From the NCBI GenBank assembly GCA_002707365.1, contig PAMQ01000014.1, forward strand, positions 72,638-136,637: a stretch of DNA of 64,000 nt, given 5' to 3'. Source of the stretch: Trueperaceae bacterium (GTDB lineage: Bacteria; Deinococcota; Deinococci; Deinococcales; Trueperaceae). The notes under the pieces were generated by a model. It was not told the DNA's origin. It was given only the letters and a program-made list of their open reading frames with translations, and made no database searches. Position numbers and translations under genes: made by a program. Numbering within the stretch: position 1 is the first letter of the stretch; every line of letters begins with the position of its first letter. This document shows positions 1-64,000 of the stretch, piece by piece.

Positions 1-369
1 CAGATTGTGTTTGATTCCAAGGAAATAACCTTCAGCGATCTTGTACGTATTTTTTTCGTTATTCACGACCCTACTACCCTTAACCGACAAGGTGGAGATG
101 TTGGGTCCCAGTATCGGTCAGTGATATTAACTCGTAATGAATCCGAGGCCAAGGTGGCCTATGACGTTATGCGTGAAGTTGGGGAGCAGGGCCTGTGGTC
201 AAATCCAGTCGTTACCGAGGTAACGCCACTTGATAATTTCTACCCTGCAGAGGCGTATCACAAGGACTACTTTGTTAACAATCCGGATCAGGGTTACTGT
301 CGCGTAGTGATAGCTCCCAAGGTATCTAAGTTCCGTAAGGAGTATTTAGAGTACCTTAAGAACCGTTAA
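1..369 (+). CDS. msrA: peptide-methionine (S)-S-oxide reductase, C-terminal part
   Basis: C-terminal about 122 residues of an MsrA-type methionine sulfoxide reductase, which repairs oxidised methionine using thioredoxin. The reading frame is open from base 1, so the N-terminus with the catalytic GCFW motif lies before the window. Seen: the family stretch IHDPTTLNRQGGDVGSQYRS and, near the end, NPDQGYC followed by APKVSKFR, both standard for MsrA. The Cys in the GYC segment is in a typical place. The GTG at base 7 is internal, not the start. It converges with the SDR gene downstream. Confidence 0.93.
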   Translation, partial: QIVFDSKEITFSDLVRIFFVIHDPTTLNRQGGDVGSQYRSVILTRNESEAKVAYDVMREVGEQGLWSNPVVTEVTPLDNFYPAEAYHKDYFVNNPDQGYCRVVIAPKVSKFRKEYLEYLKNR

Positions 370-438
370 CCACTTGGCTCAGGAGGCGGTTTATTTTCTT
401 TTTGATGCTTCCGTGACGGATACGCACTAATTTTTAAT

Positions 439-1188
439 CTAGGCGGTTCTTCCGCCATCCACCGGAAAATCGATGCCGGTTATAAGGTCTGCAGCATCAC
501 TAGCCAAAAAGATGGCCGCATTGGCAATATCCCGCGGTTGTGAAAAGCGTCCCAATGGAATGGATGCTTTAAACTTGGCTCGATTTTCCGGTGTGTCCTG
601 ACCCATAAAATCAGCTATGAGTCCAGTTTCTCCCATAACTGGGCTGATGGCATTGACGCGTATGTTGTCCTCAGCTAGTTCCAAGGCCATTCCCTTGGAG
701 ATAGTGTTGACGGCACCTTTAGTGCCCGAATACCAGACCAGACCTGGTCGTGGGCGCATGCCAGCGGTGGAAGCGATGTTGAGGATTACCCCGTACTTCC
801 GTTGGCGCATAAGAGGGATGACGGCCCGGGCCATATGAAAGATCGACTTTACATTAACCGCAAAAATACGGTCGAAAGTCGCCTCGCTCACCTCTAGGAG
901 TGAACCGTTTGGATGGGTTGTACCAGCGTTGTTGACCACTATGTCAGGCACCCCGAAGGTAGAGACACAGTGCTCTACCAGGGCAGAAACCTGAAGCCCT
1001 TCAGCAACGTCACATTGGAAGGTCGAGGTCCCAGCGCCCAGGTCTTCGGCCACGGCTTGAGCGTTTTTCAAATTTAAATCAGCCAGGACGACCCGGGCGC
1101 CCTCAGCGGCGTAAGCCTGGGCAATGCCCGCGCCAAAGCCGTTGCCTGCGCCAGTGACGATTGCGATTTTATCGGTCAGTTGCATCAT
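439..1188 (-). CDS. SDR-family NAD(P)-dependent oxidoreductase
   Basis: Classical short-chain dehydrogenase of about 250 residues. It has the N-terminal cofactor motif TGAGNGFG, the NNAG motif, an active-site Ser in NIAST with Tyr and Lys in YSGTK, and a C-terminal VDGG ending. The start is placed at the ATG at 1188 (a second ATG follows at 1185) because AGGAG lies seven bases upstream; a longer reading frame upstream has no such site and adds 26 residues unlike the family. It lies downstream of the enolase-superfamily gene on the same strand, 90 bases away, so the two may act on the same sugar acid. The substrate cannot be read from sequence. Confidence 0.9.
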   Translation of the reverse strand: MMQLTDKIAIVTGAGNGFGAGIAQAYAAEGARVVLADLNLKNAQAVAEDLGAGTSTFQCDVAEGLQVSALVEHCVSTFGVPDIVVNNAGTTHPNGSLLEVSEATFDRIFAVNVKSIFHMARAVIPLMRQRKYGVILNIASTAGMRPRPGLVWYSGTKGAVNTISKGMALELAEDNIRVNAISPVMGETGLIADFMGQDTPENRAKFKASIPLGRFSQPRDIANAAIFLASDAADLITGIDFPVDGGRTA

Positions 1189-1278
1189 TTCAGATCTCCT
1201 AACTGAAGTTGCAGGGGTGGGTGAAGCAGTTCTAGGCGTCGTCAAGTGCACACAACGCCACTTCAAAGCTTAACAATC

Positions 1279-2490
1279 TCATGGCCGGGTTGAACTACCA
1301 TCAGGAAGTCGCGTCTGAGTCCAGGTTTCCACAGAGTCCTTGCAAGGAAATTTAGCGGCAAGACTCTCGTTTACATCTATACCCAGTCCTGGTATGGCGT
1401 TGGGATACATGTAGCCGTTTCTAACCTCGGGCGTACCAGGGAAGATTTCGTAAACAATTTCTGGAAATTGACACCACTCCTGGACGCCGAAATTATGTGC
1501 CCACAAGTCGAGATGTAAATTTGCGGCATGACCCACTGGAGAGGTATCAGCAGGTCCATGCCAAGCAGTTCTAATGCCAAACATTGAGGCGAAAGCAGCT
1601 ACTTTCCAAGCAGGCGTGATTCCCCCCATTTGACTTACGTGCATCCTAATGAAGTCAATTAATCTTTCAGTAATAAGGGGTTGCCACTCACGGGGATGGT
1701 TGAAGAGCTCGCCCATCGCCAAGGGCGTGGCTGTCTGTTGGCGGACAAAACGGAACCACTCAAGATCTTCTGGTGACAGAACATCCTCAAGGAAAAAAAG
1801 TCGAAACTCCTCAACATCTTTAGCAAACTGGACACCATCCACGGGAGCGAGTCGCTCGTGAACATCATGTAAAAGTTCGATGTTATCGCCGATCTCGCTT
1901 CTCACGTGCTCAATCATATTGAGAGTGTTGCGGGTGTAGCTACGTGGGTCAAAATAGGCTCCGCTCTGGGCCCCTTCAGGTTTAATTAGATCGGAAGCCT
2001 TCCCACCGTATCCGCCCATCTGCACACGGACGAAACGATAACCTTGAGCTACTAAGGCTCGTACTTCTTCAAGGACTTCATCAGGAGAGCTACCGTTGGC
2101 GTGCACGTACACGTGTGCTGCCTCACGACTCTTACCGCCAAACAATTCGTAGACTGGGAGGCCGGCTATTTTCCCTTTGATGTCCCAAAGAGCTTGATCT
2201 ACACCAGAGATAGCATTATTCAACACTGGTCCATTTCGCCAGTAGCCGTGCACCATCATCATTTGCCATAACTCTTCAATTCTGGATATTTCGCGGCCTA
2301 ATACGAACGGCTTTAGGTGGTGCTCGACGGCTGCCGCTACGGCATGGTGTCGTTGGGTAAAAGTTGCACAGCCAACACCGCAGAGACCCGGTTCTGACGT
2401 CAATACTTTGACGACAACAAGCCTAGGTAGGCCAGGAGGTTGCGTCAGGATAGTCTTGACGTCGCGTATTGTTATCGCATTAGAAGACAA
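1279..2490 (-). CDS. enolase-superfamily dehydratase, mannonate dehydratase/RspA-like
   Basis: A 403-residue member of the mandelate racemase/enolase superfamily, D-mannonate dehydratase (ManD/RspA) subgroup; such enzymes dehydrate sugar acids to 2-keto-3-deoxy acids with Mg2+. Seen: HDVHERL with the subgroup Asp and catalytic His, metal-ligand Glu residues in FFLEDV and AMGELF, and WHGPADTSPV with the second catalytic His. As I recall from ManD studies, Pro after His-Gly marks low-efficiency or gluconate-acting members rather than high-efficiency mannonate dehydratases. The usual Trp-rich C-terminus is also changed here, so the true substrate is open. The start is TTG with GGGAG upstream. 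It is probably co-transcribed with the SDR gene at 439-1188. Confidence 0.85.
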   Translation of the reverse strand: MSSNAITIRDVKTILTQPPGLPRLVVVKVLTSEPGLCGVGCATFTQRHHAVAAAVEHHLKPFVLGREISRIEELWQMMMVHGYWRNGPVLNNAISGVDQALWDIKGKIAGLPVYELFGGKSREAAHVYVHANGSSPDEVLEEVRALVAQGYRFVRVQMGGYGGKASDLIKPEGAQSGAYFDPRSYTRNTLNMIEHVRSEIGDNIELLHDVHERLAPVDGVQFAKDVEEFRLFFLEDVLSPEDLEWFRFVRQQTATPLAMGELFNHPREWQPLITERLIDFIRMHVSQMGGITPAWKVAAFASMFGIRTAWHGPADTSPVGHAANLHLDLWAHNFGVQEWCQFPEIVYEIFPGTPEVRNGYMYPNAIPGLGIDVNESLAAKFPCKDSVETWTQTRLPDGSSTRP

Positions 2491-2791
2491 GAAACGCTCC
2501 CAATTTGTAGGACAAGAACTTCGGAATCAAGTCGGAATGTTTCAGGGCCGGGTACACGAAACTACCACATCTTGATACCTTTTCGGAGAGATTCAGGGTG
2601 AAATTAGAACCAACTAAAATCTCTGTTGGTTGCTTACGCTGACTTTTTACCATTATGGTTACTAACGATACTGGTTATAGTTTTTTTGCGTAAAGTAAGG
2701 AGAGTAGTGAGAACTGCTTGGAGAGAGTTAATAGCACACGGAAGAAAATTAGGATTGAGTTGTACTTGGGCAGAAGCTAAGGAGAACATTT
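2491..2791. other. divergent intergenic region with short palindrome
   Basis: Spacer between the divergent enolase-superfamily and GH172 genes. It holds no supported reading frame. A perfect ACCAT-T-ATGGT palindrome lies at 2649-2659 and a TATAGT hexamer at 2676-2681, so it may carry an operator and promoter for the GH172 gene. AAGGAGA before 2792 is that gene's ribosome site. Confidence 0.4.
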
Positions 2792-3928
2792 ATGGGAAAA
2801 TTTAATGGATTGGGACTACATCTAGGAAACCTATCTCGCCTTTCCGATGCTCAGACACGATCAATCAGCGCAGAGAACCCCACAGGTGAGAAGGGTAAGG
2901 GTGGCATGGCTCACGAGGGATTTGGCGCTAAAGCTGCCACAGATCTAGGGCAAGGCTGGAAAGTCTCGCCAGCAGTTTGGATCGATCCACATTCCACCTT
3001 TACAATTGCTGAAATAGACGGTCCAGGAGCTATACAAAGCATTTGGCTAGCTGGAGATCCAGTAAGACGTGAATGCATATTACGGATGTATTGGGACGAC
3101 CAAAACCACCCATCAGTTGAATGCCCAATTTCTGACTTTTTTGCAGTCCCTTGGGAAAAATTCTGTCAAATTAATTCGATACCAGTATCGGTCAATCCAA
3201 ATAATGGAGTTAATTGTTATTGGGAAATGCCATTCCGCAAATCTGCACGCATCACGATTGAAAATCGTACCGACGAAAAAGTTGCTTGTTATTACCAAAT
3301 TAACTACACCCTGACAGATATCTCTGAGGACGTAGCATATTTCCACGCGCAATTTCGCCGCTCTAACCCGCTTTCCTATAAGGAGGTTCATACTTTGATA
3401 GATGGAATAGTGGGAAAAGGACACTATGTTGGAACCGCAATTGGTTGGGGGGTGCACAACAACGGCTGGTGGGGCGAAGGGGAGATTAAGTTTTTCCTAG
3501 ATGGTGATGGTAAGTTCGCTACCATAGTTGGTACTGGCACCGAAGACTATTTTGGTGGAGCGTATAACTGGGATGTCGATGGACGTTACACACCGTATTC
3601 GACCCCTTACTTGGGAATGCAGCAGGTTAGTCCCGGGGGTGAGGCGTATAACGCTGTTCAACGTTTCGCGATGTACCGATGGCATGTGATGGATCCTATT
3701 CGCTTTGACGAAGATTTGAGAGTAACAATACAGGCACTTGGTTGGCGCAGCAGAGCAAAGACTAGGCACGGTAGTACGAAGACACTGCAATCGATCGAAG
3801 AGAGGCAGAATGATCGCCGCTACTTACCATTGCAAGATGACATTTCTTCGGTTGCGATTTGGTACCAATCGCTGCCAACTAGTCGGTTTCCGCCGCTAGC
3901 ATCTAGAGAGTGCCTAGAAATCAATTAG
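2792..3928 (+). CDS. DUF2961 / glycoside hydrolase family 172 protein
   Basis: A 378-residue protein of the DUF2961 family, now GH172, whose characterised members act on alpha-D-fructofuranosides and D-arabinofuranosides and form trimers of double jelly rolls. Seen: the family motif GTGTEDYFGGAYNW, a WDDQNHPSVECPISDFF stretch in the first jelly roll, and a C-terminal RYLPLQDDISSVAIWYQ segment typical of complete members. There is no signal peptide, so it probably acts in the cytoplasm on an imported oligosaccharide. AAGGAGA lies six bases before the ATG. It is divergent from the enolase-superfamily gene and may belong to the same sugar regulon; that is inference. Confidence 0.88.
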   Translation: MGKFNGLGLHLGNLSRLSDAQTRSISAENPTGEKGKGGMAHEGFGAKAATDLGQGWKVSPAVWIDPHSTFTIAEIDGPGAIQSIWLAGDPVRRECILRMYWDDQNHPSVECPISDFFAVPWEKFCQINSIPVSVNPNNGVNCYWEMPFRKSARITIENRTDEKVACYYQINYTLTDISEDVAYFHAQFRRSNPLSYKEVHTLIDGIVGKGHYVGTAIGWGVHNNGWWGEGEIKFFLDGDGKFATIVGTGTEDYFGGAYNWDVDGRYTPYSTPYLGMQQVSPGGEAYNAVQRFAMYRWHVMDPIRFDEDLRVTIQALGWRSRAKTRHGSTKTLQSIEERQNDRRYLPLQDDISSVAIWYQSLPTSRFPPLASRECLEIN

Positions 3929-4113
3929 CTACTTCGTAGATTCTAAAGCGCCTGTTGTAATGCAGGGGTTATGCGGTGCTTGGCGTTCGCATCGTCTACC
4001 CAGGATTTGATTGGTTAGTTTAACTTTCTTGTCAGCTAGATCGATCAATCTCCATGTCTGCCAGGTTATTAGGTATGCTGCTTTTGACGATTCCTCGTCA
4101 AGGGAGTATTACC

Positions 4114-4659
4114 ATGGCCTCCACAATAATTGTAGGCGACGGTCCTGCTGGGCTATCCGCCGCTTTATTCCTAGCCAAGAACGGACAAGAAGTTACGGTT
4201 CTTGTGCAGGACAAAACACCAATGCATTACGCAAAGATACTCAACTATTTAGGCATTCTCGAGATTACTGGTAGTGAGTTTCAGAAGATTGCCAAAGAAC
4301 AAGTCTCAGCATTTGGCACCATTCTTTCAGATTCCCCTGCCACTGCTATAGAGAAGGTTCAGGGGAGTTTCAAGGTAACTTCCGAGGACGGAACCGTACG
4401 ACAGGCAGATTATCTTGTGCTAGCAGAGGGTAAAGGTGCAGATTTGGCCGAGATTATGGGTCTCCAGAAGACCGAGCACGGCGTCGCCTCTGACGAGGAC
4501 GGTAGGACTTCAATAGATCGCCTTTATGTCGTTGGTCGTGCTACTCGCCCCAACCGTTCGCAAGCAATAATTGCAGCTGGTCACGGTGCGGCCGCTGCTC
4601 TCGACATTCTAGCTTCCGAGGCAGGAAAGGATTTTCTCGATTACGACTCGGTCGATTGA
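4114..4659 (+). CDS. single-domain FAD-binding, thioredoxin-reductase-like protein
   Basis: About 181 residues resembling the FAD domain of thioredoxin reductase. It has an N-terminal dinucleotide fold GDGPAGLSAALFLAKNG and a C-terminal LYVVGRATRP...AAGHGAAAALDIL segment that closes over FAD. The NADPH-binding domain and the redox CxxC of true thioredoxin reductases are missing. It looks like a complete minimal flavoprotein rather than a fragment, because both FAD segments are in frame. The start is the ATG at 4114 (AGGGAG seven bases upstream); an upstream ATG at 4054 adds unrelated residues. Partner and reaction are unknown. Confidence 0.8.
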   Translation: MASTIIVGDGPAGLSAALFLAKNGQEVTVLVQDKTPMHYAKILNYLGILEITGSEFQKIAKEQVSAFGTILSDSPATAIEKVQGSFKVTSEDGTVRQADYLVLAEGKGADLAEIMGLQKTEHGVASDEDGRTSIDRLYVVGRATRPNRSQAIIAAGHGAAAALDILASEAGKDFLDYDSVD

Positions 4660-4751
4660 GGTTGGAATGAGCTTGTGTATCTGGCTAAATTGATTTTCTG
4701 GGCTATTTGTATTGCCAAGTTATTTTTCCAAAGGCAGTACTGCTAGGGTTG

Positions 4752-5369
4752 CTATACCTGTCGCTTTACGAGCTTAAAGGCCACATCTGGTCCGTGCCCC
4801 AGTTGGTGTGCGAGGCGTACCCATAGTTTTGCTAAGTGTTCCAGCATAGCTGCGGCATCCAGCCCGCCACAGTCAATAGCACGAAAGCCTAGTTCCTCTG
4901 CAAGAGTTGAAGCTATAATCCGGGCTTCAGGGTCATCACTGCACACGAACATGTCGATAGGATGGTCGCCATACATGGGATTGCGCATGTTATCGGCCCC
5001 AGTAGCGTTGAATACCTTAACGACTCTGGCTGTGGGTGCGGCTTCTTCGACAGCACGAGCGCCTGACTCCGCAGTTGGCGACTCACGAATTGGATTAGTT
5101 GCGTCAAGAAGAATCTTGCCAGTTAGGTTTCCGAGGCTCCGGACTATTCCCGGAGTCTTTCCGAAAGGGGTTGCAAGGACTATGATTGAAGCACTAGCAG
5201 CAGCTTCGATCGGCAAAGCGATTCGTCCCCCAGGGATTTCAGATAATAATACTTTTGTCCGTTTGTCGAATGGTCTGCGACTGCCAAAAATAATATTGTG
5301 ACCCTCTTTTGCCCAGCCACTGCCAAGTGCACTGCCCACATTCCCTGTTCCGATGATTGCAATTTCCAT
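4752..5369 (-). CDS. NADPH-dependent F420 reductase-family oxidoreductase
   Basis: About 205 residues with the N-terminal Rossmann motif IGTGNVGSALGSGWAKEGH followed by FGSRRP, and the middle motif DATNP, as in the F420-dependent NADP oxidoreductase superfamily (NADP_oxidored/YajQ-like Npd members). Many bacterial members do not use F420 but reduce other substrates with NADPH; the cofactor cannot be told here and no F420 biosynthesis gene is in the window. The start is taken at the ATG at 5369, with GGGAGG four bases upstream. It is divergent from the Nudix gene. Confidence 0.82.
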   Translation of the reverse strand: MEIAIIGTGNVGSALGSGWAKEGHNIIFGSRRPFDKRTKVLLSEIPGGRIALPIEAAASASIIVLATPFGKTPGIVRSLGNLTGKILLDATNPIRESPTAESGARAVEEAAPTARVVKVFNATGADNMRNPMYGDHPIDMFVCSDDPEARIIASTLAEELGFRAIDCGGLDAAAMLEHLAKLWVRLAHQLGHGPDVAFKLVKRQV

Positions 5370-5509
5370 GACGCCTCCCTGTCGAGGATTGCACAACTGT
5401 CCAAAAGTTCTCGCAGGTGCTACCTTAACCTTATGATGAACTTAGTGGGAGGCGGGAGTCACTTTAGTTCTCTAAAGGTTGATGGCCTGGGCCGAGGTCG
5501 AACAAGATA

Positions 5510-5986
5510 ATGGGACCTGTGCTTACTAGTCTTTGCTACATAAGGTGCGATGGTAATACCCTTATGATCAACAAATTACGCGGTTCCCAACGTGGGATGT
5601 GGAATGGCTTGGGGGGAAAGTTCGATCCAGGAGAAACTCCAGAAGACTGTGTAAGGCGCGAGGTTTTAGAGGAATCAGGTTTGACTCTTGGTAAGGTGAA
5701 TTATCGAGGCCTTTTGACTTTCCCTGCTTTCGCGGATAAAGAGGATATATACACTTTTGTTTTTACCTCCGAAGATTTCCGAGGCACTCTACGTGATTCT
5801 TCGGAGGGACGACTTTTTTGGGTACCAGATAAAGACGTCATGGGTTTGAATTTATATGAAGGTGATCGGGTTTTTCTGAAATGGTTAAACCAAGAACGGG
5901 TCTTTTCGGCTCGTTTGGATTATAAACAAGGGAGTTTCACTGGTTACGAAGTAGACTTCTATCCTTCTGGTTTAGAAGAGGCGTAG
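5510..5986 (+). CDS. Nudix hydrolase, MutT/8-oxo-dGTPase-like
   Basis: A 158-residue Nudix hydrolase. The Nudix box is complete: GGKFDPGETPEDCVRREV followed by LEESG, with the REVxEExG metal-binding glutamates. A WNGLGGKF lead-in resembles MTH1-type 8-oxo-dGTP diphosphatases that clean oxidised nucleotides. Its last 28 bases overlap tail-to-tail with the CbiX-type gene on the opposite strand. No strong ribosome site is visible before the ATG. Confidence 0.88.
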   Translation: MGPVLTSLCYIRCDGNTLMINKLRGSQRGMWNGLGGKFDPGETPEDCVRREVLEESGLTLGKVNYRGLLTFPAFADKEDIYTFVFTSEDFRGTLRDSSEGRLFWVPDKDVMGLNLYEGDRVFLKWLNQERVFSARLDYKQGSFTGYEVDFYPSGLEEA

Positions 5987-6735
5987 CTGTTAGTTGAATT
6001 GCGCAAACATTCTGCAAGTCGAGATTTCACCACATCAGCTAGTCGGTAATCAAAACCCAAATACTCAGCGAGTAGGTATGTCATCTCTGAGTGTTGTTGT
6101 CGCAGAAAGGTTACGGTTGCAGGAAGATCTTCCGTCACATGTCCACCGAGGTGAAGGAAATATGGCAGCGCTATGATGCGTCTAACGCCTCTAGACACTA
6201 GATCATCTGCGGCGTCAGGAATAGTTGGTTTATTATTTTCCATATAACCAATAGCAACTTCAGAAAAAGTTTTTCGAAGGGACTCAGCAAGGAGTTCTAT
6301 TGGTTCAATTACACCGGTTTTCGGGGTGCCATGAGCCATAACCAGCAACCCCGTTTCATCTAGTGGGTAGTCTGCGAGTGCAGTTATGGCCCTGTGTTGA
6401 ACAAGTTCTACAAGGGAAGGGTGAAAGCCGAGGGCGCCTGTGATTAGGAATTTAAGGCCAGGCCTTGTGGAAACCGCTTCTTTTATTAGACGGGGGATTA
6501 GTGTTTGGCTAAAGTATCCGTCAATAAGCAAATAAGGTTGGACAATTATTCTAGTAGCTCCGAGGTGAGCACACTTTGCAACTGCTTCGGCGAAGGTTGG
6601 ACGCGAATAGTTGATGAACCCTGCTTCAACAATAGGGGAGGTTCCCTCTTCCCTAAGGATGTCAGCGAGGCGCACCATTGCTTCTCCGGATGCCGTAATA
6701 AGGCTCCCATGGCCAGCTAGTAGCGTTGCGTCCAT
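5959..6735 (-). CDS. sirohydrochlorin chelatase, tandem CbiX domains
   Basis: About 258 residues made of two CbiX-like halves. The N-terminal half carries the chelatase His in LLAGHGS and the stretch IVQPYLLIDGYFSQTLIP; the second half carries VMAHGTPKTG and LPYFLHLGGHVTEDLP. Such proteins insert Fe2+ (SirB role) or Co2+ into sirohydrochlorin. The neighbours are SUMT and precorrin-2 dehydrogenase, and the divergent operon holds a sirohaem enzyme, so ferrochelatase in sirohaem synthesis is the best call. The ATG at 6735 begins seven bases after the SUMT stop; a longer form overlapping SUMT is less likely. Confidence 0.87.
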   Translation of the reverse strand: MDATLLAGHGSLITASGEAMVRLADILREEGTSPIVEAGFINYSRPTFAEAVAKCAHLGATRIIVQPYLLIDGYFSQTLIPRLIKEAVSTRPGLKFLITGALGFHPSLVELVQHRAITALADYPLDETGLLVMAHGTPKTGVIEPIELLAESLRKTFSEVAIGYMENNKPTIPDAADDLVSRGVRRIIALPYFLHLGGHVTEDLPATVTFLRQQHSEMTYLLAEYLGFDYRLADVVKSRLAECLRNSTNSYASSKPEG

Positions 6736-6742
6736 TAGCGCC

Positions 6743-7582
6743 TTAAGGTGTCGTTGCCCTGGTTGCCCCAATAATGGACATCCGCTTATCGTGAATGAAC
6801 CAGTCGAGAGTTGGGTGCAGGGATACCACCTGGCCTATTACTAGGGTTGCAGGGTTAGCTAATTCTGCCTTACGGGCTTCTAAAGCTATGGTTTCTAGCG
6901 TCGCGACCACAGTCCTCTGTTCACTCGTTGTCCCCCAACTGATTAGGGCAGCTGGTTCTTGCACAGATCGGCCATGCTGGATAAGTTGAGTAATAATGAA
7001 TTCTAGTTTTTTCACTCCCATCAGGACCACCAGGGTGTCTGTAGCTGTTGCGAGAGCTGACCAGTCAACATTCCGTTGTGCCCCTTGGGTATTTTCTGCC
7101 TCGTGTCCTGTGACGATGGCTATCGAAGAAGAGAAGTCACGATGGGTCAAGGGTATGCCTGCATAGGCTGGGACAGCCACAGCTGAACTTATTCCTGGAA
7201 CCACTTCGAAAGGGATTCCAGCTTTACAGAGAGCTGAAGCCTCTTCGCCACCACGGCCAAATATGAATGGGTCGCCACCCTTCAGGCGAACAACGTTCTT
7301 GCCGGTTCGAGCAGCGTCAATCAGCAACTGGTTAATTCCTTCTTGTGATTGGTTTGGTCGATTTGGGTCGTGTTTACCAACATAAATCAGTTTTGCCTTT
7401 GGATTACACTCTCGCAACAGAATAGGATTTACTAGTCGGTCGTAAGCAACGAGATCTGCTTCATGTAGTCGCCGAAGCCCTTTCATGGTTATTAGCTCAG
7501 GATCTCCGGGTCCCGCGCCCACAAGAGAGACAAGACCCATAAGATCTATTGGTAGTTGATCCGATGAGGTTTCCTTAGCCAC
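6743..7582 (-). CDS. cobA: uroporphyrinogen-III C-methyltransferase (SUMT)
   Basis: A 279-residue SAM-dependent methylase that makes precorrin-2 from uroporphyrinogen III, the branch point to sirohaem. Seen: VSLVGAGPGDPELITMKG near residue 17, VVRLKGGDPFIFGRGGEE, VPGISS, and GIPLTHRDFSSSIAIVTGHE, all standard SUMT motifs. The start is GTG, overlapping the precorrin-2 dehydrogenase stop by eight bases, so translation is probably coupled. It is the middle gene of a three-gene sirohaem operon. Confidence 0.95.
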   Translation of the reverse strand: MAKETSSDQLPIDLMGLVSLVGAGPGDPELITMKGLRRLHEADLVAYDRLVNPILLRECNPKAKLIYVGKHDPNRPNQSQEGINQLLIDAARTGKNVVRLKGGDPFIFGRGGEEASALCKAGIPFEVVPGISSAVAVPAYAGIPLTHRDFSSSIAIVTGHEAENTQGAQRNVDWSALATATDTLVVLMGVKKLEFIITQLIQHGRSVQEPAALISWGTTSEQRTVVATLETIALEARKAELANPATLVIGQVVSLHPTLDWFIHDKRMSIIGATRATTP

Positions 7583-8270
7583 AGTTCACTTCGTGGGCTT
7601 CCCAAGTTGGGCCATTTTTCCTCAATTTGAGGATAATTTCGCGCAGACGTGTTTGGGCGTTATCAATCGATAGGTGGAAAAGCTCGTCCATTGTTTGGGG
7701 ATCAGTTACTTCCTTCCAGAATCGACGTCGGAGATGGCCGCCGAGCTTTTGAAGATCACCCCGCAGGGGTTCTGTGATACTAACGATGCGAGAGTAGCGT
7801 GGTGTCCAATGCTTTCCGAGTTCGTCTAACATATGCATAGCGAGGCTAGGGTTAGTTCCACTAGTCGAGACGCTTACATGTAAATTTCCATGCCGTGCAG
7901 TGGCAGGTGTTTGGAAATTACCCTTGCGTTTGGAAGAAGCTACGTTGATGAGTATTCCCAATTGCTTTGCTTCAAGGGCGACCCTACTATCCACTTCAGA
8001 ATCAGAGCTCGCAGTAATTGCGAGAAAAGCACCATCGAGATCGCCAACCCGGTAACTTCTTCGTTTATGGTGTATCTTCCCCACAGCACTCCATTTGTCT
8101 AGTTGAGTAGTCAAGTTAGGGCTAACTACTAGAGGCTTAGCGCCTCCCTCGAGTAGACCTAGCACCTTACGCTCAGCAATTTTACCCCCGCCTATCACCA
8201 CACAGCGAATCGCCGCCAAGTTTGATAGGACAATCGGATAACTAATAGTTGGCTGCGCGGCTTTACTCAT
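7575..8270 (-). CDS. precorrin-2 dehydrogenase (CysG N-terminal/Met8-like)
   Basis: A 231-residue protein that oxidises precorrin-2 to sirohydrochlorin with NAD+, the second step of sirohaem synthesis. Seen: YPIVLSNLAAIRCVVIGGGK with the Rossmann glycines, IAERKVLGLLEGGA, and the family segment TSGTNPSLAMHMLDEL. It is first in the sirohaem operon; the next gene overlaps its end. It lacks the fused methylase of CysG because SUMT is separate here. The promoter probably lies in the spacer with the palindrome at 8342-8362. Confidence 0.9.
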   Translation of the reverse strand: MSKAAQPTISYPIVLSNLAAIRCVVIGGGKIAERKVLGLLEGGAKPLVVSPNLTTQLDKWSAVGKIHHKRRSYRVGDLDGAFLAITASSDSEVDSRVALEAKQLGILINVASSKRKGNFQTPATARHGNLHVSVSTSGTNPSLAMHMLDELGKHWTPRYSRIVSITEPLRGDLQKLGGHLRRRFWKEVTDPQTMDELFHLSIDNAQTRLREIILKLRKNGPTWEAHEVNCG

Positions 8271-8341
8271 CTACGGTACCTTATAGCTTTAATAAGGAGG
8301 AAAAGTCAAACTCAATCAAAAGCGACTTATCGATAAAAACA

Positions 8342-8362
8342 GTAAACAATAGTGTAGTTTAC
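8342..8362. promoter_or_regulatory. operator-like 21-bp palindrome between sirohaem and cysH operons
   Basis: GTAAAC and GTTTAC arms (8342-8347 and 8357-8362) surround a partly symmetric nine-base centre. The right nine bases (8354-8362) recur exactly, inverted, as GTAAACTAC at 8470-8478, next to the likely cysH promoter. Position and duplication suggest a binding site for a regulator of sulfur assimilation. No regulator gene for it is recognised in the window. Confidence 0.5.
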
Positions 8363-8447
8363 ATAGATCACCAACATAATTTGGGACTTGATGAAATGTG
8401 TGCCACCAAGGGCTAAATACACGCTTTGCGACTAATTGATTAAGCAT

Positions 8448-8490
8448 TTGACTATACTTGACTCTTTTTGTAAACTACTATAGTGTTAAT
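8448..8490 (+). promoter_or_regulatory. likely cysH promoter with second operator copy
   Basis: TTGACT at 8448-8453 and TAAACT at 8471-8476, 17 bases apart, form a plausible sigma-70-type promoter. A second TTGACT/TATAGT pair (8458, 8479) has a 15-base gap. The GTAAACTAC copy of the operator half sits over the -10 region, as expected for repression. Confidence 0.4.
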
Positions 8491-8544
8491 GGTGCGAAGT
8501 CCGGCGGAGAGTTTGATGCAAAAGTGGAAATTGGAGACGGAAAG

Positions 8545-9258
8545 TTGTTAGAAGAACAAACTACTAACCCAATGTCTTATTTGACGAAAGGCTCCACAGG
8601 CCAGGAAGTTCCGCAATGGGGGGAACGAACCCACCCGCAGGCTGTTATTGCATGGGCATTAGCTCGGTATGGCCGGCATGGCCTCACGATGACTAGTGGG
8701 TTTAACCTAAATGGAATTGTTTTGATAGACCTCGCTGTCGATGCGGGTTACTCGGGTGAAGTAGTTTTTGGGGATACCGGCTACCATTTTCCTGAGACCC
8801 TTGCTACACGTGATAGGGTTGCGGCGCGTTACCCGGATCTTCAATTCGTGACACTACAAGCAAACCGGCCCGATGACCGAATGTTTGCGACTGATCCAGA
8901 CCAATGTTGCCGTCTTAGGAAAGTAAATCCAGTAATAGAGTACATGGATCGTAAGAAGCCCACGGCCCTTTTGAGTGGTAGAAGTCGAGACCAAAGCAAC
9001 ACTAGAGCTTCGCTTGATTTTATTGAAACTGGTCCTGATAGAGATTCTATAAATCCATTAATTCATTGGGACCGTGCGGCACTCGAGTCGTATGCCAAGG
9101 TTCGCGAACTCCCGTTGAACCCGCTTTACGATCAAGGATTCTTAAGCATAGGCTGTGCTCCCTGCACTCGGGCTGTAAGGTCAGGAGAGCATCCGCGGAC
9201 GGGACGATGGCCTGGGATGAAGAAGACTGAATGTGGCCTTTGGCAAAGTAAGACATAA
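8545..9258 (+). CDS. cysH: phosphoadenylyl/adenylyl-sulfate reductase
   Basis: Reduces APS or PAPS to sulfite with thioredoxin. Seen: a PP-loop-like TSGFNLNGIVLIDLA, then the cysteine pair in DQCCRL, CAPC, and the catalytic Cys in TECGLW. The CC...CxxC set means a [4Fe-4S] cluster, typical of the APS-using class. The motif normally ends ECG(I/L)H; here His is Trp. The start is uncertain. TTG at 8545 has GGAG eight bases upstream; the frame is open to TTG 8458, but that codon lies in the apparent promoter; GTG 8524 and ATG 8572 are also possible. It heads the operon with sulfite reductase. Confidence 0.88.
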   Translation: MLEEQTTNPMSYLTKGSTGQEVPQWGERTHPQAVIAWALARYGRHGLTMTSGFNLNGIVLIDLAVDAGYSGEVVFGDTGYHFPETLATRDRVAARYPDLQFVTLQANRPDDRMFATDPDQCCRLRKVNPVIEYMDRKKPTALLSGRSRDQSNTRASLDFIETGPDRDSINPLIHWDRAALESYAKVRELPLNPLYDQGFLSIGCAPCTRAVRSGEHPRTGRWPGMKKTECGLWQSKT

Positions 9259-9362
9259 CTGATAAGGAAAAAATGCAATATAATTAACCGAATTAGTCGA
9301 AAGATCCCTTTTGGCGGAGAATTTGGTCGCTTCGCCGTTATTCAAGTCGGAGGTCGTGAATC

Positions 9363-11615
9363 ATGACGACATGGAAAGATGTACTTAAGGATCGTATGCC
9401 TTTAGATTGGTCCGAAGAGATAGATCTCTTTGAGGGGCAAATGGAACTTCGGCGTCAGGATCGTTTTGACGAGAAGGTATTTGCTGAAACCCGATTACGT
9501 AGAGGGGCTTACGGCCAGCGCTATGATAACGGTCATCGTCATGATGGATCTCTGACACGGCAACTTGAATTTTCCGAAGCTCCCACTAAAGGCCCTGAGA
9601 CTGAATGGCATGCACCGGGAATGCAACGTATTAAGGTGCCGTTCGGCGGACTAAACCCTGAACAGCTTGATGTTTTGGCGGAGTTAGCAGAAGAATATTC
9701 TGACGAGATTTTACACGTTACTACCCGCCAGGACATACAACTTCACTTTGTTCATATTGAGGACACCCCGGATTTAATGCGGCGACTTGCCAGTGTTGGC
9801 ATAACGACGCGTGAAGCTTGTGGTAATTCAGTTCGTAATGTCACGGCATGTCCTCTAGCCGGTGTTTGTCACTCTGAGACTTTTGACACCACACCTTACG
9901 CTAATGCCTTGTTTGAGTTTCTATTGGGTCACGACGATGTTCAGGATTTCGGCCGTAAATTCAAGCCTGCCTTCTCTGGTTGTGAGCACGAGGCTTGTGG
10001 TTTAGTCAAGATGCATGACATTGGTTACTTGGCACAGATTCGTGAGGTTGAGGGAAAACCTAAACGGGGGTTTAGGTTTTACGTAGGGGGTGGGCTTGGT
10101 ACCGTTACGCATAACGCTAAAATCCTTGCTGATTTTGTTCCTGAAGAGGAGTTTCTACCTTTAACCCAGGCTATATGCCGGGTATTTGCTCGTCTTGGTG
10201 AGAAAAAGAATCGTAATCGGGCGCGGATAAAATTTTTAGTGGCTAAACTCGGGATTGAGGAATTTTGCCGACTCGTTGAGGAGGAGCGAAAAGCCCTCCC
10301 TCATGACCCGTCTTGGACTAATTACCTCAGTAATTTAAACGCTTTTGATGAGAGCCCTAACAGAAGCCCTAGTGATCTGGCTGAAGGTCCACATCCGGAC
10401 GGTTTTAAGTCGTGGTTCGCGACAAACGTTTACCGTCAGCGCCAGGATGGCTACGCAGTAGTGACAATCAACCTTCCGCTTGGAGATTTAACTTCGGAGC
10501 AGGCCTGGCAGCTTGCAGATGTCGCCCGTAACTACACCCCTGATGCAATGCGGACCACGGTGGAGCAAAATATTGTTCTTCGATGGGTGCCTGAAGGAGA
10601 CTTGGTGTCCCTATACCAGGAGTTAAGTGAGATTGGCTTGGCAACTCCTGGGGCCGGAACTATAGTTGACATAACATCCTGTCCTGGTACTGATACTTGC
10701 AAGTTAGGTATCGCTGCTTCTAGAGGACTCGCAGCTGAGCTTCGTACTCGTCTTGCTACTCAAAACGCTAGCTTAGATCAAGCGGTCAAGGACTTGAGAA
10801 TTAAGATCAGTGGTTGTTTCAACTCTTGTGGTCAACATCACGTAGCTGATATTGGTTTCTTTGGGAACAGCCGCCGTCGGCAGGGTCGTCTAGTTCCCCA
10901 TTTCCAGGTTGTACTTGGTGGAAAGTGGAAGGAGAATGCAGGAGCTTACGGATTGGCCGTCGGTGCGATTCCGTCAAGGGCGGTTCCGAGTGCTCTTGAC
11001 AGTATTACTAATCGCTACGCAGTAGAAAGAAATGTTGACGAGTCATTCCAGGACTGGGTGACCCGGCTGGGTAAAGTTGAAGTTAAGGCCATGCTAGAAC
11101 CGTTCACTGAGGTACCAACGTTCGAGGAGGACCCTGAGTATTTCAGAGATTGGGGCGATCCACGGGAGTTTACTTTAGGAGACCTTGGGGTAGGAGAGTG
11201 TGCCGGAGAAGTAGTCTCGCTTTTCGCCATTACTATTGCTCAAGCTGAAGGTACTGCTTTTGATGCACTAATTGCTCTAGACGAAGGCCAATTTGTAGAG
11301 GCCGATGATAAAGCCTACAAGGCAATGATTCAAGCTGCGAAAGCTCTGGTGCTTGCTCAGAACCTCGATGTGGGAGATGAGCCAGATAATGTAGTTTCCG
11401 AATTTCGAGATCGCTTCTATGATACTGAGCTGTTTTTTGATAGATACGCAAAGGGTAAGTTCGCCCAGTACTTGTTCCGGCGACATGAAAATCAAGACGA
11501 GACCAATTCAGACTCCGCCAAACGGCTGGTTGAGGAAGCTAACCTTTTTATAGAGGCAGCTCATGCTTGTGAAGCTCGCATCGCTGAGGTGGCCACACCC
11601 AGGTTGCAATTGTGA
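9363..11615 (+). CDS. sirohaem-dependent sulfite (nitrite/sulfite) reductase with C-terminal helical extension
   Basis: A 750-residue sirohaem enzyme reducing sulfite to sulfide with ferredoxin. Two ferrodoxin-like half-domains come first (HVTTRQDIQLHFVHI and RTTVEQNIVLRW are the sirohaem-contact stretches). The [4Fe-4S]-sirohaem ligands are Cys440, Cys446 (TSCPGTDTC), Cys485 and Cys489 (SGCFNSCGQHH). Usual family length is about 550-600; the last 150 or so residues form an extra acidic, mostly helical domain. Sulfite rather than nitrite is favoured by the neighbouring cysH. GGAGG lies nine bases before the ATG. Its stop overlaps the next gene by four bases. Confidence 0.92.
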   Translation: MTTWKDVLKDRMPLDWSEEIDLFEGQMELRRQDRFDEKVFAETRLRRGAYGQRYDNGHRHDGSLTRQLEFSEAPTKGPETEWHAPGMQRIKVPFGGLNPEQLDVLAELAEEYSDEILHVTTRQDIQLHFVHIEDTPDLMRRLASVGITTREACGNSVRNVTACPLAGVCHSETFDTTPYANALFEFLLGHDDVQDFGRKFKPAFSGCEHEACGLVKMHDIGYLAQIREVEGKPKRGFRFYVGGGLGTVTHNAKILADFVPEEEFLPLTQAICRVFARLGEKKNRNRARIKFLVAKLGIEEFCRLVEEERKALPHDPSWTNYLSNLNAFDESPNRSPSDLAEGPHPDGFKSWFATNVYRQRQDGYAVVTINLPLGDLTSEQAWQLADVARNYTPDAMRTTVEQNIVLRWVPEGDLVSLYQELSEIGLATPGAGTIVDITSCPGTDTCKLGIAASRGLAAELRTRLATQNASLDQAVKDLRIKISGCFNSCGQHHVADIGFFGNSRRRQGRLVPHFQVVLGGKWKENAGAYGLAVGAIPSRAVPSALDSITNRYAVERNVDESFQDWVTRLGKVEVKAMLEPFTEVPTFEEDPEYFRDWGDPREFTLGDLGVGECAGEVVSLFAITIAQAEGTAFDALIALDEGQFVEADDKAYKAMIQAAKALVLAQNLDVGDEPDNVVSEFRDRFYDTELFFDRYAKGKFAQYLFRRHENQDETNSDSAKRLVEEANLFIEAAHACEARIAEVATPRLQL

Positions 11616-12199
11616 ATCAAAAAGCTGATCTAACTGTATCGGGCGAGATTGGGCAAGACTACCTTCCGCACCGAATAAAAGCTAAGGCATTTTTCCAAAA
11701 TCCAGTTGATCCAGAATCAGTCATTCCTATTTTTAATCGCTGGATCAGTGACCGTACGCTCGAAGGCCATTTGATGGTTGATATCGCAGATTACCGTCAC
11801 GTACCTAATGGGCCAAGTGTGATGCTTGTTGGTCACGAAGCAGACATAGTAATTGATCACGGCGACGGGCGTCCGGGCCTTGCGTATATCCGCAAGCGCA
11901 ACTGGCAGGAGAAAAATAATGGCCAGAGTGATGCATTGAGCTCGCGTATCCGGATTGTTCTTAACTGGCTTGTCAAAACAGCTAAAGAACTGAACCTAAC
12001 AATAAATTCTAACGAGTTAAGCCTATGGTTTCAGGACCGACTTTTCGCCCGTCAGTTGGGTTTAGTGCCTGATCTAACAGAAGCTATTAATCAAGAAGCT
12101 TCTATAGTTTTGGGTAAAGGTCGTGTTGAGGTAGCACCTATTCAGATAGATACTCGGCGTGCTCTCGGATTTAATGCAAGGTTAGTTGAAACTAACTAG
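11612..12199 (+). CDS. unknown protein coupled to sulfite reductase
   Basis: A 195-residue protein I do not recognise. It starts at a GTG that shares four bases with the sulfite reductase stop (GTGA), so it is translationally coupled and almost certainly works with that enzyme or pathway. It has no signal peptide, membrane segment or cysteine motif. The N-terminal half looks beta-rich (HLMVDIADYRHVPNGPSVML), the C-terminal half helical. An accessory or assembly role in sulfite reduction is only a guess from position. Confidence 0.85.
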   Translation: MNQKADLTVSGEIGQDYLPHRIKAKAFFQNPVDPESVIPIFNRWISDRTLEGHLMVDIADYRHVPNGPSVMLVGHEADIVIDHGDGRPGLAYIRKRNWQEKNNGQSDALSSRIRIVLNWLVKTAKELNLTINSNELSLWFQDRLFARQLGLVPDLTEAINQEASIVLGKGRVEVAPIQIDTRRALGFNARLVETN

Positions 12200-12255
12200 A
12201 GGAGTACCAATTAACCTGTTCCCAAATTTTGACTAGCTTCTTTAATCAATAGGGG

Positions 12256-12438
12256 TTGATAATTGCTGAGTGGTTTAGGTAATAAACTACTTTGGGCAAA
12301 ATAGGAATCTTCGAGGGTTTACCCGGAATTTTTCGGCTGGCGCATCGGGAGTGTAATTCGCCCATACAGGAGTCTTGCAAACTCCAAGTCGGTGCGCTAA
12401 GATTGCGAGGTTGCCCGCTCAAAGGAACCACCCTTTGA
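12256..12438 (+). promoter_or_regulatory. rplS promoter and structured leader
   Basis: TTGATA (12256-12261) and TAATAA (12280-12285), 18 bases apart, form a plausible promoter. The long leader that follows holds two hairpins: GGAGT/ACTCC (12369-12373 with 12381-12385) and a seven-base-pair TCAAAGG/CCTTTGA stem (12419-12425 with 12432-12438). Ribosomal protein leaders often carry autoregulatory structures; this one matches no motif I can name. Confidence 0.35.
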
Positions 12439-12474
12439 ACTACGTTTTGCTGGGCTATTACAGGAGACATAGAC

Positions 12475-12960
12475 ATGAGGTACAACAAAGGCGCTATTTT
12501 GCGCTCAATTGAACAACCTTCGTTGCGTTCAGATGTTCCACAATTTGATTCCGGTGATACTGTTCGTGTGGACTATAAGGTTGTTGAGGGTTCACGCAGC
12601 CGAATTCAGGCTTTTGAAGGTATAGTAATTGCGAAAAAGAATGGTAAAGGTGCACGTGCCACCGTCACCATCCGAAAGGTGTCTTTCGGCGAGGGGGTAG
12701 AACGAGTTTTTCCTTTACATTCCCCCCTTATTGACAAGATTTCGATCATCCGTCGTGGCCGTACTCGTCGTTCAAAACTCTATTATCTTCGGGAATTACG
12801 GGGTAAGAAGGCTCGGCTTCGTACCGATGTTGGCCGTCAAGAAGCGGATCGCGCTGCCATTCGAGTCTCGCGCAGTGGAGATTCAGTCGCTGAAAAACCT
12901 GTTGCGGCTGAACCAGAAGATGTTAATTCTGAAGCTGGTGAAGCGTTAGCGGAAGAATAA
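12475..12960 (+). CDS. rplS: 50S ribosomal protein L19
   Basis: L19 of the large subunit, 161 residues. Core motifs [46 protein letters not shown] and [14 protein letters not shown] are unmistakable. After about residue 115 it continues as a charged, acidic tail of over 40 residues, as in Thermus and Deinococcus L19; this is one basis for the lineage guess. AGGAG lies upstream of the ATG. A small CTTGAG/CTCAAG hairpin (12964-12980) follows the stop. Confidence 0.97.
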
Positions 12961-13035
12961 CTTCTTGAGATAAGCTCAAGGGGCCGCTTAGATTGTTTTA
13001 GATTCAGTAGTACCGGGGGTCTATATTCCCGTTGC

Positions 13036-13111
13036 GGGGCCGTGGCGCAGTTGGGAGCGCGCCTGAATGGCATTCAGGAGGTCAGGGGTTCGAATCCCCT
13101 CGGCTCCACCA
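13036..13111 (+). tRNA. tRNA-Ala (anticodon GGC)
   Basis: A 76-base tRNA with encoded CCA. The acceptor stem GGGGCCG/CGGCTCC includes a G3-T70 wobble pair, the main identity element of tRNA-Ala. The D stem is GCGC/GCGC. Anticodon stem CCTGA/TCAGG has loop ATGGCAT with anticodon GGC at 34-36. The T arm is AGGGG-TTCGAAT-CCCCT. Discriminator base A73, then CCA. It lies 75 bases after rplS on the same strand. Confidence 0.97.
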
Positions 13112-13128
13112 CAAGGAAAAGCGTTGGT

Positions 13129-13175
13129 GACGCAAGGGAGATCCTCGACTTCATGTCGAGGATCTCCCTTGCGTC
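13129..13175. terminator. perfect 21-bp hairpin after tRNA-Ala
   Basis: Bases 13129-13149 pair perfectly with 13155-13175 around the five-base loop TTCAT. It lies between the tRNA and the convergent nucleoside hydrolase gene, so it probably stops transcription from both sides, although no T-run follows on either strand. Confidence 0.6.
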
Positions 13176-13231
13176 CTTGTCTGCTTAATTGAGCGAAGCC
13201 CCCATGTTCATGATGTGAGCGGCCGGTACGT

Positions 13232-14197
13232 TTAGTTAAATGTGGAGAAGTATTCCTCGAAAAACCGTTCGGGGCTTACGCTGGATGCTACCTCATGTTG
13301 CCCTTCCGGATCTTCGTCAAAAGAAGTATGTCCCCTCAGTCTATTGCTTTCTAATTCTACTTCTACATTGCCACGTGTGAATCCACAAATATCCGCATTG
13401 AAAATGCAAACCGCTGCCAGAGGGTCATGAAAAATAATGGTGCTGCGTTCTCCGAAATTGACCTCGGCCATGTCTAAAACCGGCCGGAGGATTTCGTGAT
13501 TTCCACTGCGTTCTCTTAGTTCGCGTGTTGTGAGTTTAACGCGTTGGGTCATATCAATGCCGACTGAGCGATGAACGGTGACCTTTTGCTGATACACAAT
13601 TCCCGTTGCGAAGGGGTCGATGACGGCATTCATCTCAAGGGTACCCCCGTCGACGATTATCTTGGGATATGGAGGTTCAAATGCGGACTGGTTTTGCTCT
13701 TTTGTCTCTGCATAGTTAATCCATGGCCGAAACTCCCATTGAGAGAATTTGCCACCCATGAGATAGAGTCCCTTCAAGAGCGACGGGATTTCTGGGTCAA
13801 GCAAGAATAGTCGAGCGATGTTGCCCATTGGAGCAATGCCCAAAAGGGTGATTTCGCCTGGGTTCTCCCGAATCATTTGCCTCATGAATGTAATCGCTTC
13901 GTGCTTGGGAAAGTTGTGGCCATGATTCCACTGCGATAAGACTGTCGCTTGTGGCACATATTTTTCGCGTTGCTCGATCAGAATGCAATCTTCAGCACCG
14001 GGAAAAATGGGGATGTCATCCATACCCGCAACATGACATATAGCGCTTGCTAGTTTTGCTCTGACATCAGCTTGACCTGTCACCGTAGTTATTCCCACAA
14101 GTTCGCAACGGGGATGACTCAGCAAGTAGGCCAAAGCCAGCGCATCATCTATGTCAGTACCGATGTCCGTATCTAGGATAATCTTTTCCTTAGTCAA
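13232..14197 (-). CDS. nucleoside hydrolase (IunH-type)
   Basis: About 321 residues of the inosine-uridine-preferring nucleoside hydrolase family, which splits ribonucleosides into base and ribose. The Ca2+-binding DTDIGTDIDDALALAYLL lies at the N-terminus. Later come LLGIAPMGNIARL, the VDGGTLEMNAVIDPFATGIV stretch and FHDPLAAVCIF with the catalytic/binding region near the C-terminus. The start is uncertain: TTG at 14197 fits homologue length, while the frame is open to TTG 14239 and neither has a clear ribosome site. It is not obviously linked to its neighbours. Confidence 0.87.
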   Translation of the reverse strand: MTKEKIILDTDIGTDIDDALALAYLLSHPRCELVGITTVTGQADVRAKLASAICHVAGMDDIPIFPGAEDCILIEQREKYVPQATVLSQWNHGHNFPKHEAITFMRQMIRENPGEITLLGIAPMGNIARLFLLDPEIPSLLKGLYLMGGKFSQWEFRPWINYAETKEQNQSAFEPPYPKIIVDGGTLEMNAVIDPFATGIVYQQKVTVHRSVGIDMTQRVKLTTRELRERSGNHEILRPVLDMAEVNFGERSTIIFHDPLAAVCIFNADICGFTRGNVEVELESNRLRGHTSFDEDPEGQHEVASSVSPERFFEEYFSTFN

Positions 14198-14522
14198 TGT
14201 AATGATCCATTCTAGATAGCTTTCTTGCCAAATAAACAAGACGTGACTTTAATGGATGATTCTCAAAGCCCGATCATGTTCCATTGCAAAAGCGATTCGA
14301 GAGTACCATACCTGATATATGGCGCTAATGGCTTAAACTCAGCGGTTTTGACGGCTTAAATTTAGTGATTGGGAACATACTCAGATCCTTTATGCATTTT
14401 GAACAGGTCGAGTCAAAATCCGTTGTAGTACTTTGCTACTAATGGCTATTCCGTAACAAAGGTTCTAATTAGAATTAGATAGGATTAACAGCGTATGATG
14501 TGGCTAGAGAATCAGGAGGATC
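14198..14522. other. divergent intergenic region with AT palindrome
   Basis: Spacer between nucleoside hydrolase and PhyH genes. No gene is seen. A perfect 12-base palindrome TTCTAATTAGAA (14463-14474) lies about 50 bases before the PhyH start, followed by TATGAT (14494-14499), so it may be an operator over that promoter. GGCTTAAA occurs twice (near 14329 and 14352). Confidence 0.35.
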
Positions 14523-15395
14523 ATGACAAAAACCCAGGTAGGTTTCGAACACAATTTAGAGGAAAAAGCAAGTGAATTGATTGAGAATGGCTTTTGTGTT
14601 TTGAAGGATATGTTAGATCCAGATATTCTCAAGCTTACTCGGGAAGTTTCTATGGAGGCAGTAGCGGCGCTATCGTCAGAACAGCTTGAAGCAACCCGTA
14701 CCCCAGGGACTCTCATTAATTCGAATAAACATCCTGGTCTAGCAGATTTAGTTGGTAATCCCAAGGCACTGGCCGCTCTAGAGGCTATGGGTTTTGGGGG
14801 TAGTAAATTTTGGAAAGCCGTGATAATTAGCAAGCCAGGGCCAAGTCCGAGGCTCTACTGGCATCAGGACTGCATGTGGTGGGACGATCCACGCGCTTAC
14901 AGCGACTATTCCCCTATGATTTTCCTGATGTATTACCTGGATGATACGACCCGTAACAATGGTTGCTTGCGCCTTATCCCAGGTACTCACCGGAAGTGGC
15001 ACTCCCTACACGGGACGGGTACGGCTCATACGCCCGACATAAATCGGGGCGATGACATGAACGACCCACGCTTCGCTGATTACCCTGATGAGGTTGACGT
15101 GCCTATTAAAGCTGGTGATTTGGTCATCGGTGATGCCCGACTCTTCCATGCTACTCACGCCAACTTGACGCACGAAAATCGAACTGTGATCACCATATGG
15201 TTTCATCCGCTATTCGAGGACTTAGCAGAGGAAACCCAAAGTTGGATCCATCACGCTTTTCATAAAGATCATTCGGGTTGGCCAGTTGAGGCTCTGGATA
15301 AGGTCCAACCAGTGATCCCTGATTACCGGGGTACTGTTGAGCCGCCTGAGTTTAATCGACAACCTGACAAAGGTAGGCTCGGACAGAAGGAATAG
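14523..15395 (+). CDS. phytanoyl-CoA dioxygenase (PhyH) family protein
   Basis: A 290-residue Fe(II)/2-oxoglutarate-dependent oxygenase. The iron ligands are visible as HQD in LYWHQDCMWW and the distal His in FHATHANLTHENRT, with Arg of that segment placed to bind 2-oxoglutarate. LRLIPGTHRKWH is the usual beta-strand motif. AGGAGG precedes the ATG by a few bases. It stands alone between divergent and convergent neighbours. Bacterial members hydroxylate many small molecules, so the substrate is unknown. It is less similar to the other three PhyH genes here than two of those are to each other. Confidence 0.9.
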   Translation: MTKTQVGFEHNLEEKASELIENGFCVLKDMLDPDILKLTREVSMEAVAALSSEQLEATRTPGTLINSNKHPGLADLVGNPKALAALEAMGFGGSKFWKAVIISKPGPSPRLYWHQDCMWWDDPRAYSDYSPMIFLMYYLDDTTRNNGCLRLIPGTHRKWHSLHGTGTAHTPDINRGDDMNDPRFADYPDEVDVPIKAGDLVIGDARLFHATHANLTHENRTVITIWFHPLFEDLAEETQSWIHHAFHKDHSGWPVEALDKVQPVIPDYRGTVEPPEFNRQPDKGRLGQKE

Positions 15396-15404
15396 TTACT
15401 TGTA

Positions 15405-15436
15405 ATTTCACACAGACAGAATGTGGGATGTGAAAT
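15405..15436. terminator. inverted repeat between convergent genes
   Basis: ATTTCACA (15405-15412) and TGTGAAAT (15429-15436) form an eight-base-pair stem with a 16-base loop, ten bases after the PhyH stop and before the end of the convergent ThuA-like gene. It has no T-run; a weak bidirectional terminator is possible. Confidence 0.35.
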
Positions 15437-15475
15437 GGTCTTTCACGGGTCCCGCGACGAGGATTTCCGGAAAAG

Positions 15476-16471
15476 TCACTCTGATTGATGAGCCTCCGGC
15501 TTAATACCCTTTTGAAAGGCACCGAAACCGAAAAATGAAGGCTCGTACTTACCCACGGTATCAACCTGACTTTGTGCCGGTATGGCATTTTCTAATCGTA
15601 AACACCAGTAGCAGGCGTTCACGAGCATGCGCCGTAAGTCCACACTTTGCAAATCGATCGCTGCACCTATCGTCGAGCAAATGACACGCATCTTTTCTTC
15701 TTTCCCCGCACAATTGATTTCACGCGTCCACGCTATCGGCATCATGGGTTCGTTCTTACTGCCCTGGATTGGTGCAGAATTAGGGGCCATTCCTGAAAGC
15801 ACTTGCCCCCAAAGGAGGACAGTGGCGTCATCTGGTAATTCACTAATGCCGTAGACGTCACTTGGCCCAAACACATCATGAACACCCCGTAAAATTGGAT
15901 GGTCTAAAACATCCTGGTTAGGAATACCACGTGTTGCTTCGTGGGCATGATGGCCGTGATGGGAAACCCAGGTTTCGCCCAATATCTGCCTGCCAAAACC
16001 TCCAGGCCAGACCTTACTATCCATACTGTATTTTTCATAGGGACTGTTGAGATTGCGCTCGTATCTGAATGCGTGTGTAGATGTGCGGATACCAATGATC
16101 GGTTTACCAGCATCAACGTGATCAGCAATATACTTCATATCAGAGTCAGGAAGTTCGCGAAAGCGTAGTAAAAGGACCAAGAGATCTGCATCAGCCACGT
16201 TAGAAAGCCCTGGAATATGGGTCTGCTCTGCAGGATCAATGGTTCCAGTGTCACGGTTAATAGAAAACAACACTGTGCACCGGAATCCGTGATGCTCCGC
16301 GAGTACTTTACCTAGCATAGGAAGAGCTTCTTCTGACCGGTATTCTTCATCCCCAGCAATTAGGACAATGTGTTTCCCGTTGTCATCGCCCTTCGTGTTT
16401 TCGTAGACAACCCACGGGAAATTATTGCCTTTTCGAGTTGAAATTGTGTTTAGTGGGCGCTCTGGATTCAT
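15476..16471 (-). CDS. ThuA-like / class I glutamine-amidotransferase-fold protein
   Basis: About 331 residues resembling ThuA-domain proteins, common in sugar-degrading bacteria. The N-terminal IVLIAGDEEYRSEEALPMLG and LAEHHGF segments, then a strand with GKPIIGIRTSTHAF in the place of the class I amidotransferase nucleophile region, fit this fold; there is no Cys-His-Glu triad. GEDTW-like trimming motifs GETWVSHHGHHAHEATRG and HPILRGV are typical of the subgroup. The start is ATG at 16471 with GGAGG seven bases upstream. It probably forms an operon with the SDR gene at 16558-17394. Confidence 0.78.
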   Translation of the reverse strand: MNPERPLNTISTRKGNNFPWVVYENTKGDDNGKHIVLIAGDEEYRSEEALPMLGKVLAEHHGFRCTVLFSINRDTGTIDPAEQTHIPGLSNVADADLLVLLLRFRELPDSDMKYIADHVDAGKPIIGIRTSTHAFRYERNLNSPYEKYSMDSKVWPGGFGRQILGETWVSHHGHHAHEATRGIPNQDVLDHPILRGVHDVFGPSDVYGISELPDDATVLLWGQVLSGMAPNSAPIQGSKNEPMMPIAWTREINCAGKEEKMRVICSTIGAAIDLQSVDLRRMLVNACYWCLRLENAIPAQSQVDTVGKYEPSFFGFGAFQKGIKPEAHQSE

Positions 16472-16557
16472 TGAAGTTCCTCCCCAAAGAGTTGTAATCA
16501 TACTTCGAGTCAACTCGAATGCTAGAAACAAGTGGCCTGGTGCACCTCAAGTGTATT

Positions 16558-17394
16558 TTATTTGAGGCGGTCTAGGCCCAAACGGTAAAGACCCTTGTCA
16601 GAGATTTCTTTTGACCTTTTTACTAGCTCTTCGATATCGTCTCTAATGGAGAGATGGCAACCGCTCAATGCATCCGCTTTGCCTGACGCTAGCTTTACCG
16701 TCAATTCTGCAGCTCGTTGGGGGGGATTTGCTCCCTTTCTAAGTTGCTCAGCAAAGGCCCCGTCGAGCCATTTATCGTCTGCACCCGATTTAACTAAGCC
16801 TTGCGGCATTGCTGTATGCACAAGACCAGGATCAATTGAGAACACGGTAATCCCATGTGGTTCAACTTCCATCGCAAGAGCTTCGCTAAAGCGGGTGATG
16901 GCTGTCTTGCTAAGTCCGTATACAGACATCCATGGGCGGGCTTGAAGTGCAGCAGCACTACTTAAATTAATAATTCTTCCTTGGCCCCGCTCGACCATGC
17001 CATTGAGAACCGCTTTGGAGAATAGGAATGGTCCACGGATATTAATATTAAGACATTCCCACCATTCATCAGAATCAAAACTAGTGTCCCAAATGAGACC
17101 GGTCGGACCCATAACTCCAGCGTTGTTTACCAGAAGATTAACAGGACCCATAGCTTCCTCGATTTCCGAAACTGTACGCGAAACCTGCTCTTCGTTAGTA
17201 ACTTCTGCGAGGAAAGGAACGGCGGGCGGCCCCACCTTTTCAGTTAGCCTAATCGTTTCAAAAAGGTCAATTTCGCTTCGCGCTAAAGCCGCTACCTGGT
17301 ACTTGGCTGCTGTAAGAGAAATGGCTATTTGTCGGCCTATGCCCCGACTGGCTCCAGTGACAATTGCGACGCCTTTGGGTTCTGTAATGATCAT
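16558..17394 (-). CDS. SDR-family oxidoreductase
   Basis: A 278-residue short-chain dehydrogenase with cofactor motif VTGASRGIGRQIA, NNAGVMGP, catalytic Ser in LSSAAA and YGLSK for the Tyr-Lys pair. The segment IDPGLVHTAMP is the usual loop after strand 6. The start at 17394 has GGAGG a few bases upstream; the TTG four codons earlier overlaps this site and is rejected. The ThuA-like gene follows 86 bases downstream on the same strand. Substrate unknown, probably a sugar or polyol given the context. Confidence 0.9.
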   Translation of the reverse strand: MIITEPKGVAIVTGASRGIGRQIAISLTAAKYQVAALARSEIDLFETIRLTEKVGPPAVPFLAEVTNEEQVSRTVSEIEEAMGPVNLLVNNAGVMGPTGLIWDTSFDSDEWWECLNINIRGPFLFSKAVLNGMVERGQGRIINLSSAAALQARPWMSVYGLSKTAITRFSEALAMEVEPHGITVFSIDPGLVHTAMPQGLVKSGADDKWLDGAFAEQLRKGANPPQRAAELTVKLASGKADALSGCHLSIRDDIEELVKRSKEISDKGLYRLGLDRLK

Positions 17395-17493
17395 CGGTAC
17401 CTCCAAATAATATCTCCTGGCTGCCTAAAGAATCACTAATCAGTATTGCCCAAATAGTCCTGTTCCGACCACCCGGGTTTTTGTCTCGACGGT

Positions 17494-17519
17494 AAAAAGG
17501 TTGAGATCGACTCGTCTCA
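17494..17519 (-). terminator. weak terminator after Gfo/Idh gene
   Basis: On the minus strand TGAGA/TCTCA arms (17515-17519 with 17502-17506) around an eight-base loop are followed, after three bases, by five T residues. It lies downstream of the Gfo/Idh gene that ends at 17603. The stem is short, so this is tentative. Confidence 0.3.
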
Positions 17520-17602
17520 TGGTGATTCTGGGCGGTAGATGTACCTACTTGAACTTGACGCGATCCTAAATTGATCTAGATTTGTGATAGTCATTCAATT
17601 AG

Positions 17603-18652
17603 TTACGTAACGCCTACCTCTGCTAACCAACTATCTAAAACTCTAATGTTTCCTAACGTGTCATCCCAAGACATGGCGGATGCTTGCCGTGCATCAAGGC
17701 ATTTGGCTACTGTGTCTGCCTCATAACTAAACAGATCCCGATCAGCCTCAATCTCGATTCGCGTTGGCCTTGACCCATCAGGCCTTTGAATAAAAATATA
17801 CGAAGGGGGAAATACCGTTTCAATCGGCAACGCAATCTCTGCTGTGCGGCAAGGAGTTGAAGGTAACCAAGGATCCTCCAAAGACAGTATCCCTTCAGAC
17901 CCGTAAATAACTGTACTGGACGGCACATGGCACCCCATGCCAGCAACGATTTCTGCCACCAAACCATTTTCGAACTTTAAGGCACCAACTGCATATAAAT
18001 CTACCCCTGTCGCCCCGATTTTGCCAGATGCCTTAACCTCAATCGGATTAAGAAAGGGTTTACCTGCTGCTGAACCAGCTATAAGCCTGGTCATCGAAGT
18101 GGGGTAACAGCCTACATTGAGGATTCCACCGCCACCTAATGCCTTATCGAAAAGCCATGATTTCGAATCGAATGGCAGATTGAAACTAAAAGCAGAACGC
18201 ACCATAAGTACCTCACCAATAGTGCCGGACGCAATAAGGTCTATAAGGCGGTTTATCTGTGGGTGACAACGATACATGAATGCTTCCATAAGGAACACAT
18301 CATTCTTGTTTGCCGCATTGATCATGGTTTCTGCTTGTTCAGCGTTCATGCCTATTGGTTTTTCTACAAGTATGTGTTTACCCGCTTGAGCCGCAGCAAC
18401 GACCACTTCAGTGTGAGCAGCATGGATAGTCGAAATATAAACTACATCGATCTCATTATCTGCCAACAGATCGTTGTAAGAGTCGTAGCGAGTGGTGCAC
18501 CCAAACAAATCACCTAAAAGGTCGGCTTTGCCTGGAGTCTGGCTCGCGATAGCTGCTAAACGCCCTGTCCGAGAAAACTGCAGGGCATTACAAAAAACGC
18601 GAGCAATGGATCCGGCACCAATAATTCCCCAATTCAGCTTATCTTTTGACAC
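17603..18652 (-). CDS. Gfo/Idh/MocA-family oxidoreductase
   Basis: A 349-residue two-domain dehydrogenase. The N-terminal Rossmann fold begins WGIIGAGSIARVFCNAL; VEKPIGMNAEQAE carries the EKP catalytic Lys region; GGGGILNVGCYPTSM contains the second conserved segment near the active site. It most resembles the dihydrodiol/D-xylose dehydrogenase-like branch with LMEAFMYRCHPQ. It oxidises a sugar, polyol or trans-diol with NAD(P)+; the substrate cannot be read from sequence. The start is GTG without a clear ribosome site. Confidence 0.9.
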   Translation of the reverse strand: MSKDKLNWGIIGAGSIARVFCNALQFSRTGRLAAIASQTPGKADLLGDLFGCTTRYDSYNDLLADNEIDVVYISTIHAAHTEVVVAAAQAGKHILVEKPIGMNAEQAETMINAANKNDVFLMEAFMYRCHPQINRLIDLIASGTIGEVLMVRSAFSFNLPFDSKSWLFDKALGGGGILNVGCYPTSMTRLIAGSAAGKPFLNPIEVKASGKIGATGVDLYAVGALKFENGLVAEIVAGMGCHVPSSTVIYGSEGILSLEDPWLPSTPCRTAEIALPIETVFPPSYIFIQRPDGSRPTRIEIEADRDLFSYEADTVAKCLDARQASAMSWDDTLGNIRVLDSWLAEVGVT

Positions 18653-18806
18653 GTTATTACAATAGCGTGCAGAGCTATTCCCATAGTGTTCATTAGCCGA
18701 CGTATCGTTTCTGAGATGATATGTGATTTGCCTTGATTAAGGCTTATTCTCATCACGCATGTTAGGTTTTCTGAAGTAAAAGTTTACCTACTGATGCACC
18801 TGAGGC

Positions 18807-18835
18807 TTGAATTAACTGTCTAGATCACGTACACT
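18807..18835 (+). promoter_or_regulatory. promoter of the cold-shock gene
   Basis: TTGAAT (18807-18812) and TACACT (18830-18835) are 17 bases apart, a good sigma-70-type match. Transcription from here would give a leader of roughly 95 bases before the csp start. Confidence 0.5.
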
Positions 18836-18874
18836 GCTCACGTTCCAATAAAGTCTATTTGGCTTTTTTGTGAC

Positions 18875-18919
18875 CCGGGTGTATGCCCGGAATTAATTGC
18901 GATCGCCTTAGGTCGATCG
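18875..18919 (+). promoter_or_regulatory. hairpins in the csp leader
   Basis: Two perfect hairpins lie in the leader: CCGGG/CCCGG (18875-18879 with 18886-18890) and CGATCG/CGATCG (18900-18905 with 18914-18919). The second ends only four bases before the AGGAAG ribosome site. Temperature-dependent folding, as in other cold-shock leaders, is plausible. Confidence 0.4.
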
Positions 18920-18935
18920 GTTAGGAAGCAGAAAG

Positions 18936-19169
18936 ATGGCAACAGGTAAGGTCAAATGGTTTAGCAGTGAAAAAGGCTACGGATTCATCGAACAGGATGA
19001 TGGTGGCAACGACGTCTTCGTACACTTTTCTTCGATTCAGGGCGATGGATATCGCAACCTAAACGAAGGTGACGAAGTCACATTTGAGGTCGAGCAGGGC
19101 CAGAAGGGTCTACAGGCAACCCAAGTGACGGTCACGAACGCCGCACCGGGTGGTGGGGGCGGCTACTAG
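18936..19169 (+). CDS. cold-shock domain protein
   Basis: A 77-residue single cold-shock domain that binds single-stranded RNA/DNA. RNP1 is in KGYGFIEQ and RNP2 in VFVHFSSI; the opening [16 protein letters not shown] is the family hallmark. The C-terminus ends in a glycine run. AGGAAG lies upstream of the ATG. It is monocistronic with its own promoter and long leader. Confidence 0.96.
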
Positions 19170-19235
19170 CTACCTGCCAAGACCACTAATAAGGTTAAAA
19201 ACTAAAGACTGAGCGCCAAGCGAGAATTTTGGCCT

Positions 19236-19331
19236 CAATCGGTTTACGTTAGCCAGGTGCATATCTAGTCAGAGTATTTGTCTAGTGAACGGCTGGCTAT
19301 GTTTACTAATAAATCTTACTAAAACCGATTG
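19236..19331. repeat. nested inverted repeat after the csp gene
   Basis: Outer arms CAATCGGTTT (19236-19245) and AAACCGATTG (19322-19331) pair perfectly. Inside them AGCCAG (19251-19256) pairs with CTGGCT (19293-19298). A further GCCAA/TTGGC stem lies just upstream (about 19213-19232). The stretch separates the convergent csp and lipoprotein genes and could be a structured 3' end. Confidence 0.45.
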
Positions 19332-19344
19332 TTGGGTAGAAATA

Positions 19345-19854
19345 CTAACAGCTTGTGACTACAGGGATTTCCTCTGACGTTAATCTTATTGCTGAGTAGT
19401 GACCGTTAATTCGCACTTTGAGCTGGGTATAGCCAATTACGCTTGGGGTGGGGTTGATGGCAATATCGGTAGTGCCTGCTACCACCAGAGGAGCAGCTGT
19501 AGGAAGAATTGTGTAAGTCACCTCCACGTTTTCCGGAGAGTAATGTACATGGGGCGCGTCTGGATAAAAGGTGGCTTCTCCGCGAATTTGTCCCGAAAGG
19601 ACACCTTCGAGGAAAGAGTCCCAACGGTGTAGCCTTCCGGTATAATTAAAGTTGTACGTGAGCTCCGTGACACGATCGTCACAGATTACGGATTCGATAT
19701 TACCGTCGCTATCAGCGTCGAGTTGGTGGTTCGTCACGTAGGTGGCGTGCGTAATAGAGACCTCTGATTGAGGATCAACCATTACTGCTAGTTCGCAAGC
19801 TGTTAGAGCGCAGGTAATGGGCAGGCTGAGGATTGTCATCCAACGTCTATTCAC
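19345..19854 (-). CDS. putative lipoprotein
   Basis: A 169-residue protein with a lipoprotein signal: MNRRW basic start, hydrophobic stretch and lipobox LTAC with the lipidated Cys near residue 20. The rest looks beta-rich with alternating strands (VEVTYTILPTAAPLVV; TQLKVRINGHYSAIRL) and has two further cysteines (CDD, and a C-terminal Cys). It is exported and membrane-anchored; I do not recognise the family. It is isolated from its neighbours. Confidence 0.75.
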   Translation of the reverse strand: MNRRWMTILSLPITCALTACELAVMVDPQSEVSITHATYVTNHQLDADSDGNIESVICDDRVTELTYNFNYTGRLHRWDSFLEGVLSGQIRGEATFYPDAPHVHYSPENVEVTYTILPTAAPLVVAGTTDIAINPTPSVIGYTQLKVRINGHYSAIRLTSEEIPVVTSC

Positions 19855-20364
19855 ATTTCGAGAGTAGTTGATTAAGTCGGTTTATCTGTGAGGATTAGCT
19901 TCATAGAACCTTTATTTTTGCATAGAGATTACGGTAAACGTATTCGTGATCGGCAGTTTTGGGTTTCTATTCTTATTTGGTTGATTGGTTATAGGTCGGG
20001 ACCAAATATTTGTATTAAGCAGGGGAAATGTTCGATCCTTGGCTGGATAAACATTGGGCATTGTGTTCAAATCACAACGGCGGGAGTGAGTACGGTGGAA
20101 TCGAAAAGTATAGTTTTTACTGGAAAAAAAGAAGCGGGTTCCTGGATTTTGGAAAAGGTTTCAGCGCTTCCCGATAAGGGCTTCTTGGTAGGTAGTGGGA
20201 AGAGTTTAATCAGTACTGGCGGGAGAGTATTTGCTTAAAGGGTGATTCTGAAGAAGGTACGCATTGGTCCTATTTGGTTTGGCACCCTTTTGTCCTGGCT
20301 ATATTAACGTCGGTGTAGTAGAGCAGGTTGGGTCAGCTCTTGAGTGAGAGCCTTAAGCTAGTTA
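19855..20364. other. long non-coding spacer
   Basis: About 510 bases upstream of the lipoprotein and downstream of ferredoxin. One frame (19888-20238, GTG start) is open but lacks a ribosome site, family motifs or codon bias like its neighbours, so no gene is called. The region may hold the lipoprotein promoter and old sequence debris. Confidence 0.4.
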
Positions 20365-20601
20365 TTACAACCCAGAAAGTTGATAGTTCTTCGCTATGTA
20401 AGGCTCCCACTCGGCTGGTACATCCTCTTCTAGGAAAATCGCTTCGACCGGGCAGGCAGGAATACAGGCTCCGCAATCAATACACTCTTCCGGATGAATA
20501 TAGAACATTTCGTCGGTCTCATATATGCATTCAACGGGGCAGACGTCAACACACGACGAGTCCTTAGTGCCTATGCAGGGTTCAGCAATAATATGGGGCA
20601 T
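20365..20601 (-). CDS. seven-iron ferredoxin
   Basis: A 78-residue [3Fe-4S][4Fe-4S] ferredoxin of the Thermus type. Cysteines at 9, 17 and 50 fit the 3Fe cluster, and 21, 40, 43 and 46 the 4Fe cluster; Cys25 is extra. The stretch IHPEECIDCGACIPACPVEA is diagnostic. It is a soluble low-potential electron carrier and a possible donor for the sirohaem sulfite reductase in this window (inference). GGGAGG precedes the ATG by nine bases. Confidence 0.95.
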   Translation of the reverse strand: MPHIIAEPCIGTKDSSCVDVCPVECIYETDEMFYIHPEECIDCGACIPACPVEAIFLEEDVPAEWEPYIAKNYQLSGL

Positions 20602-20824
20602 GCCGCAGTTCCTCCCTAGGGTGTTCGGAACGTACTATAGAAAATCTTTGCGGTGAACGCAAGAGTGCGCTAGTACTTTCACAGTGCGGAGTAGGTTCCA
20701 TTGGATACTGAAGTTAACATTTTTGCCGTAATGACATGCTATCGAAGGTTGCAATTAGATCTGTTACGTACCAAGGCGATTCACCACAGTTTAATGAAAG
20801 ATTAAGGTCAAGTCGTATTAATGA

Positions 20825-21811
20825 TTAGTCATCTAGATAGTCTTCAATATAGTATTGGACTATTTCATCAAGAGTGGACTCCCGAGGTAGTTCTAGACCA
20901 ATAGCTCGGTCGAACGCCGCGTCCTGGGCCCACCCAGCACAGATAGCTTCTATGAAGGGGTCAGGTTGTACCGAGATCTTCCCTAGGCGTCTATGACCAG
21001 CTGTACGGTTTAAGGCGTCAATCATATCTTGGGCCGTTACTGTGAGGCTCGGTAAGCCGATCGCCCTATCTGTACCTAGGCTGTCGCCAGGCACTTCGTG
21101 TAGAGCTATGATCCCATCAACAATAGATCGGTATCCCAACACTGGCATGATTGTTTCTGGAGCCACAGGTAATACGAAGTCTAGTCCCGCGAGAGGTTCA
21201 CGAAAGACACCACTTACAAAACTAGATGCAGCTGCATTTGGCTTCCCTGGTCGGACAATGACAGTAGGAAGCCTAGCTGTTCTACCATCAAAAAATCCCT
21301 TCCTGGAATAGTCGTTGATTAAAAGTTCACAGATAGATTTTGTTACGCCATATGTGGTCTGGGGTGTTTGTTTGGTGTTGTCGCTAACAATTGACGGCAT
21401 GGTGTCACCACCGAAAACTGCGATCGAGCTAGCGAATACTAAGCGTGGGCTGCCTTCTTGAGCTCGGAGTGCCTCGAATATATGCAGGGCCCCGTGTAGG
21501 TTGACGCGAATTGCCAGGTCGAAGTCTTTCTCACCACCACCACTTACGACCGAGGCTAGGTGGAAGACAGAAATGTCTTTTTGGTTTATTAGGTTGAATA
21601 CTGTTTCGCGGTCGCTTATGTCGCCAGAAATGAATTCAACTCGATTATCAAGGCCGTCTGGCCGAAATTCCGGTACTGTTTGATCAAACAACAATAATCT
21701 TTCTATCGGTTCCTGATTTCCAGAGGGTCCAATTAGAGTCCCGCGGTTTAAAAGGTGGCGAGCCAATCTCAATCCAACAAAACCAGCTCCTCCTGTAATT
21801 ACGACTTTCAT
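20825..21811 (-). CDS. denD: NAD-dependent epimerase/dehydratase, D-erythronate dehydrogenase-like
   Basis: A 328-residue extended SDR. Cofactor motif ITGGAGFVGLRLARHLL, FHLASVVSGGGE, catalytic Ser in FASSIAVFG and YGVTK with Tyr and Lys. The segment RLPTVIVRPGKPNAAASSFV is characteristic, as I recall, of DenD, which oxidises D-erythronate in four-carbon sugar-acid catabolism. The kinase and aldolase partners of that pathway are not in the window, so the specific function is a family-level guess. GGAGG lies six bases before the ATG. Confidence 0.8.
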   Translation of the reverse strand: MKVVITGGAGFVGLRLARHLLNRGTLIGPSGNQEPIERLLLFDQTVPEFRPDGLDNRVEFISGDISDRETVFNLINQKDISVFHLASVVSGGGEKDFDLAIRVNLHGALHIFEALRAQEGSPRLVFASSIAVFGGDTMPSIVSDNTKQTPQTTYGVTKSICELLINDYSRKGFFDGRTARLPTVIVRPGKPNAAASSFVSGVFREPLAGLDFVLPVAPETIMPVLGYRSIVDGIIALHEVPGDSLGTDRAIGLPSLTVTAQDMIDALNRTAGHRRLGKISVQPDPFIEAICAGWAQDAAFDRAIGLELPRESTLDEIVQYYIEDYLDD

Positions 21812-22285
21812 CCCAGACCTCCAGAAAGAATCTATTATTTAGTTTTTACGGCGACCGCGAACGCTAGGACGCCAATCGCTGGTATTGTTACATGCTTACA
21901 AGCGAATCGGAAAGAAACAGTAGATATTACAAGTGGTCATGCAACTGCCTAAGGTTACCCTCAATACCGGTCCTGATCAACATTAAATGACTGCTACAAG
22001 GTCAACATCATACTTAGGTTTTCGGCGCAACAGACCAAAAAACTAGGTGGAGATTTAATTTATGGTTAGTTCTTTGCATATTAATAATATTTTGTAAGGC
22101 TTTGAGATAATGATTTATCTGGTGAAAGGTTTTTTCAGGTTTGCCAAGCACTGACCTAGCTATAGCAGGCATATTAGGGGTTACGATTGGAGTGACCGTG
22201 TTGTTCGCCGTCATATATCTGCTCAGCTAACAGTATCTGTAGTAGCAACAGGGTGTCTGTCAAAAGGGAGTTGAGGTGAAAAATC
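21812..22285. other. divergent intergenic region
   Basis: About 474 bases between the DenD-like gene and the sulfatase. It is AT-rich. It should contain both promoters. The only protein-like signal is a short membrane-helix frame at 22141-22230, listed separately. No other gene or repeat is seen. Confidence 0.4.
22141..22230 (+). CDS. possible 29-residue single-helix membrane protein
   Basis: A TTG-started frame giving a short polar N-terminus and a hydrophobic helix, LAIAGILGVTIGVTVLFAV, ending in YLLS. AAAGG lies about ten bases upstream. Its length and layout match small one-helix membrane subunits, but chance hydrophobic frames of this size are common, and the weak start keeps confidence low. 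It lies 55 bases before the sulfatase. Confidence 0.25.
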   Translation: MPSTDLAIAGILGVTIGVTVLFAVIYLLS

Positions 22286-23764
22286 ATGAAGGCCATCATG
22301 GTGATGTTCGATTCGCTCAATCGACATATGTTGCCACCTTACGGGTGCGATTGGATTCATGCGCCGAACTTTGAGCGATTAGCGCAAAGAGCAATTACCT
22401 TTAATCGATCTTATGTTGGCAGTATGCCGTGTATGCCAGCCCGGCGGGAACTTCATACGGGACGCTACAATTTTCTCCATCGAAGCTGGGGCCCACTTGA
22501 GCCTTTTGATGACTCGGCGCCAGCTATTTTAAATGACCGGGGTGTTTACAGTCACCTTATTACTGACCATCATCACTATTGGGAGGATGGTGCTGGAGCG
22601 ACCTATCACAATCGCTATAGCAGCGCCGAATTTGTTCGTGGTCAGGAGGGTGATCTTTGGAAAGCCCACGTGGATCCGCCAGCACCACCTGTTGTGCCTC
22701 GTGGATTCAATAAACAACTTACTGAGCCTGACTCCATGCAAGTACAAGATTGGATTAATCGCAGTTATATGGATACTCCAGAGAAACAATCTCAGCACCG
22801 AGTGTTTGACTTGGCCCTAGAGTTCCTGGATACGAACAGCGAAGCGGATGACTGGTTTTTACAGGTTGAAACCTTCGATCCTCACGAGCCGTTCTTCACC
22901 CACTCGAAGTACGAGGACCTCTACCCACACGACTACGCAGGACTTCTATTTGATTGGCCAGCCTATTCCCGTGTTACTGAGCCGCCGAAGCAAGTAGAGC
23001 ACGCCCGGCTAAAGTATGCCTCGTTGGTAAGCATGTGTGACGAACAGCTCGGAAGAGTTCTTGATGTCATGGATCAGCAGGAGTTATGGAATGACACCAT
23101 GCTGATTGTATGTACTGACCACGGGTTCCTTCTGGGCGAACATGATTGGTGGGGGAAGGCGGTTATGCCGTGGTATGACCACTTGGCTAATACCCCGCTA
23201 TTCATATGGGATCCCCGAAGTGGTTGTTGCGGTGAAACCCGTGAAAGCCTAGTCCAAATTATCGACCTTCCGGCAACCCTTCTTGAATACTTCGGGGTAC
23301 CCTGCCCAGCCTCGATGCAGGGCAGACCCCTTCGCTCTACACTCGAGAATGACACGCCTGTTCGAGAGGCTGCTCTATTTGGTGCCTTCGGGGGGTACGT
23401 CAACTGTACGGACGGCCGATACGTCTACATGCGGGCTCCGATCAGTAAGAATGAACCGATTTATGAGTACACCTTGATGCCGGCCCACATGAGAAATCCT
23501 TTTTCTGTTGAAGAACTACAGGAGACAGTCATAGTTCCACCATTTGATTTTACCAAGGGCTGTCCTGTCATGAAAATCTCTGGAAACGAAATCATAAAAT
23601 CAAAGTCATTTAAGACATTGCTATTCGATGTCGAGAAGGACCCTGGTCAGGAGTGGCCAATCAAAGATCCTGTAGTGGAGAAACAGATGATCAGCCACTT
23701 GTTGCGACTTCTTGACGAGACGGATGCCCCACCGGACCAATTATTTCGACTTGGCCTGAGCTAA
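22286..23764 (+). CDS. type I sulfatase
   Basis: A 492-residue alkaline-phosphatase-superfamily sulfatase that hydrolyses sulfate esters. The formylglycine motif CMPAR (Cys49) is intact and followed by HTGR; the metal-binding opening is MVMFDSLNRHMLPPYG, and TDHGFLLGEHDWWGK gives the second metal and catalytic region. Cys needs conversion by a formylglycine-generating enzyme, not encoded here. There is no signal peptide, so it acts inside the cell, perhaps on imported sulfated sugars. It could feed sulfate to the cys genes (inference). Confidence 0.92.
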   Translation: MKAIMVMFDSLNRHMLPPYGCDWIHAPNFERLAQRAITFNRSYVGSMPCMPARRELHTGRYNFLHRSWGPLEPFDDSAPAILNDRGVYSHLITDHHHYWEDGAGATYHNRYSSAEFVRGQEGDLWKAHVDPPAPPVVPRGFNKQLTEPDSMQVQDWINRSYMDTPEKQSQHRVFDLALEFLDTNSEADDWFLQVETFDPHEPFFTHSKYEDLYPHDYAGLLFDWPAYSRVTEPPKQVEHARLKYASLVSMCDEQLGRVLDVMDQQELWNDTMLIVCTDHGFLLGEHDWWGKAVMPWYDHLANTPLFIWDPRSGCCGETRESLVQIIDLPATLLEYFGVPCPASMQGRPLRSTLENDTPVREAALFGAFGGYVNCTDGRYVYMRAPISKNEPIYEYTLMPAHMRNPFSVEELQETVIVPPFDFTKGCPVMKISGNEIIKSKSFKTLLFDVEKDPGQEWPIKDPVVEKQMISHLLRLLDETDAPPDQLFRLGLS

Positions 23765-23860
23765 CGGCTTATCCTGTGTCTCACCCTGGCAACAAGAGCG
23801 GTGCTGTTTCATGGGTCAAAACCGTGATATATCTGTTTCCTGAGGTATCGTAATTTTCTG

Positions 23861-23898
23861 CTCTATGCGATCAACAAGCAACTGTTGATCGCATAGAG
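23861..23898. terminator. perfect 16-bp hairpin between convergent sulfatase and urease operon
   Basis: Bases 23861-23876 pair perfectly with 23883-23898 around a six-base loop. It sits between the convergent sulfatase gene and the end of ureD. Like the hairpin at 13129-13175 it lacks a T-run, so it may be a bidirectional terminator of an unusual type. Confidence 0.55.
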
Positions 23899-23970
23899 TC
23901 CTGGGTTTGTTGAACGATTATCCTAATGAGGAGTACTGGATCGGACTTTAGGATGTGTTGATCTTTACCC

Positions 23971-24720
23971 CTAGGAACCAAACCGTTCAAACGAGATTGA
24001 TTCTAGCCCTGAGGCCTCACGCCAATCATTTACCCATGCCTGAGCAGTATTCTTTAAAACCATGCCATTCCGGGCAATCCCTCGAGCGTAGCTGAGTTTG
24101 GGATTCACTGTCCCAGATATAAGAGTCATATCTTCATCTTCAATAATTTTGTTTGACCAGGGGAAATTACTGTAGCAAATCCCAGCAGCTAGATAAGGAT
24201 ATCCATCGGTTAGACCCATGTTCGACCCATTTTTGTCAGTTAACTCGAGTCCATCTGAGTAGAGTGGAGTAGGGGTACCACTACCTGTAATTGTTGCTAC
24301 TTTGAGGCGATTGGATAGACGGCGGAACTGGAAAGTTTCCCCTCGACTAACTCGGCCCATGGCCCATAGTTCTAGGGTTGCGAATTCTGCTTGAGGGTGC
24401 ATTTCAACTTCTATTTCTTGTTGAAAGTCGCTTCTAGGGTAAGGGATGGTGAGGCCAGGGTACAGTTCCAGTCGGGCATCCTCAGCAACATGGATGCGGA
24501 ATCGTTGTGAGGCCTTTTGGCCTTCAGGCATGCTATGAAGTTTAGTAGCTGATTGATTCACGACGACCACGTGAGCACCGGGGCCCACATTGAACTGGAT
24601 GTCGTAGTTGTCTTCAGCCATAACACCTGGGCCGACGTTAAGAACCTGTACCAAAACACCTTTTTTTAATGGAAATGGCCGCACAACCTTTAGTGGAGCA
24701 CTATAATCCTGCTTGCTCAA
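23971..24720 (-). CDS. ureD: urease accessory protein UreD/UreH
   Basis: A 249-residue UreD, which with UreF and UreG delivers nickel and CO2 to apo-urease. The family segments VVVVNQSATKLHSMPEGQKASQ and a later YPGLTIPYPRSDFQQ match, though the family is weakly conserved and the call leans on operon position. It is last in the operon, 86 bases after ureG, with a TTG start. Confidence 0.88.
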   Translation of the reverse strand: MSKQDYSAPLKVVRPFPLKKGVLVQVLNVGPGVMAEDNYDIQFNVGPGAHVVVVNQSATKLHSMPEGQKASQRFRIHVAEDARLELYPGLTIPYPRSDFQQEIEVEMHPQAEFATLELWAMGRVSRGETFQFRRLSNRLKVATITGSGTPTPLYSDGLELTDKNGSNMGLTDGYPYLAAGICYSNFPWSNKIIEDEDMTLISGTVNPKLSYARGIARNGMVLKNTAQAWVNDWREASGLESISFERFGS

Positions 24721-24806
24721 GTAAGTACCACCAACCTTTTTATCGAAATTAAGATGTAGTTTTACTTGAGGGCTTCCTTTTTTCTGTGGTGTTCGGTGGA
24801 GTTGTA

Positions 24807-25439
24807 TCAGCTAGAGACCTCTTCGAATAGCACTTCTTGAGTAATCCAGTTAATGATTGTATCTACCCCTTCCCCCGTCTTGAGGTTGCTGAAATATTGA
24901 GGGCTATCCTTTCGGAGTTCTCTAGCATCGTGTGCCATTACCTCCAAGTCTGCTCCGACGAAAGGAGCAAGGTCAATTTTATTGATGATCAGTAGATCGC
25001 TGCGGGTTACGCCAGGACCTCCCTTACGAGGTACTTTGTCTCCGCCTGAGACATCGATAACATAAATACTTACGTCCACCAATTCAGGACTAAAGGAAGC
25101 TGCAAGATTGTCGCCTCCAGATTCTAGGAACAATATGTCTAAGTCAGGAAACCTGTCCTGTAAATCACCTATGGCTTCGCTATTAATCGAGGTATCTTCC
25201 CGGATAGCAGTGTGGGGACATCCGCCGGTCTGGACCCCTCGGATGCGCTCTAGTGGCAGTGCACCGGATCGGCTCAGGAATTCAGCGTCCTCAAAAGTAA
25301 ATATGTCGTTCGTGACTACGGCAAGGCTGTATTGATCTCGTAGTCTTTTGCATAGGGTGTCGAGTAAGGCTGTTTTGCCCGAACCAACTGGCCCACCAAT
25401 ACCAATCTTCACTGGACGTGTGCTCGATGATGGTTTCAT
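24807..25439 (-). CDS. ureG: urease accessory GTPase UreG
   Basis: A 210-residue SIMIBI-class GTPase that drives nickel insertion. P-loop [13 protein letters not shown]; nickel-binding CPH in [28 protein letters not shown]; and the base-specificity motif NKIDLAP. All family motifs are intact. It follows ureF after 142 bases on the same strand. Confidence 0.97.
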
Positions 25440-25581
25440 TCAGTCGATACGATATCACAGCCCGCCAGGACGACACTTCTAGCATCTACAGGGTGTTCCA
25501 AAACACCCTTAAACGACACAGGCGGATTGGCACTTGGTTTAATTGCTGCTGGCACGAACCTTAAGTTATTCGGTCGATTTC

Positions 25582-26238
25582 CTAGGACTGAAATAACCGA
25601 GTGTGAAGGTAGGCTTGTTGGTGGGCACGAAGGTCGATTGCTGGGGTTGCGGAAAAAAAGGAAGCCTTGGGATCAGCAAGAACGCGAGTAATAGCTTGAC
25701 TAAGCTTTGGTTGTAGCATAATAAGTATCTCCTGAGCTTGTTCAGGGCTGAGTGACATGCAACGTGTCGCTGCACTTAGGGATGATAGTAAGGTGTTGTG
25801 GCCGAAGGCAAGAACTAAAGCTCGTTGTTCAATGCCGAGACGTTTTCCCAGGATGCCAAAAATTATTGCTTGGTGAGGAGCATCTAATCGAACCAGGTCT
25901 TCTGCGATTCCGGGGAAGAGCCTGATGGCAAGCTTTAACAGCCGCCGACCTAGGCTAAGGCTAGATTGGCGCGGACCAGAAATAACCTTCCATGAAGATA
26001 ATTCTGAACAGAGCGATTCTAAAGCGGCAGTGTTTTCAGTATGCCAAGCCAGAGCCGTAGCGGCAAGGTCGAGGCGTCCCCAACCCACCTTGATCTGCGC
26101 TTCGAGGAGCGAGGCTAAACCCACGGCATCGAGACCTTTTTGGGCGTAGGTTTCTAACCCGACTGAGTGAGCGAAGGAGCCTATTGGAAATTGCGAATCG
26201 GTAATTTGGAGGAGCTTGGTTAGGGCTAGGTCATCCAT
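25582..26238 (-). CDS. ureF: urease accessory protein UreF
   Basis: An all-helical protein of about 218 residues that bridges UreD and UreG. QITDSQFPIGSFAHSVGLET is the UreF signature near the N-terminus. The start is placed at ATG 26238, four bases after the ureE stop, because homologues begin there; an ATG at 26268 in the same frame would overlap ureE by 26 bases. Confidence 0.92.
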   Translation of the reverse strand: MDDLALTKLLQITDSQFPIGSFAHSVGLETYAQKGLDAVGLASLLEAQIKVGWGRLDLAATALAWHTENTAALESLCSELSSWKVISGPRQSSLSLGRRLLKLAIRLFPGIAEDLVRLDAPHQAIIFGILGKRLGIEQRALVLAFGHNTLLSSLSAATRCMSLSPEQAQEILIMLQPKLSQAITRVLADPKASFFSATPAIDLRAHQQAYLHTRLFQS

Positions 26239-26242
26239 ATTT

Positions 26243-26704
26243 TTAGTGACTGTGTTCACCAGGGGCATTACCAGTGAAAGCTCGTTGTTCTTGTCGCACC
26301 GGAATTTCTTCTTTTGCTAGCCTCTGCGCTAGTGCGTTGTCCCAAAGGGTTAGGATTTTTTTCTCCTCAATGACGATATCTCTATGAAGATTTCCGACTA
26401 AATAACCGATTCGTGCAGCGTCCTTGCGATTTCGAGGTTCCATAACCAATACTTCTTCTGTAGCTGCTTGTACGATGTAGATGCAATTTTGTGTTTTGTG
26501 CAGCACTTGTCCTACCTGGAGCATTGTCCCAGTTGGGAGCTCAAGGGCCAAGTTGATACCATCTGGGGCTACTACTCGGCGTCTAACCCGCTGTCTTTCA
26601 TGTGAGGTCATGTACAATTCCACAATCTTTAGGTTTGATGTTTCCCCGGTGCTGATAGGGAGGTTGCTAATGCGGAATATAGGGTGTTGGTCGGTATTAG
26701 GCAT
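26243..26704 (-). CDS. ureE: urease accessory metallochaperone UreE
   Basis: A 153-residue nickel chaperone. The two-domain layout is visible: an N-terminal peptide-binding part, then YLVGNLHRDIVIEEKKILTLWD with the metal-site His of the C-terminal domain. The C-terminus ends with EHSH, so it lacks the long His-rich tail of some UreE proteins. It lies between ureC and ureF. Confidence 0.93.
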   Translation of the reverse strand: MPNTDQHPIFRISNLPISTGETSNLKIVELYMTSHERQRVRRRVVAPDGINLALELPTGTMLQVGQVLHKTQNCIYIVQAATEEVLVMEPRNRKDAARIGYLVGNLHRDIVIEEKKILTLWDNALAQRLAKEEIPVRQEQRAFTGNAPGEHSH

Positions 26705-26727
26705 AGATGAAATCCCACTTGGTCCGG

Positions 26728-28434
26728 TTAGAAGAGGAAGTACCGTTGGGCAAGAGCTACTTCGGTGGCTGCTTTGCTTCGGACCTTTTCCCCGTCGATG
26801 GTAACTTCATAACTATCGGGGTTGACGGTAATCTCAGGGAGAGCATCATTGTGAATCATGTTAGCCTTCGTCAGCTTCCGGGTGGCAGTCACTGGGCGGG
26901 CTTGTCGAGTCAACGAATTTGGTAAGGATCCTTTCTCGATTGAGGTGCTTGAGACGAAGTGATAACAGAGAGTTGAAGGGGATTTACCAAGGGCACCGAA
27001 CATGGCGCGGTAACGGACCGGCTCTGGCGTAGGAATAGAGGCATTGGGGTCACCCATAATGGAAGCAACCACGAAACCACTCTTAAGAATCAAGTCAGGT
27101 TTTACCCCAAAGAAAGCTGGGTGCCAGAGACACAAGTCCGCAAGTTTTCCAACAGCTATCGAACCAACATCACCGGAGATCCCATGGGCTATTGCTGGAT
27201 TTATAGTGTACTTTGATAAATAACGTTTGATCCGGGCATTATCGTTTCTAGTGGAGTCTGGAGTTAATGGTCCGCGTTCAAGTTTCATCTTGTGAGCTGT
27301 TTGCCAGGTGCGACTAATTACCTCACCGACTCGACCCATTGCTTGGGAATCGGAAGCCATAATGCTAATGGCACCAATATCGTGGAGTACATCTTCTGCA
27401 GCCATTGTTTCTGGCCGGATGCGAGATTCAGCAAATGCCACGTCTTCTGGAACATTACGGCTCAAATGGTGACAAACCATCAGCATGTCAAGGTGCTCCT
27501 CAAGCGTGTTGATTGTATATGGCATGGTGGGATTAGTTGATGACGGAAGGACGTGAGATTCCCCTACAGCCTTCAAGATGTCCGGGGCGTGGCCACCACC
27601 TGCACCCTCACTATGATACGTATGAATGGTACGTCCCTTAAACGCCGCAAGGGTATTTTCTACGAAACCTGACTCGTTAAGAGTATCTGTGTGGATTGCG
27701 ACCTGAACGTCATAGTTGTCGGCCACTGTGAGTGCTACATCGATGACTGAGGGGGTAGTTCCCCAGTCCTCGTGTAACTTCAGTCCTAGCGCTCCGGCTT
27801 CAATTTGCTCTACCAGCGCCTCGGGGCGCGAGGCGTTACCGTTTCCTAGGAAACCAAAGTTGAGGGGTAAACCCTCGCAAGCTTCGAGCATCCGATGAAG
27901 GTTCCAGGCGCCTGGTGTACTAGTTGTCGCTTTGGTCCCTTCAACAGGTCCAGTACCGCCACCAATCATGGTCGTTATGCCACTGTATAGAGCTTCATAG
28001 GCCTGCTGTGGGCTAATAAAGTGGATGTGTGCGTCGATGCCTCCCGCAGTTAGAATCTTCCCTTCTCCAGAGAGTATTTCGGTGCCTGGCCCTATTTCTA
28101 GGCCAGGCGTGATTCCATCTTGGATGTCGGGGTTACCTGCTCGTCCAATGCCGCATATGCATCCATCGCGAATACCGACGTCCGCCTTAATAATCCCCCA
28201 GTGGTCTATGATAATTGCACGGGTTATCACTAAGTCGGGAGTGCCTTCAGCCCGTGTACGCTGGGACTGCCCCTGCCCATCACGAATGACTTTGCCTCCC
28301 CCGAAGACCACCTCCTCGCCATGAAGTGTGTGATCCTCCTCAATTTCTAGTAAGAGCTCGGTATCACCCAGGCGAATTCGATCTCCTGTTGTTGGTCCGT
28401 AAAGCCCAGCATAAGCAGAGCGCGAGATTTTCAC
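26728..28434 (-). CDS. ureC: urease subunit alpha
   Basis: The 568-residue catalytic subunit. The metal site is intact: HIHF histidines, carbamylated Lys219 in [30 protein letters not shown], and the mobile flap with its Cys-His in [13 protein letters not shown]. Urea is hydrolysed to ammonia and CO2 at a di-nickel centre. Length is normal for the family. It overlaps ureB by four bases. Confidence 0.98.
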
Positions 28435-28799
28435 TTGATTTCCTCGATATAACCTTGGTCTCTAGCCAGTTTGAGGGCAGCATCCTTTTTGTCAGCAAGG
28501 CTCCCTGAAACTAGAGCATTCATGCCGTAAGCTATTCGGTTTCCCCCAAAAGGAACTAGCAGGATAAGCCTGCCCTCACCGGGTTCAAAGCGTAATGCTG
28601 TACCGGCAGGTACATCTAAACGGTGACCGTAGGCCAATTCTCGATCAAATGACAAGGCAGCATTAACCTCAAAGAAATGCGTGTGGGAACCAACTTGGAC
28701 TGGTCGGTCACCTCTATTTTCGACTCTCAAAGTCAGGCACTCTTTTTCTGCATTAAGTTCGATTTCACCATCTTCGATCAGCCACTCACCTGGAATCAT
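28431..28799 (-). CDS. ureB: urease subunit beta
   Basis: A 122-residue beta subunit, starting [17 protein letters not shown] with [16 protein letters not shown] and GTALRFEPG, all characteristic. The ATG follows ureA by nine bases, and its stop overlaps the ureC start by four bases, so translation is coupled. Confidence 0.97.
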
Positions 28800-28808
28800 T
28801 AAGGCTCC

Positions 28809-29111
28809 TTACCGGATTGGGTCATGGATAGTCACGAGTTTGGTGCCATCCGGAAATGTGCCCTCCACCTGAATCTCGGGGATCATTTCTGGAATTCCCT
28901 CCATAACGTCATCACGAGTTAAGATTTGAGTTCCGAAAGACATCAAATCAGCTACGCTTTGTCCGTCTCGTATTCCCTCTAGGATCTCTGCTGTGATCAA
29001 CGCTACTGCCTCAGGATGATTGAGTTTTAATCCTCTGTTCTTACGCCGCCGAGCTACCTCGCCGGCCGTAAAGATCGTGAGTTTGTCAAGTTCTCGTTCG
29101 GTCAGTCGCAT
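28809..29111 (-). CDS. ureA: urease subunit gamma
   Basis: A 100-residue gamma subunit beginning [17 protein letters not shown], with [11 protein letters not shown] and [18 protein letters not shown]. First gene of ureABCEFGD. An inverted repeat at 29166-29198 and probable promoter lie just upstream. No nickel or urea transporter is adjacent. Confidence 0.97.
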
Positions 29112-29165
29112 TGCTAAAGATCGATACCTTTCGTTAGCGGATTACGTTGAGATGATCAATACAGA

Positions 29166-29198
29166 ACGTACCATATGCTTCAATTGTTTATGGTAAGT
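29166..29198. promoter_or_regulatory. operator-like inverted repeat before the urease operon
   Basis: TACCAT (29169-29174) and ATGGTA (29190-29195) lie 15 bases apart; two further outer bases on each side pair after one mismatch. It lies 58-84 bases before ureA, over a possible -35 (minus-strand TTGAAG, then TATTGA 16 bases on). The long spacing resembles sites for NikR-type nickel regulators, though the half-site sequence is not the E. coli one. Confidence 0.45.
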
Positions 29199-29211
29199 AT
29201 CAACTAATAAT

Positions 29212-30030
29212 TTACAAGCTTAATGGTGTTTCAGGAGTGGGTGGGTCAGAGGAATACGCACCCCACACAGACTGGTCAAAGTTAATTACTGCACCAGTCA
29301 TCATTCCCGCATCATCTGACGCCAGAAACGTAACTGCACGGGCGACCTCCTCAGGCGTAAGGAGCCGTTCGAATGGTTGTTTTTGGCCAGCCTTTTCTAA
29401 CCAGTCCGGTGGTGCACCGTGAAACTGACTTTGGACTTGATGTTCGCCTTCGGATGCCATCCAACCAATATTTAGTTGATTGATGCGAATTTTGTTACGT
29501 AATACCGCGAAGGCGCTATTCCTGGTAAGAGTTGCTAGGGCACCTTTAGAGGCACAATATGCTGAGAGAAATGGTTGTCCTGCCAGCGCAGATGTGGATC
29601 CGATGTTGACGATAGAACCCTCGGTCTTTTCTCGTAGCATGATTTTTAGGGAGTCTTGCATGAGAAAGAATGGCCCTCGTGTGTTTACTGCGAACAAGCG
29701 ATCGAAAAGTTCTTCACTGGTACTAAGTATGTCCCCACGATCTGTCAATCCGGCAGCGTTGATCAGGACATCGATGCGGCCAAAGTACTTATCAGCAGCT
29801 GCTATCACATTTCTACAGTCAGTAACTTTAGCGAGGTCTGCTGTTACGAAATGAACTAGACACCCAGTTTCATTTTGTATAGAATCCGCGATTATCGTAC
29901 CCTTTGAAGTACTTCGACCGCACGTTACGATTCCTTTAGCCCCTAATTCAGCAAACTTTCTGGCAATAGCCGCACCTAGACCCTGCGTGCCACCAGTAAC
30001 TACAGCAAATTTCCCATCTATTCGGTTCAA
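29212..30030 (-). CDS. SDR-family oxidoreductase next to iolD
   Basis: A 272-residue SDR with VTGGTQGLGAAIA, NAAGLTDRG, catalytic Ser in IGSTSAL and YCASK. The TTG start has AGGAG seven bases upstream. It follows iolD by 168 bases on the same strand; an SDR beside IolD suggests a dehydrogenase for inositol or a related cyclic polyol, not proven. Confidence 0.9.
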   Translation of the reverse strand: MNRIDGKFAVVTGGTQGLGAAIARKFAELGAKGIVTCGRSTSKGTIIADSIQNETGCLVHFVTADLAKVTDCRNVIAAADKYFGRIDVLINAAGLTDRGDILSTSEELFDRLFAVNTRGPFFLMQDSLKIMLREKTEGSIVNIGSTSALAGQPFLSAYCASKGALATLTRNSAFAVLRNKIRINQLNIGWMASEGEHQVQSQFHGAPPDWLEKAGQKQPFERLLTPEEVARAVTFLASDDAGMMTGAVINFDQSVWGAYSSDPPTPETPLSL

Positions 30031-30198
30031 GTTTATTCTCCTCTTAGGAAAATTATTGAAAACTTGCGGCAGGCCCTGCTGCCTATTACTTACTCGAGAT
30101 TTTTCGGAAACATGGTTGTCGGACTTGACTTTTCATCGTCAAGTTACGTTAGGTGAATAAGTGACTCGTCTTGAGCGTCCAGCAATCTATTTTAATGC

Positions 30199-32046
30199 CT
30201 ACACTCCAATACGTTGTCGGGCGCGGATTTCCTCATGATCTTTACGCGCTTTCCGTACTTCTTCTCGTTTACTTACTTCGGGCACACCGACATCCCAAGA
30301 TGCACCACCTGGCACCCACGAAAATGCGTCTGTCTTGATTGATACAACGGTTGTACGATCAGTGGTTTGTGCCCACTCCATTGCTTCTTCAAGATCATTG
30401 AGGTCAGAACAATGCCGAGACAGGGCTCCCATTGATTTGGCGTGGGCCGAAAAATCAACCGTAAGAGATCGTTCGACTTTACAGTCTTTGAGCAAGTTGT
30501 TAAATGACGTACTACCTTTTGCGTTTTGTAATTGGTTAATCGATGCAAAACCTTCATTGTCGCAAACCACGATTATCATTTTGTGGCCGCTGAGGACAGA
30601 AGAATATATGTCTGAGTTCATCATAAGGTAAGATCCGTCTCCTACCAACACGATTGGTGTACGTGTTTTATCAGCCATTGCTGCCCCCCAACCACCCGCA
30701 ATTTCGTAACCCATACACGAATAACCGTATTCGCAGTCAAACGTTCCAGGAGTCTTAACCCTCCAGCCTTTCACTACCTCTCCTGGTAGGCCACCCGCAG
30801 CGGTGATCAAAAGATCTCGGTCTCCTACTTTTTGGTTTACCAAACCTATAACTTGCGCGTAAGTAATTGTCGAACCGGCTTCTCGGCTTTGATGTTGGTC
30901 AAGAATATCGTTCCATGATGCAAATTCACTGCGACCCTTCTCTGCCCATTTTGGGCTGGCCTGCCAATTACCAAGCAGCTGGCCCAACTCTTTTATGGTT
31001 TCCAAGGCATCACCGACTACGGCTAGAGCACGGTGTTTAGATGCATCCCAGCGAGCCGTGTTAACGCCGATGAAATCAGCATCATGTGAAAATACAGTCC
31101 AGGATCCAGTGGTGAAATCCTGTAGGCGCGTTCCTACAGCTAGAACTACATCAGCTTCAGCAGCCATAATGTTTGCTGAACTAGAACCGGTGACGCCTAT
31201 CGGACCGATATGCATCAAATGATTGTGCACGAGCGTCCCTTTTCCAGCTACAGTTTCGGCGATAGGTATGTTGTGTGCTTCGGCAAACTCCGCAAGTACA
31301 CTCTCAGCTAGAGAGTAACGGGTACCGCCACCAGAAATAATAAGGGGCCGCTCTGCAGTTTTTAGTTTTTCTGCTGCCGCAAGTAAAGTTTTTCGGTCAG
31401 GACGCGGCCGGGTTATAGAATGCACGGTTTCTTCAAAGAACTCTGCAGGGTAATCGTAGGCCAACTCTTGAGTGTCCTGACACAGCCCGAGGAACGCTGG
31501 GCCGCAATCGGCTGGGTCAATCATTGTGGCGATAGCCTTAGGCAGGGATGAAATAATTTGTTCTGGATGAGTGATCTGGTCCCAATAGCGGGATACTGCC
31601 CTGAAGGCATCATTAACAGAGGTAGTTGGGTTTCCGAAGTGTTCTACTTGCTGGAGTACTGGGTCGGGTCTACGATTAGCGAAAACATCGCCGCTCAAAA
31701 TCAACAGTGGTAACCGATTAGCGTGTGCAACACCCGCGGCAGTCACCATATTTGTTGAACCTGGGCCGATTGAAGACGTGGCAATCATTATTTGGCGGCG
31801 TCGTTTAGCTTTGGCAAATGCAATTCCGGCTAGTGCCATGGACTGCTCATTCTGCCCCCGCCAGGTTGGCAGGAGATCTTTAACTTCTTCGAGCGCTTCG
31901 CCTAAACAAGTTACATTGCCGTGACCAAAAATTCCGAATACACCGGCAAATAGAGGTACGATTTCTCCATCAATTTTAATGAACTGATTGCACAAATACT
32001 TTACTAGGGCTTGTGCCATGGTCAAGCGAACTGTTTCTCTGTTCAT
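30199..32046 (-). CDS. iolD: IolD-like ThDP-dependent trihydroxycyclohexane-dione hydrolase
   Basis: About 615 residues of the thiamine-diphosphate enzyme family that opens the ring of 3D-trihydroxycyclohexane-1,2-dione in myo-inositol breakdown. Seen: GRGQNEQ-like TWRGQNEQSMALAG with the catalytic Glu region, SSIGPGSTNMVTAAG, and the ThDP site with VLVGDGSYLMMNSDIYS and an acidic-Asn pair. The start is ATG 32046 (AAAGGAGG five bases upstream). No other iol genes are here except dehydrogenase families that could serve, so the pathway is incomplete in view. Confidence 0.9.
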   Translation of the reverse strand: MNRETVRLTMAQALVKYLCNQFIKIDGEIVPLFAGVFGIFGHGNVTCLGEALEEVKDLLPTWRGQNEQSMALAGIAFAKAKRRRQIMIATSSIGPGSTNMVTAAGVAHANRLPLLILSGDVFANRRPDPVLQQVEHFGNPTTSVNDAFRAVSRYWDQITHPEQIISSLPKAIATMIDPADCGPAFLGLCQDTQELAYDYPAEFFEETVHSITRPRPDRKTLLAAAEKLKTAERPLIISGGGTRYSLAESVLAEFAEAHNIPIAETVAGKGTLVHNHLMHIGPIGVTGSSSANIMAAEADVVLAVGTRLQDFTTGSWTVFSHDADFIGVNTARWDASKHRALAVVGDALETIKELGQLLGNWQASPKWAEKGRSEFASWNDILDQHQSREAGSTITYAQVIGLVNQKVGDRDLLITAAGGLPGEVVKGWRVKTPGTFDCEYGYSCMGYEIAGGWGAAMADKTRTPIVLVGDGSYLMMNSDIYSSVLSGHKMIIVVCDNEGFASINQLQNAKGSTSFNNLLKDCKVERSLTVDFSAHAKSMGALSRHCSDLNDLEEAMEWAQTTDRTTVVSIKTDAFSWVPGGASWDVGVPEVSKREEVRKARKDHEEIRARQRIGV

Positions 32047-32214
32047 TATTGCCTCCTTTACATGGTTTTCAACCCATGTGTGCATACTTATTAAAAAAGT
32101 TTAAACTATTTCAGGTCAGTATTAATGCTTATGCAAAGGGGACAGTAGGTTCTGGCTTCTAAATTATATTGATTTGCTAATCAACCTGATCGTAATCCTC
32201 AGCCTTGCGCTAAT

Positions 32215-33105
32215 TTGGGTATAGGGATATTTTTGGTTACTGTGAAGGAATTACCGTCGACGGAATCTAACACCCTAGTGGAAAATATTAGGCCTTTTGT
32301 TGATCTACTTCAAAGTAGCCAGACTCTGGTTTTGAGTGGCACAGGGATAAGTACCGAGTCCGGTATCCCAGATTATCGTGGAACGCAATCAGTAAGTAAT
32401 ACGCAAAAAAAGATTTATTACAGAGAGTTTTTACTCCAGGCGAAGGTTCGCCAGCGTTACTGGGCCCGGAGCCTATTCGGGTGGCAAAACATGAGCTCTT
32501 CTGTTCCCAATAGTGGACACCAGGCATTATCCCAGCTAGAAAGTGATGGCTTTATCACGGGAATATTGACCCAAAATGTTGATGGTCTCCACCAAGTTGC
32601 TGGCAGTAAGAACGTGCTTGAACTCCATGGAAACTTGTCTTTTGTGAAGTGCCTCAAATGCGGTGTTGATGAAACCAGAGTGAATCTACAGAGGCGTCTA
32701 GTGAAGCTTAATCCCCATATACAGTTGGATTGGGTCAATATTTATCCTGATGGAGACGCAGAAGTCGCAGAAGACTCGACCGATAACTTTAACGTACCTG
32801 GGTGTTTACAGTGTGGTGGCCTACTAAAACAAGAAGTTGTTTTTTTTGGGGAGAATGTGCCAAAGGGTAAAGTTGATTTTGCGCTAGAGATGTTGGAACA
32901 AGCTGGAAGCCTTTTAGTAGTTGGTACTTCTCTGACAGTATTTTCGGGATATCGTTTTGTTTCCAGAGCTCGTAAGGCGGGAAAGCCGATTGGTATTATT
33001 AATATGGGTTCGACGCGTGGTGATTCGGATGCCCTAATTCGTTTACATGCGCCTCTTGGCAAAACGCTAACGGAGTTAGCCTTATTGTGCTCAAACAACA
33101 GGTAG
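32215..33105 (+). CDS. Sir2-family NAD-dependent protein deacylase
   Basis: A sirtuin of up to 296 residues. NAD motif GTGISTESGIPDYRG; catalytic His (about residue 126) in TQNVDGLH; structural zinc held by CLKC and CLQC; GTSLTVFSGY closes the NAD site. The ESGIPDYRG form and size resemble class II (SIRT4-like) members rather than CobB. The start is uncertain: TTG 32215, TTG 32233 (with AGGGA upstream) or GTG 32242. Divergent from iolD. Confidence 0.9.
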   Translation: MGIGIFLVTVKELPSTESNTLVENIRPFVDLLQSSQTLVLSGTGISTESGIPDYRGTQSVSNTQKKIYYREFLLQAKVRQRYWARSLFGWQNMSSSVPNSGHQALSQLESDGFITGILTQNVDGLHQVAGSKNVLELHGNLSFVKCLKCGVDETRVNLQRRLVKLNPHIQLDWVNIYPDGDAEVAEDSTDNFNVPGCLQCGGLLKQEVVFFGENVPKGKVDFALEMLEQAGSLLVVGTSLTVFSGYRFVSRARKAGKPIGIINMGSTRGDSDALIRLHAPLGKTLTELALLCSNNR

Positions 33106-33161
33106 GTTCGTAAAAAACTCAAGCAAAGCTTAAGTACGTTAGGACAATGCGTAGTAAATTT

Positions 33162-34160
33162 TCAGTTAGCTGGTTCAGAAAGGGAAAAGGCTACTGAAAG
33201 ACCTTTCTTCGAGGCTTCTCGTGCTTCGATAGGGGCAAAGTCCAGGGCTAGCACTCCTCGGTATGCCCTTTCGGCACCCTTTCGGTTGTTGGTTAAGTCG
33301 CGGAGCTGACCCAGTCTAGCTAGGAGGTAGCCCGGAAGGAAGTAAGGTTGGCTGAAATCACCGTGACTAACTGTTTCAAGCAATTCAAGTGCTTCTATAA
33401 GGTGACCATTTGCAAATAATATATTTGCTTCGTGATAGCGGGCCTCGGGAACTCTAAGGTCACGAAGTTTATGAATGACGTTACCTGGTTCTGGAACGTC
33501 AACCTGCATAGCGAAATCTAGGAAACTTCGCTCGCGGGCTTCGTCGTTAGAGTTTGTTTTTAGGAGGTAAATCTTTTCAGCCCGGTCGCCGATAGCAGCG
33601 TCTAGAGCTGGGAGATGTTCTGCACTGGAGAGAACTGTAACCCGTTCTGCGTCTAGGGTAAGGATACGTTCAGCTGCCAGATTGCTTCTTTCACCGATCC
33701 AACCAGTACTAGGACCGTCACCAAATTCTTTCTTGAGACTATCTTGGTGTTTGCTGAAAAGCGGAAGAACCTCTTTTTGGATGCGCTCAAGGGTAAGGGA
33801 AGTTTCAAGAAGTTCTTTGAGGGTTCTTAGTGTCGTATCAATCTCCATCAAACGGGCATTAAGATTTGGAAATGACGAAATGTATTTGCGGAAGTCCTGA
33901 GTAGCTGTTGGGTCGGGTGAAGCAACGGGCACAGCGTGAAAAGGTATACGCTGGCGCGAAGTCCAAGGCACAACGGCAAGAGGTAGAGCAAGTTCAGGAG
34001 TATCTTGCCATTCTGGTCGGTTGAGAAAATCTTGTTCTATTGCGGTTGTTAGGACGGCATCCGGTTTAGAATCAGCGACTAAGTCCCGCACATGAATAGC
34101 ATTGTAATTTGGGTAACGAAGGTGGAACGCGCCCATAAGAGGAAGCAGCGTGATCTTCAT
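33162..34160 (-). CDS. conserved protein of unknown function
   Basis: A 332-residue cytosolic protein I cannot name. The N-terminal part (NAIHVRDLVADSKPDAVLTT; LPLAVVPWTSRQRIPFHAVP) looks like an alternating alpha/beta domain, faintly like TraB/ChaN-type proteins. The last third (EARYHEANILFANGHLIEAL; GAERAYRGVLALDF) looks like TPR-type helical pairs. It contains no cysteine motif, signal peptide or membrane segment. It converges with the sirtuin gene. Confidence 0.8.
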   Translation of the reverse strand: MKITLLPLMGAFHLRYPNYNAIHVRDLVADSKPDAVLTTAIEQDFLNRPEWQDTPELALPLAVVPWTSRQRIPFHAVPVASPDPTATQDFRKYISSFPNLNARLMEIDTTLRTLKELLETSLTLERIQKEVLPLFSKHQDSLKKEFGDGPSTGWIGERSNLAAERILTLDAERVTVLSSAEHLPALDAAIGDRAEKIYLLKTNSNDEARERSFLDFAMQVDVPEPGNVIHKLRDLRVPEARYHEANILFANGHLIEALELLETVSHGDFSQPYFLPGYLLARLGQLRDLTNNRKGAERAYRGVLALDFAPIEAREASKKGLSVAFSLSEPAN

Positions 34161-34326
34161 AGTGCTTATGGTAGCCCGATGGTCGTCGTAGTAGGTGAAT
34201 ATTAGAGACCTATCACACTAGAGATCGAAAATGGAGGTATTCCGATAGTGAATGTTTCGGTCTTTTTTATTTGGCTTAATCGGGTGCAGTTACGTAATGA
34301 TTATCAACAGGTCGCATACCGAAGTA

Positions 34327-34827
34327 TTAGTCCTTAACCAGAATCTTAACTTTATCTGGGGTTCGACAGTAGATGAAGGGCTCTGCATTGTTGGTGACCC
34401 ACAAAGTAGCTTGAAAAGTTCCAGGGACGTCTGCAACAAAACTGGTTTCCGGACCTGAAGGGTTCTTTAAATCAGTATTGCTATTGTTGGGATTATTGAG
34501 AAATGAAAGTTCCCAGCTGTAATTTAAAGTTGTCCCATTGGGATCTACCCGACCACTATTACGAGTCGGATGATTACCTACAAGTTGAACAACACTGTCA
34601 ACCTCTACCGTCTGATCAGGACCAGCGCACTTGGTACCTGCAACTCTTTTTGGGGCTTCTCGAATCAATCCATAACCGAATAACCCTAAAGCAAGGGCTA
34701 AACAGGCAATAGTGGTCACTATAACCACTACACGTTTCTGGGAATTTGATGAATGCGTAACCAAGTTCTTAACAGGTTTATATAGCGCTTGCAAAATGTC
34801 AACCCAAAAAACTTTAGAAGATATCAA
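34327..34827 (-). CDS. membrane-anchored protein with PKD-like domain
   Basis: Up to 166 residues: a basic N-terminus, one membrane helix about residues 33-55 (VVVIVTTIACLALALGLFG), then an extracytoplasmic beta domain. CAGPDQTVEVDSVVQLVGN and a later ADVPGTFQATLWVTN are typical of PKD/Ig-like folds; two cysteines could pair. The start codon is uncertain (TTG at 34827). Function unknown; PKD domains usually mediate surface binding. Confidence 0.65.
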   Translation of the reverse strand: MISSKVFWVDILQALYKPVKNLVTHSSNSQKRVVVIVTTIACLALALGLFGYGLIREAPKRVAGTKCAGPDQTVEVDSVVQLVGNHPTRNSGRVDPNGTTLNYSWELSFLNNPNNSNTDLKNPSGPETSFVADVPGTFQATLWVTNNAEPFIYCRTPDKVKILVKD

Positions 34828-34960
34828 AATCTTTTGTCACTCCGAAGGGTCACAGTCTAGAACTCAGGAGCTTTTAATTGAAGGTAATTTATCTCAGCAA
34901 ATAGAGGGCGCTAGCCATAGCTTTTCCGAAGAAAAGGCGATGGGTATCAATACGTTAATG

Positions 34961-35866
34961 CTAAGTAGTCAGATCTATAACGTCTGGTCCTAAACCACTC
35001 TGTTCTAGTAGATCTAAGTATTCCTGATCAGAGAGTTCTGTTTTGCCAGAGATGGCTAAAAAGGTCGCCTCAAGGAGATTGGTGGCTAGGCTCCGACCAT
35101 TATATCGGGGCGTGGTAGTTATTAACTTAGAGACTCCGCGTTGCCTTAGCATTGCAACATCATCAGCTGTCGTTGTGTTAGTCAGGACTATCTTGCCACT
35201 AAGATCTTCAGGAGCGTATCGCTTCAGGAGCAAAAAGTCACCCGCAATGACTTCGGCTTGGTCGAAATACCTTGTTCGCCAACCGATTACACTGGTTTCT
35301 TGGCGGTTACCCGTGGGATAGAGCCAGCTAATTGGTAGGTTAGTCACCACAGGCCCCAAGAGGCTCGCCATGGTACGAAGAGCACCAAGGCTCTTTAATA
35401 CGACTGGTAAGCCTAGGATAAAGATTAGGTCGCCAAACACAATATCGGCCCCAGCTTGGGTAAGGGCTTCTGCCATTCCGTACCGATCAGTTCCTGAAAG
35501 CATCAGCACCTTCTTGTTGCGCCATAACATTGCAGGATCAAGTTGCTTAACTACTCGCCGTTCAAGGGTGTTCTTAAGTCCAGCTCCACAAACAACTGGG
35601 GTGTTTTGCGCATTACGGGCTAAACGGACGCTATCGCGAATATAGTATCGCCGCTTTCCAGCAGTCACAAATAAATCAGTTCCCCCTAGGCCTATTGCAT
35701 CGACTTTACCGTCAAGCTGACGAATTTCAGCTTCGGCTCGAGTCAGATCACCGTCTGTCCCACGCCGTTCGATGGCGATCTTATTCCCTAACAACTCTGC
35801 TTCGATCGTTGCGTTTCGAGTGCTTGAGCCAAGCGAAACACTCACCACAGTTTTTTTGTCAGTCAC
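34961..35866 (-). CDS. conserved Deinococcota-type protein ('quinate 5-dehydrogenase' label)
   Basis: A 301-residue protein of a family that, as I recall, is common in Thermus/Deinococcus relatives and carried in databases as quinate 5-dehydrogenase without firm support. Seen: VSVSLGSSTRNATIEAELLG, ERRGTDGDLTRAEAEIRQLD, AIGLGGTDLFVTAGKRRYY and a later VLMLSGTDRYGMAEALTQAGA. The classic shikimate dehydrogenase motifs are not evident to me, so I would not trust that name. The start is GTG 35866. Confidence 0.8.
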   Translation of the reverse strand: MTDKKTVVSVSLGSSTRNATIEAELLGNKIAIERRGTDGDLTRAEAEIRQLDGKVDAIGLGGTDLFVTAGKRRYYIRDSVRLARNAQNTPVVCGAGLKNTLERRVVKQLDPAMLWRNKKVLMLSGTDRYGMAEALTQAGADIVFGDLIFILGLPVVLKSLGALRTMASLLGPVVTNLPISWLYPTGNRQETSVIGWRTRYFDQAEVIAGDFLLLKRYAPEDLSGKIVLTNTTTADDVAMLRQRGVSKLITTTPRYNGRSLATNLLEATFLAISGKTELSDQEYLDLLEQSGLGPDVIDLTT

Positions 35867-36028
35867 GACTTCAGCACCTTCTTCAGTTTACGCTCCGAAT
35901 TGATAACGCGATCACCTCATTAAGAGTATATTGGCAAATCTTTGTTCGTGCGTAGAATTTCGCGTGGGCCCGTATTATTGTAGGTGAAGCTTTGCTGCAC
36001 CACGTGAAGTACCATGTAAGGAGAAGTG

Positions 36029-37000
36029 ATGGGAGATATGCGTCTAAACAAAATTAAGGATATTCTGCCTGAGTACGGATTAGGTACTGCTCATGTGGTT
36101 CAATCAGGTGAAAAAATAGCTGTAGCTACAATTGAAAAGGCTTACGAAGAAGGGATTAGGCTTTTCGATACTGCCCCGCTTTATGGCACGTCTGGCTCTA
36201 ATCTGGGAACTGGACGATCAGAGGCTGCGGTTGGTCAGGCATTATCTGCCGTACCCCGCGAAAGTTACATTCTTGCAACGAAGGTAGGCAGGCGAGGAGA
36301 AACAATATTTGATTTTACTCGCGATGGGATACTTGCCAGTGTTGAGGAAAGCCTTGAACGACTTAAGACTGATGCCCTAGACATTCTCCACATTCATGAT
36401 CCGGATTTGGCCAATTGGCCAAATCCCTCCTCCCAGACCCCGATATACCGTCAGGTTCTTGACAAGGTTTATCCAGTTGTAGACGAGTTACGTAGCCAAG
36501 GAGTGGTAAAGGCTATTGGCGCTGGGATGAATAAGTGGGAGATGCTAGATGATTTCGCTAAAAACGGTGATTTTGACTGTTTCTTGCTTGCTGGTCGGTA
36601 TACACTGCTGGAACAGACCTCCCTCGACTTTCTTCATAACTGTCTTACCAGAGGCATAGCAGTTGTACTTGGCGGTGTTTTTAATAGTGGAATTTTGGTG
36701 CGGGACCTCGTGCCCGGAGTCACGTACAATTACGAGGCGGCTTCCCAAGAGCTCCTGGGTCGAGCTCACGCTATCGCTTCTATATGCCAGCGTCACGGGA
36801 TATCTCTTCCGGTGGCGGCGCTTCGGTTTGTAACCATGCACCCGGCAGTAACCTCGCTGGTCGTGGGGGCTGAAAATCCATCAGAAGTCAGTCAAAATCT
36901 TGCAATGCGATCAACTAAAGTACCGGCTCAACTATGGTGTGACCTAAAGAATGAGGGACTCATAGAAGATAATGCTCCGGTTGACGGAAATTTGTGTTGA
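36029..37000 (+). CDS. aldo/keto reductase, aldose/L-fucose dehydrogenase-like
   Basis: A 323-residue aldo/keto reductase barrel. The tetrad can be placed: Asp in LFDTAPLYG, Tyr in the same segment, Lys in LATKVGR, His in DILHIHDPD. RGIAVVLGGVFNSGILV and the C-terminal segment LVVGAENPSEV bind the cofactor. The lead-in YGLGTAHV and length resemble D-threo-aldose/L-fucose dehydrogenases. The start is ATG 36029 (AAGGAG five bases upstream), not the GTG just before it. Confidence 0.88.
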   Translation: MGDMRLNKIKDILPEYGLGTAHVVQSGEKIAVATIEKAYEEGIRLFDTAPLYGTSGSNLGTGRSEAAVGQALSAVPRESYILATKVGRRGETIFDFTRDGILASVEESLERLKTDALDILHIHDPDLANWPNPSSQTPIYRQVLDKVYPVVDELRSQGVVKAIGAGMNKWEMLDDFAKNGDFDCFLLAGRYTLLEQTSLDFLHNCLTRGIAVVLGGVFNSGILVRDLVPGVTYNYEAASQELLGRAHAIASICQRHGISLPVAALRFVTMHPAVTSLVVGAENPSEVSQNLAMRSTKVPAQLWCDLKNEGLIEDNAPVDGNLC

Positions 37001-37203
37001 GACCTATTGTCAGGCAAAGCACTGAAGCCACTCTTAGTTAGTCAGATTTAGAGATTCGCAACCGAGGTTGGGAGGATCATCCTAGGATGAAAAAATCTGT
37101 TTCTAGCAAAGCTAATTTCCATGCAAATCAATGGAAAAGGCGAGACCTATAAACGGAAAATGAGGAAGCCAATACAGTCGAATCTAGTTTAAGGCGGTTA
37201 GGG

Positions 37204-37860
37204 TCAGGAACCCACCTGACCACGAATGAGCATAGCTAGCTCCTTTGATAAAATCTCTGTACGATTGCCAAAATAGACATGAATGAGGCCCCCGATGGGT
37301 TCCGTTTTTCTGACTTGAATACGTTGTCCTGGGTGTATACCAAGTTGTGCTATGTAAGTTAAGACGTCTGGTGCCTGAGTCATTAGTCGAGAAACCTCGA
37401 GGATTTGGCCAACCTCAAGTTCAGCAAGCGGGGTGTTAGGAGTGTTTGGGAAGTCACCCGCTGGCCCTGGTATTGGGTCACCATGTGGATCGTGGGTCGG
37501 ATGCCCTAATAAATCGGCAAGGCGTTCAGTAAAGCGTTCACTTACAGCATGCTCAAGGCGTTCTGCTTCTTCGTGAACTTCAGCCCAGGTGTACCCTAGG
37601 TGTTCAAGCAGAAATGTTTCTATCAGACGATGTCCCCGTAGAAGTCGCAGTGCTCGGCGGGAACCAGAGGGAGTGAGGCGTACTCCGTGATAGGGTTCGT
37701 GCTCGACGAACCCTAGGTCTTGTAATTTACCTAGCATCGATGAAACAGAAGGTGCTGCCACATTGAGTTGCTCAGCAAGGGCATTAGTTGAGGCAGATGC
37801 GTCCTTGGCAATCAACCATATAGCTTTGAGGTAGTCCTCTATGGAGGTAGAAACCTTCAT
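37204..37860 (-). CDS. DtxR/MntR-family metal-dependent regulator
   Basis: About 218 residues in three parts: winged helix (STNALAEQLNVAAPSVSSML), dimerisation/metal domain and a FeoA/SH3-like C-terminal domain. Ancillary ligands His and Glu are in GHRLIETFL; the primary site reads EAERLEHAVSE, with Glu where the iron regulator IdeR has Cys102. That Glu-x-x-Glu-His pattern is MntR-like, so Mn2+ is the expected signal. Start ATG 37860 or 37878. Divergent from AraD1; no metal transporter is adjacent. Confidence 0.88.
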   Translation of the reverse strand: MKVSTSIEDYLKAIWLIAKDASASTNALAEQLNVAAPSVSSMLGKLQDLGFVEHEPYHGVRLTPSGSRRALRLLRGHRLIETFLLEHLGYTWAEVHEEAERLEHAVSERFTERLADLLGHPTHDPHGDPIPGPAGDFPNTPNTPLAELEVGQILEVSRLMTQAPDVLTYIAQLGIHPGQRIQVRKTEPIGGLIHVYFGNRTEILSKELAMLIRGQVGS

Positions 37861-37936
37861 GCGATCGGCCTTGGACATGTACAGAGAATACCAAGAAGTT
37901 AACCTTTTCCTATCAACAGGGTTTACAGTATTCACT

Positions 37937-38920
37937 ATGAACCTTGTGCAGTACCAAGATAATTACAAGCGTGCATTGGCATTAGTCGAAGGTGAAAGAC
38001 TAAGAAATTTGACGAGATTTGATCGACTTTACGATCTTGCTTGGGCCGCGATTGAGACAGGGGTGTCTCTTTGTGATCTTATTAAGGAAGTAGTAAGTGA
38101 CGATTACATAGATTATGAAGCGATGATTAATTCCAGCAATCTTCTCCCTCCGATAGACCATGTTGACCCTGCTCACATGCTCATAACAGGAACGGGCCTA
38201 AGTCATCTAGGAAGTGCTGCAACACGTGATGTGATGCATTCTGATTTCCAGGATGATGCTGCCACGACTGATTCTATGAGGATGTTTAATTGGGGTATCA
38301 AGGGTGGTAAACCAAGTCCTGGTGAGGTGGGAGTTCAGCCCGAGTGGTTCTACAAGGGAGATGGCTCAATTGTGGTACCTCCGGAAGGTGAACTTGCCTC
38401 CCCATCATTTGCCCTTGATGGGGGGGAAGAACCGGAGATTGCTGGCATATATATGATCGGTCCTGATGCCACGGTCTACTGTCTCGGCTTTGCATTAGCA
38501 AATGAATTTTCGGACCATATTACCGAACAGAAAAACTATCTGTATCTTGCTCACTCTAAACTCCGACCCTGCTCATTCGGGCCCGAGATTCGTACCGGAC
38601 AACTCCCAGGCAAAGTAACGGGCGTCAGTTCTATTGTGCGAGATGGAAAGGTAGTGTGGACCAAACCTTTCTTGACTGGCGAGGCTAACATGTCTCATTC
38701 CATCGATAATCTAGAACACCACCATTTTAAGTACTCGGTATTTCGGCGGCCGGGCGACATTCACATCCACTTTTTAGGCACAGCAACCCTAAGCTTTGCC
38801 GACGACTTTGTGACTTGCGACGGCGATCAATTTGTTATCGAAGCAGCAGCTTTCGGAAAGCCTTTAAGAAACCGTTTATGTATAGCTAAGGGTCAGGAAT
38901 TTCACCGAAGGTTTTTGTGA
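37937..38920 (+). CDS. AraD1/GguC-family protein (FAH superfamily)
   Basis: A 327-residue member of the AraD1 (GguC) family linked to sugar-acid dehydration in arabinose/galactose pathways. Nearly every signature is present: DHVDPAHMLITGTGLSHLGSA, PEWFYKGDGS, GEEPEIAGIY, ALANEFSDHITEQKNYLYLA, HSKLRPCSFGPE and FRRPGDIHIHFLGTATLSF. The start is ATG 37937, since earlier codons overlap dtxR and lack homology. It is likely to act on a 2-keto-3-deoxy sugar acid. Confidence 0.9.
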   Translation: MNLVQYQDNYKRALALVEGERLRNLTRFDRLYDLAWAAIETGVSLCDLIKEVVSDDYIDYEAMINSSNLLPPIDHVDPAHMLITGTGLSHLGSAATRDVMHSDFQDDAATTDSMRMFNWGIKGGKPSPGEVGVQPEWFYKGDGSIVVPPEGELASPSFALDGGEEPEIAGIYMIGPDATVYCLGFALANEFSDHITEQKNYLYLAHSKLRPCSFGPEIRTGQLPGKVTGVSSIVRDGKVVWTKPFLTGEANMSHSIDNLEHHHFKYSVFRRPGDIHIHFLGTATLSFADDFVTCDGDQFVIEAAAFGKPLRNRLCIAKGQEFHRRFL

Positions 38921-39078
38921 GGATAGGTACACGAGATTAACGGAAGATTCAATTACCACGTTGCCCCAAGAACTGCTGCACTTCCGATTTTATTCGGGGC
39001 GTTACAGATTTTGCAAAGGACAGGTTTCACGCTATTTTCTGCATAGGCAATATAATCCCTAAAGGCCAGGGCTTAGCC

Positions 39079-39984
39079 ATGGTAGTAATCCTTGCGATCT
39101 TTGGATTAACTAGTTGTGGAACAACTGTAAATGCAAACGTTCCGCTATCTGGCCACAAGGGTCCTGCTACCTTACGACCTTTCGAGTTTTCCATACTTAG
39201 CCTTAACGCCTTCTTTCTACCAAGGCCTTGGTTTCGTACTGACCAGGTTTCCCGGGCACATTGGTTAATAGGTCATCTTTCGGGCTACGACGCAATTGTT
39301 TTTCAAGAGCTATTTGATGATGAGGCTCGGAGGGTTCTTTTATCGGGAATAGCTGAAGAGTATCCCTACTCTACAAAAGTGCTTGGCCGTGAAGACACAC
39401 TGATTCGGCAGGACGGTGGCGTTGTAATTGTGAGCCGCTGGCCTATTGAGCAAGAACAGGAAATGACCTTTGGTGCGATTTGCAAAATGCAGGACTGCCT
39501 AGCTGATAAAGGGGTAGTCTACGCTGAAATTGCAAAAGGAAGTAGAAGCTATCACCTTTTTGGGATTCATGCTCAATCTGACTTTAGGGGTAACTCAGCT
39601 AAAGTTCGAGAAGACCAGTTCCAGTTATTCCATTCTTTTGTAACTGCCCAGATGATTTCTCGTCAAGATCCAATTATCCTGGCTGGAGATTTCAATGTTG
39701 ATTGTAACGTTGGTAGCGAGTTCCAACGGATGCTGGTTTTGCTCGATGCACAGGCTATAGATAGTTGTTCTGGTCTAGTTACCTGGGATGGAACCAACAA
39801 TATGCTGGTTGATGGTGAAAGTCATCAGTTTCTTGATTATGTGCTGATTTCTAAAAAGCATCTACAACCACTAATGAGTCGCTTTGATGTGCTCCCACTA
39901 AGATCAGAGTTGTATGCCAAGCGTGACCTTTCTGACCATTATGCTGTGGCTGGACAATTTGTTTTTCACCCACAGGCCAGATAA
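39079..39984 (+). CDS. endonuclease/exonuclease/phosphatase-family lipoprotein, sphingomyelinase-like
   Basis: A 301-residue DNase I-fold enzyme. Family residues: FQELFD (metal Glu), GVVIVSRWPI, HAQSD, ILAGDFNVD (Asp-Asn), LDYVL and DLSDHYAV (catalytic Asp-His). Order and spacing fit bacterial neutral sphingomyelinases better than nucleases. A lipobox LTSC at residues 10-13 would anchor it outside. The signal is very short and lacks a basic N-region, and no upstream standard start codon is in frame, so either the start or the export signal is unusual. Confidence 0.82.
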   Translation: MVVILAIFGLTSCGTTVNANVPLSGHKGPATLRPFEFSILSLNAFFLPRPWFRTDQVSRAHWLIGHLSGYDAIVFQELFDDEARRVLLSGIAEEYPYSTKVLGREDTLIRQDGGVVIVSRWPIEQEQEMTFGAICKMQDCLADKGVVYAEIAKGSRSYHLFGIHAQSDFRGNSAKVREDQFQLFHSFVTAQMISRQDPIILAGDFNVDCNVGSEFQRMLVLLDAQAIDSCSGLVTWDGTNNMLVDGESHQFLDYVLISKKHLQPLMSRFDVLPLRSELYAKRDLSDHYAVAGQFVFHPQAR

Positions 39985-40275
39985 CTTGGATACCTTGCAG
40001 AGGCTTTAAGCGGGGCGTGACGAAAATCCACCATAATTTAGGCTGGTTGGTGTTTACGCCGATCTTGCATCTAAGTAAACTGAAATCGCCTTGCAACGTT
40101 TATTGACTATGTATCGTAATGCGGCAATGTGACTCTATCTAACAGATCTTCGACTAGCACTGGGCGTGTCAATGTAGTTGCAATTCCTGAAGAAGTCCCA
40201 GAGATAGGGCTGAATAACTCTCCCGTAGTGAAAAGGATAAGTCGATAGCTTTAAGATGAGAATTTAGCGCCGCTA

Positions 40276-41244
40276 TTGACGCTAAAATACAGTGTGTCTC
40301 CAGTAGTCATCGGAATTGTGCTTATATCCACTATTTTCCACGTCAGCTGGAATTTGATCGCTAAGCAGGGTAGTTTTTCCCCGACCCTGTTTTTACGAAT
40401 CCTCCTTTGTATAAGCGTTCCAGGGTTAGTTGTGGCAGTGGGAAGCGAAATATTTTCACAAGGCTTCCTGGCGTTTTTATGGCCTTTATTACTGGGCGCA
40501 AGCTTCTTCGAGGCACTATATTTCTTAGGCCTCACGGTGGGATACCGTGTTGGTGATCTTGGTGTCATATACCCAATAGCTCGGGCTTTGCCCGTATTGT
40601 TGCTGGGAGTTTTTGATATGGCCCGAGGTTTGTCACTAAGTGCGATAGATTGGCTTGGTTTGGGATTAGTCGCTTTGGGTTGCCTTGTTGTTTCTTTATC
40701 TGTTGGTAGCGCACGTGACGATACCGACTTTAATTTTGTGAGCCGTTTGTTTAGACGTGGTGTTGGCTGGGCAATCGTTGCTGCTTTTGGCACGGTGGGC
40801 TATTCAGCATTCGATAAGCTAGCAGCTGAAGCTATCCAAAGTGAATTTGGTAGTGGGTTGACTTCTGCCCTACGTTATGGCCTGTGGGAATTCTCGTTTA
40901 CTACCGCTTTATACGTGCCAATGTTGATAATTTTCATTGTCATTAGCAAACGTAGGAACGGGGGGTCATTTGTCAGGCTTGGGAGTTGGGGGTCAGCATC
41001 AGGTCCACAGATGGTTAATTTCTGGGGGATTGTGGCTGCTGCCGTGTTGTTGTTTGTCGCCTATAGCTTTGTGTTGTGGGCTTTCCAGTTGACGGATCAA
41101 ACCAGCAACGTGGTGGCACTAAGGCAGTTCAGTATAGTGTTGGGCGTCGTGGCAGGGGCAGTTGTGATGAAGGAGGAAGCGCCTGTGCTCCGCATAATTG
41201 CTGCCCTAATTATTACTATAGGAGTCGTCCTAGTGTCCTTGTGA
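40276..41244 (+). CDS. EamA/DMT-superfamily transporter
   Basis: A 322-residue membrane protein with about ten helices in two EamA halves (for example IYPIARALPVLLLGVF and SIVLGVVAGAVVMKEEAP). The conserved patterns GLTVGYRVGDLGVIYPIAR and FQLTDQTSNVVALRQFS/EEAP are EamA hallmarks. Such proteins move amino acids, nucleotide sugars or other small molecules; substrate unknown. The start is a TTG without clear ribosome site; GTG 40294 is an alternative. Confidence 0.88.
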   Translation: MTLKYSVSPVVIGIVLISTIFHVSWNLIAKQGSFSPTLFLRILLCISVPGLVVAVGSEIFSQGFLAFLWPLLLGASFFEALYFLGLTVGYRVGDLGVIYPIARALPVLLLGVFDMARGLSLSAIDWLGLGLVALGCLVVSLSVGSARDDTDFNFVSRLFRRGVGWAIVAAFGTVGYSAFDKLAAEAIQSEFGSGLTSALRYGLWEFSFTTALYVPMLIIFIVISKRRNGGSFVRLGSWGSASGPQMVNFWGIVAAAVLLFVAYSFVLWAFQLTDQTSNVVALRQFSIVLGVVAGAVVMKEEAPVLRIIAALIITIGVVLVSL

Positions 41245-41425
41245 GCGTGAATATGATAGCCGTCCCTTGGATACCACGAAAATGTACTCTTTTCTCTTGA
41301 GGCTACCCATAAAAACCTAAAATATTATCGGTTGCACCGTCCTTGCCGTCCTGTTGGATAGACTAAAACTAATTCACGTGGCTGGGCTGTCAACATCTCT
41401 AGTAGTTATTTTTATTCCGCAATAT

Positions 41426-42220
41426 TTACCGGAGATGCTGGCGGAGTTTGTTACTGACTAGTTCGACAACAACTACGATCAACAGGAGGGTAATAGTTAA
41501 AGTAGCGACTCTTTCGTATTGGAAAGAGCGAATGTAAAGCTGTATGTAAAACCCGATTCCTCCAGCACCAACAAGACCAAGTATTAGCGATTCTCGGAAG
41601 TTAAGCTCAAGTCGGAAAAGAGTGTCGCGGATAAGATCGGGCGCCACTTGTGGGAAGACGCCAAACCTAACGCGTTGCAAAAGTGTTGATCCGGCACTGT
41701 CGAGAGCTTCTAGAACACCAGGATCAGCGTTTTCGAATGCCTCGGCGTAAAACTTAGCGAGCATCCCAACCGAATGAACTGTTATTGCAAGGACACCGGG
41801 AAATGGACCTAAACCAACCGTACTGACAAAGAATAGTGCCAGCAGTATCAAGGGCACTGAGCGGATTCCACCAAGAAGCCATCGCAGTGGCTGCGCTAAC
41901 CATGGTGGTGAAAGGTTAGTGGCAACCAAGAGGGCAAGGGGAAAGGATAATAATACGCTGAAAAACGTTCCCACAAAGGCGATCTGAAGAGTTTCTAAGG
42001 TTGAGGTAAGAACCGTCGACATTACTGAAGTGTCAGGCGGGACCATCCTGCCTAAGAAATCCGACATTCGAGGCAGGCCTTTATATAATTTATTTAGATC
42101 AATCTCAGCTCCAGGTAAAGCCAACACCAAAAGGGTCACAACAATCCCTAGGAAGATGCCCACCTGGATCTTCCGTTGCCTATTATGGGTTTGAATTTTT
42201 TGTGCAAGCTCAGGCTTCAT
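41426..42220 (-). CDS. PhnE-like ABC transporter permease
   Basis: About 264 residues with six or so membrane segments; the permease signature resembles PhnE: AITVHSVGMLAKFYAEAFEN, then EALDSAGSTLLQRVRFGVFPQ and LELNFRESLILGLVGAGGIG. ATG 42220 has AAGGA upstream; its first bases overlap the ATPase gene by 11. Last gene of the peroxidase-transporter operon. Not proven to carry phosphonate. Confidence 0.9.
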   Translation of the reverse strand: MKPELAQKIQTHNRQRKIQVGIFLGIVVTLLVLALPGAEIDLNKLYKGLPRMSDFLGRMVPPDTSVMSTVLTSTLETLQIAFVGTFFSVLLSFPLALLVATNLSPPWLAQPLRWLLGGIRSVPLILLALFFVSTVGLGPFPGVLAITVHSVGMLAKFYAEAFENADPGVLEALDSAGSTLLQRVRFGVFPQVAPDLIRDTLFRLELNFRESLILGLVGAGGIGFYIQLYIRSFQYERVATLTITLLLIVVVVELVSNKLRQHLR

Positions 42221-43061
42221 GTATATCCTTTTCGGGAAAGACCTCAACGGTTTCCTTTAGCGCCTGGTAAGAGATTGAGTGAGCGTGATTTTCTCTGTCT
42301 TTTACGATGAGCCCGCCATTTAGTTCGACGATACGATTAGCATGAAGTTTAGCTAGTTCGGGTTGATGTAAAGCCATGATCAAAGTAACATTCCTTTGCC
42401 GACAGGCATTTTCTAGGAGAGACATGATTTCTGCTGCTGTATTTGGGTCAAGATTACTAACTGGTTCATCAGCAAGGATAAGATCAGGTTCCTGAACAAG
42501 TGCTCGGGCAATCCCCACTCTCTGTTGTTGGCCACCAGAAAGGCTGCTGACGCGTTGGAGGGCGTAGGGTTCTAAGTTGACATCCTGGATTGCCTGATTA
42601 GTCCTTAAATGATCCTGATCATTAAACCCGAGAAGTAAACTTTTAAGGCTTCCCTGCCAACCTAGCCGTCCCCACAATATGTTTTCATACACTGTTGCTC
42701 GTTCCACAAGGTGGAATGCCTGAAAAATGAAACCGATACGTCGACGAATTGTACGTCGACGAAAATCACCTGGGTTTATTCGATTTCCAAAAAGATAGAG
42801 GTTGCCTTGATCAAAAGGTACCCACCCGTTAATGAGTCGCAAGAGGGTCGTTTTGCCGGAGCCACTGGTTCCGACGAGAGCGACCCTCTCGCCTTGCGTG
42901 ATAGTCAGGTCAGGAAGAGTCATGCCAAAAGAGCTATTCGGGTAATTGACAGAAACACCTCCTAATAGCGATACGACGGGAGCTCCATCTGGGGCAGAAA
43001 TGTCGCGACCTATTTCGGGGACTATGGGACTATGTTTTTGAACAGGGCTGTTTCTACTCAA
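42210..43061 (-). CDS. PhnC-like ABC transporter ATPase
   Basis: A 283-residue ATPase. Walker A GTSGSGKTTLLRLINGW, signature LSGGQQQRVGIARALVQEP, Walker B DLILADEPVSNLDP and switch His in MALHQPELA. The long N-terminus (about 30 residues) is unusual. TTG start overlaps the binding-protein gene by eight bases. It forms the importer with the permease and the PhnD-like protein. Confidence 0.93.
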   Translation of the reverse strand: MSRNSPVQKHSPIVPEIGRDISAPDGAPVVSLLGGVSVNYPNSSFGMTLPDLTITQGERVALVGTSGSGKTTLLRLINGWVPFDQGNLYLFGNRINPGDFRRRTIRRRIGFIFQAFHLVERATVYENILWGRLGWQGSLKSLLLGFNDQDHLRTNQAIQDVNLEPYALQRVSSLSGGQQQRVGIARALVQEPDLILADEPVSNLDPNTAAEIMSLLENACRQRNVTLIMALHQPELAKLHANRIVELNGGLIVKDRENHAHSISYQALKETVEVFPEKDIHEA

Positions 43062-43929
43062 GGTAACCGTACTTCCGGGCTAACTCCCGGACGGAGTCGT
43101 ATGTGGAATCGGTTACCTTTACGTAGCCGTCATGCCCATATACGTATTGCAGTAGATGTTGGTAATCAGGTTCGTTAAGTTGCAACATCGCCTCGGTGAA
43201 GCGAGCAAGTAAATCCGGGTCTAAGTCTTGTCGCGCGACAACACTATGAGACGGGATCAAATCTGATTCTGCAATCCAGTCCACTTTCTCTAATTGCTCA
43301 GGGGTTAGTAGGAGCTCAGCGAACTGGCTTACTCCCGCTGCATCGACAAAGCCATTAGCCATGGCCTGAATAGCCTGCTGATAACCACCAGCGAAGAAAA
43401 CAGCATCAAAGAATCTCGTCGGATTTTCTTCTGGGTCAATAAGGCCAGCTTGAGTGAAGACATCAAGAGGGTAGAGGTACCCTGACTCAGATATCGGATC
43501 AGCAAAAGCAATGGTTTTATTGCGTAACTGCTCTAGATTAATAATCCCACTGTCTTTGCGTACAAAAATTCTGCCTCTATACACTGGGCTCCCACGATAA
43601 ATTTCCCCAAGGATCACTTTGACCCCTATCTGATCGTGGGCCAGTACGTAAGGTAGGCCTCCCATAAAAGAAATGTCGGCCTCGCCGTTACGCATAGCTT
43701 CAACAGCCGCAGCGTGGTCCTGTGAGACAAATCCTCGGACGTCTAAATCAAGCTCGGACTCAAGGTAGTGCGTAATCTTTGCAATATCACCTAGCAGCTT
43801 CTCAGGATTCTCCTGAGGAATAAAGGCCAGCGTTAGTGTCGATTGAGCAGTAACTAGACTCATAATGGTTATTAATGTGGTTATTAGGAAAGAGGCCTTA
43901 AGGAGTTTAGGCATGACGTTGGGTATCAT
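43054..43929 (-). CDS. PhnD-like periplasmic binding protein
   Basis: A 291-residue substrate-binding protein with an N-terminal signal peptide (SFLITTLITIMSLVTA about residues 13-28). The family pattern LTLAFIPQENPEKLL, VEAMRNGEADISFMGGLPYVLA, and DPISESGYLYPLDVF matches PhnD-type proteins, which bind phosphonate, phosphite, phosphate or, in other cases, arsenite. The start ATG overlaps the peroxidase gene's stop by four bases. Confidence 0.9.
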   Translation of the reverse strand: MIPNVMPKLLKASFLITTLITIMSLVTAQSTLTLAFIPQENPEKLLGDIAKITHYLESELDLDVRGFVSQDHAAAVEAMRNGEADISFMGGLPYVLAHDQIGVKVILGEIYRGSPVYRGRIFVRKDSGIINLEQLRNKTIAFADPISESGYLYPLDVFTQAGLIDPEENPTRFFDAVFFAGGYQQAIQAMANGFVDAAGVSQFAELLLTPEQLEKVDWIAESDLIPSHSVVARQDLDPDLLARFTEAMLQLNEPDYQHLLQYVYGHDGYVKVTDSTYDSVRELARKYGYLE

Positions 43930-45866
43930 TTAAGCTCCGGCCCGTAACGCTCCACCAAGTCGGAATAGAGTTGATAAGCATTGGAAGCTCTTTGCCAATC
44001 ATTAATTAAAATTGCCTCCATTACAGCGTCAAGGGCATCTGCCACTTCATAAACTAATGGTGCTTGGTCAAGATCGACTAAGCTCGTGGCGTCGGCTCGA
44101 AGATCTGGAGCTACTGTCTTAATGAGGAGGAGAGCATGAAACTTGTCCTGTCGTGGAATTAGAATAGTATCAAGCGTTGTCGCAAAGGTCGTTAGTTCAG
44201 ACCAAGCAAGTTTGAATACGGTGTTGCTGGAATCAAATATCTCGTACGGGTTGTCAGCACCACCAATCGCATTCAGGTAAGAGGTAAGATCCGTGAGCTG
44301 TCCGTCGTTTAAATCTAGGCTGTTAGTGTCGTTGAACCAATTTGCTACGTCACGCAAGGTCGCTAGAGAACCATTATGCATATAGGGGAAAGTGAAGGCA
44401 CTGTTTAATAGGGTCGGAGTTTCAAAGAAACCATCAAATGAGACCTCCGAATCAGTACCTGGAGCATCACTAGTTTCTCTCCCAGTACCAATATCGTGCA
44501 CTTGACCATCCTTGAAGGCCGAGTTAGGCATATGGCACGATGCACAGGAGTTTCCGTTAAAACCGTCAAACGGGGTTTGGAATATTACTTCTCCGCGCCG
44601 TGCAGATTCAGAAGCCAAATCGGTAAGGCTGCCATCAGGGTTAATCAGACTATTTGGTAGGAAATCGAATTCCTGTAAGTAAGCGATTAGCGCATCGAGC
44701 ATGAAGGGAGTGGGCTCCTCACCAGAAAACTCATTAACTATGACGTTCCGAGTGAAGTCACGGAGACTGCTGAAACGGCCGTCGCGTCCGTAAGGACCTG
44801 TGAAGCGAAGTCCACGGAGACTCGGCGTATCCAAGGAATCTCTGCGCTGGTCATTGAAAATGCTATTAAAAAATGCTCCGTCCACGTCAAAAGCACCTGG
44901 TTGGTGACTGATCCCCGGGATGAAAGCTCGTCGGTTAATGTCGCTCCGATTGTGACAGGTCGAACAGGTGATCCCAATAGACCGTGCGGGTTCCCCAAAA
45001 ATTTCTGGCGAGTCAAACAGCATGTCGCCGAATGCTACTAGTGGTAAGTCTATTTCGTCATGACCCTTCGCTTCAAAGTTAAGGCGCAAGAGTGGTAGGG
45101 GATCCTGGTCGTTTAGATCCGTCCCAGGTGGTAACACGGTAGGGAAGGCGCTTGAATCAACTGATCCAAGAATTGTTTCAGGAACGGGGGCAAATGTCAC
45201 GCGATCAGCGAAGGAGGCAGGTTCGTAATTAGCTAAGAGGTAGTCTTTGATAACGTTGCTAGCTTTGTGGAAAGCTTCTGCCTGAGCCTCTACGGTTCCA
45301 ATGCCAGCCACTCCTGCACTTCCAACGCTATTGGTCAAAGTAAGCCAAGAGATCCCAAGCTGTTTGTGTGAAACGGGATCAAGTTCCTGAAGGAAGTCTT
45401 GGCCAAAAGCCCGGAAGATCCTTTGAGCATTAAGGACGTCAGGTAATGCTGTCCCAGGATATTCTAGTTTTGACTCAGCTAGCGATAGGGTATGACGGAT
45501 CAGGTGGGAGGTAGAACGGGTTGTGACCTCGAAAAAGGCTTGAGGGTCTCGGGAGGCAATAGCCTCAAGCAGACTGCCAGCATAGGGACTCCCTACTTGC
45601 TCGAAAAGGTCAAGAACACTCCCATTGCCGTAACCGAGATCACTCACAGTACCCTGGTATTCGTTTGCAACAGTCAACCAGTCTATCGGCGCAAGGTTAA
45701 GGAAGAACACCGCTCTTCGGTAGCTTGCAGCCGCTGGGTGCCAGGGAGTATCTCGAGCAATGTGAGCCAAAGCCACTACCGTTGTTGACAGCAAGAACAT
45801 AGCGCAGAGAGTAGTGAGAACTCTAGAAAGATGTTGTTGACAAAGCCAGGCCCAAGCTTTAGCCAT
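43926..45866 (-). CDS. di-haem cytochrome c peroxidase/MauG-like protein with long extensions
   Basis: A 646-residue protein: signal/anchor helix (LTTLCAMFLLSTTVVALAHI), a helical N-terminal region of about 230 residues, then two c-type haem motifs, CSTCH (301-305) and CASCH (441-445), spaced as in bacterial di-haem peroxidases. DTPSLRG...GPYGRDGR in the first half and ETPTLLN...PYMHNGS (Met496, possible axial ligand) in the second are family patterns. About 110 helical residues follow the haem domains. Canonical peroxidases are about 330-350 residues. It heads an operon with the transporter genes and probably acts in the periplasm. Confidence 0.87.
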   Translation of the reverse strand: MAKAWAWLCQQHLSRVLTTLCAMFLLSTTVVALAHIARDTPWHPAAASYRRAVFFLNLAPIDWLTVANEYQGTVSDLGYGNGSVLDLFEQVGSPYAGSLLEAIASRDPQAFFEVTTRSTSHLIRHTLSLAESKLEYPGTALPDVLNAQRIFRAFGQDFLQELDPVSHKQLGISWLTLTNSVGSAGVAGIGTVEAQAEAFHKASNVIKDYLLANYEPASFADRVTFAPVPETILGSVDSSAFPTVLPPGTDLNDQDPLPLLRLNFEAKGHDEIDLPLVAFGDMLFDSPEIFGEPARSIGITCSTCHNRSDINRRAFIPGISHQPGAFDVDGAFFNSIFNDQRRDSLDTPSLRGLRFTGPYGRDGRFSSLRDFTRNVIVNEFSGEEPTPFMLDALIAYLQEFDFLPNSLINPDGSLTDLASESARRGEVIFQTPFDGFNGNSCASCHMPNSAFKDGQVHDIGTGRETSDAPGTDSEVSFDGFFETPTLLNSAFTFPYMHNGSLATLRDVANWFNDTNSLDLNDGQLTDLTSYLNAIGGADNPYEIFDSSNTVFKLAWSELTTFATTLDTILIPRQDKFHALLLIKTVAPDLRADATSLVDLDQAPLVYEVADALDAVMEAILINDWQRASNAYQLYSDLVERYGPELK

Positions 45867-46108
45867 GCCTAATTATATGTTCAACACCGCCAAATTTCAA
45901 GGTACATAGGTAAAATTAAATTAGGTATTAGGGTACTAAATAGCGTTTAAGTCTCACTAAACTACTCGGTGAATTACAGCTGATGTAGATGTTATTGAGA
46001 TTCAGTTTTCACTAAAATGTTTTGTTTCCATGTTGGGCTTCATACTGTCGAATAAACTTTGGTGAGTTAATTATAGAAAATTCATTGGTGCTGTGGGATG
46101 ATGGGCTT

Positions 46109-47023
46109 ATGCAAACTGTTTATGATCGGGATGGCTTTGAGGTTGTGCGGGGCGTTATTCCTGTTGGTGATCTTGAGCCGTTGCGTGATCGTATTAGTGA
46201 TCAGGTGGGGCTTCATGCTAAGCAGCTTCTTGATGAGGGTAAGGTTGATGATCTTTTTGAGGACCTGCCATTTGGGAAGCGTCTTGCTGCTCTTCATGCG
46301 AAGAGTGAGTTGCCGCTTAGGCAGTGGAACGAACCTTTCTTTGGACCTGAACTTCATGCGCTAATTAATCATTCTGGTATCGCTGAAGCTTTGGAGCCTC
46401 ACTTGGGCAGTAACGTTAGTTTTAATGGCGATTATCATTTGCGTCCGAAGTTGCCGGATAGCGAACGGACTGCTTTTCCGTTGCATCAGGATAGTCAGTA
46501 TTACGGTCAGGCGTCACGGCGTGCGCATATCGTTACGGTGTGGATCCCGTTGGTAGATGTTGATGAGACCAATGGTTGTTTGTACGTCATTCCGGGGAGT
46601 CATGAGTGGGAGCTTTTTGGTAGTGCTCGTGATGAACTTGGGAACATGCGGTCTTTTGAGGATGTTGAGGCTCGTGGTACGCCGGTACCGATCCCGATGG
46701 CGTTGGGTGATATTTTGTTGTTTTCTAACATGACTTTTCATGGCAGTAAGGTGAATCGTTCTAATGGTGTGCGTTGGAGTACCGACATTCGGTATATTCG
46801 TACTCCTGGAACGTATGACGCCTCAGATGAAGTTTTGGCTTCAGAGAAGTACATGGTGGACTTGTTAGCAAAGAACGGTCGACATGCGCCAATGGTGGTC
46901 CGGGGTGACGGAACCTCATCCTCTTTCGATCAGTGGAAAGAGAAATCTGAACTACGGCAAACTGAGGCCAAAACCCGCCGCTCTCATTCCAAAACTACCA
47001 GTACTATCGGTGATAAAAGTTAG
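46109..47023 (+). CDS. PhyH-family dioxygenase with T/G-ending codons
   Basis: About 304 residues. Iron ligands: His-Asp in FPLHQDSQYYG and distal His in NMTFHGSKVN, with Arg in VRWSTDIRY for 2-oxoglutarate. It shares TVWIPLVDVDETNGCLY and the later PIPMALGD...F.N.T.H with the PhyH at 48124-49044. Codons in 46109-46815 nearly all end in T or G, giving open antisense frames; the last 200 bases return to ordinary use. Start at ATG 46109 by homology. Confidence 0.87.
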   Translation: MQTVYDRDGFEVVRGVIPVGDLEPLRDRISDQVGLHAKQLLDEGKVDDLFEDLPFGKRLAALHAKSELPLRQWNEPFFGPELHALINHSGIAEALEPHLGSNVSFNGDYHLRPKLPDSERTAFPLHQDSQYYGQASRRAHIVTVWIPLVDVDETNGCLYVIPGSHEWELFGSARDELGNMRSFEDVEARGTPVPIPMALGDILLFSNMTFHGSKVNRSNGVRWSTDIRYIRTPGTYDASDEVLASEKYMVDLLAKNGRHAPMVVRGDGTSSSFDQWKEKSELRQTEAKTRRSHSKTTSTIGDKS

Positions 47024-47334
47024 TAAGCATTATTCTTAGGGTCCTCAATAATCTTGTGCGCATAAAAACCACTGATTGTTCAGATCGGTAACATGGGTTG
47101 GTTAACGATTGGTGATCCTCTAACCATGCTAATTGTTACTGCAAGCTAATCACAAAAATCTATCTCAGATCTAAATTCTCACGTAGATTTTCGATTGGAT
47201 ATAATTTTAAGATCAACCGTACAAATTTACGATAACCGACTAAAATGGTAGCGATTTTAAACACGTTTACTGGAAATGGGAAGTTTTATCCAGCCCTGAT
47301 ATGATGTCGCCAGATGTTAAGGAGGGAACGCGCG
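47024..47334. other. intergenic region
   Basis: About 311 bases between PhyH and the downstream SDR. AT-rich. No gene is seen. A GGTTA/TAACC pair (about 47099-47122) could form a weak hairpin after PhyH. AAGGAGG before 47335 is the SDR ribosome site. Confidence 0.4.
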
Positions 47335-48105
47335 ATGATTCTTGAGGGTAAAACAGCTTTAGTAACCGGTGGTGGTCACGGCATAGGTCGGGGTCTCTGT
47401 CTTGCCCTGGCCAAAGAGGGTGCCAAGGTCGTGATTAACTATTCGCGGGATGATGACGCTGCTTCGTGGACTAAAAGCTTAATAGAACAGGATGATGGTA
47501 CAGCTGTGCTTGTCAAGGCCGATGTAGGCTACACAGACCAGTGTCAGGAACTAGTTGAAAAATCTAACCAGGCGTTTGGACACATCGATATTTTAATTAG
47601 CAACGCTGGTATTGGACAACAAAGTAAAATAGTGGATTGCCCCGATGAGGAATGGGACCGCGTAATGAACGTAAATCTGAAAGCCACATTTGTTCTCGCA
47701 CGAGGTCTAATGCCCGGCATGATTGATCGAGAATTTGGGCGAATTGTAACAATCTCATCTAATAGCGCTGCCACAGGGACCGCTGGAGCTTCTTTTGTAC
47801 CGTACGCTACCTCTAAAGGTGCACTGGAAACACTTACAAAAGGAATCGCTGTAGAGGGCGCTCCTTGGATAACCGCCAATGCGATCTCACCAGGAGGCAC
47901 CTCTCGTCAAATTGCCTCAGAGCGGGGCGAAGAATGGCCCCCACCACCAGCGATGGATGACAAGTTTTTCCTAGGTAGGCGTGTCCTACTGAATCGCATC
48001 GGAACCCCGGAAGACGTTGCTGGAGCCATGTTGTTCCTAGTATCGGACTCTGGTTGTTTCGTTACCGGCCAGAATTTGCATGTCAGTGGTGGCGTGGTGA
48101 TGTAA
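47335..48105 (+). CDS. SDR-family oxidoreductase between PhyH genes
   Basis: A 256-residue SDR with VTGGGHGIGRGLCLAL, SNAGIG (in place of NNAG), catalytic Ser in ISSNSAATG and YATSK. AAGGAGG lies about nine bases before the ATG. It is flanked by two related PhyH genes, upstream in parallel and downstream convergent by only 18 bases, suggesting a shared oxidative pathway. Substrate unknown. Confidence 0.9.
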   Translation: MILEGKTALVTGGGHGIGRGLCLALAKEGAKVVINYSRDDDAASWTKSLIEQDDGTAVLVKADVGYTDQCQELVEKSNQAFGHIDILISNAGIGQQSKIVDCPDEEWDRVMNVNLKATFVLARGLMPGMIDREFGRIVTISSNSAATGTAGASFVPYATSKGALETLTKGIAVEGAPWITANAISPGGTSRQIASERGEEWPPPPAMDDKFFLGRRVLLNRIGTPEDVAGAMLFLVSDSGCFVTGQNLHVSGGVVM

Positions 48106-48123
48106 TGCTGAGACCTATTTAAC

Positions 48124-49044
48124 CTAAACTGGTTTGTATTGATTCTTCTCCCAGTCTGCGGTAGCTTGCCACTTCTTTAACCATTGACCCCAACTCATTC
48201 GTTTCGCAGGATCCTCGCTTTGAGCAACAAAGACAGGGTACCTTTCGTTTACTTCTTCTCCCATTTGGTGCCAGTCAAACGATTGTCCGGCAGGAGAATA
48301 CCTTAGGTCAATACTCCAACGGACAGTGTTCGTAGTGTTATTTCCTCCCGTATGCAGTGTCAGATTATTGAAGATAAGGACGTCGCCCACTGTCATGGGT
48401 ATTGGGGTGACTTCCCCATAATCGTTGATTGCTCTGATGGGTTGCCATTGTCGATCATTGTCTCTTTTGAAGGGAATCGCACCGTGTCGATTACTACCTT
48501 TCACCAGTTTCAAGCATCCGTTGGTCTCATCAACATTCACGAGAGGAATCCAAACCGTTAGGACAGTCTCCGGGGGGTAGCAATTGATAGTAGTGTCCCG
48601 GTTATTCTGACCAAGAAAATAGGTACTGTCCTGGTGCCAACGCAAAGGCTTATCAGCTTTTCCCCTAGTCATACACCGTATCCAGTAGTCTCCATGACCG
48701 TTGACTTCTGGCCCTAGAATTAACCCGATCAATTGAGCCAAACGATCGTGTGTGTAGAGGTCGTAAATTGACGAACTAATTAAGCCCTGTCTCCCACCCC
48801 ATTGAGAAGGTCGATCTTTAGGTTCAACTAACTGCTGGCTTACAAGTTCCCAGCGGGTTTCGAAAGAAGCCTCTTCATGAGGGTTATCGATTTTCCCGAC
48901 TTCGAGTAAATATTGGACTTTCTGATCAACATAGGACTCTATTGTTTTACGTTGTGCCTCAATAGTTTTTGCGTTAATAAGCTGCGGCACGAGAAGATAC
49001 CCATCCTGTAGGTACTGTTCCCGGCTGTAACTGCTGAGATTCAT
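48124..49044 (-). CDS. PhyH-family dioxygenase
   Basis: About 306 residues. Iron site LRWHQDSTYFLG and distal His in NNLTLHTGGNN; Arg in VRWSIDLRYSP. The central VWIPLVNVDETNGCL is shared with the PhyH at 46109, so these are paralogues. A cap region RTTINCYPPETVL-like segment follows the ligands. Start ATG 49044 with AGAGG upstream. It converges with the SDR at 47335. Confidence 0.9.
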   Translation of the reverse strand: MNLSSYSREQYLQDGYLLVPQLINAKTIEAQRKTIESYVDQKVQYLLEVGKIDNPHEEASFETRWELVSQQLVEPKDRPSQWGGRQGLISSSIYDLYTHDRLAQLIGLILGPEVNGHGDYWIRCMTRGKADKPLRWHQDSTYFLGQNNRDTTINCYPPETVLTVWIPLVNVDETNGCLKLVKGSNRHGAIPFKRDNDRQWQPIRAINDYGEVTPIPMTVGDVLIFNNLTLHTGGNNTTNTVRWSIDLRYSPAGQSFDWHQMGEEVNERYPVFVAQSEDPAKRMSWGQWLKKWQATADWEKNQYKPV

Positions 49045-49154
49045 TACGGCACACCTCTCGAAACAGCTTACTTGCCTATACACTAACAGTAGTTTAGGCG
49101 TTATGTTGCCGGATCGACCATACTTGGTGGTCTCATATCATGTACGATTGAAAC

Positions 49155-49571
49155 GTGAAGATCTTCCTCACTTTCCTAGTTGCTGTTGTAGCTGTGTTGT
49201 TATTGGTAAAGCTTATGGCTTCAATGATGGGTCGTATTACAGAGCGTATTTTGACAGGCCATTTTCGGGCTCTTGAAGCGATCGTAGAGCTTGACAAAAT
49301 GCCTCAGGAATGGGGCGATGAGCTTAAGAAGATGGCGGAACAGGGTACGGTGCGAACTCGTCAAGGTACAAAACGTTGGGAGGATGAAGCTAAGCCATTT
49401 CTCATGAAAAAAATGAAGATATTACGGAACCATTTCGAGAAAAGCCGTTTTCTTGAGGGACCAGAAACACGGCAGATTCTACTAAGTTCACTCGACGAAG
49501 TACGTGACCGCTGGAATGATTCAGAGCTTTTAGAGATACTCAAACACTATGATTTAAAAGTTGACGGTTAG
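49155..49571 (+). CDS. small N-terminally anchored helical protein
   Basis: A 138-residue protein starting with a membrane helix (MKIFLTFLVAVVAVLLLVKLM) and continuing as a charged, helical and mostly soluble part (EKSRFLEGPETRQILLS). I do not recognise the family. GTG start. It ends 68 bases before the ABC ATPase gene and may belong to the Gld-like locus; this is from position only. Confidence 0.65.
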   Translation: MKIFLTFLVAVVAVLLLVKLMASMMGRITERILTGHFRALEAIVELDKMPQEWGDELKKMAEQGTVRTRQGTKRWEDEAKPFLMKKMKILRNHFEKSRFLEGPETRQILLSSLDEVRDRWNDSELLEILKHYDLKVDG

Positions 49572-49639
49572 TAAAATACTTGCTCATAAGGCTCAGATTA
49601 GAGTAAATTTATTTTCGGGGGAATAGTTAATCTGCCGAA

Positions 49640-50641
49640 ATGATACCCAATAATAGAAGTAAAGAAAAACCAATAATACAAGCGACCGGACTAACAAAGT
49701 ATTACGGTGAGCATCTTGCTGTTGACGATATTACGTTTTCTGTGCGACAAGGGGAGATACTAGGGTTATTGGGTCCAAATGGTGCCGGCAAGAGTACAAC
49801 TATAAGAATGATAACGGGTTACTTACGACCCACTGGCGGCAAAATTACTGTTGCGGGTAATGACATTTTGGAAGAGCCACTTGTTACCAAGCAATCGATA
49901 GGTTATCTTCCTGAGTCAGCTCCGGTATACCCAGAAATGCTGGCCTATGAATATTTGCGCTATGTTGCGCGAATTCGCAACGTCCCAGGAGAACAAATTT
50001 CGGATGAAATTAGAAGAGTAGCTGGTCTGTGTGGTTTGAATCCTGTTATGCACCAGGCGTTCACCGAGCTTTCTCGTGGGTACCGTCAGCGTGTTGGTCT
50101 AGCGCATGCAATAATCGGTGACCCCGAAATTCTTATTCTTGACGAGCCAACTTCAGGGCTCGACCCCAACCAGATTGTTGAGATCCGGTCTTTCATCAAG
50201 GACATTGGTAAAGAGAAGACTGTCATTTTCTCGAGTCACATTTTAAGTGAAGTGGAAGCAATCTGTGACCGAATAGTGATCATCCACCAAGGCAAGATTG
50301 CAGCTGATAGCTCACCAGCAGCGCTTAAACGTTCTATGCGTGGCAACATGGTACTTGTTGTTACTCTCGTAAATGCTCGGTTTCCAGACGTTCAAGCTGG
50401 CCTCGCAGCTTTGTCTGGCGTTTCAAACGTTGAGCGCGTAACCGATCAGGGTTCTGCGAGTGATGGGTCTCTTACCGTTCGAATTGTGTGTAACGAGGAA
50501 TCACGACGAGAGGTATATCGCCGGATTCGTTCAGCTGATTGGATCATCATGGAACTTAGGGTCGAGCAGAACTCAATGGAAGATGCGTTCCGGGAGTTTA
50601 CTGGCCATAGTCGCGTTAAGGGGAAAATTAATGGGCGTTAA
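49640..50641 (+). CDS. Gld-type ABC transporter ATPase
   Basis: A 333-residue ATPase of the GldA/CcmA type. Walker A GPNGAGKSTTIRMI; signature LSRGYRQRVGLAHAI; Walker B ILILDEPTSGLDP; switch His in IFSSHILSEVEAICD. It pairs with the fused permease downstream, whose start overlaps its end by 11 bases. Such systems occur far beyond gliding bacteria, so motility is not implied. Confidence 0.94.
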   Translation: MIPNNRSKEKPIIQATGLTKYYGEHLAVDDITFSVRQGEILGLLGPNGAGKSTTIRMITGYLRPTGGKITVAGNDILEEPLVTKQSIGYLPESAPVYPEMLAYEYLRYVARIRNVPGEQISDEIRRVAGLCGLNPVMHQAFTELSRGYRQRVGLAHAIIGDPEILILDEPTSGLDPNQIVEIRSFIKDIGKEKTVIFSSHILSEVEAICDRIVIIHQGKIAADSSPAALKRSMRGNMVLVVTLVNARFPDVQAGLAALSGVSNVERVTDQGSASDGSLTVRIVCNEESRREVYRRIRSADWIIMELRVEQNSMEDAFREFTGHSRVKGKINGR

Positions 50642-53498
50642 TCCTTTGTTGGTCTTCCGTCGTGAACTCCGCGGCTATTTCTTATCTCCAATCGCTTATA
50701 TCGTTATTTCAGCTTTCCTTATTGTTATAGGTTGGTTTTTCTTTTCACCATTTTTTTTGGAAGATCGTGCGGATCTCCGTAAGTTCTTCTCGCTTTTGCC
50801 TTTAATTCTCTCATTCGTAACTCCGGCAGTAACTATGAGGCTTTTTAGCGAGGAATACCGTGGTGGTACCTACGAGATTACACGTACCCTTCCCATCTCA
50901 ATATTTGCCACGATCGCGGGAAAATTTTTGGCTGCATTAACACTGATGGCCTTCATGCTTCTACCAACTGTTTCGTACGCAATTTTCGTTGCAAACATGG
51001 GTGATCTAGATTGGGGACCTGTGATCGGGGGTTATGTAGGCGCGCTTCTCCTGAGTGCTGCTTACACAGCGATCGGCCTTTTTGCTTCGTCTCTAACGAA
51101 AAATCAGATTGTAGGGTATGTGGTCGGGATAGCTTTGGCGTTCTTCTTCACCCTAATTGACCGGTCGTTACTATTTCTGCCAGGTAACCTTGCCGGTTTC
51201 TTTCAGTACCTTTCCGCTGATTTTCATTTCCAAAATGTTGCACGCGGTGTTTTTGATGTTCGCGACTTAATTTATTTTGTGACACTTACTGCTTTCGGTC
51301 TTTACGCCTCGTTATTGGTACTAACGAGACCTAGCTTTCGTGGTCAAGATCGAGTCACACTAGGCTTAATGATGGGAGCCCATGGCTCCTTTATCGCATT
51401 TTTTGTGGTACTTCATTTGGCTTCGGCAGGTTTTGGTGCCCGGGTTGATTTGACTGAAGACCGGATACATTCGCTTTCCCCCGTTAGCCGAGACACCATT
51501 GCAGCGTTACGCGAGCCAGTAACTGTACGAGCATTCTTTTCAAGTAATTTACCTGCACCGTTCAACAACGTTGAGCAAAGCCTGCGGGATCTTCTCGGTA
51601 GTTTTGCCCTTAAAAACCCAAAGAATTTTAATTTTGCGTTTCATACTATGACTAAACCTGAGGAATCCTTAAATTCAAGTACTGATGAAAACATTGGCGA
51701 GAACGAGCAATTAGCTTTGCAATACACAATCTTGCCGATACAAGTTCAACAGGTTGAAGCAGACGAAATCAAACTCATCAATGCCTATATGGGAGTAACG
51801 GTAATTTACGGTGATAAGGCCCACACTCTTGGGGCGGTTACCTCAACTGAGCAACTTGAATACGAATTGATTACTGCTATTCGTAAACTAACAGAGCGCT
51901 CTTCAGCGCTTCTGTCTCGCGACAAACCTATAAAAATTGATCTTTATCTTTCCTCGGTACTTGATGAATTATCAGAAGATTTTAGGGAACTTCGTCTGGC
52001 TGTGCGAGGCTTCGTCGACAAACTTAACCCTGATTATTACAACAAACTAGTTTTCGAAAATTATGACCCAACTAGCGACACAGCTGCTCTCGCCAGAGCC
52101 CGAGATTTAGGGCTTCCTGCTCTTGGAATTGGGAGGCAAGACGGTACTGGTGGAAGTGACGAAGTTTATGTAACTATCGTGATCGATGATGGGCGAGAGG
52201 CCGCCCGAATCAACCTTGTTCGTCAAGGGGACCAAGGGTTTGGCATTGTCGATGCTGGGACGCTCCAGCGAGAGTTAGAAGTCAATATAGACGCACTGCT
52301 TTCTACCCAACTAAAAATTGGTTATGTGGTGGGTAAAGGAAATCCACCGTTCCGTGGTTTCGGTAATGCTCCACGAGATTCAGTTGATGTGATACCTGAC
52401 CTAGTTAACTTCCATAAGGTAGTGACACGTGAGTACGACATTGACGGGTTTTATGCTAATAACGGAGTGCCCGATGGCTTGCAAGCCGCTCTGCTGGTGG
52501 GACCTCGTGAAGAGTTTAGTGACTATGAGCTGTTTCAATTGGATCAGTATCTGATGCGCGGGGGCTCTCTCGTAATGTTTTTAGATGCTTTTGACTTAGC
52601 TGTCCAAGGGAACGCTTCGAGATACTTCCTCAGACAAACCGGGATTGAGAAGCTAATTGAGCATTATGGTGTGCGTTTGCTACCGGGCCAACTTTTAGAC
52701 GAACGATCTTACGTGGTTAATGAAATTCAGGAAAACGGGATTGCGGTTCAGATTCCAATCTATGGCGCTCCAGATATTGGGAAGTCGCAGCTTAATCAAA
52801 AGTTTCCGTTTATGCGGAATATAGACAACATGGTTTTGCTGAATGTTTCCGCTCTTGAGCTCATAGAAGATTTGCCTGAAGGAGTTACTGCCCATTCGCT
52901 AATTTCCTCCTCACCAGACGCCTGGGTGATTGACGATCCTAGGTTTGCGGATCCTTTGACTGCCCAGCCACCAAGTGACGAACTGAAGTCACAATACGGG
53001 ATAGCGTACTTATTAGAGGGTGAGTTTCAGAGCTACTTTGCTGACAGACCACTACCATCACCAATAGAAACAGTGGGCTCTGCTGGAGGAGAAGAAAGCG
53101 CGAAGAATGATAATCAATACCTCCTAGATGACGATCTTTTTTCCGCATACCAAGATTTTCTGCCCCGCGGTAGTGGAGGCAAACTATTTGTAATGGGATC
53201 TTCTATGACCTTTAACAGTTCTTTAATTGATGCCGAAGGACGTTCCCCCGTTGCTCTTTTTGTCCAAAACACCATTGATTTTATGAATGGTCGTGAAGGT
53301 GTAGCAGAAATGCGGGCTAAGGGTACACGTATTCGATCCCTGGACGAAACGACACCCTTCATCAGAGCTCTGACCAAGTACGTCAACATAGCTGGGCTAC
53401 CTATCCTAGTTATGATCGCTGGTCTCATTGTTTGGTTTTTGCATCGTGCACGCAGACGAAGAATATACAGAATGTTTGCGGGTGATACTCGTGAATAG
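50631..53498 (+). CDS. fused GldF-GldG ABC transporter protein
   Basis: A 955-residue fusion. Residues about 1-240 are an ABC-2 permease (GldF-like: RELRGYFLSPIAYIVISAF, PAVTMRLFSEEYRGGTYE, then membrane helices). A further helix near 260 leads into a large GldG-like extracytoplasmic region (SLSPVSRDTIAALREPVTV; GGSLVMFLDAFD). A final helix (LPILVMIAGLIVWFLHR) precedes a basic tail. In Flavobacterium these are separate proteins. Start ATG 50631 overlaps the ATPase gene. A longer frame upstream is an artefact. Confidence 0.9.
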   Translation: MGVNPLLVFRRELRGYFLSPIAYIVISAFLIVIGWFFFSPFFLEDRADLRKFFSLLPLILSFVTPAVTMRLFSEEYRGGTYEITRTLPISIFATIAGKFLAALTLMAFMLLPTVSYAIFVANMGDLDWGPVIGGYVGALLLSAAYTAIGLFASSLTKNQIVGYVVGIALAFFFTLIDRSLLFLPGNLAGFFQYLSADFHFQNVARGVFDVRDLIYFVTLTAFGLYASLLVLTRPSFRGQDRVTLGLMMGAHGSFIAFFVVLHLASAGFGARVDLTEDRIHSLSPVSRDTIAALREPVTVRAFFSSNLPAPFNNVEQSLRDLLGSFALKNPKNFNFAFHTMTKPEESLNSSTDENIGENEQLALQYTILPIQVQQVEADEIKLINAYMGVTVIYGDKAHTLGAVTSTEQLEYELITAIRKLTERSSALLSRDKPIKIDLYLSSVLDELSEDFRELRLAVRGFVDKLNPDYYNKLVFENYDPTSDTAALARARDLGLPALGIGRQDGTGGSDEVYVTIVIDDGREAARINLVRQGDQGFGIVDAGTLQRELEVNIDALLSTQLKIGYVVGKGNPPFRGFGNAPRDSVDVIPDLVNFHKVVTREYDIDGFYANNGVPDGLQAALLVGPREEFSDYELFQLDQYLMRGGSLVMFLDAFDLAVQGNASRYFLRQTGIEKLIEHYGVRLLPGQLLDERSYVVNEIQENGIAVQIPIYGAPDIGKSQLNQKFPFMRNIDNMVLLNVSALELIEDLPEGVTAHSLISSSPDAWVIDDPRFADPLTAQPPSDELKSQYGIAYLLEGEFQSYFADRPLPSPIETVGSAGGEESAKNDNQYLLDDDLFSAYQDFLPRGSGGKLFVMGSSMTFNSSLIDAEGRSPVALFVQNTIDFMNGREGVAEMRAKGTRIRSLDETTPFIRALTKYVNIAGLPILVMIAGLIVWFLHRARRRRIYRMFAGDTRE

Positions 53499-54414
53499 TG
53501 TACATAGAAGTTATCTAACTTCCATAATCCTTTTTAGCATAGCTAGTTTAGTGGTAGTTGCTTTCTTGGTTTTCCGTCCTACTGACAGGATTTCTTACGA
53601 ACTGCCGGTTCTTAAGGATTTTGGACGCGACGAAATTAGCGTCATCACCATAGAGAGGACGAATAAACGGGTAAGTCTTACTCGCCTCGGGAACCAATGG
53701 AGTGTTGCGCCAGGTGATTATGAGGCCGACAGTACAGCGATAAACTTTGTCTTGGATACCTTGATGGATTTTGATATCACTGAGGTAGTTTCATTCTCGG
53801 ATGAACCCAAACGCTATAATCTGGACCCAGACAGTCTACTTCGTGTCACAGTCGAGGGAAGTTCCGAAGTATTACTTAACATAGATGTGGGTAGTCGGGC
53901 TGGGACATTCGGACATACTTTTGTTAGGATTCCAGGACAGGATCAAATTTTTCAAGGTGTTGGTGACTTACGTAACGTGTTCGACAGGGACCTGGATACC
54001 TACCGTAACAAGACCGTAATGGACTTTGACCCAAACACGATAAGAGCTATCACTGTCACGCAAGTGCTGCCACCCCAAGAGCCCCGGAGAATACATGTAG
54101 TTAGATCACTAAATGGTTGGGAGTACCTAGAAAGTGAGCACGATTTAGGAATAGGACTCAACCCTCTTAATCCAGCAGAAATTGAATCGGCTCTACGGTT
54201 TTTAGGAGCTTTACCAGCGTATCGTTACCGGTATGGTGACTCCCCAACGGGTAGTCCGTGGTTGACGGTTACGTTAGAGGGTAATCAAACCTACACCCTA
54301 GAGCTTTTTTCTAATGAAGACAATGTATTCCCAGCTAAGAGCTCTGGATCCCAATACTGGTTCGATATGTTTGAATTCCAAGCAGACATGATTTCAAAAC
54401 CATTCGGGTTCTGA
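53491..54414 (+). CDS. DUF4340-family protein
   Basis: About 307 residues: one N-terminal membrane helix (TSIILFSIASLVVVAFLVF), then repeated strand-rich DUF4340 units (ISVITIERTNKRVSLTRLGNQ...; LRVTVEGSSEVLLNIDVGS). It is the usual third partner of GldA/GldFG-type transporters, likely on the outer face. The GTG start at 53491 overlaps the GldFG stop by eight bases. A weak ATCCC/GGGAT inverted repeat follows the stop. Confidence 0.88.
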   Translation: MNSVHRSYLTSIILFSIASLVVVAFLVFRPTDRISYELPVLKDFGRDEISVITIERTNKRVSLTRLGNQWSVAPGDYEADSTAINFVLDTLMDFDITEVVSFSDEPKRYNLDPDSLLRVTVEGSSEVLLNIDVGSRAGTFGHTFVRIPGQDQIFQGVGDLRNVFDRDLDTYRNKTVMDFDPNTIRAITVTQVLPPQEPRRIHVVRSLNGWEYLESEHDLGIGLNPLNPAEIESALRFLGALPAYRYRYGDSPTGSPWLTVTLEGNQTYTLELFSNEDNVFPAKSSGSQYWFDMFEFQADMISKPFGF

Positions 54415-54551
54415 TAACAGATCCCGAAAACCTTTGAGGCCTGTGGGATAATAGGAAGTGAGTGTTGACACACAAAGCTAGCCTATAGTCTCGAAAAATC
54501 ATCTGGTCAGTCCCGTAGGTACCTGTTAAGCAGCATTTTGAGGAGGCAACA

Positions 54552-55547
54552 ATGGCGCTAGTCAGAATGGCTCAGTACGGTACAAAACACCCACACGCAT
54601 CTGGAAAACTAAAGGCTATGTTGCAGGATCTTTCTATAGAATTAGTTGGGGTGTATGAGGAAGATCCCCAACAGCTGGCGAAGGTAAAAGATGAAGAAGC
54701 TTATCAAGGTCTACATTGGTACGAGGATCTAAGCGACATGTTAAGCGACTCTAGCATCGTAGCGGTGGCTGCTGAGGGCGCTAACCACGAAAATTTAGGT
54801 TATACAGAAGCCTGCATTGAGGCTGGTAAGCATGTCTGGTGCGACAAGCCTGCAGGTGAAGACCAAATCCGCTGGCAGCGTGTTGTGAAAAGGGCCGAGG
54901 AAGCAGATCTTCACATACAACTGGGTTACATGTACCGATACCATTATGGTTTTCAACAAATTGCAGGCTGGGCTAAAGCAGGTGTCCTTGGGGAACTTGT
55001 TGAAGTGCGAGCTCGGATCGGAACGAACACTCCAGCTCAGCATCGCCGCGAACTGAGTCGCTATCGGGGTGGAATATTCTTTGAACTTGCTGGTCACGCA
55101 GTAGACCAGGTTGTATGGCTTTTGGGTCGTCCACAAAAGATCACGACTTTTCTTCGTAACGATAGCCCCGATGTTCCTGGTTTTGTTGATAATACTCTAG
55201 CCGTTTACGAGTACGAACGTGCTTTTGGAATGATAGACATGTCTGCTCTTGAACCGAGTCCCCCAGCCAGACGGTTCGAGGTTTATGGCACACGAGGGAG
55301 TGCGATAATGCAGCCATTTGACAATGCCAAGGGTATTCGTCTTTGTCTGACGGAAGCACAAGCTGGTTTCGTTAAGGGTGAGCAGATAGTCCCCATAGAA
55401 CCCCAAACCAGACAAGAGCTATATAACCGCGCCTTAGGCGCCTTCACCGGAACGATTTTAGGACAACAAGAGTCCGATCGGTCTTTTGACCACGAGCTAA
55501 TTGCTCAGGAGACATTACTACGTACGACCGGGCACTTGACGCTATGA
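54552..55547 (+). CDS. Gfo/Idh/MocA-family oxidoreductase (cluster gene 1)
   Basis: A 331-residue dehydrogenase starting RMAQYGTKHPHASGKLKAM; the Rossmann glycine pattern is diverged. DKPAGED replaces the common EKP; FFELAGHAVDQVVWLLGRP is the second family segment. AGGAGG precedes the ATG. First of five such genes in a row; the next starts 25 bases on. Substrate unknown. Confidence 0.88.
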   Translation: MALVRMAQYGTKHPHASGKLKAMLQDLSIELVGVYEEDPQQLAKVKDEEAYQGLHWYEDLSDMLSDSSIVAVAAEGANHENLGYTEACIEAGKHVWCDKPAGEDQIRWQRVVKRAEEADLHIQLGYMYRYHYGFQQIAGWAKAGVLGELVEVRARIGTNTPAQHRRELSRYRGGIFFELAGHAVDQVVWLLGRPQKITTFLRNDSPDVPGFVDNTLAVYEYERAFGMIDMSALEPSPPARRFEVYGTRGSAIMQPFDNAKGIRLCLTEAQAGFVKGEQIVPIEPQTRQELYNRALGAFTGTILGQQESDRSFDHELIAQETLLRTTGHLTL

Positions 55548-55572
55548 AACCTGCCTTAAGGAGTAGGTTACT

Positions 55573-56658
55573 GTGAGTCTTAATGAAGCGTTCAAGGTTA
55601 TTGCGCATACTCGGCCCGAAGGTCGGTATAAGGGTGCTGTAATTGGTTGTGGTCGAATGGGTAGCACAATTGATGATGAGCACGTTGGGCAACCGAGCTA
55701 TATTTGGCCGTGGGCTCACGCACCAGCAGTTATCGAGGCGAGAAACATCGATTTGGTGGCAGCATCTGATAGTGAACCAGAGAGATTAGTCGATTTCGAG
55801 AGACGTTGGAGTGTCAACGCAACTTACACAGATTATCGAGAAATGGTCGAGAAGGAAAAGCCGGACCTGGTTTGTGTCGCTACTCGACCAGCCCCGCGAG
55901 CCGAGATTGTGACTAACCTTGCTGAAATGGGAGTTCCTGCCGTGTTCGCTACAAAGCCGATGTGCTACAGCCTGAAGCAGGCTGACACCATGATTGACGC
56001 TTGTAAAAGCAACGGTACAGTCTTAGCCATTGCCAGCCATTTTAATTGGTACGGATACTATGATCGGGTTCGCGAACTAATTAAAGGCGGAGAAATTGGT
56101 GCTTTACGGTCAATGATTTGCCACCATCCGCACACCTTATCAAACATGCACAGTCATACCTTCGCGTTGTTTCGTCTTATAGCTGACTCCCCTGCAGACT
56201 GGGTATTTGGTCACATGGATGATGAAGAGCGCGCAGACAGCAATCAAGACCTTAGTGGTTCTGGTTACATAGTTTATCGGAACGGTATTCGGGCTCATTT
56301 GAACTCTTTTTCTGACCGAACTCGTAATTCTTGGACTATAGAATTCATTGGTGAGGCTGGTAAAATTGTTTCTCGCATCGAGCACTCTGAGTTCGAGCTG
56401 TGGGGAAAACACCCGGAAACCGGTGAATTAATTGAACGACAGTTTCCTGGTCCTTGGCACCGCCGTAGTTCATTGGTTGATGCTATTGAACAGATCTGTC
56501 GTTGTCTCGAGTCGGATGAAACGCCCTTATGTCCGGGAGAGTTTGGACGCGAAGCGCTGGAACTGGCTATTGGGATGCGTGAGTCGCATCGACGCGGTAA
56601 TACCCGTGTCGATCTTCCCCTCAAAGACAGAACTCTCAAGATCGAAGCTTTCGTGTAG
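55573..56658 (+). CDS. Gfo/Idh/MocA-family oxidoreductase (cluster gene 2)
   Basis: A 361-residue dehydrogenase with AVIGCGRMGSTIDDEH and a TKPMC segment where EKP is usual, keeping the Lys. HHPHTLSNMHSHTFALFR is an unusual His-rich stretch in the catalytic domain. GTG start with AAGGAG nine bases upstream. It is the most diverged of the set around the active site. Confidence 0.87.
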   Translation: MSLNEAFKVIAHTRPEGRYKGAVIGCGRMGSTIDDEHVGQPSYIWPWAHAPAVIEARNIDLVAASDSEPERLVDFERRWSVNATYTDYREMVEKEKPDLVCVATRPAPRAEIVTNLAEMGVPAVFATKPMCYSLKQADTMIDACKSNGTVLAIASHFNWYGYYDRVRELIKGGEIGALRSMICHHPHTLSNMHSHTFALFRLIADSPADWVFGHMDDEERADSNQDLSGSGYIVYRNGIRAHLNSFSDRTRNSWTIEFIGEAGKIVSRIEHSEFELWGKHPETGELIERQFPGPWHRRSSLVDAIEQICRCLESDETPLCPGEFGREALELAIGMRESHRRGNTRVDLPLKDRTLKIEAFV

Positions 56659-56779
56659 TTTCGGGGTAGATATACAGTTGTTTCTAGAAGATAATGACGT
56701 AGATTTAGTTGATCAAAATAACAGTGAATAAGGTGCAGTACTACTTAGGGATCAATACGGAGGCGATTGTGGTGGAAAA

Positions 56780-57814
56780 GTGAGCTACCAGAGGGAATTC
56801 GAACGCCGTTTACGAGTCGGTATTGTTGGTCTGGGCGGACACACCTATAGAAATTTGTTGCCTGCGATGCATTTCTTGCCAGTCGAATTGGTGTCCTTTT
56901 GCGACGTTGACTTGGATTTAGCAAAACGTACAGCAAGTGAGTACGGCGTACCATCCTGCTACGCTAATGCTGGTGAAATGTACGCGAACGAGGAGCTTGA
57001 TGCTGTTTTTATGGCTGTTTCGCCACAATTGCATCCTGAATTAGTATGCCAAGCTTTGGAAGCCAGTCTTCATGTTTGGACGGAGAAGCCTCCAGCTGCT
57101 AGATCTTCGGAAGTAGAGGCCATGATTGCTAGTCGAGGTGATCGTGTTGCAGTGGTGGGGTACAAGAAGGCTTTTGCACCAGCAACCCGAAAGGTACTCG
57201 ACTTATTGTCCGACAAAGAAATCGGGCCTCTAGAAGGACTTACTGCTGAGTATCGAATGCATCTTGACGCGGATGCTAATGAAAAACTACAAGGACGAAA
57301 GACGATGAACTGGCTGGCGAACGGTTGTCATCCACTGTCGCTAATGGTTGCTGTAGGAGGAGACGTCGATGCTGTCACTATGCACCTCAGTAAAAACCGG
57401 AGTGGTGTGTGTGTACTTGAATTTAGCAGTGGCGCGATAGGTACGCTTAATTTGGTTTCAGCCAACTGGAGTTACGAACGGTACGCTTTTTGGGGCAAGA
57501 AGTACATCACGGTTGATAATGGTCTTACCGTTTCACTTTGGCGGGGTGTCCCCCTAGCTTACGGTCGGACCACGGATTTTGCGCCTTCAGGAACTGATAC
57601 TGGCACGGTAGTTTGGGAACCGCAGAATGCATACGCCACGCTCGAGAACCAGGCTCTCTTCACACAGGGCTTTTATAATGAAATGCGATATTTTTGTGAA
57701 TGCGTTCTCGAGAATAGGCCTGCCGAGGAAGGGACACTAGAATTCGCACACACCATAATGAAAATCTATGAAGCAGGGATCATGTCAGAAGGTGCGAGAA
57801 TTCAATTAACCTGA
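56780..57814 (+). CDS. Gfo/Idh/MocA-family oxidoreductase (cluster gene 3)
   Basis: A 344-residue dehydrogenase: [18 protein letters not shown], then [16 protein letters not shown] with the EKP Lys, and [19 protein letters not shown] in the second domain. GTG start; a weak GGTGG-type site is upstream. Gap of 121 bases after gene 2 and 93 before the PhyH gene. Confidence 0.88.
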
Positions 57815-57907
57815 GAACCCGTTAAAGATTAGCCTGAATTAATTATCGACATGGGTGGGGAGACGGGATAAGGTCAGTTACTTGAGTCTAGGAGGTTCAA
57901 AATAGTC

Positions 57908-58792
57908 ATGGATTTTGGAACGGGTTTCGTAGAGTCCAATGATATCTTTAATGACGCCAGAGAGTTGCGCCAGCGGGCTGATCGAGATGGTTATCTTTTC
58001 TTTAAGGGAATCGTAAATAAAGAGGCTGCTCTTTCAGCACGTCGTGACATTGCTACAGTCTTGCAGGAGGAGGGTTGGATTGATGAAGGTACCGACCCGC
58101 TTCATGCCATTACCCATCATGAAGCGGTGGTGTCAGGCATGGATGAATTTAAGGCTGTCTACGATCGAGTGCAACGGATTGAGTCGTTCCACACGCTTGC
58201 TTTTGACCCGAGTATCCTAAAAGTCATTGAGAGCCTTCTTGGACAGGAAGTACTTCTACAACCTAGTAACATTGCGCGCTTTATTTTCCCGTCCCTGCTT
58301 GAGCACACTACTCCGCCGCACCAGGATTTTCCGCTGATTCAGGGTACCGAACGGATTTGGACAACCTGGGTACCTCTTGGTGATTGCCCCCACTCTTTAG
58401 GTGGCCTGAGTGTATTGAGCGGCTCACACAAGGGTGGTGTTTTGCCGATATCCCGCTCCCTTGGCGCTGGTGGCCAGAGAGCCCATTTTGAGAAGATTGG
58501 TGGCGAGTGGGTGACGAGTCCTCTCGAGGTTGGTGACGTGCTGTTTTTTTATAGCCTCACGGTGCACAAGGGCTTGCCGAACAGATCTGAAGACCGCCTG
58601 CGACTGTCGGCTGACTTCCGTTTCCAGCCTGCTGCAGATCCCGTAATGAACCTGGTGTTAAATCCACATCAAGGTCGGATCACCTGGGACCAGGTTTACG
58701 AAAGTTGGGAGTCAGACGAGTACCAATATCACTGGAACAAGTTTGACCTAACAGTGGTAGAAAAAGATCCCGTAAGCTTTGAGGAGGAGTAA
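57908..58792 (+). CDS. PhyH-family dioxygenase in dehydrogenase cluster
   Basis: A 294-residue Fe(II)/2-oxoglutarate oxygenase. Iron site TPPHQDFPLIQG, distal His in LTVHKGLPNRSEDRLRLS, with Arg for 2-oxoglutarate. GGLSVLSGSHKGG is the typical strand motif. AGGAGG lies 12 bases before the ATG. Embedded among Gfo/Idh genes, it may hydroxylate or demethylate the sugar-like substrate they oxidise (inference). Confidence 0.9.
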   Translation: MDFGTGFVESNDIFNDARELRQRADRDGYLFFKGIVNKEAALSARRDIATVLQEEGWIDEGTDPLHAITHHEAVVSGMDEFKAVYDRVQRIESFHTLAFDPSILKVIESLLGQEVLLQPSNIARFIFPSLLEHTTPPHQDFPLIQGTERIWTTWVPLGDCPHSLGGLSVLSGSHKGGVLPISRSLGAGGQRAHFEKIGGEWVTSPLEVGDVLFFYSLTVHKGLPNRSEDRLRLSADFRFQPAADPVMNLVLNPHQGRITWDQVYESWESDEYQYHWNKFDLTVVEKDPVSFEEE

Positions 58793-58870
58793 CCACAAAA
58801 CAAAAACCTAATTTTCAAGGGTATATTAATCTAAAAGTTTCAACGAATACAGTAGAGAGTAGGGAGAAGG

Positions 58871-59926
58871 ATGACGAAGCTAAAGGTAGGGATCATTGGG
58901 CTGGGCGGCATCGCCCGTTCGCACTGTAATGCTATCTCCAACCTCGATAACATCGAGGTTGTTGCAGTTGCGGATCTGTTTGAAGATAAGCGCCAAGAAT
59001 TCATGGACAAATATGATATTCCTCGCGGATATGCTTCGCACACTGAGTTGCTTGAGGACAATGAGGTCGAAGCCGTGGCCGTAGTGCTCGGGCACCAGCT
59101 CCACCACAAACTTACGGTTGACGCCTGCAACGCAGGTAAGCACGTTCTCGTCGAAAAACCTATGGCCCTAAGTTTGGAACACTGTGACGAGATGATAGCG
59201 GCAGCTGAGTCCAACAATGTCAAACTTATGGCAGGCTACTCCCAACATTTTTATGGAACTAGTCTAAAGGCGAAAGAAATCCTTGACTCAGGTGAATTAG
59301 GACCTTTGATCACAGCGGTTTGTTACATGTCGAAGAATTGGGGTTTTGAACACCGTAGGCCGCAGTATCGTAGCCGGTATCATGGGGGCGGGATGTGGAT
59401 CACCAACGGTGTGCATGTTGTTGATCGGCTTACTTGGCTCATGGGTTCCCAACCAGTCTCAGTATCTGCGTCAATTGGTACTCGTGCTCACTATCAATCT
59501 GGTGACGATTCAGCAACAGCATTTGTTCGCTATAAGAATGGTTTGGCAGGAGTAGCAGTTGTCGTCGGCTATAAGGATGGCGGGCCTAACATGAGCACCG
59601 AAGTGATCTGTGCCAACGGTACCTTACGATTTAGTGAACACGGTGGGAAATACGTTCAAGTAGGACATGGCGAAGAGTGGGCAGATGTTCCATTTGATGA
59701 CCCACCAACTGAAATGCATAATGAATGGAAAGCCTTTGCTAAAGCGATCGAACTGGATGTTCTACCTCCAACACACGGTTATTGGGGTAGGCAGATAATG
59801 GAGATTATTTTTGCTGCTGAGCAGTCTTCCATCTGTGGTCAAGAGGTGATGCTCGAAAGTGGCGAGGCCTGGGAAAGTCAGGCCACATCCGATTCGGTTA
59901 TTTTTGATGACCACGGGTGGGTATAA
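58871..59926 (+). CDS. Gfo/Idh/MocA-family oxidoreductase (cluster gene 4)
   Basis: A 351-residue dehydrogenase with VGIIGLGGIARSHCNAIS, VEKPMALSLEHCDEMI and GGGMWITNGVHVVDRLTW; all key family positions are canonical. GGGAG-type site upstream. Its TAA stop is in the same frame as the next gene, with no standard start codon between. Confidence 0.92.
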   Translation: MTKLKVGIIGLGGIARSHCNAISNLDNIEVVAVADLFEDKRQEFMDKYDIPRGYASHTELLEDNEVEAVAVVLGHQLHHKLTVDACNAGKHVLVEKPMALSLEHCDEMIAAAESNNVKLMAGYSQHFYGTSLKAKEILDSGELGPLITAVCYMSKNWGFEHRRPQYRSRYHGGGMWITNGVHVVDRLTWLMGSQPVSVSASIGTRAHYQSGDDSATAFVRYKNGLAGVAVVVGYKDGGPNMSTEVICANGTLRFSEHGGKYVQVGHGEEWADVPFDDPPTEMHNEWKAFAKAIELDVLPPTHGYWGRQIMEIIFAAEQSSICGQEVMLESGEAWESQATSDSVIFDDHGWV

Positions 59927-59938
59927 GGGAGTCTTGGC

Positions 59939-60967
59939 ATCCGTCTAGCCCTTCTTTCTTACAGCCATCACGGACTAGGGTTCGCTAGTGTCGCCCGAGA
60001 TCAGGGTCACGAGATAATCGGCGTAATGGATGCCGAGGAAGCACCTCGTAAACAACTTGAGGAAGTGTTCGGATGTCAAGGGTTTGCTGCAGCAAGGGAT
60101 TGTCTCGACTCGGTCTCGCCAGACGCGGTACTTGTGGCTGGAAAGCATATCGAGATGCCTGATCACGTTCAAGCTTGTGTTGAAATGCGAATTCCGTTCC
60201 TTATCGACAAGCCTTTTGCTGACAGTGCCGCTAGATTACGTTCCTCAGCCGAGGCTTGTATACACGAAAACGTTTTTAGTGCTGCAATTTTGCCGAATCG
60301 GGCTAGTCGGGTAGTAGGCCTTGTTCAGCGCATGATGTCTGAAGGAACTTTTGGTAAACCCATTCTGTGTAGCAACCGGCTTAACAACGGTCCCCCCACT
60401 CGTTACGATCCAACCCCATCTTATTGGCAAAACGACTCAACTAAATCGGGTGGCGGTTGTTGGGCGGTTGAAGCTTCACACGGTATCGATACCTTTTTAC
60501 AATTTGCTGGAAATAGCCCAATATCTGTAGTGGGCGCTGTCATGTCAAACGCCCTCCACGGGAGGACCGTAGAAGATATTGGTCTGGGTATCTTACGCAA
60601 CGAAGAAGGCGTGACCGGTATCGTTGAATCCGGCTATAGTTACCCTTCCGGGGTTCGAGCCGGTGACCATTTCTTTCGCTTTATTGGGACAAAGGCATCT
60701 GTCTTCGAGCGTTATGATAAGCATGGGACACCGATCATTGAGGTTCACACTGAACAAGGTATTGATTTCCAAGAGGGAAACGGTCATGGTCAATCTAGGC
60801 CAGCAGAAATAGCAAGGGCCTTAGCTGCTATTGAAGCAGGCAACTCATTTGCACCAACTATTGGCGACGCACTCCGTATCCTAGAGGTACAGGACGCGGT
60901 TTACGCTTTCGCCAGAGCTAATCCAAATTCCAATGGTCCGCATCCATTAGGGCCACCACCACCTTAA
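59939..60967 (+). CDS. Gfo/Idh/MocA-family oxidoreductase (cluster gene 5), non-standard start
   Basis: About 342 residues. The needed first Rossmann strand (IRLALLSYSHHGLGFASVAR) is encoded upstream of the first ATG (60026), back to the stop of the previous gene, but that stretch contains no ATG, GTG or TTG in frame. GGGAG lies seven bases before an ATC at 59939, the probable initiation point. IDKPFADSAARL carries the catalytic Lys and GGGCWAVEASHGID follows. Without the upstream part the NAD site is lost. Either ATC is used, or an ATG was mutated or misread. Confidence 0.8.
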   Translation: MRLALLSYSHHGLGFASVARDQGHEIIGVMDAEEAPRKQLEEVFGCQGFAAARDCLDSVSPDAVLVAGKHIEMPDHVQACVEMRIPFLIDKPFADSAARLRSSAEACIHENVFSAAILPNRASRVVGLVQRMMSEGTFGKPILCSNRLNNGPPTRYDPTPSYWQNDSTKSGGGCWAVEASHGIDTFLQFAGNSPISVVGAVMSNALHGRTVEDIGLGILRNEEGVTGIVESGYSYPSGVRAGDHFFRFIGTKASVFERYDKHGTPIIEVHTEQGIDFQEGNGHGQSRPAEIARALAAIEAGNSFAPTIGDALRILEVQDAVYAFARANPNSNGPHPLGPPPP

Positions 60968-61035
60968 CTAAGAGATGCTTGAGATGTTTCTAGATGCTCT
61001 TATGGTCTATAGGTCCAACTTGTACGCCATAGGGA

Positions 61036-62655
61036 TCAGCTGGTTGGCTTTAGTTCAACGAGTCGTACGCTATGGCTTTTCATGGATATGAGTATCGACA
61101 ATGATCCATCGGTAGAGTCCACGGTGCCCGTTTGCAATGGTCGTAGCAAAGCTGCGGATTTCATTTCAGCTATCTGCGTTTCGGAGGGGTCAGTGGGTTG
61201 CCCTAGTTCTACCCATTTGCTGTAAGAATTGGCATTAGATTCATCCATGATTGATTCCTGAACCTTGTAACGCCCAAATTCTAACCCATGAAACTGCAGG
61301 GAAAGTTTGGTTTTTGAGTGCACATCCCAATCATCATGATGACAAGAGAGGAATACTGAAATACTACCCGCGTTATCTTTTGTTGCTAGGCCAGATACAT
61401 CTGGTGGTGCGTGAGCGTGGTCCGGGCTACCCACCACCAATGGGTCCCGATGTCCAGCGCTAGTTAGTTTTAAGCGTAATGAGTTCAATCGACTTAGTAA
61501 ACGGAAAACGTTTAACACAGGCTTATCGAGGCCATTGGTACTCAAGGTCCTTAGGCCTTCAAAGTACTCACGATTTTCAAATTGAAAGGCCCAGGTCAGC
61601 ATCCCGTCTATTTGATTAGGGCCATCTTCGCGTAAATCCATCAATTGACATACGGTGTTGGCTAAGTAACTTCCGTAGTATTCGGTGTTTCGGAACTCTA
61701 GGTTCTGATTGTCGTGTCGACTACCTGCAGCCCACCCGTCGGGATCGCATTCAGACACTATCACCTCTAGTCCCCGATAATTTGGAAACGTTGAAAGAAT
61801 ATTAAGTCCCGTTTCCACGTGTCGCACTAGATTGAAGATTGACGGAGTCTGTTTAGGAGATTGACTAGACGCTTTGTAGCCGCCTCCTTTAGCATGAAAA
61901 CTAACGAAATCCAGTCGGGTTCCTTGAAGACCCGTCACCGCATTAGTGCCAACGCTACAGTGCTCTAGAAAACGGCGTAAGAATTCAGCTGGCACCTTTT
62001 TAGCTGGACCTGTAGTAGCTGGCCCACCGATGTTGGCTTGTGGGAGAACAGAATGGAGGCCAGCAACTGTGTAATCGTAAAGCTTGAAATATTCTTCCAC
62101 TGTGCCCTGCCAGTACCACAGGTCAGGTTCATTCCAAAGTTCCCAGTACCAGCGTCTCACTTCACGAAGCCCGTAGCGCTCTAGGCAGTGCTCAGCGATA
62201 GCAGCGATTAGGTCGTGCCAACTTCCGTAATCTGTTGGGGGACATCCCCAGGCCGCATTAGAAGTCGCCTCATACACTAATTCCGTGGTGGAACTGACTA
62301 GCGCTTTGGGCATGAATCCGAGCTCAACGAACGGGATGCACCCATTCTCTAGGTATGCATCAAATATTTGGTCTAAGATTGTGAAATCGTATATGGCTTG
62401 ACCATTTTTGTCTTCAGTATAGACGTTGGTTGAACCCCATTTTGGGCTCCCAACTCCATCCCCAGTACAGAGAAGGAAATGACAACGAACGAAATATCTT
62501 TCGCTAGACATGCCTCCCAACTTAGCGAGAAGTTCTTTCCCGCGATTTGTATAGGTGTAATTCGGCTCGTCATAACCCACAAAAGTCCAGATTCGGCGCA
62601 ATGGTTCTGACTTAGTCGCGTCAACCGTAACGTTTATGATTTCATTACCGACCAT
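61036..62655 (-). CDS. GH39-like glycoside hydrolase
   Basis: A 539-residue clan-A barrel resembling family 39 (beta-xylosidase/iduronidase). Acid/base Glu in YWELWNEPDLWYW; a probable nucleophile Glu in VIVSECDPDGWAAG; HAKGGGY between them. A C-terminal beta domain follows. No signal peptide, so it acts inside the cell. It ends opposite the dehydrogenase cluster and is probably part of the same carbohydrate pathway with the Gfo/Idh gene upstream. GGGAGG precedes the ATG. Confidence 0.87.
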   Translation of the reverse strand: MVGNEIINVTVDATKSEPLRRIWTFVGYDEPNYTYTNRGKELLAKLGGMSSERYFVRCHFLLCTGDGVGSPKWGSTNVYTEDKNGQAIYDFTILDQIFDAYLENGCIPFVELGFMPKALVSSTTELVYEATSNAAWGCPPTDYGSWHDLIAAIAEHCLERYGLREVRRWYWELWNEPDLWYWQGTVEEYFKLYDYTVAGLHSVLPQANIGGPATTGPAKKVPAEFLRRFLEHCSVGTNAVTGLQGTRLDFVSFHAKGGGYKASSQSPKQTPSIFNLVRHVETGLNILSTFPNYRGLEVIVSECDPDGWAAGSRHDNQNLEFRNTEYYGSYLANTVCQLMDLREDGPNQIDGMLTWAFQFENREYFEGLRTLSTNGLDKPVLNVFRLLSRLNSLRLKLTSAGHRDPLVVGSPDHAHAPPDVSGLATKDNAGSISVFLSCHHDDWDVHSKTKLSLQFHGLEFGRYKVQESIMDESNANSYSKWVELGQPTDPSETQIAEMKSAALLRPLQTGTVDSTDGSLSILISMKSHSVRLVELKPTS

Positions 62656-62779
62656 AGAGCCTCCCGCTTAAGTGCAACTTACATATTTACCGAAACCATG
62701 GGACTCTTTAGCGAGTATTGAACGTGTTGTTCGCCAATTTAGTATCGACAAAGCGCCCCCTCTTTTTGGAAAGCTTAGA

Positions 62780-63892
62780 TTAAGTAGACTTGGTTGTTAC
62801 CTCTTCCGCCTGATTGCTCCGGCCAGAACGAATAGCAGCTTGGACTACAGCGCAAATGTCTCGGCCACCTTCGACATCTAGAATCGTGTCAGCATTGTTG
62901 TCAATCGCATTGGCAAAATCATCCCCTAGAAGATAATCGTTGTCGTTAGCGACCCGGTAGTTGTTGTAGTCCTGCTTTGATTGTCCTTTGTAATAAAACC
63001 CAACTTCGGGTCGTGGTTCTGAAATTACAATTCCACCTTTGGTTCCCAGAAGGTGAAGCTTAATTTCACCAATCTCCGGATGGCTTGCTGCACCGATTCG
63101 TCCGATGCAAAGAGAGCCAGTAATACCACGATCCATTTCAAGCGTGACAGTTGCCAAGTCATCCACTTCATTATCAACGTTGGCCTGGTGAAAGTGGGTT
63201 GCTGTGCGGGCGAAAACCCTTCTAATTGGGGCGTTAGTTAGCATGCGGAGGTACGCCAAAGGATAGAGACCTTCGATCTCTAGTTCCCCTAAAGCTCTTA
63301 TCCCAACACCTCCATCAGACCCATCAGAGTGCGCGTCTTGCTGGCGTTCGAGCCAGTTGATAGGAGCTGGCAAACTCGTGCCCTTCGGAGGACCAGCATC
63401 CTTGGCAAAGTAGAAGTCACAATGGGCAGCAACCAGATCCCCTAGTTCACCGCTTTCCACTACTTGTTTCGCCTGTAAAACAGCGGGCAGGAAGTTCCGA
63501 TTCCACACTAATGACTTGACGTTGTTATTTTTGACTGCGTCTAGGAGTCGATTACATTCATCAAGTGACGGGGAAAGAGGTTTATCAACAACAATGTGCA
63601 GGCCGGCATTAGCTGCACGGACACCGAGATCACAGTGTCTTTCCGCCTCAGAGCTTATTACTGCTACTTCCGGAGTAAAAGCCTCAATAGCTTTCTCCAC
63701 ACCCATGACGTACGGGACGCCCTGTTGTTCGGCAAACTTCTCGTTTCGTTCGTGAACCCAACTCGGACTATCAGCATCATCGGTCACAACCACTATGTCA
63801 AAACGCGGGTGTCGCGCAACTGCTTCTGGCACGTAAGCATGCTTGACCGCGCTTACTGCGGCGAATCGGAACGTTTTTACAGATCGAGTCAT
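62780..63892 (-). CDS. Gfo/Idh/MocA-family oxidoreductase
   Basis: About 370 residues. Diverged Rossmann start (VKTFRFAAVSAVKHAYVPEA), VDKPLSPSLDECNRLLDAV and a second-domain segment GGVGIRALGELEIEG. The start is ATG 63892 with AGAGG seven bases upstream; it overlaps the preceding gene by four bases (ATGA), so the two are coupled. The GH39-like gene follows 124 bases on. Confidence 0.87.
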   Translation of the reverse strand: MTRSVKTFRFAAVSAVKHAYVPEAVARHPRFDIVVVTDDADSPSWVHERNEKFAEQQGVPYVMGVEKAIEAFTPEVAVISSEAERHCDLGVRAANAGLHIVVDKPLSPSLDECNRLLDAVKNNNVKSLVWNRNFLPAVLQAKQVVESGELGDLVAAHCDFYFAKDAGPPKGTSLPAPINWLERQQDAHSDGSDGGVGIRALGELEIEGLYPLAYLRMLTNAPIRRVFARTATHFHQANVDNEVDDLATVTLEMDRGITGSLCIGRIGAASHPEIGEIKLHLLGTKGGIVISEPRPEVGFYYKGQSKQDYNNYRVANDNDYLLGDDFANAIDNNADTILDVEGGRDICAVVQAAIRSGRSNQAEEVTTKST

Positions 63893-64000
63893 TTCAAAGC
63901 CTCTGCCGGAACAATACAATCTATGGCAGATTGTGATGTTTTGAGTGCCAGTAAAGCATCTTCTGCGGTAACTGCAGGGCCACGAGCCTCGGTAATGGCA
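63889..64000 (-). CDS. oxidoreductase C-terminus, runs off the window
   Basis: The last 36 codons of a gene entering from the right edge: ARGPAVTAEDALLALKTSQS then AIDCIVPAEALK and stop. The pattern PAVTAEDALLALK is common at the C-terminus of Gfo/Idh/MocA dehydrogenases, so that family is likely. Its stop overlaps the next gene's start by four bases. Confidence 0.6.
   Translation of the reverse strand, partial: AITEARGPAVTAEDALLALKTSQSAIDCIVPAEALK

Follow-up and report, generated by a model that had tools for sequence, protein, structure and literature searches.

A PhnD-family ABC importer operon with a divergent di-haem enzyme is predicted to take up a metal cation, probably Mn(II), under MntR/DtxR-type control

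In the window, a stretch of 64,000 nucleotides from a Trueperaceae genome (2.08 Mb, 19 contigs, 97% complete; G000), a four-gene operon probably encodes an MntR/DtxR-regulated importer of Mn(II), possibly of Fe(II) or Zn(II), that is coupled to a divergent di-haem enzyme. Since the regulator and the operator are both of the MntR/DtxR type, the ligand is very probably a metal cation, and Mn(II) in particular is the ion that we favour. The operon runs on the minus strand from the di-haem enzyme through the binding protein and the ATPase to the permease. Four overlapping genes for a 646-residue haem protein and an importer had been described in a first-pass annotation, and we confirmed both their coordinates and their overlaps of 4, 8 and 11 bases (Table 1). 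The ATG chosen for the permease is consistent with the homologue in G002, a related genome from the window's family; an alternative in-frame TTG lies at 42247.

Table 1. Positions of the operon genes, the putative regulatory elements and the DtxR-family repressor gene in the window
Feature	Position	Strand	Remarks
PhnE-type ABC permease	41426-42220	-	ATG at 42220; 11-base overlap with ATPase gene
PhnC-type ABC ATPase	42210-43061	-	TTG start; 8-base overlap with binding-protein gene
PhnD-family periplasmic binding protein	43054-43929	-	4-base overlap with di-haem gene
Di-haem enzyme, CcP/MauG superfamily, exported	43926-45866	-	646 aa
Operator-like palindrome, DtxR/MntR type, TTAGGCATGGCTAA	45859-45872	-	0 mismatches to TTAGSN5CTAA
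Putative promoter TTGAAA-N17-TATAAT	45872-45900	-	predicted from the sequence
DtxR-family repressor with FeoA domain	37204-37935	-	profile match

Profile searches placed the core of the di-haem protein in Pfam CCP_MauG (46.1 bits, cut-off 25.6) and gave the binding protein a PhnD-family fold (Phosphonate-bd, PF12974: 203 bits, cut-off 27; TIGR01098: 169.9 bits, cut-off 112), while the ATPase matched ABC_tran with 114 bits. The permease exceeded the PhnE equivalog cut-off (TIGR01097; 273 vs 216.7 bits), whereas the binding protein stayed below that for PhnD (TIGR03431; 174.6 vs 261.1 bits) and the ATPase below that for PhnC (225.3 vs 266.1 bits), the permease being the only protein above a phosphonate equivalog cut-off. 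PF01297 (ZnuA/PsaA, cluster A-I) was not among the Pfam matches of the binding protein, and Pfam and NCBIfam profiles found no FTR1, DyP or imelysin-like EfeO in the four operon proteins.

A search for the four-gene order in other genomes recovered it in G002, with identities of 66% for the di-haem protein and 76% for the binding protein, in the alphaproteobacterial MAG G235, in the Rhodobacteraceae MAG L028 and in dozens of Rhodobacterales/Hyphomicrobiales loci, many of them plasmid-borne. Altogether 43 plasmid records, from Roseovarius, Phaeobacter, Tritonibacter, Salipiger, Martelella, Labrenzia/Roseibium, Leisingera and other hosts, aligned over at least 80% of the di-haem protein, with identities of about 47-54%. 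The order was intact in 14 of the 15 plasmid regions inspected, the remaining one (L142) having a binding-protein gene that is broken at the record end, and in nearly all loci the di-haem and binding-protein genes overlap by 1-4 bases. Most of the alphaproteobacterial loci are interrelated and do not count as independent observations. The recurrence of the unit shows that the gene order is conserved and not a product of chance. Among 111 genomes from the window's phylum, 2 carry the unit; it was full-length in two of the 385 genomes sampled from the class of L028 and present in 20 of 395 sampled from its order; viral contigs searched for relatives yielded none. This sporadic presence, the frequent plasmid location and the identity of about 50% across two phyla suggest that the unit was transferred horizontally. 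The plasmid copies lie inside metal islands with genes for Sco, PCuAC, ZIP, CDF and P-type ATPase proteins, and one such island includes an arsenic resistance gene. The first-pass annotation was aware of no published precedent for the layout, and we found no account of it in the open-access literature searched.

The ligand pocket of the binding protein was compared with that of phosphite-bound Te_PtxB, in which Y55, Y100, S130, T131, S132 and H160 hold the ligand, Y208 caps it and D22 supports Y208 (PMC5700983). Y55, T131, H160 and Y208 align to H72, E148, Y183 and H228 of the window's protein, and Y100, S130, S132 and D22 to Y117, S147, S149 and Q39. All four residues, H72, E148, Y183 and H228, recur unchanged in 36-37 of the 37 family members, a single dash from an incomplete translation accounting for the counts of 36. 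The S-T-S...H oxyanion motif of PhnD/PtxB is thus absent together with Tyr 55 and the capping Tyr 208, and S-E-S, Y183, H72 and H228 stand in their place. Fifteen correctly aligned ordinary PhnDs from Deinococcota show Y/F, A, H and D at the four positions (nine further rows in wrong reading frames were left out), and the canonical PhnDs of G002 and of G111, another genome carrying the operon, also lack the H/E/Y/H set. As judged from these alignments, the phosphorus site has been lost and His and Glu residues have been gained. Because the equivalent PtxB residues all contact one ligand, the two His and the Glu are expected to face a single site, which would be suited to a cation. Two His and a Glu are the type of set that occurs in Mn, Fe and Zn binding proteins. 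An AlphaFold model of the binding protein (two sequences) reached a pLDDT of 55, at which the pocket geometry is not readable, and the co-location of these residues rests on the PtxB alignment.

The rebuilt pocket bears directly on the ligands that had been proposed at the outset. Import of phosphonate, phosphite or phosphate, with the peroxidase either incidental or acting on the substrate, would agree with the Pfam and NCBIfam names and with the passed PhnE cut-off, but we consider it very improbable, given that the PhnD and PhnC cut-offs were missed, that the pocket residues are exchanged in every member, that the regulator and operator are of the MntR/DtxR type (see below) and that the C-P lyase gene PhnJ is absent from G000, G002 and G235. 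G111 does have a C-P lyase gene, but the PhnD found about 6 kb away from it is a different, canonical one, and the operon is on another contig. The possibility that a plain, known phosphonate binder has a peroxidase beside it by chance likewise fell away, since the pocket is rebuilt and the gene order recurs. Arsenite, selenite or other oxyanions as the imported compound, by comparison with the sensors AioX and ArrX, would fit the appearance of these two proteins among the nearest PDB structures (PtxB/PhnD being best, E 1e-27 with a profile) and the arsenic resistance gene in one plasmid island. Such a ligand is nevertheless hardly credible: the mature binding protein has zero cysteines, leaving none for arsenite, the invariant Glu in the pocket would repel anions, and an MntR/DtxR-type regulator points to a metal cation.

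With regard to that regulator, a divergent mntR gene lies directly upstream of the di-haem gene in 35 of the 36 alphaproteobacterial loci read, these 35 comprising all six that were read first, 10 further plasmids and 19 genomes from the same order. All four of the plasmid or alphaproteobacterial MntRs that were scored exceeded the NCBIfam MntR cut-off (193-206 bits vs 153) and keep the D/E/H/E/E/H pattern, which we take to be that of the MntR metal ligands. The promoter of the mntR-bearing loci carries a palindrome, TTAG[A/C]C-N4-CTAA, that shares the core TAGC-N4-GCTA, probably that of the E. coli MntR box, and that matches TTAGSN5CTAA with no mismatch in 24 of 35 loci and with one in the other 11 (in L146, a weaker match located elsewhere is the only one). 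The one exception is G235, whose assembly lacks a DtxR-family gene and whose locus lacks the palindrome; that it retains the operon all the same is an observation that runs against the MntR/DtxR reading.

In the window, TTAGGCATGGCTAA overlaps the -10 hexamer as well as the di-haem start codon, and an operator-like palindrome, TTAGGCATGCCTAA, was also found upstream of the operon in G002. Both follow TTAGGC-N2-[GC]CTAA, and dinucleotide shuffles equalled the match in 7 of 1000 cases for the window and in 0 of 1000 for G002, figures that are descriptive since the pattern was drawn from these loci. As the ATG stands only 5 bases past the -10 hexamer, the arrangement suggests a leaderless transcript of the di-haem gene. 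Regarding a wider regulon in G000, the other one-mismatch matches to the palindrome all fell within coding regions, and two-mismatch matches were about as many as in the control. The repressor gene listed in Table 1 is the single DtxR-family gene found in this genome and probably regulates the operon, from which it is 3.5 kb away; by our rough estimate, the chance of such closeness in 2.08 Mb is about 0.5%. Its closest NCBI model is 'MntRTherm', which, like the closest PDB match of the genome's ClpB, the Thermus protein 1qvr, agrees with a probable Deinococcota origin of G000. The repressor has a Lys at MntR position 11 (Glu11 in MntR), as does DR2539, which in Deinococcus radiodurans represses the Mn importer gene mntH in a Mn(II)/Fe(II)-dependent manner (PMC3327659). 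Taken together, gene order and operator strongly indicate that the operon is controlled by repressors of the MntR/DtxR type.

The same machine might instead serve a divalent metal other than Mn, namely Fe(II), Zn(II) or, with lower probability, Cu, Ni or Co, and we regard this as unlikely. Regulators like DR2539 answer to both Fe(II) and Mn(II) (PMC3327659), the iron system EfeUOB likewise combines a haem peroxidase, a periplasmic protein and a permease, the plasmid islands are rich in Zn and Cu genes, and the His2-Glu set fits Zn and Fe too; the plasmid regulators, on the other hand, are members of the E. coli-type MntR family and have Glu at the positions for metal selectivity. We also observed that the neighbours in the islands concern Cu, Zn, Cd and Hg and not Mn, which, like the response of DR2539-type repressors to Fe(II), speaks against Mn. 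In G000, no Nramp was found, and the one ZnuA-like protein, whose ATPase and permease genes adjoin, has a His-rich loop of the Zn type, so that this system reads as a zinc importer. With no Nramp and a sole ZnuA-like system of the zinc type, the operon is a reasonable candidate for the Mn importer of this genome. ZnuA-type importers can carry Mn, so G000 may be able to do without the operon.

The di-haem enzyme has tandem cytochrome c domains with two CXXCH motifs (C301-H305 and C441-H445), and these, together with the candidate distal Glu, E379, are kept in 37 of 37 members. Phe511, likewise present in all 37, aligns to the position that we take to hold the axial Met of CcP and the axial Tyr of MauG/MbnH on the C-terminal haem. 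Arg361 probably stands where these enzymes have the inter-haem Trp, as seen in one alignment, the linker aligning ambiguously in another. Extensions of about 190 residues at the N-terminus (approximately 36-228) and about 100 at the C-terminus (approximately 545-646) are both predicted to be helical with moderate confidence; neither matched a Pfam family, and hhalign detected no kinship between them (probability 2.5%). The AlphaFold model built from seven sequences had a pLDDT of 48, and Foldseek matches of this model to PsbQ and cytochrome c' four-helix bundles (E >= 0.16) were discounted as generic helical bundles. Short stand-alone relatives of about 420-455 aa from other Alphaproteobacteria share R361 and F511 and have no such binding protein adjoining, which indicates that the enzyme type is wider than the operon, whereas Trp510 was restricted to operon members among the sequences compared. 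In view of F511, R361 and these short relatives, peroxidase or MauG-like chemistry should not be assumed.

These features also bear on the main alternative role for the haem enzyme, that of a maturase which would complete the metal site by oxidising a residue of the binding protein, in the manner of MauG or MbnH. Such a role would be compatible with metal import. MbnH modifies its neighbour MbnP and so provides a precedent. The short overlap of the two genes, the weak match to the MbnH profile (52.6 bits vs a cut-off of 362.9) and the invariant pocket Tyr Y183 as a possible target are in keeping with this idea, which we nevertheless hold to be rather improbable, as Phe511 replaces the axial Tyr throughout the family, the inter-haem Trp is apparently Arg361 and the candidate target Trp218 is Val in 12 of 37 members. 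Formation of kynurenine at Trp218 was set aside for the latter reason.

For the operon as a whole, we propose that under shortage of Mn (or Fe) the MntR/DtxR-type repressor would leave the palindrome that covers the promoter, allowing transcription. The PhnD-fold protein, its oxyanion pocket turned into a His2-Glu (plus Tyr) site, would then capture periplasmic metal, which the PhnC/E-type pump would bring into the cell, inward transport being the direction that we infer. The exported di-haem enzyme, whose translation is coupled to that of the binding protein, would act either on this metal or on the binding protein itself; by analogy with EfeUOB, its likeliest role may be a redox step on the metal or the removal of peroxide beside it. 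The earlier suggestion of an action by this enzyme on the imported compound may still hold. We see about an even chance that the operon represents a third architecture of bacterial Mn(II) importer, next to Nramp and to ABC systems of the ZnuA/PsaA type, one that constantly pairs a metal-converted PhnD-fold protein with a divergent di-haem enzyme processing the metal or the binding protein, and that occurs in two phyla, largely on plasmids, under the annotation of phosphonate transport. PhnDCE genes are often taken as a sign of phosphonate or phosphite use, and public records of operon members are tagged with the GO term for phosphonate transport. Should this branch import Mn, such calls would be mistaken in dozens of plasmids and in several genomes. 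Mn import would also add a new fold to the bacterial metal binding proteins, join a haem enzyme to Mn uptake, raise the question of what the di-haem protein does in metal import, and may help explain how metal-stressed marine bacteria sustain their Mn supply.

Compared with known systems, the importer shares its folds and subunit make-up with PtxABC and PhnDCE but differs from them in Y55H, T131E, H160Y and Y208H (Te_PtxB numbering), in its MntR/DtxR control, in the additional di-haem gene and in having no phosphorus-utilisation genes alongside. AioX and ArrX are likewise PhnD folds adapted to a non-phosphorus ligand, but they serve sensing in arsenic operons, whereas our protein has no cysteine and is encoded with an intact ABC importer. 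With MntABC, SitABCD, PsaABC and MntH the operon has MntR-type control and, as proposed here, metal import in common; unlike them, it uses a binding protein of the PhnD family and not of the ZnuA/PsaA family (PF01297), is not an Nramp system and includes a haem enzyme. In MbnH/MbnP and MauG, too, a di-haem enzyme adjoins a periplasmic, probably metal-binding partner, but the enzyme of the operon is without the axial Tyr and apparently without the bridging Trp, has large extensions, falls far below the MbnH cut-off and is paired with an ABC binding protein. The EfeUOB/M iron importers combine an exported haem enzyme, a periplasmic component and a permease in one metal-regulated operon (PMC9174327, PMC3577903). 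The same three kinds of component are encoded together here, although EfeUOB/M consists of FTR1, DyP and imelysin proteins and our operon of an ABC pump, a c-type di-haem enzyme and a PhnD fold, and EfeUOB is the best working analogy for the haem enzyme.

At the promoter of the operon (45859-45900), only five bases separate the -10 element from the di-haem start codon, and the DtxR/MntR-type operator-like palindrome overlaps the ATG itself; an mRNA made from it would therefore probably have no leader. The operon is immediately preceded by a pair of phytanoyl-CoA dioxygenase-like genes (see table), and with further members at other sites of the same genome (L094) this family appears expanded in a small genome.

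Elsewhere, recurring plasmid islands house the operon (loci L035, L036, L044, L046 and L140-L149). Genes for Sco1, PCuAC, DUF411, DsbA/B, ZIP, CDF, P-type ATPase, LspA, Lnt, M23 peptidase and L,D-transpeptidase accompany it there, and one of the islands adjoins merA; the whole forms a mobile package of metal and envelope genes. Two operon copies are decayed: in genome G882 (L167) an in-frame TGA interrupts the di-haem gene, and on a Roseovarius S88 plasmid (NZ_CP146070, L142) the binding-protein gene is truncated, close to the record end.

Coordinates of dioxygenase-like and short di-haem genes
Feature	Location	Position
Phytanoyl-CoA dioxygenase-like gene	window 46022-47023	just upstream of operon
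Phytanoyl-CoA dioxygenase-like gene	window 48124-49083	just upstream of operon
Short di-haem enzyme	L070:6729-8075	
Short di-haem enzyme	L071:6361-7641	
Short di-haem enzyme	L072:5968-7332	
Short di-haem enzyme	L075:6180-7433	
Short di-haem enzyme	L077:6415-7719	

When a low-confidence model of the di-haem protein (43926-45866) was compared with known structures, it matched the helical bundles of photosystem II PsbQ and cytochrome c' at a probability of ~1 and an E-value of at least 0.16, a likeness we rejected as not significant. A family of short, stand-alone di-haem enzymes (~420-455 aa) occurs in Alphaproteobacteria, with cytochrome oxidase genes present at three of the loci (L072, L073 and L075); this family and the operon enzyme have Arg361 and Phe511 in common.
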